DNA from: Oscillospiraceae bacterium
GTDB lineage: Bacteria; Bacillota; Clostridia; Oscillospirales; Oscillospiraceae
NCBI GenBank assembly: GCA_017435245.1
Contig: JAFSFK010000189.1
Coordinates: 1-11,993 of the forward strand
Direction: 5' to 3'
DNA: 11,993 nt
The notes below the pieces were generated by a model. It was not told the DNA's origin. It saw nothing but the letters and a program-made list of their open reading frames with translations, and made no database searches. The position numbers were made by a program, and so were the translations under genes. Below, piece by piece: positions 1-11,993 of the stretch; the stretch's first letter is position 1; the number at the start of each line of letters is the position of its first letter.

Positions 1-149
1 CGAGCTGACGCTCGATAATAATTGAAAATGGAAAATGGATAATTGAAAATGATTGTGTGGCCTTCGGCCACTATTTAAATTATTTTCCAGAGGAAAATAC
101 CACAATTTTCAATTTTCAACTTTCAATTTTCAATTCGCTCGTCAGAGCG
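1..149. repeat. AT-rich foldback repeat, MITE-like, upstream of citC
   Basis: This gene-free stretch is built as an imperfect long inverted repeat. The left arm (about 15-50) holds repeated TTGAAAAT/GGAAAAT units; the right arm (about 104-135) holds the complementary ATTTTCAA units. Each end carries a small palindrome: CGAGC-TGAC-GCTCG at 1-14 and CGCTC-GTCA-GAGCG at 136-149. These two match each other in inverted orientation at 10 of 14 positions, and the four mismatches are paired so that each keeps its own stem. The centre has a perfect 6-bp hairpin, GTGGCC-TTC-GGCCAC, at 57-71. No protein is convincing here. The layout fits a non-autonomous miniature element or a dispersed intergenic repeat, and the folded RNA could end transcription from an upstream gene. 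The left end may extend beyond the window, and no target-site duplication can be assigned. Confidence 0.6.
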
Positions 150-177
150 ATAAACCAAAATTTAGAGAGGAACATCT

Positions 178-1158
178 ATGGACATTGAACTGCTGCCCAT
201 TTTGCTGGGACGAAAAAAGAATATCCGGGCGCAGTTTCTTGCTGCCGCCGGACTGGAGCCGGATGCTGATGTAGACTGCACCATCCTGGTCTGGGACGGG
301 GATGACCTCATCGCCACCGGTTCCCGAAAAGAAAACATTCTCAAGTGCATCGCCGTGGATCCCGCCCGGCAGGGCGAGGGCCTTACCGCCACGGTGCTGA
401 CCCAGCTGCGGCAGGACGCCTTCAACGCCGGCTGCGATCACCTGTTTTTGTACACCAAGCCCCAAAATCTGCTGCAGTTTTCCAGCCTGTTTTTCTACCC
501 CATCGCCCAGACCGACCAGGTGCTGCTGATGGAGGACCGGCCCAACGGTATCGGGAGCTTTCTGGACTCCCTCCCCGCTCCCGCCTCCGGCGGAAAAACC
601 GGTGCACTGGTAATGAACTGCAACCCCTTCACCCTGGGGCACCGGTATGTGATCGAGACCGCCGCCAAGGAATGTGACCGGGTGTATGTATTCGTCCTGT
701 CCGAGGACAAAAGCCAGTTCTCTGCAGATGTGCGAATGGAACTGGTGAAACAGGGCACCGGGGATCTTCCCAATGTAACGGTGCTGCCCACCGGTCCTTA
801 CCTCATCTCCTCCGCCACCTTCCCCACCTATTTTCTCAAGGAACGGGATCACGCACAGGCCGTCCAGTGCCAGCTGGATATCGCCGTCTTTACCCGGTAT
901 TTTGTGCCGAAATTCGGCATTACACACCGCTATGTGGGCACTGAGCCTTTGTCCGCAATGACCGACCAATACAACCAGGCACTTATGGAGCATCTGCCCA
1001 AGACCGGAATCGAAGTGCGGCTTGTGCCCCGGCTGGAGCATCAGGGCAAGCCCATCAGCGCCACCTCCGTGCGGCAGTGTATCAACCTCAAGGACTATGA
1101 TAAATTAAAAGACCTCGTCCCCCCCACCACATTAGAATATATCCGCAAAAATTTTTAA
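178..1158 (+). CDS. citC: [citrate (pro-3S)-lyase] ligase
   Basis: CitC activates citrate lyase by acetylating, with acetate and ATP, the thiol of the phosphoribosyl-dephospho-CoA group on the acyl carrier subunit CitD. The 326-residue protein has the expected two parts. The N-terminal part (about 1-130) is GNAT-like, with a DPARQGEGL stretch at 61-69 matching the acyl-CoA loop. The C-terminal part (about 140-326) is a nucleotidyltransferase fold with NPFTLGH at 149-155 (the HxGH-type ATP motif) and ISATSVR at 293-299 (the ISSTxxR-type motif). AGAGAGG at 164-170 lies 7 nt before the ATG and fixes the start. It is first in a tight same-strand operon, with 12 nt to the next gene. Length and motifs are typical and the gene looks intact. 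No convincing promoter is visible in the short leader, so transcription may start in or before the upstream repeat. Confidence 0.93.
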   Translation: MDIELLPILLGRKKNIRAQFLAAAGLEPDADVDCTILVWDGDDLIATGSRKENILKCIAVDPARQGEGLTATVLTQLRQDAFNAGCDHLFLYTKPQNLLQFSSLFFYPIAQTDQVLLMEDRPNGIGSFLDSLPAPASGGKTGALVMNCNPFTLGHRYVIETAAKECDRVYVFVLSEDKSQFSADVRMELVKQGTGDLPNVTVLPTGPYLISSATFPTYFLKERDHAQAVQCQLDIAVFTRYFVPKFGITHRYVGTEPLSAMTDQYNQALMEHLPKTGIEVRLVPRLEHQGKPISATSVRQCINLKDYDKLKDLVPPTTLEYIRKNF

Positions 1159-1170
1159 GGAGGAATCTTT

Positions 1171-2103
1171 ATGGAACGCAGAGCCACCCATATCCTCAGC
1201 AGCTATTACGCTCCCAGAGGTCATAACCGTATGTACGCTCTGGGCCAGCAGCTTGCCCAGATGTATCTTTCCCCCAACGACAAGCTCATCGGCATCATCG
1301 GCGAGGCCGGTTCCGGCAAAAGCGCACTGATCCGGGGAATGTTTCCCGGTCTGGAGCTGACCAACGACGATAACGGCGTATATATTCGTCCCCTGCCCCT
1401 GCTGGAGCAGGACAGCGGTTTTGCCTTTTTCTCCCCCCATACCTACCACGTGGATATCCGCTTTGAAAACGGTTTCACCCAGATGAGCGTGCTGGCAGAT
1501 GCCATTGCCGAAGCTCTCCAAAAGGGCAAACGGGTGGTGGTAGAGCATTTTGATCTGGTGTATCCTCTGCTGGGAGCCAATGCCAATATTCTCATCGGTG
1601 TGGGCGAACAGGTTCTGGTGGCACGCCCCAATCTCTTTGGCCCGGCACCGGAGGAGATCCGTAATACCGTGTACAAATCTCTGCACTACCGTCTGATGGC
1701 CCATACCGCAGAAGATCTGTGTGAGATGTGTATGGATGCCTTCGACCGTGACCGCTGCGGTCACGACGACGTGAAGCACGGCTTTGCCCTGTACTTCCCG
1801 GATACGATGCCTTCTTTCAACATCGCAGAGCTGGAAGCAAAGGTCAAGGAGATCATTGACCAGGATCTTCCTGTGACCTATGTAGACGAAAAGCATATCA
1901 GTATCGGCGATATGATCCATAAATGCACCGGTCCCCGGATCCACGTCCACCGTACCGGTCAGATCGAGAATCTGCACCTGCTGAACCACCTGATCTACGA
2001 CCCCTTCAAGCACCGCTATGTGCTGGCCGGCTGCGTGGGTGAGCATTCCGAAGAGCTGCTGAAACGGCTGGACATCCACCAGCAGCGTCCGGGTTGGGAC
2101 TGA
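1171..2103 (+). CDS. P-loop protein with C-terminal tRNA_SAD-like domain, in cit operon
   Basis: The function of this 310-residue soluble protein is unknown. It has a clear Walker A motif, GEAGSGKS, at 44-51, and a hydrophobic strand followed by acidic residues, VVVEHFD, at 122-128 that could be the Walker B region. The last 70 residues contain C252-x5-H258-V-x2-T-G-x-I, which resembles the C-x3-H-V-x2-T-G-E-I signature of the second additional domain of alanyl- and threonyl-tRNA synthetases. A further C288-x3-H292 pair follows. From memory, proteins of this size are annotated as 'alanine-tRNA synthetase second additional domain-containing'. AAGGAGG lies a few bases before the ATG. It sits 12 nt after citC and 4 nt before citXG, so it is very probably co-translated with them. 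The context suggests a role in charging, discharging or regulating citrate lyase, but nothing in the sequence proves that. There is no signal peptide or membrane segment. Confidence 0.75.
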   Translation: MERRATHILSSYYAPRGHNRMYALGQQLAQMYLSPNDKLIGIIGEAGSGKSALIRGMFPGLELTNDDNGVYIRPLPLLEQDSGFAFFSPHTYHVDIRFENGFTQMSVLADAIAEALQKGKRVVVEHFDLVYPLLGANANILIGVGEQVLVARPNLFGPAPEEIRNTVYKSLHYRLMAHTAEDLCEMCMDAFDRDRCGHDDVKHGFALYFPDTMPSFNIAELEAKVKEIIDQDLPVTYVDEKHISIGDMIHKCTGPRIHVHRTGQIENLHLLNHLIYDPFKHRYVLAGCVGEHSEELLKRLDIHQQRPGWD

Positions 2104-2107
2104 GCCG

Positions 2108-3448
2108 ATGGAGATCACTCTTGCCGAAATCCTGGAAGCACGGGAGCAGCGGGTGCTGCGGCAAAAGGAGCTTTTGACGCAGTATGGCAAAAGCCTTATC
2201 TGCTTCACCTTGAATATTGCCGGTCCTGTCAAGGATTCCCCGCTGATCCAAGCAGGTTTCCGTCTGGGCGACCGGCTTTTGAATGCGCAGCTGGAGGGTT
2301 CGGGCATCCGGATCCTGCACCGGGAAACCCTTTTTGCTCCTACCGGTCCCACAGGCTTTTATGTGGCGGACGCAGATGCGCTGCACCTGAAGAAGCTTGC
2401 CTGCGAGGCAGAGGATTCCTCCCCCGCTGCCCGGCTTTTTGATATGGATGTACTGGCACCGGACGGCAGCAAATACAGCCGGGAGGACTTGGGGCTTGCG
2501 CCCAGAAAATGCCTGATCTGTCAAAACGATGCCCGCATCTGCGGCCGCAGCCGTACCCATACGGTGGAGCAGCTGCAGAAAAAAACCAACGAGCTTCTGC
2601 AAAATGCGCTGTGGAGCGATACCGCCCGGCAGTTAGCCTCCACCGCAGTACAAAGCCTGCTGTGGGAGGTCTGCACCACGCCCAAGCCGGGACTGGTGGA
2701 CTGTCAAAACAGCGGCAGCCACACCGATATGGATATCTTCACCTTCTGTTCCAGTGCTGCCGGCCTGTATCCCTATTTTGAACACTGTGTCCGCATCGGT
2801 TTGGAGACCGCCGAACTGCCTGCAGAAGCTACCCTCTCCCGGCTCCGTCTGCCGGGAAAAGCAGCGGAACAGGTAATGTATGCTGCCACCGGCGGTGTGA
2901 ACACCCATAAGGGTGCTATTTTCTCTCTGGGGATCCTCTGCGCTGCCGCCGGACGGACACGCTCCCGGGATGGGGATATCCTTCTGGACCAATGCGCCCA
3001 AATGACCCGGGGCATCTGCCGCCGGGAGCTGGGTATGGGCTGCACCAACGGCCAGGCTCTGTATGCCAAATACGGCACCCGGGGCATCCGGGGGCAGGCA
3101 GAAATGGGTTTTCCCGCTGTCAAAGTCGGTCTGGAGGTCCTAAGCAACGGTCTCGCCCAAGGTCTGAGTCTGAACGATTCCGGCTGCGCCGCTCTGCTGC
3201 ATATGCTGGTCACCGCCGAGGACACCAACCTCCTGCACCGCAGCGACCCGGATACCTGCCAAAGCATTCTCCGGGAACTGACCGAGCTTCTGGCTGCAGA
3301 ACCTTACCCCACCAAAGACCGGCTGAACACGCTGGACGCAGACTTTATCCAAAAGAATCTCTCTGCCGGAGGCAGCGCCGACCTGCTGGCGCTGGTATAT
3401 TTCCTCCATCTTTTGGGCAAAAAGCGACAGGAATGTTTGATTATTTAG
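2108..3448 (+). CDS. citXG: Bifunctional CitX-CitG: citrate lyase holo-ACP synthase / triphosphoribosyl-dephospho-CoA synthase
   Basis: This 446-residue protein joins two enzymes of prosthetic group synthesis. Residues 1 to about 165 are CitX, which transfers the phosphoribosyl-dephospho-CoA group to the CitD serine; visible family features are GDRLLNAQ (54-61), ARLFDMDVL (108-116) and CLICQNDARICGRSR (135-149). Residues about 175-440 are CitG, which makes 2'-(5''-triphosphoribosyl)-3'-dephospho-CoA from dephospho-CoA and ATP; it shows TPKPGLVD (191-198), SHTDMD (204-209), GGVNTHKGA (262-270), AEMGFP (331-336) and EDTN (371-374). Fused CitXG proteins are known, for example in Haemophilus. Only 4 nt separate it from the previous stop and no strong Shine-Dalgarno is seen, so translational coupling is likely. 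The usual SPGGSADLL motif of CitG reads SAGGSADLL (419-427). Malonate decarboxylase MdcB/MdcG is an alternative family, but linkage to citC and the CitX motifs favour citrate lyase. Confidence 0.92.
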   Translation: MEITLAEILEAREQRVLRQKELLTQYGKSLICFTLNIAGPVKDSPLIQAGFRLGDRLLNAQLEGSGIRILHRETLFAPTGPTGFYVADADALHLKKLACEAEDSSPAARLFDMDVLAPDGSKYSREDLGLAPRKCLICQNDARICGRSRTHTVEQLQKKTNELLQNALWSDTARQLASTAVQSLLWEVCTTPKPGLVDCQNSGSHTDMDIFTFCSSAAGLYPYFEHCVRIGLETAELPAEATLSRLRLPGKAAEQVMYAATGGVNTHKGAIFSLGILCAAAGRTRSRDGDILLDQCAQMTRGICRRELGMGCTNGQALYAKYGTRGIRGQAEMGFPAVKVGLEVLSNGLAQGLSLNDSGCAALLHMLVTAEDTNLLHRSDPDTCQSILRELTELLAAEPYPTKDRLNTLDADFIQKNLSAGGSADLLALVYFLHLLGKKRQECLII

Positions 3449-3458
3449 CTATTTTTAT

Positions 3459-3495
3459 GTTACTGCCTGGTTTTTTCAGGCAGTAACTTTGTTTT
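3459..3495 (+). terminator. Rho-independent terminator after citXG
   Basis: A perfect 11-bp stem, GTTACTGCCTG at 3459-3469 and CAGGCAGTAAC at 3477-3487, encloses a 7-nt loop and is followed by a T-rich tail, TTTGTTTTT (3488-3496). It begins 10 nt after the citXG stop, so it separates the cit operon from the exporter genes downstream. Confidence 0.92.
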
Positions 3496-3538
3496 TACCC
3501 GTATTTCATTCTTTCCTGCGGTTGAAAAACGGGTAAAA
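3493..3538. promoter_or_regulatory. 10-bp inverted repeat spanning the exporter -35 region, candidate operator
   Basis: TTTTACCCGT at 3493-3502 is the exact reverse complement of ACGGGTAAAA at 3529-3538, with 26 nt between the arms. The left arm overlaps the T tail of the cit terminator. The right arm lies wholly inside the 17-nt spacer between the -35 and -10 boxes of the exporter promoter, and the -35 box itself lies between the arms. A dimeric repressor bound here would block polymerase. The right arm is upstream of the predicted transcription start, so an RNA structure from this promoter cannot use it. The regulator is unknown. Confidence 0.45.
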
Positions 3539-3550
3539 TAATGGTATACT
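3522..3550 (+). promoter_or_regulatory. Sigma-A (sigma-70-type) promoter of the ABC exporter genes
   Basis: TTGAAA at 3522-3527 and TATACT at 3545-3550 are separated by exactly 17 nt, and a TGG at 3542-3544 gives an extended -10 (TGnTATACT). This is close to consensus for the housekeeping sigma factor. Transcription would start near 3557, giving a leader of roughly 65 nt before the GTG start at 3623. Confidence 0.8.
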
Positions 3551-3622
3551 ATATAAAATTACCGTTGCTCGGAGGCATTTTGTCCCGAATACGAACAATC
3601 TGATTTTGAGTGAGGCGATATC

Positions 3623-4423
3623 GTGAATCATGAAAAAAGCAAACTCGCCCAATACCTGAGCGAGTTTTGGAGATACCGGGATCTTTTAAAGCTGCTGGTC
3701 AGCAAGAACATCAAGCTGAAGTACCGCCGCAGCTGGCTGGGTTATGTGTGGAGCATCCTCAACCCCCTGCTGATCATGATCGTTATGACGGTGGTTTTCT
3801 CCTCAATGTTCAAGCGCAACATTGAAAACTTCCCCGTATATCTGTTCTGTGGTCAGCTGCTGTTCAACTATATGAACAACTCTACCACCCAGGCCATCTT
3901 CTCCATCAACAACAGTGCGGCACTGCTGAAAAAGACCTATGTGCCCAAGTATATGTTCACCCTTGCCCGGATCACCAGCGGTCTGGTGGACCTGCTGTTT
4001 TCTCTGGGTGCTCTGGTGCTGGTGCTGATCGCCACCCAGTCCCGGGTCACTTGGTATGCTCTGCTGTTCCCCTTTGTACTGCTCCAGCTGTATGTGTTCT
4101 GCGTGGGACTGGGACTGTTTCTGGCACAGGCCAACGTGTTCTTTAAAGACACCCAGTTCATTTATAGCGCTTTCACCACAGCCTGGCTGTACCTGACTCC
4201 CATCTTCTACCCTCTGGAGGCCCTGCCTGAAGGCATCCAATGGTGCATCTCTCACTTGAACCCTATGTACTTTTTCATCGGTCAGTTCCGTGCTTTGGTG
4301 TACTCCGGCACGATGCCGGAGACGTACCTGATCATATCCGGCTGCGTGGCTGCGGTGGCAATGCTGCTGCTGGGAATGTGGAGCTTTATGCGGTCCAAGG
4401 ATCGGTTCATTCTGTATATTTGA
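3623..4423 (+). CDS. ABC-2 type polysaccharide/teichoic acid export permease (TagG/Wzm family)
   Basis: This 266-residue integral membrane protein is the permease of a surface-glycan exporter; with the ATPase encoded next to it, it would move a lipid-linked polymer across the cytoplasmic membrane. Family signatures are KLKYRRSWLGYVWSILNPLL at 32-51, ANVFFKDTQF near 170, LTPIFYP in the last third and LNPMYFF shortly after. About six hydrophobic segments are visible, as expected, and the length is normal. The start is GTG, chosen because GAGG at 3612-3615 lies 7 nt upstream and the next in-frame Met is too deep, inside the first membrane segment. An ATG at 3630 is out of frame. It is 16 nt before the ATPase gene. 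The substrate cannot be read from the permease; the convergent glf-glycosyltransferase operon suggests a galactofuranose-containing glycan. Confidence 0.92.
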   Translation: MNHEKSKLAQYLSEFWRYRDLLKLLVSKNIKLKYRRSWLGYVWSILNPLLIMIVMTVVFSSMFKRNIENFPVYLFCGQLLFNYMNNSTTQAIFSINNSAALLKKTYVPKYMFTLARITSGLVDLLFSLGALVLVLIATQSRVTWYALLFPFVLLQLYVFCVGLGLFLAQANVFFKDTQFIYSAFTTAWLYLTPIFYPLEALPEGIQWCISHLNPMYFFIGQFRALVYSGTMPETYLIISGCVAAVAMLLLGMWSFMRSKDRFILYI

Positions 4424-4439
4424 TTTAGGAGAAACAACT

Positions 4440-5186
4440 ATGGCTGACAAACAGGTTATGGTAGATGTGGATCAGGTAACGATCCGATTCAATCTTTCCA
4501 GCCAGAAGATCGATAATCTAAAAGAATACTTCATCAAGTTCATCAAAAAGGAATTGATGTTCCAGGAGTTCCTTGCGGTGAAGGATGTGAGCTTCACGGT
4601 CCACAGGGGCGAAGCCTGGGGTCTGATCGGCACCAACGGTTCCGGCAAGTCCACGCTGCTCAAGGCCATCAGCGGCATCATCAAGCCCTACCAGGGTAAG
4701 ATCACCATCAACGGCAGCATTGCTCCCTTGATCGAGCTGGGTGCAGGCTTTGACCAGGAATGCACCGCCCGGGAAAACATTTTCCTCAACGGCTGCGTGC
4801 TGGGTCACTCCCTGAAATATATGGAAGAGCATTTCGATGAGATCGTGGAATTTGCCGAGATCGAAAAATTCCTGGATTCTCCCATCAAAAACTACTCCTC
4901 CGGTATGAAGGCCCGTCTGGGCTTCGCCATTGCCACGATGGTCAAGCCGGATATCCTCATCGTTGACGAGGTTCTGGCTGTTGGCGACTACAAGTTCCGC
5001 CAGAAGTGCGAGAAGCGAATGAAGGAGCTGCTGGCAGGCGGCACCACATTGCTTTACGTGTCCCACAACATTGCGGAAGTCAAGCGGCTGTGTGACCACG
5101 CCCTTTGGATCGACAAGGGCAACACCCGAATGATCGGCGAGGTCAACGAGGTCTGCGATGCCTATATGGAAGAAATGAAGAACTGA
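4440..5186 (+). CDS. ABC exporter ATP-binding protein for polysaccharide/teichoic acid (TagH/Wzt family)
   Basis: This 248-residue cytoplasmic ATPase powers the permease encoded immediately upstream. It shows Walker A GTNGSGKST at 64-72, the signature YSSGM at 152-156, Walker B ILIVDE at 172-177 and the switch histidine H209 in YVSHN. The LIELGAGFDQECTARENIFL stretch (97-116) is characteristic of polysaccharide exporters of the Wzt/TagH/KpsT type. The protein stops soon after the nucleotide-binding domain, so it lacks the C-terminal carbohydrate-binding domain of the Wzt proteins that recognise capped O antigen. It is therefore more like KpsT or the Wzt of Klebsiella galactan systems. AGGAGA at 4427-4432 sits 7 nt before the ATG. 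The gene ends just before a bidirectional terminator and is last in its two-gene operon. Confidence 0.93.
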   Translation: MADKQVMVDVDQVTIRFNLSSQKIDNLKEYFIKFIKKELMFQEFLAVKDVSFTVHRGEAWGLIGTNGSGKSTLLKAISGIIKPYQGKITINGSIAPLIELGAGFDQECTARENIFLNGCVLGHSLKYMEEHFDEIVEFAEIEKFLDSPIKNYSSGMKARLGFAIATMVKPDILIVDEVLAVGDYKFRQKCEKRMKELLAGGTTLLYVSHNIAEVKRLCDHALWIDKGNTRMIGEVNEVCDAYMEEMKN

Positions 5187-5195
5187 TAAAAACAC

Positions 5196-5226
5196 AAAAG
5201 CCACCGGCCATGCCGGTGGCTCTTTT
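5196..5226. terminator. Bidirectional terminator between convergent operons
   Basis: GCCACCGGC at 5200-5208 and GCCGGTGGC at 5212-5220 form a perfect 9-bp GC-rich stem with a 3-nt loop. On the + strand TCTTTT follows and ends the exporter transcript. On the - strand the same stem is followed by CTTTTGTGTTTTT, which ends the polysaccharide operon coming from the right. The stem starts 13 nt after the ATPase stop and lies 43 nt past the acyltransferase stop. Confidence 0.9.
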
Positions 5227-5263
5227 GATTGTCGACGGATAAACCACCGATGATCTTTTTTGT

Positions 5264-6427
5264 TTATGCAGCGTTTTTTGTTTGGTATATATCTTCGGCA
5301 ACAAAAATTCTCTTAAGCAGCTGTTTCAGCATATGAAATACCATCACAATTGCATAACTCACAGCAAACACCAATACGGCATAAGCAACTGTGGACAGGA
5401 TCTCTATCAGCAGATTATCTGGCATTCGCCTATAGAAGGTATATGCCTTGCCCCTAAGTCCAATAGCCTCAAATTTACGGACAACACATAGATGTATCAG
5501 GTAGATGCCCAAGGATTTGGAACCCAGATGCAAAACCATTCGTTCTGCCTTTGAATCCGCCTTAAACGGCGTGCAATAAAGAGCAACAAACAAACAGTAA
5601 GAAGCTAAGTACCCACATATTGTAGAAGTACCCAAAAAATAGGTGTCACTGGTGTCGATGCGCATATCATGCACAGACAATGCATACTTCAAAAGGGCAA
5701 ACAACACAAAGCCGACTGCGCCACACCACTGCAACCACCGGGCATTTTTTCCAAACCATTCCCGATTCTGATAAGTTTCATAACCCATCAAAACAAACAG
5801 CACCGTTGTGGAAATAACCGTGGGGATGGTCAACGGATATGTCTGGTCCTGGATGGTTAGCACTCCCAAGTGCTGAACATCCCTGTTAATTACATAAAGT
5901 GCGGTCAAAATCATCAGATATCGTCTGCACTTATTGGCTTTGGGTGTGTCTGCACACATAAAGCTCAAAAGCGGCGCCCACATAAGAACCTGAACATAAG
6001 AAAAAATATACCACAGGTGCCCACTCAAAGCCATGTCAGCTTTCCATACTAAAATGTTTCCGAGCAAGTCGTGCAGATCAAAGCTATGCATATCCAGGCA
6101 GGACAGGAAACTAACCTGTCCGATATCCGCCAGGATCCAGTCCTGCCAGACCTGCGAGAAGATCATAACCCCAAAAGCGGGCAGCAGCAGGGTAGATACT
6201 GTTTTTTTTGCACGCAGTGTATGGGACGAATCGGGGTTTGCAAACAGGAAATATCCCATAATATACCAAAACACAGGAACCGGATCCACCACAAAGCAAC
6301 GGATGAAAAGGGAGTTCTCCAAAAGGGTATCCCCTTTCGTATACCAGGTCACCGTATGAAGGCAAATCACAAAAAAGCAAGCTACAATTCGAGCCAATTC
6401 AATGCTCGCCATGCGTTTTTTCACCAT
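5264..6427 (-). CDS. Membrane acyltransferase, acyltransferase_3 family
   Basis: This 387-residue polytopic membrane protein belongs to the family that transfers acetyl or other acyl groups to sugars of surface polysaccharides (OafA/WcjE-like). The N-terminus shows the family pattern, SIELARIVACFFVICLHTV at 8-26, with the conserved His at position 24. A second family element, HLWYIFSY, lies near the middle, and about ten hydrophobic segments are visible. GGGAGG lies 5-6 nt before the ATG. It is the last gene of the minus-strand operon, 39 nt after the pyruvyl transferase fusion gene, and ends before the bidirectional terminator. It is notably AT-rich: by hand count 21 of 60 bases at 5581-5640 are G or C, against 41 of 60 at 2941-3000 in citXG, so separate acquisition is plausible. 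Its acceptor is probably the glycan made by this operon, but succinyl or other acyl donors are possible. Confidence 0.85.
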   Translation of the reverse strand: MVKKRMASIELARIVACFFVICLHTVTWYTKGDTLLENSLFIRCFVVDPVPVFWYIMGYFLFANPDSSHTLRAKKTVSTLLLPAFGVMIFSQVWQDWILADIGQVSFLSCLDMHSFDLHDLLGNILVWKADMALSGHLWYIFSYVQVLMWAPLLSFMCADTPKANKCRRYLMILTALYVINRDVQHLGVLTIQDQTYPLTIPTVISTTVLFVLMGYETYQNREWFGKNARWLQWCGAVGFVLFALLKYALSVHDMRIDTSDTYFLGTSTICGYLASYCLFVALYCTPFKADSKAERMVLHLGSKSLGIYLIHLCVVRKFEAIGLRGKAYTFYRRMPDNLLIEILSTVAYAVLVFAVSYAIVMVFHMLKQLLKRIFVAEDIYQTKNAA

Positions 6428-6466
6428 CGATTTCCTCCCACCGTCATTTATTAATATGCGTCATTA

Positions 6467-8836
6467 TTAACGACTAAATAATTTTTTGGGGACACTTCTC
6501 TGTGGTTCTTTATTTTTCGCTTCTTTTATCAGATCCTCAACAGTTTGGGACAGTTGCTGCAGCTGCTCATTTAACTGACGGTTTTGCTCCTCCAGATTCC
6601 GGCACTGCTCCTGCAGCTGCATAATGCTTCTCAGCTCCAAGGCCTTGGTCTTGGGAGGCGTTTTTTCCATCTGCAGCGCATCCTTCAGCCACTGAACGCT
6701 AAAATCGATCAAAGGCTGCATTTTCTCCTTGACCTGGGCAAAATCTACCGGCTTGGTCCAGGGCTGTGCCTCCGCCATCTCAGAACCGCTGTAGAACAGG
6801 CGATCTTCCGTTCCTGTCATCTTCGACAAGCTCTCAAATCTGGACAATCCTCTAAGGCGGTTGGGGAACACCGTCATACTATGACCAAAAATAACAGAGT
6901 AGCAATAACCGTGGAAAGAGTCTGTGACCACGTAGGATGCGTGCTTGAAATATTTGACCCAATCCGAAACCTCCACATTTTCCAAAACATTAGGATCGTT
7001 GGCTTGCTCCTTGAGCTTTGCAAAATCATCCTGTCCGTCCAGAATAATATGGTATGGCAGATTCATTTTTTCTGCAGTAAGACGCACCGCATTTATTTTC
7101 TCTTCTGTGGGATTAAGAATATAACCCAACACATACTCACCGTCAATTGCTCTGTCGGACAATGCGGCTGCGGCATCATAATCCTCCATCCGGCAAAGGA
7201 ACACCGGATCCACTGTCTGCACTGCATCAACTCCAAAGTCTCGCTGACAGACCCTTACTCCACCGGTCTCCCGAACGGAAATCGCATCAAAACGCTGAAG
7301 CAAGTAGCTAACCTTCATACGCATTTCCTCAGGATAATAAGCACTGTCGTGGCCAAAGGATGTGGAGTATGCGATTTTTTTGTGGCCATCATCCACAAAA
7401 TCCAAGAAGAAGTGATAAGAACCTACATCCCGGTTGCTCCACCAGTTCCAAAGCTGATCAGAACCAACAACAAATGTCTCACAGTGGTAATTAAATCGAC
7501 CATAGTCTTCGATCCGGTTGGACATAGACTGCTCATAAAAATGTTTTGCAAACCGACGAGTCTTATTATCGGGCTTGCCCTTTGGTACTTCGCCAGACAG
7601 CACCGGCCATTCCAGCATCAGCACGCTCTTCCCCATATCTTTCAAGACCCGGTTCAATGCGTAGTTGGTCATAACACTGCCATAGTTGGCACCATACCAC
7701 CAACCGATGTAGCCAATATCAAATTTACGGTTCATACCGTAATCCACAGCTTTTTCAAAACCGTATTGATAGGTATCCAGCAGGTCGTAAAACCGCTCTC
7801 TGCGAGGATGCAGCAATGATGAATACTTGAGCTGCGCATTGTGCTTAACGGCGTGGTCAAGCGGTGCGGTTTTACAGAACTTAGCCCGCTTCCACAGCAC
7901 CTCCAGCATTTCCTGGCCCTTAGTATTATTCTGCAGGACCATACTGGTTCCCTTGCGGTCATCATACTTAGGATTGTACTTGTCGATATCCCAGAAATCG
8001 GCGATGGTCATATCTCCCTGCCGGGGCATCTTTGCAAAGGGGCATTGACCGCAGCTTTTTCGCAATGTCAGTAGTTTTAAAAAGGATTTCATATAAGCGC
8101 ATTCGTTACGCTTTTTCCGGTATTTCTGTCCATCTTCAAAGTCAATTGCCGTGGAGACATCCCACTTAACAATATCCTTATCCCGGAAGGAAACTCTGAC
8201 AGCTTTGCTGCCGTGCAGTGCTTCCTGCTCTTTTACAAATTTTTCGTAAACAGCCGGAGACGGTACGCCATGGCAAACCAGATCCATGGTGTACAAAAGC
8301 TCATGGGGTTTTCCCAAATAGCTGTTCATAGCCGCCACTTGGCAAGGCGTACCGGTGAACAGCACCGGTGTTCCTGCATCCAAATATTCCTTTACTTGAC
8401 GGTAGATCAACTTTGCGTCACTCTGGACATACTTGGAGCCTCTGAGCTTATGCAGCTGTTCCCGGTCTGTGACAACAATATTCTCCACGGCGTAGTAGTC
8501 ATCGGTGTAGGCAGCACCGCAAACAACGCCACCCTTTTCCAGCATCCACTCAGCCATAATGGTAAAGACACCGCCGGAGGAACTATTTGCACGCACCTCA
8601 TCGCTGGCCATTACCGCATAACAGCCGGGATACTCCAGATTCTCATACTTAGGCTGCGCAACAGGACAGGTCTTCAAACACAGACCACAATCGATACATT
8701 TTTCGTTATCGATCTGAGGGAAGAAGAATCCTTCCTTATCCGGTTTCATCTCTATGGCGTCCACCGGACACTTGTTATAGCAGGCACCGCAGCCGGTACA
8801 TTGATCGTGGGTTACCTGACGAATTGTTTTATCCAT
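6467..8836 (-). CDS. Fusion: ferredoxin/FrhB-like flavoprotein plus polysaccharide pyruvyl transferase, with coiled-coil tail
   Basis: This 789-residue cytoplasmic protein has three parts. Residues 1-60 are a double 4Fe-4S ferredoxin domain, with cysteines 13, 16, 19, 23 and 47, 50, 53, 57. Residues about 70-365 match the coenzyme F420 hydrogenase/dehydrogenase beta-subunit (FrhB) family, with SSSGGVF (85-91), GTPCQ (162-166), CHGVPS (188-193), CGQCPF (262-267) and GDMTIADFW (274-282). Residues about 372-690 are a polysaccharide pyruvyl transferase domain, with NYGSVMTNYAL (384-394), GSDQLWN (458-464), DPVF (543-546) and TDSFHG (638-643). This domain would add a ketal or related pyruvyl group from phosphoenolpyruvate, although family members vary in donor. 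Residues about 733-775 are Q/E/L-rich and look like a coiled coil. AAGGAGG at 8846-8852 lies 9 nt before the ATG. It follows the glycosyltransferase by 27 nt. The reading frame is unbroken, so the fusion is real rather than two merged genes. Confidence 0.88.
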   Translation of the reverse strand: MDKTIRQVTHDQCTGCGACYNKCPVDAIEMKPDKEGFFFPQIDNEKCIDCGLCLKTCPVAQPKYENLEYPGCYAVMASDEVRANSSSGGVFTIMAEWMLEKGGVVCGAAYTDDYYAVENIVVTDREQLHKLRGSKYVQSDAKLIYRQVKEYLDAGTPVLFTGTPCQVAAMNSYLGKPHELLYTMDLVCHGVPSPAVYEKFVKEQEALHGSKAVRVSFRDKDIVKWDVSTAIDFEDGQKYRKKRNECAYMKSFLKLLTLRKSCGQCPFAKMPRQGDMTIADFWDIDKYNPKYDDRKGTSMVLQNNTKGQEMLEVLWKRAKFCKTAPLDHAVKHNAQLKYSSLLHPRRERFYDLLDTYQYGFEKAVDYGMNRKFDIGYIGWWYGANYGSVMTNYALNRVLKDMGKSVLMLEWPVLSGEVPKGKPDNKTRRFAKHFYEQSMSNRIEDYGRFNYHCETFVVGSDQLWNWWSNRDVGSYHFFLDFVDDGHKKIAYSTSFGHDSAYYPEEMRMKVSYLLQRFDAISVRETGGVRVCQRDFGVDAVQTVDPVFLCRMEDYDAAAALSDRAIDGEYVLGYILNPTEEKINAVRLTAEKMNLPYHIILDGQDDFAKLKEQANDPNVLENVEVSDWVKYFKHASYVVTDSFHGYCYSVIFGHSMTVFPNRLRGLSRFESLSKMTGTEDRLFYSGSEMAEAQPWTKPVDFAQVKEKMQPLIDFSVQWLKDALQMEKTPPKTKALELRSIMQLQEQCRNLEEQNRQLNEQLQQLSQTVEDLIKEAKNKEPQRSVPKKLFSR

Positions 8837-8863
8837 TGGAAGATTCCTCCTTAAGGGGATAGA

Positions 8864-9826
8864 TTAAACGGTTCCTTTTTTCACCGTGTTCACCAGCAGC
8901 TTGATTCGCTCGGGCATTTTGTCCAAATACTTTGCCAGATCATACTCCTGCAGCAGCTGATTCAGGTTCTGCAAATGCTCCTGGGCACACTGCACTTCGG
9001 GGCTGCGGATATCGCATACCAGGAACTCCAGCAGCCACTTGGTATACTCCTTGCCGTATTTTTCCAGCCAGTCCTGCTCTTTCCAGTATTTACAGATGGT
9101 TTCCACGAACCCAAGATGCTTACGCAGCTTTTCATCCATATCATCCCGGACACTGGCCATCAAGGAACCCTCTCTGCACCAGCGGTAGTAATACAGCTCG
9201 TCAGAGATAAACGCAAAGTTCTTGCCGTGGGGCAGTGCCTGCAGCTGGAACACCATATCCTCGCCGTACTTGACGGTCTCATCAAAGCTGAGACCGTATT
9301 CCGTGAAGAACTTGCGGTTATAGGCTTGGCGCCATACAAAAGGCTTGGCACCGGTTTCGTTGAACAGTACGTCGGGGGTAAACTCCCACCGGCGGTGGGT
9401 ACGCACGCCCAAGATCCAATAATGCCAATCAGAAGCCCGGGGCTTTTCGGGGAAAATGTGGGTGCCGAAGATCACCACATCCGTAGGTGCTTCCAGATTC
9501 TCGATCCAGACACGCTCACAGGCGTTAAGTGCCAGATAGTCATCGGAATCCAGGAACATAATGATCTCGCCGTTAGCCTCACGGATACCGGCGTTGCGGG
9601 CAGAAGAAAGTCCGCCGTTGGGCTTATTCACGATTTTGATACGATTGTCAACCTGTGCAAACTTCTCCAGAATAGCCAGGGAATTATCCGTACTGCCATC
9701 ATTGACACAGATGAACTCTACATCATACAAAGTCTGATTGATACAACTGGTCAGGCAGGTGCTCAAACACTTTTCAACATTATAGACCGGAATAATCACC
9801 GATACTTTTACAGGAAGATTTTTCAT
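8864..9826 (-). CDS. Glycosyltransferase family 2
   Basis: This 320-residue GT-A fold enzyme would transfer a sugar from a nucleotide donor to the growing glycan on the cytoplasmic side. Motifs in order are IPVYNVE at 12-18, NDGSTDNS at 42-49, PNGGLSSARNAG at 69-80, the metal-binding DSDD at 93-96 and GED at 188-190, where the catalytic base is expected. No membrane segment is obvious. Its start overlaps the end of the preceding glycosyltransferase gene by 4 bp (ATGA), which implies coupled translation; a GGGAGGG ribosome site lies inside that gene. The N-terminal third closely resembles that of the upstream enzyme, so the two are likely paralogues with different acceptors. The sugar specificity cannot be read from the sequence. 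With glf in the operon, one of the two may add galactofuranose, though that role is not shown. Confidence 0.92.
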   Translation of the reverse strand: MKNLPVKVSVIIPVYNVEKCLSTCLTSCINQTLYDVEFICVNDGSTDNSLAILEKFAQVDNRIKIVNKPNGGLSSARNAGIREANGEIIMFLDSDDYLALNACERVWIENLEAPTDVVIFGTHIFPEKPRASDWHYWILGVRTHRRWEFTPDVLFNETGAKPFVWRQAYNRKFFTEYGLSFDETVKYGEDMVFQLQALPHGKNFAFISDELYYYRWCREGSLMASVRDDMDEKLRKHLGFVETICKYWKEQDWLEKYGKEYTKWLLEFLVCDIRSPEVQCAQEHLQNLNQLLQEYDLAKYLDKMPERIKLLVNTVKKGTV

Positions 9827-10880
9827 TTGCCCGCCCTCCCTAACAGTTTCTTGAAGAAGAGTTTGACTGTGTATACAAAGCCGTGCTCACGCAGGCAGGC
9901 CAGACCGCCCCGGATTCTTCCCTTGAAGGAACGGTCCTTCTCCGGAGCCACAGGCGCAGGATAGAACTCGGGCAGTTCTTCGCCGTTCTTTTCCATAATG
10001 CGGAACTCATGGTACCGCTCGGGATCGAAAATAACCTTTTGCAGGCTGTTCCACTTATACCACTCGAAGTAATCCTTCTGCAGCAAGCCGTCCATCTGGT
10101 GGCGGCGGAAATCCTCAGCAAAACGCAGAATAAACTCCGCCTGCAGAGGCTCAGAAAGACGCTCGTAGTTCCAGTTATAGGAATCGTACTTGATACGTAC
10201 CATCACAGGCTCCACGATACCCTTTTCCACAGGGTGGCTCTCCAGGAACCGTTCCATCTCATCGTACTCGTCGCAAATACAGTAGACCTTTCCGGGGGAG
10301 TTAATGGAAGATGCCTCATTGTCCTGACGGTAGTGCAGGAAGCACTCCTCCATCAGCCGCACCCGCTGGGCACAGATCCAGACCTTAAAGTTAAAGCTGG
10401 CATCCTGGTAAGATGCACCGGGCGTTTCATTAAAACGGATATTGTTGCTGCGGATAAAGTCCTTGCGGTAAATGGCAGACCAGATGGTGGGCTTGATGTT
10501 GAAGAAGTCCACCATCTCTCTCTTGGACTTAAACCCAGTCAGAGGGCAGAAGGTCCGGCGGCTGGTGACCCGGGAAGCAATGGGATTGGGCGTATTTCTT
10601 TCTGTAGGCTTGGAGAAATAGAAGAAGAAACCGGACTTGACCACATCCAGGTCATACTCCTTAGCCTTTGCATAGAGCTTCTCGAACATATCCAGCTCTG
10701 CGTAGTCATCGGACTCGATGATGCCGATGTACTCGCCGGTGGCCATATCAAAGCCCCGGTTCATACTGTGACCGTAACCGCCATTGGGCTTGTCAATGAT
10801 CTTGATACGTGCGTCCTTAGCCGCATACTCCTGCATAATGGACAGGGTGGAGTCGGTGGAGCCGTCATTGACACAGATGA
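9699..10880. repeat. 16-bp direct repeat shared by the two glycosyltransferase genes
   Basis: TCATTGACACAGATGA occurs at 9699-9714 and at 10865-10880, in the coding sequence for the ICVNDGS motif of each enzyme. The copies are 1166 bp apart and in the same reading frame of their genes, so recombination between them would leave an in-frame chimeric glycosyltransferase. The repeat most simply reflects common ancestry and motif conservation. Confidence 0.6.
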
Positions 10881-10986
10881 TCTCCAGTTCCTTAAGGGTC
10901 TGATTGACAATGCTGTCCAGGCACTGGTGCAGATACTTTTCCACGTTGTAACAAGGGACAACGACCGATACTTTAGGCATACTCAT
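9823..10986 (-). CDS. Glycosyltransferase family 2
   Basis: This 387-residue cytoplasmic GT-A enzyme has PCYNVE at 11-16, NDGSTD at 40-45, PNGGYGHSMNRGFDMATGEY at 67-86, ESDD at 91-94 (Glu in place of the first Asp, which occurs in this subgroup) and a QDASF segment near residue 210 at the expected catalytic-base site. The C-terminal part is longer than in the neighbouring glycosyltransferase and ends in a basic stretch that could lie on the membrane. The first ATG is preferred over the second, two codons later, because AGAGAGG lies 8 nt before it. It follows glf by 23 nt and overlaps the next gene by 4 bp. Acceptor and donor are unknown; a role in making the galactofuranose-containing polymer is inferred from the operon. 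Confidence 0.92.
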   Translation of the reverse strand: MSMPKVSVVVPCYNVEKYLHQCLDSIVNQTLKELEIICVNDGSTDSTLSIMQEYAAKDARIKIIDKPNGGYGHSMNRGFDMATGEYIGIIESDDYAELDMFEKLYAKAKEYDLDVVKSGFFFYFSKPTERNTPNPIASRVTSRRTFCPLTGFKSKREMVDFFNIKPTIWSAIYRKDFIRSNNIRFNETPGASYQDASFNFKVWICAQRVRLMEECFLHYRQDNEASSINSPGKVYCICDEYDEMERFLESHPVEKGIVEPVMVRIKYDSYNWNYERLSEPLQAEFILRFAEDFRRHQMDGLLQKDYFEWYKWNSLQKVIFDPERYHEFRIMEKNGEELPEFYPAPVAPEKDRSFKGRIRGGLACLREHGFVYTVKLFFKKLLGRAGK

Positions 10987-11009
10987 TTCACTAACCTCTC
11001 TTACCGTTG

Positions 11010-11993
11010 TTATACAATGGCTTTCAGATCATCCAGTGCAGCACGGATGACCTTGTCCATATCGTAGTAGCGATACTGGCCCAGACGGCCGCCGAAGATA
11101 ATGTTGCCCTGCTCGTCAGCAAGTGCCTTATACTGGGCATAGAGCTCGGCATTTTCGGCATCGTTGACGGGGTAGTAAGGCTCCATTCCCGGCTGCCACT
11201 CAGCGGAATACTCCCGGCTGATAATGGTGGTGGGCTGCTTGCCGAACTCGAAATGCTTGTGCTCGATGATTCGGGTGTAAGGCACTTCCCGCTCGGTGTA
11301 GTTGACCACGGCGTTGCCCTGGAAATCTTCCATCTCCAGCTCCTCGGTCTCAAAACGGACGCTGCGGTACTTGAGGGCACCCAGCCGGTAACCGAAGAAC
11401 TCATCGATACAGCCGGTGTAAACGATGGTCTTGGCGATATCAGGTTCGGCCTTGATCAGCTCAAAGTAATCCGTATCCAGCCGGACCTCAACGCCTTCCA
11501 GCATTTTCTCCACCATAGCGGTGTAGCCGCCCATGGGGATTCCCTGGAAACGGTCGTTGAAGTAGTTGTTGTCATAGATAGAACGGCAGGGCAGACGTTT
11601 GATGATAAAGGCAGGCAGCTCCTTGCAGTCACGCCCCCACTGTTTTTCGGTGTAGCCCTTCACCAGCTTGGTGTATACATCCGTACCCACCAGGCTCAGA
11701 GCCTGCTCCTCCAGGTTCTGCGGGTCAGTGATATTCAATTGCGCTACCTGCTCTGCGATCTTGGCCTTAGCCTCTGCGGGAGTGCGGATGTTCCACATCT
11801 TGGAGAAGGTGTTCATATTGAAGGGAAGGTTGTACAGCTCGTCCTTGTAAACCGCAATGGGAGAATTGATGTAGTTGTTAAACTCCGCAAACTGGTTTAC
11901 ATAATCCCACACCTCTTTGTCGCTGGTATGGAAAATATGGGCGCCGTACTTGTGGACGTTGATGCCGGAAACATTTTCGGTATAAATATTTCC
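11010..11993 (-). CDS. glf: UDP-galactopyranose mutase, 5' end outside window
   Basis: Glf interconverts UDP-galactopyranose and UDP-galactofuranose with reduced FAD, supplying the Galf donor. The visible 327 residues follow the family closely. They include HKYGAHIFHTS at about 15-25 with the active-site His region, NLPFNMNTF, GYTEKQWG, ELPAFIIKRLP, RFQGIPMGGYT, VPYTRIIEHKHF and near the end FGGRLGQYRYYDMDKV; the arginines that bind the UDP-sugar phosphates are in place. The open frame runs to the window edge, so about 40 residues with the FAD-binding GxGxxG are missing. A GTG at 11912-11910 is an internal valine, not a start: the 27 codons before it encode family-conserved sequence. It is the most upstream visible gene of the minus-strand operon, 23 nt before the first glycosyltransferase. 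The operon promoter lies outside the window. Confidence 0.95.
   Translation of the reverse strand, partial: GNIYTENVSGINVHKYGAHIFHTSDKEVWDYVNQFAEFNNYINSPIAVYKDELYNLPFNMNTFSKMWNIRTPAEAKAKIAEQVAQLNITDPQNLEEQALSLVGTDVYTKLVKGYTEKQWGRDCKELPAFIIKRLPCRSIYDNNYFNDRFQGIPMGGYTAMVEKMLEGVEVRLDTDYFELIKAEPDIAKTIVYTGCIDEFFGYRLGALKYRSVRFETEELEMEDFQGNAVVNYTEREVPYTRIIEHKHFEFGKQPTTIISREYSAEWQPGMEPYYPVNDAENAELYAQYKALADEQGNIIFGGRLGQYRYYDMDKVIRAALDDLKAIV

Follow-up and report, generated by a model that had tools for sequence, protein, structure and literature searches.

The window analysed here, 11,993 nucleotides of an Oscillospiraceae genome (contig JAFSFK010000189.1), carries at 1171..2103 on the forward strand a gene for a protein of 310 residues, here called PSAD, which opens with ATG preceded by AAGGAGG and is supported by its translation and homologues. 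Upstream lies citC, the citrate/citramalate lyase ligase gene (178..1158, forward strand; TIGR00124, 315 bits against a cut-off of 262), and downstream a citXG fusion of holo-ACP synthase and triphosphoribosyl-dephospho-CoA synthase (2108..3448, forward strand; Pfam CitX and CitG). The spacings, 12 nt from citC to PSAD and 4 nt from PSAD to citXG, agree with the first-pass annotation of this DNA, as do the gene coordinates and the positions of the Walker A motif (GEAGSGKS, residues 44-51) and of CTGPRIHVHRTGQI (residues 252-265); its statement that PSAD differs from the known cit genes likewise stands, the families being different. citC and PSAD are probably one transcription unit. Since the motifs are conserved in homologues, six of them full-length in an order sample of 295 genomes (48-66% identity), and across an alignment of 126 rows, PSAD is no chance frame.

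An AT-rich inverted repeat lies near the contig end (20..135, no strand assigned; arms 20-50 and 105-135, 87% complementary), and this part of the window (1-150) is possibly a small mobile element. A second contig of the same genome, C36, opens with part of this repeat on the reverse strand and shows the gene order citD-citE-citF-mesA-mesB-gntR-glmS-glmL-glmE, with glmE cut. As both carry the repeat at their ends, the two contigs probably join there, and the assembly seems to break at the repeat between citD and citC. An Rfam scan of the window returned no match over threshold. Judged from translations only, positions 3623-11993 resemble a surface-glycan cluster, with an ABC-2-type exporter pair, an acyltransferase, two glycosyltransferases, a UDP-galactopyranose-mutase-like gene and a ferredoxin-type/polysaccharide pyruvyl transferase protein.

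Domain architecture of PSAD

PSAD joins two domains known from tRNA biology: an N-terminal TsaE/YjeE-like P-loop ATPase domain (residues 7-158; 1189..1644, forward strand) and a C-terminal SAD domain of the aminoacyl-tRNA editing type (residues 167-305; 1669..2085, forward strand). A P-loop and a SAD-like motif had been noted in the first-pass annotation, and the predicted structure and profile comparisons bear both domains out, the former with a predicted TsaE fold containing the Walker A motif (1300..1323, forward strand; seen in sequence and conservation) and the latter with a SAD-type fold. The uridine-kinase-like P-loop that the motifs had also suggested is rejected, TsaE standing on top of the fold search, and a phosphoribulokinase match is weak (5b3f, Foldseek prob 0.14; E 0.82 by sequence). 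Against Pfam the relationship is remote: PSAD scores 16.5 bits with the TsaE model, below the gathering cut-off of 26.6, which is exceeded at the PSAD locus in none of nine genomes; the tRNA_SAD model gives 22.8-22.9 bits against a cut-off of 24 in two of these (G667, G518) and no match at the locus in the other seven. Four of seven PSAD members matched the tRNA_SAD model at E up to 1.

TsaE is the ATPase of bacterial t6A synthesis. Its HxDxYR motif corresponds to YHVDIRFE of PSAD (residues 92-99; 1444..1467, forward strand), and its E108-W109 to E125-H126 (1543..1548, forward strand), pairings that draw on conservation and on an hhalign alignment of low confidence beyond the P-loop. With that reservation PSAD shares with TsaE the fold, the Walker A motif, the Asp of HxD and the Glu at position 108, and differs in having R97 and H126 in place of Y82 and W109, in its fusion to a SAD domain and in its sub-threshold Pfam score. 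An excerpt of PMC4330362 gives Y82 and W109 as required for the ATPase activity of TsaE and describes functional roles for E108 and W109.

In the C-terminal half, HTAED (residues 178-182; 1702..1716, forward strand) is, by comparison and conservation, the counterpart of the AlaRS H-x3-H, and CTGPRIH (residues 252-258; 1924..1944, forward strand) that of the ThrRS CxGPH and AlaRS CGGTH motifs, two residues longer. In SAD domains H-x3-H and C-x3-H are the metal/editing residues. PSAD thus shares with AlaRS, ThrRS and free-standing AlaX the fold and the H, C and H of this site, but not the canonical pattern: the second His is Asp or Glu, giving H-x3-D/E, and the C-x5-H of the original motif call, itself confirmed, contrasts with the C-x3-H of AlaRS and ThrRS from related genomes. 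The SAD domain is moreover fused to the TsaE-like ATPase and not to synthetase or AlaX N-terminal parts. Across the 126 homologue rows (125 distinct, a few of them truncated or broken genes), the Gly, Gly, Lys and Ser of Walker A are conserved in 124, H178 and C252 each in 122 and H258 in 121, with residue 182 being D in 118 and E in four. The median pI of the family, 5.5, is uninformative as a sign of tRNA binding.

Several variants were seen. The Prevotella nigrescens protein (L211:11974-12918), adjoined by GlmS, GlmL, GlmE and MAL genes, has Q for H258 and L at E99; G756 encodes the TsaE-like half alone (165 aa, L244:9493-9987); and G782 has two tandem copies (L230:9174-11089). A naming of PSAD-like proteins by NCBI after the second additional domain of AlaRS was not confirmed, two RefSeq-derived records reading hypothetical protein. 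Among the titles and abstract openings searched, with few subscription journals covered, no description was found of a TsaE-SAD protein or of a SAD protein in glm clusters.

Gene neighbourhoods and genomic distribution

Glutamate mutase is the textbook B12 radical enzyme composed of GlmS and GlmE with the accessory GlmL, and the methylaspartate pathway leads from glutamate via 3-methylaspartate, mesaconate and citramalate to pyruvate and acetate. In the part of PMC4682846 consulted, the cit genes of this pathway are regarded as citramalate lyase genes, and the legend of its Fig. 4 names no gene of the PSAD kind. The cit genes beside PSAD likewise probably encode citramalate lyase. In the related genome G224, a set comprising MAL, GlmE, GlmL, GlmS, MesB, MesA, CitF, CitE and CitD runs divergently from citC-PSAD-citXG.

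We kept 80 named loci out of at least 238 found in genome contigs, many of them short. A pathway gene is present in the available stretch in 75, with both glm/mes and cit genes in 51, glm/mes genes only in ten and cit genes only in 14; the remaining five (L057, L068, L077, L085, L096) have none. PSAD directly follows citC in 34 of the 80 and directly precedes citXG in 22, mesA in ten and glmS in six. Peptoclostridium acidaminophilum has citC-PSAD-citX together with the glm set, and Prevotella nigrescens has GlmS-L-E-MAL-AtuA-DUF4387-PSAD followed by fumarate hydratase genes; in both records PSAD is annotated as a hypothetical protein. No cit genes were found in the stretch read of the Prevotella cluster, nor in any of 34 loci of a phylum sample within at most about 10 kb per side. 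Gene labels derive from query proteins named by reading, supplemented by Pfam and NCBIfam where run; checked on the records of Peptoclostridium and Prevotella (self-matches excluded), they fit the annotation for all 19 of 19 named genes, and the hypothetical protein of each record matches PSAD.

Some further neighbours recur. Where no cit genes are nearby, MAL and PSAD are often separated by an AtuA-family and DUF4387 pair, possibly an alternative downstream step (15 of the 34 phylum loci, Pfam having been run on L154 and L157; examples are L212, L213, L214, L218, L222, L157-L159, L161 and L211). Three genes that recur together, one HgdB-like, one for an HgdC-like activase and one for an RNase Z-like MBL protein (families from L225), stand just 5' of either PSAD or AtuA-DUF4387-PSAD, and before rph (L216, L219, L221, L223, L225, L226). 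PSAD is directly 5' of rph (RNase PH) in 25 of the 34 phylum loci (L215-L232 and others), mostly followed by rdgB within a murI/gerM ... tig-clpP region. This murI-gerM-rph-rdgB region presumably matches the B. subtilis gene order, and the adjacency of PSAD to rph is probably inherited synteny.

Across genomes PSAD follows GlmE, not CitF. In a class sample of 391 genomes, PSAD occurs in 14, GlmE in 22 and CitF in 37. GlmE is found in 12 of the 14 PSAD genomes, the other two being G360 (89% complete), where MAL shares a short contig with PSAD, and G594, which was counted as positive although it holds only a 109-residue C-terminal remnant. CitF accompanies PSAD in eight of the 14, above chance (p 6e-6). 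PSAD is nonetheless absent from all 19 genomes with CitF and without GlmE (0/24 with five weak CitF hits included) and present in all four with GlmE and without CitF. In PSAD-bearing G661 (99% complete) and in G348, G411 and G476 (90-94%) CitF was not found. In the order sample the seven PSAD genomes are seven of the eight with GlmE, and in the phylum sample of 149 genomes PSAD or a piece of it occurs in 36 further genomes, 35 of which have GlmE, here sought in PSAD-positive genomes only. Thus PSAD and GlmE co-occur and are linked in the genome, one-way, since GlmE also occurs without PSAD. Removed before counting were G288 and G176 from the order hits, nine weak P-loop hits from the class, G804 and G710 from the phylum, G487 for GlmE, and the weak or fragmentary CitF hits of G295, G365, G403, G497 and G599 (below 50 bits, all without PSAD). 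The phylum loci number 34 rather than 36 through omission of G717 and G752, which share a genus with G671 and G714. The records L038 and L066 seem to be the sources of G224 and G294, so that these two species are counted among both named loci and order genomes.

GlmE without PSAD, and PSAD with altered GlmE

PSAD is missing from ten of the 22 class genomes with GlmE and from one of the eight in the order, the latter being G222, with a divergent GlmE match. In a GlmE tree, nine of the ten class sequences group together in a single clade with an SH-aLRT of 100, flanked on both sides by PSAD-linked GlmE, so that a single loss suffices for all nine; the tenth, G316, is highly divergent and on a long branch. 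The tree was made by a quick method from 64 of 96 sequences, with the PSAD group thinned at 88% identity, and the placement of G316 and of the GlmS-less copies described below, mostly long branches, is unsure. The nine clusters of this clade carry glmS-L-E, MAL, mesAB and citDEF together; therefore PSAD is dispensable for catalysis and for the pathway as such. Compared with a member of the PSAD-less clade, the GlmE of the solved structures (1cb7/6h9e, which we take to be Clostridium cochlearium glutamate mutase) reaches 1011 bits; with G224 it reaches 710. The crystallised enzyme is thus nearest to the lineage without PSAD, which may explain why the protein went unnoticed.

Conversely, eight genomes of the phylum sample with PSAD and a GlmE or GlmE-like gene (G740, G776, G699, G731, G688, G769, G718, G756; G740 is 84% complete) yielded no GlmS orthologue, the best match in each having 28-34% identity (100% in the control, G714), although a diverged GlmS could be among these weak matches. 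In seven of them no MAL match passed the cut-off either, and in G776 one lies elsewhere; the surroundings of PSAD in these loci showed no glmL. The distance from PSAD to the GlmE-like gene (loci L226, L228, L235, L237, L240, L242, L244 and L261) is at most about 3 kb in seven genomes and about 13 kb in L261 (G699).

We examined GlmE residues 66, 100, 149, 171, 177, 181, 326 and 330, which we take to be positions of the substrate/cofactor site; a text search of one paper gave no match for five of these residues or for GlmL. They read RRREYYKE in all 79 normal GlmE of PSAD clusters (77 distinct) and in nine of ten GlmE from PSAD-less genomes. Two alignments of GlmE disagree at position 100 for three rows. 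The Tyr at 177 is missing from all eight GlmS-less genomes, and in five of them (three of family f128, one f112, one f172) GlmE has lost at least five of the eight residues, with no inner stops. In the other three, of family f139, GlmE is altered only at 177 (in G699 also at 326) and may have changed its substrate. A second GlmE of G755 is altered at both 171 and 177 and keeps its own GlmS-like neighbour, so that a missing Y177 does not by itself show a GlmE to be dead. The Walker A motif, D95, E125, H178, D/E182, C252 and H258 are kept in PSAD of seven of the eight genomes (G699 being represented by L232), and the core residues are intact in four of the five with site-depleted GlmE. In these five genomes, whose GlmE has lost most of the checked site residues, PSAD cannot serve to repair mutase activity.

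Candidate functions

PSAD is real and conserved, a protein of two domains that belongs to glutamate-mutase systems. The analysis shows its two folds (in a predicted model), near-invariant site residues, a genome-level dependence on GlmE within the samples searched, joint inheritance and retention alongside GlmE variants. As it accompanies glutamate mutase and not citrate lyase, PSAD probably belongs to a glutamate fermentation pathway as an accessory component that has been overlooked. The reading that we tentatively favour, at somewhat less than even odds, is that of a dedicated ATP-dependent accessory factor of the B12-dependent glutamate mutase, acting on or with GlmE. By analogy, the TsaE-like domain would bind Mg-ATP, with binding or hydrolysis serving as a switch on a larger complex, modelled on the action of TsaE on TsaD-TsaB, which we take to be an ASKHA-type complex; its place would be taken in the mutase system by GlmE together with GlmL, the reactivase of ASKHA fold. 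As effector, the SAD domain would recognise or hydrolyse a small amino-acyl or carboxylate ligand, and the mutase would be kept, repaired or switched according to the nucleotide state. The step from a partner of GlmE to a reactivase is one that we infer. The predicted model of GlmL is of the actin/Hsp70 type and near the diol dehydratase reactivase, 2-hydroxyacyl-CoA dehydratase activators, FtsA and acetone carboxylase; GlmL shares gene clusters and probably a client enzyme with PSAD, but its fold is unrelated. Over 60 loci, the correlation of PSAD distance with the other three removed is 0.31 for GlmE, 0.19 for GlmS, 0.15 for GlmL and -0.15 for MAL, which weakly supports a PSAD-GlmE partnership; this and the retention with altered GlmE bear indirectly on PSAD acting on or binding GlmE or GlmL. 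Against such an accessory role stand the GlmE genomes that lack PSAD, the site-depleted GlmE retained beside PSAD, the failure to find glmL close to PSAD in the GlmS-less loci and the apparent replacement of the TsaE ATPase residues Y82 and W109 by R97 and H126. MeaB/MMAA, the G-protein chaperone of methylmalonyl-CoA mutase, offers a possible analogy as a P-loop NTPase tied to an AdoCbl mutase, with a P-loop type other than that of PSAD and no SAD domain.

The SAD domain is accounted for more directly if PSAD is a trans-editing factor that deacylates 3-methylaspartyl-tRNA, most likely tRNA-Asp, and so shields translation from 3-methylaspartate, with the TsaE-like domain supplying tRNA or partner binding. 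The editing fold with its nearly invariant H178, D/E182, C252 and H258, the occurrence of intact PSAD with the 3-methylaspartate producer GlmE (G360 being the one exception) and the place of TsaE itself in tRNA biology all point this way. An excerpt of PMC1989143 reports that L-threo-beta-hydroxyaspartate, likewise an Asp substituted at the beta position, is a good competitor in charging and becomes incorporated for Asp; for 3-methylaspartate, charging by AspRS was not found in the literature seen, partly as excerpts, which covers beta-hydroxyaspartate only. We nevertheless consider this function unlikely, at about one chance in five. PSAD persists in seven genomes without MAL over the cut-off or a recognisable GlmS, five of which have a GlmE without most of the checked site residues, so that no methylaspartate is expected there; a clade with the full pathway does without PSAD; and the tetrad is H/D/C/H with C-x5-H, not H/H/C/H with C-x3-H, the Prevotella protein even having Q at H258.

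The same genomes raise another prospect, to which we give similarly low odds: that the PSAD-GlmE complex has a second function, such as the sensing of glutamate or of nucleotides, or a hydrolase activity linked to RNA, with GlmE as a binding scaffold and fermentation as just one use. The five genomes keeping PSAD beside site-depleted GlmE-like genes without inner stops, the lack of a recognisable GlmS in all eight genomes with altered GlmE and the position of PSAD before rph are in keeping with it. That position may, however, be mere synteny, one of the weak matches could be a B12 subunit that has diverged, and the reduction of PSAD in G756 to its ATPase half may be decay. It is conceivable, again as a minority view, that TsaE-SAD and GlmE form an undescribed machine in which a (pseudo)mutase barrel is the scaffold or sensor for an ATP-switched editing-type hydrolase; if so, it would be separable from fermentation, as the pair is kept in lineages where neither a B12 subunit nor the ammonia-lyase is recognisable.

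The first-pass annotation had proposed that PSAD acts on citrate lyase in an ATP-dependent manner, as a deacylase, a reactivase or an assembly factor, working against CitC or in its support. Its domain call was sound, and its functional reading was drawn to the wrong neighbour. In favour are the citC and citXG adjacencies of the named loci, as in the window, and the above-chance co-occurrence with CitF. However, the distribution of PSAD tracks GlmE, the genome survey confines the linkage to cit genes to part of the Clostridia, where citC, citX and citG, members of other families, are its operon neighbours, and outside the methylaspartate context the linkage is absent; cit genes are not seen near PSAD in the phylum loci or Prevotella, and the PSAD-less clade retains citDEF. 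A role in citrate lyase (de)acylation is therefore largely refuted and very improbable. That PSAD, with its TsaE fold, is a displaced TsaE serving t6A synthesis is rejected as extremely improbable, since the host genomes encode a separate canonical TsaE of their own (eight of nine searched and all seven of high quality, the sole miss being the 63% complete window genome).

Among the genomes sampled from the order and the class, GlmE comes with a further conserved protein, the exceptions being a single clade and the divergent copies of G222 and G316. PSAD may reveal how this mutase is maintained, how cells handle a non-protein amino acid that arises in fermentation, or a new role of a pseudo-mutase. 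As a separate observation, a cob(I)alamin adenosyltransferase gene adjoins PSAD or shares its cluster in L013 (9994-10530), L088, L091 and L210 (1863-2378).
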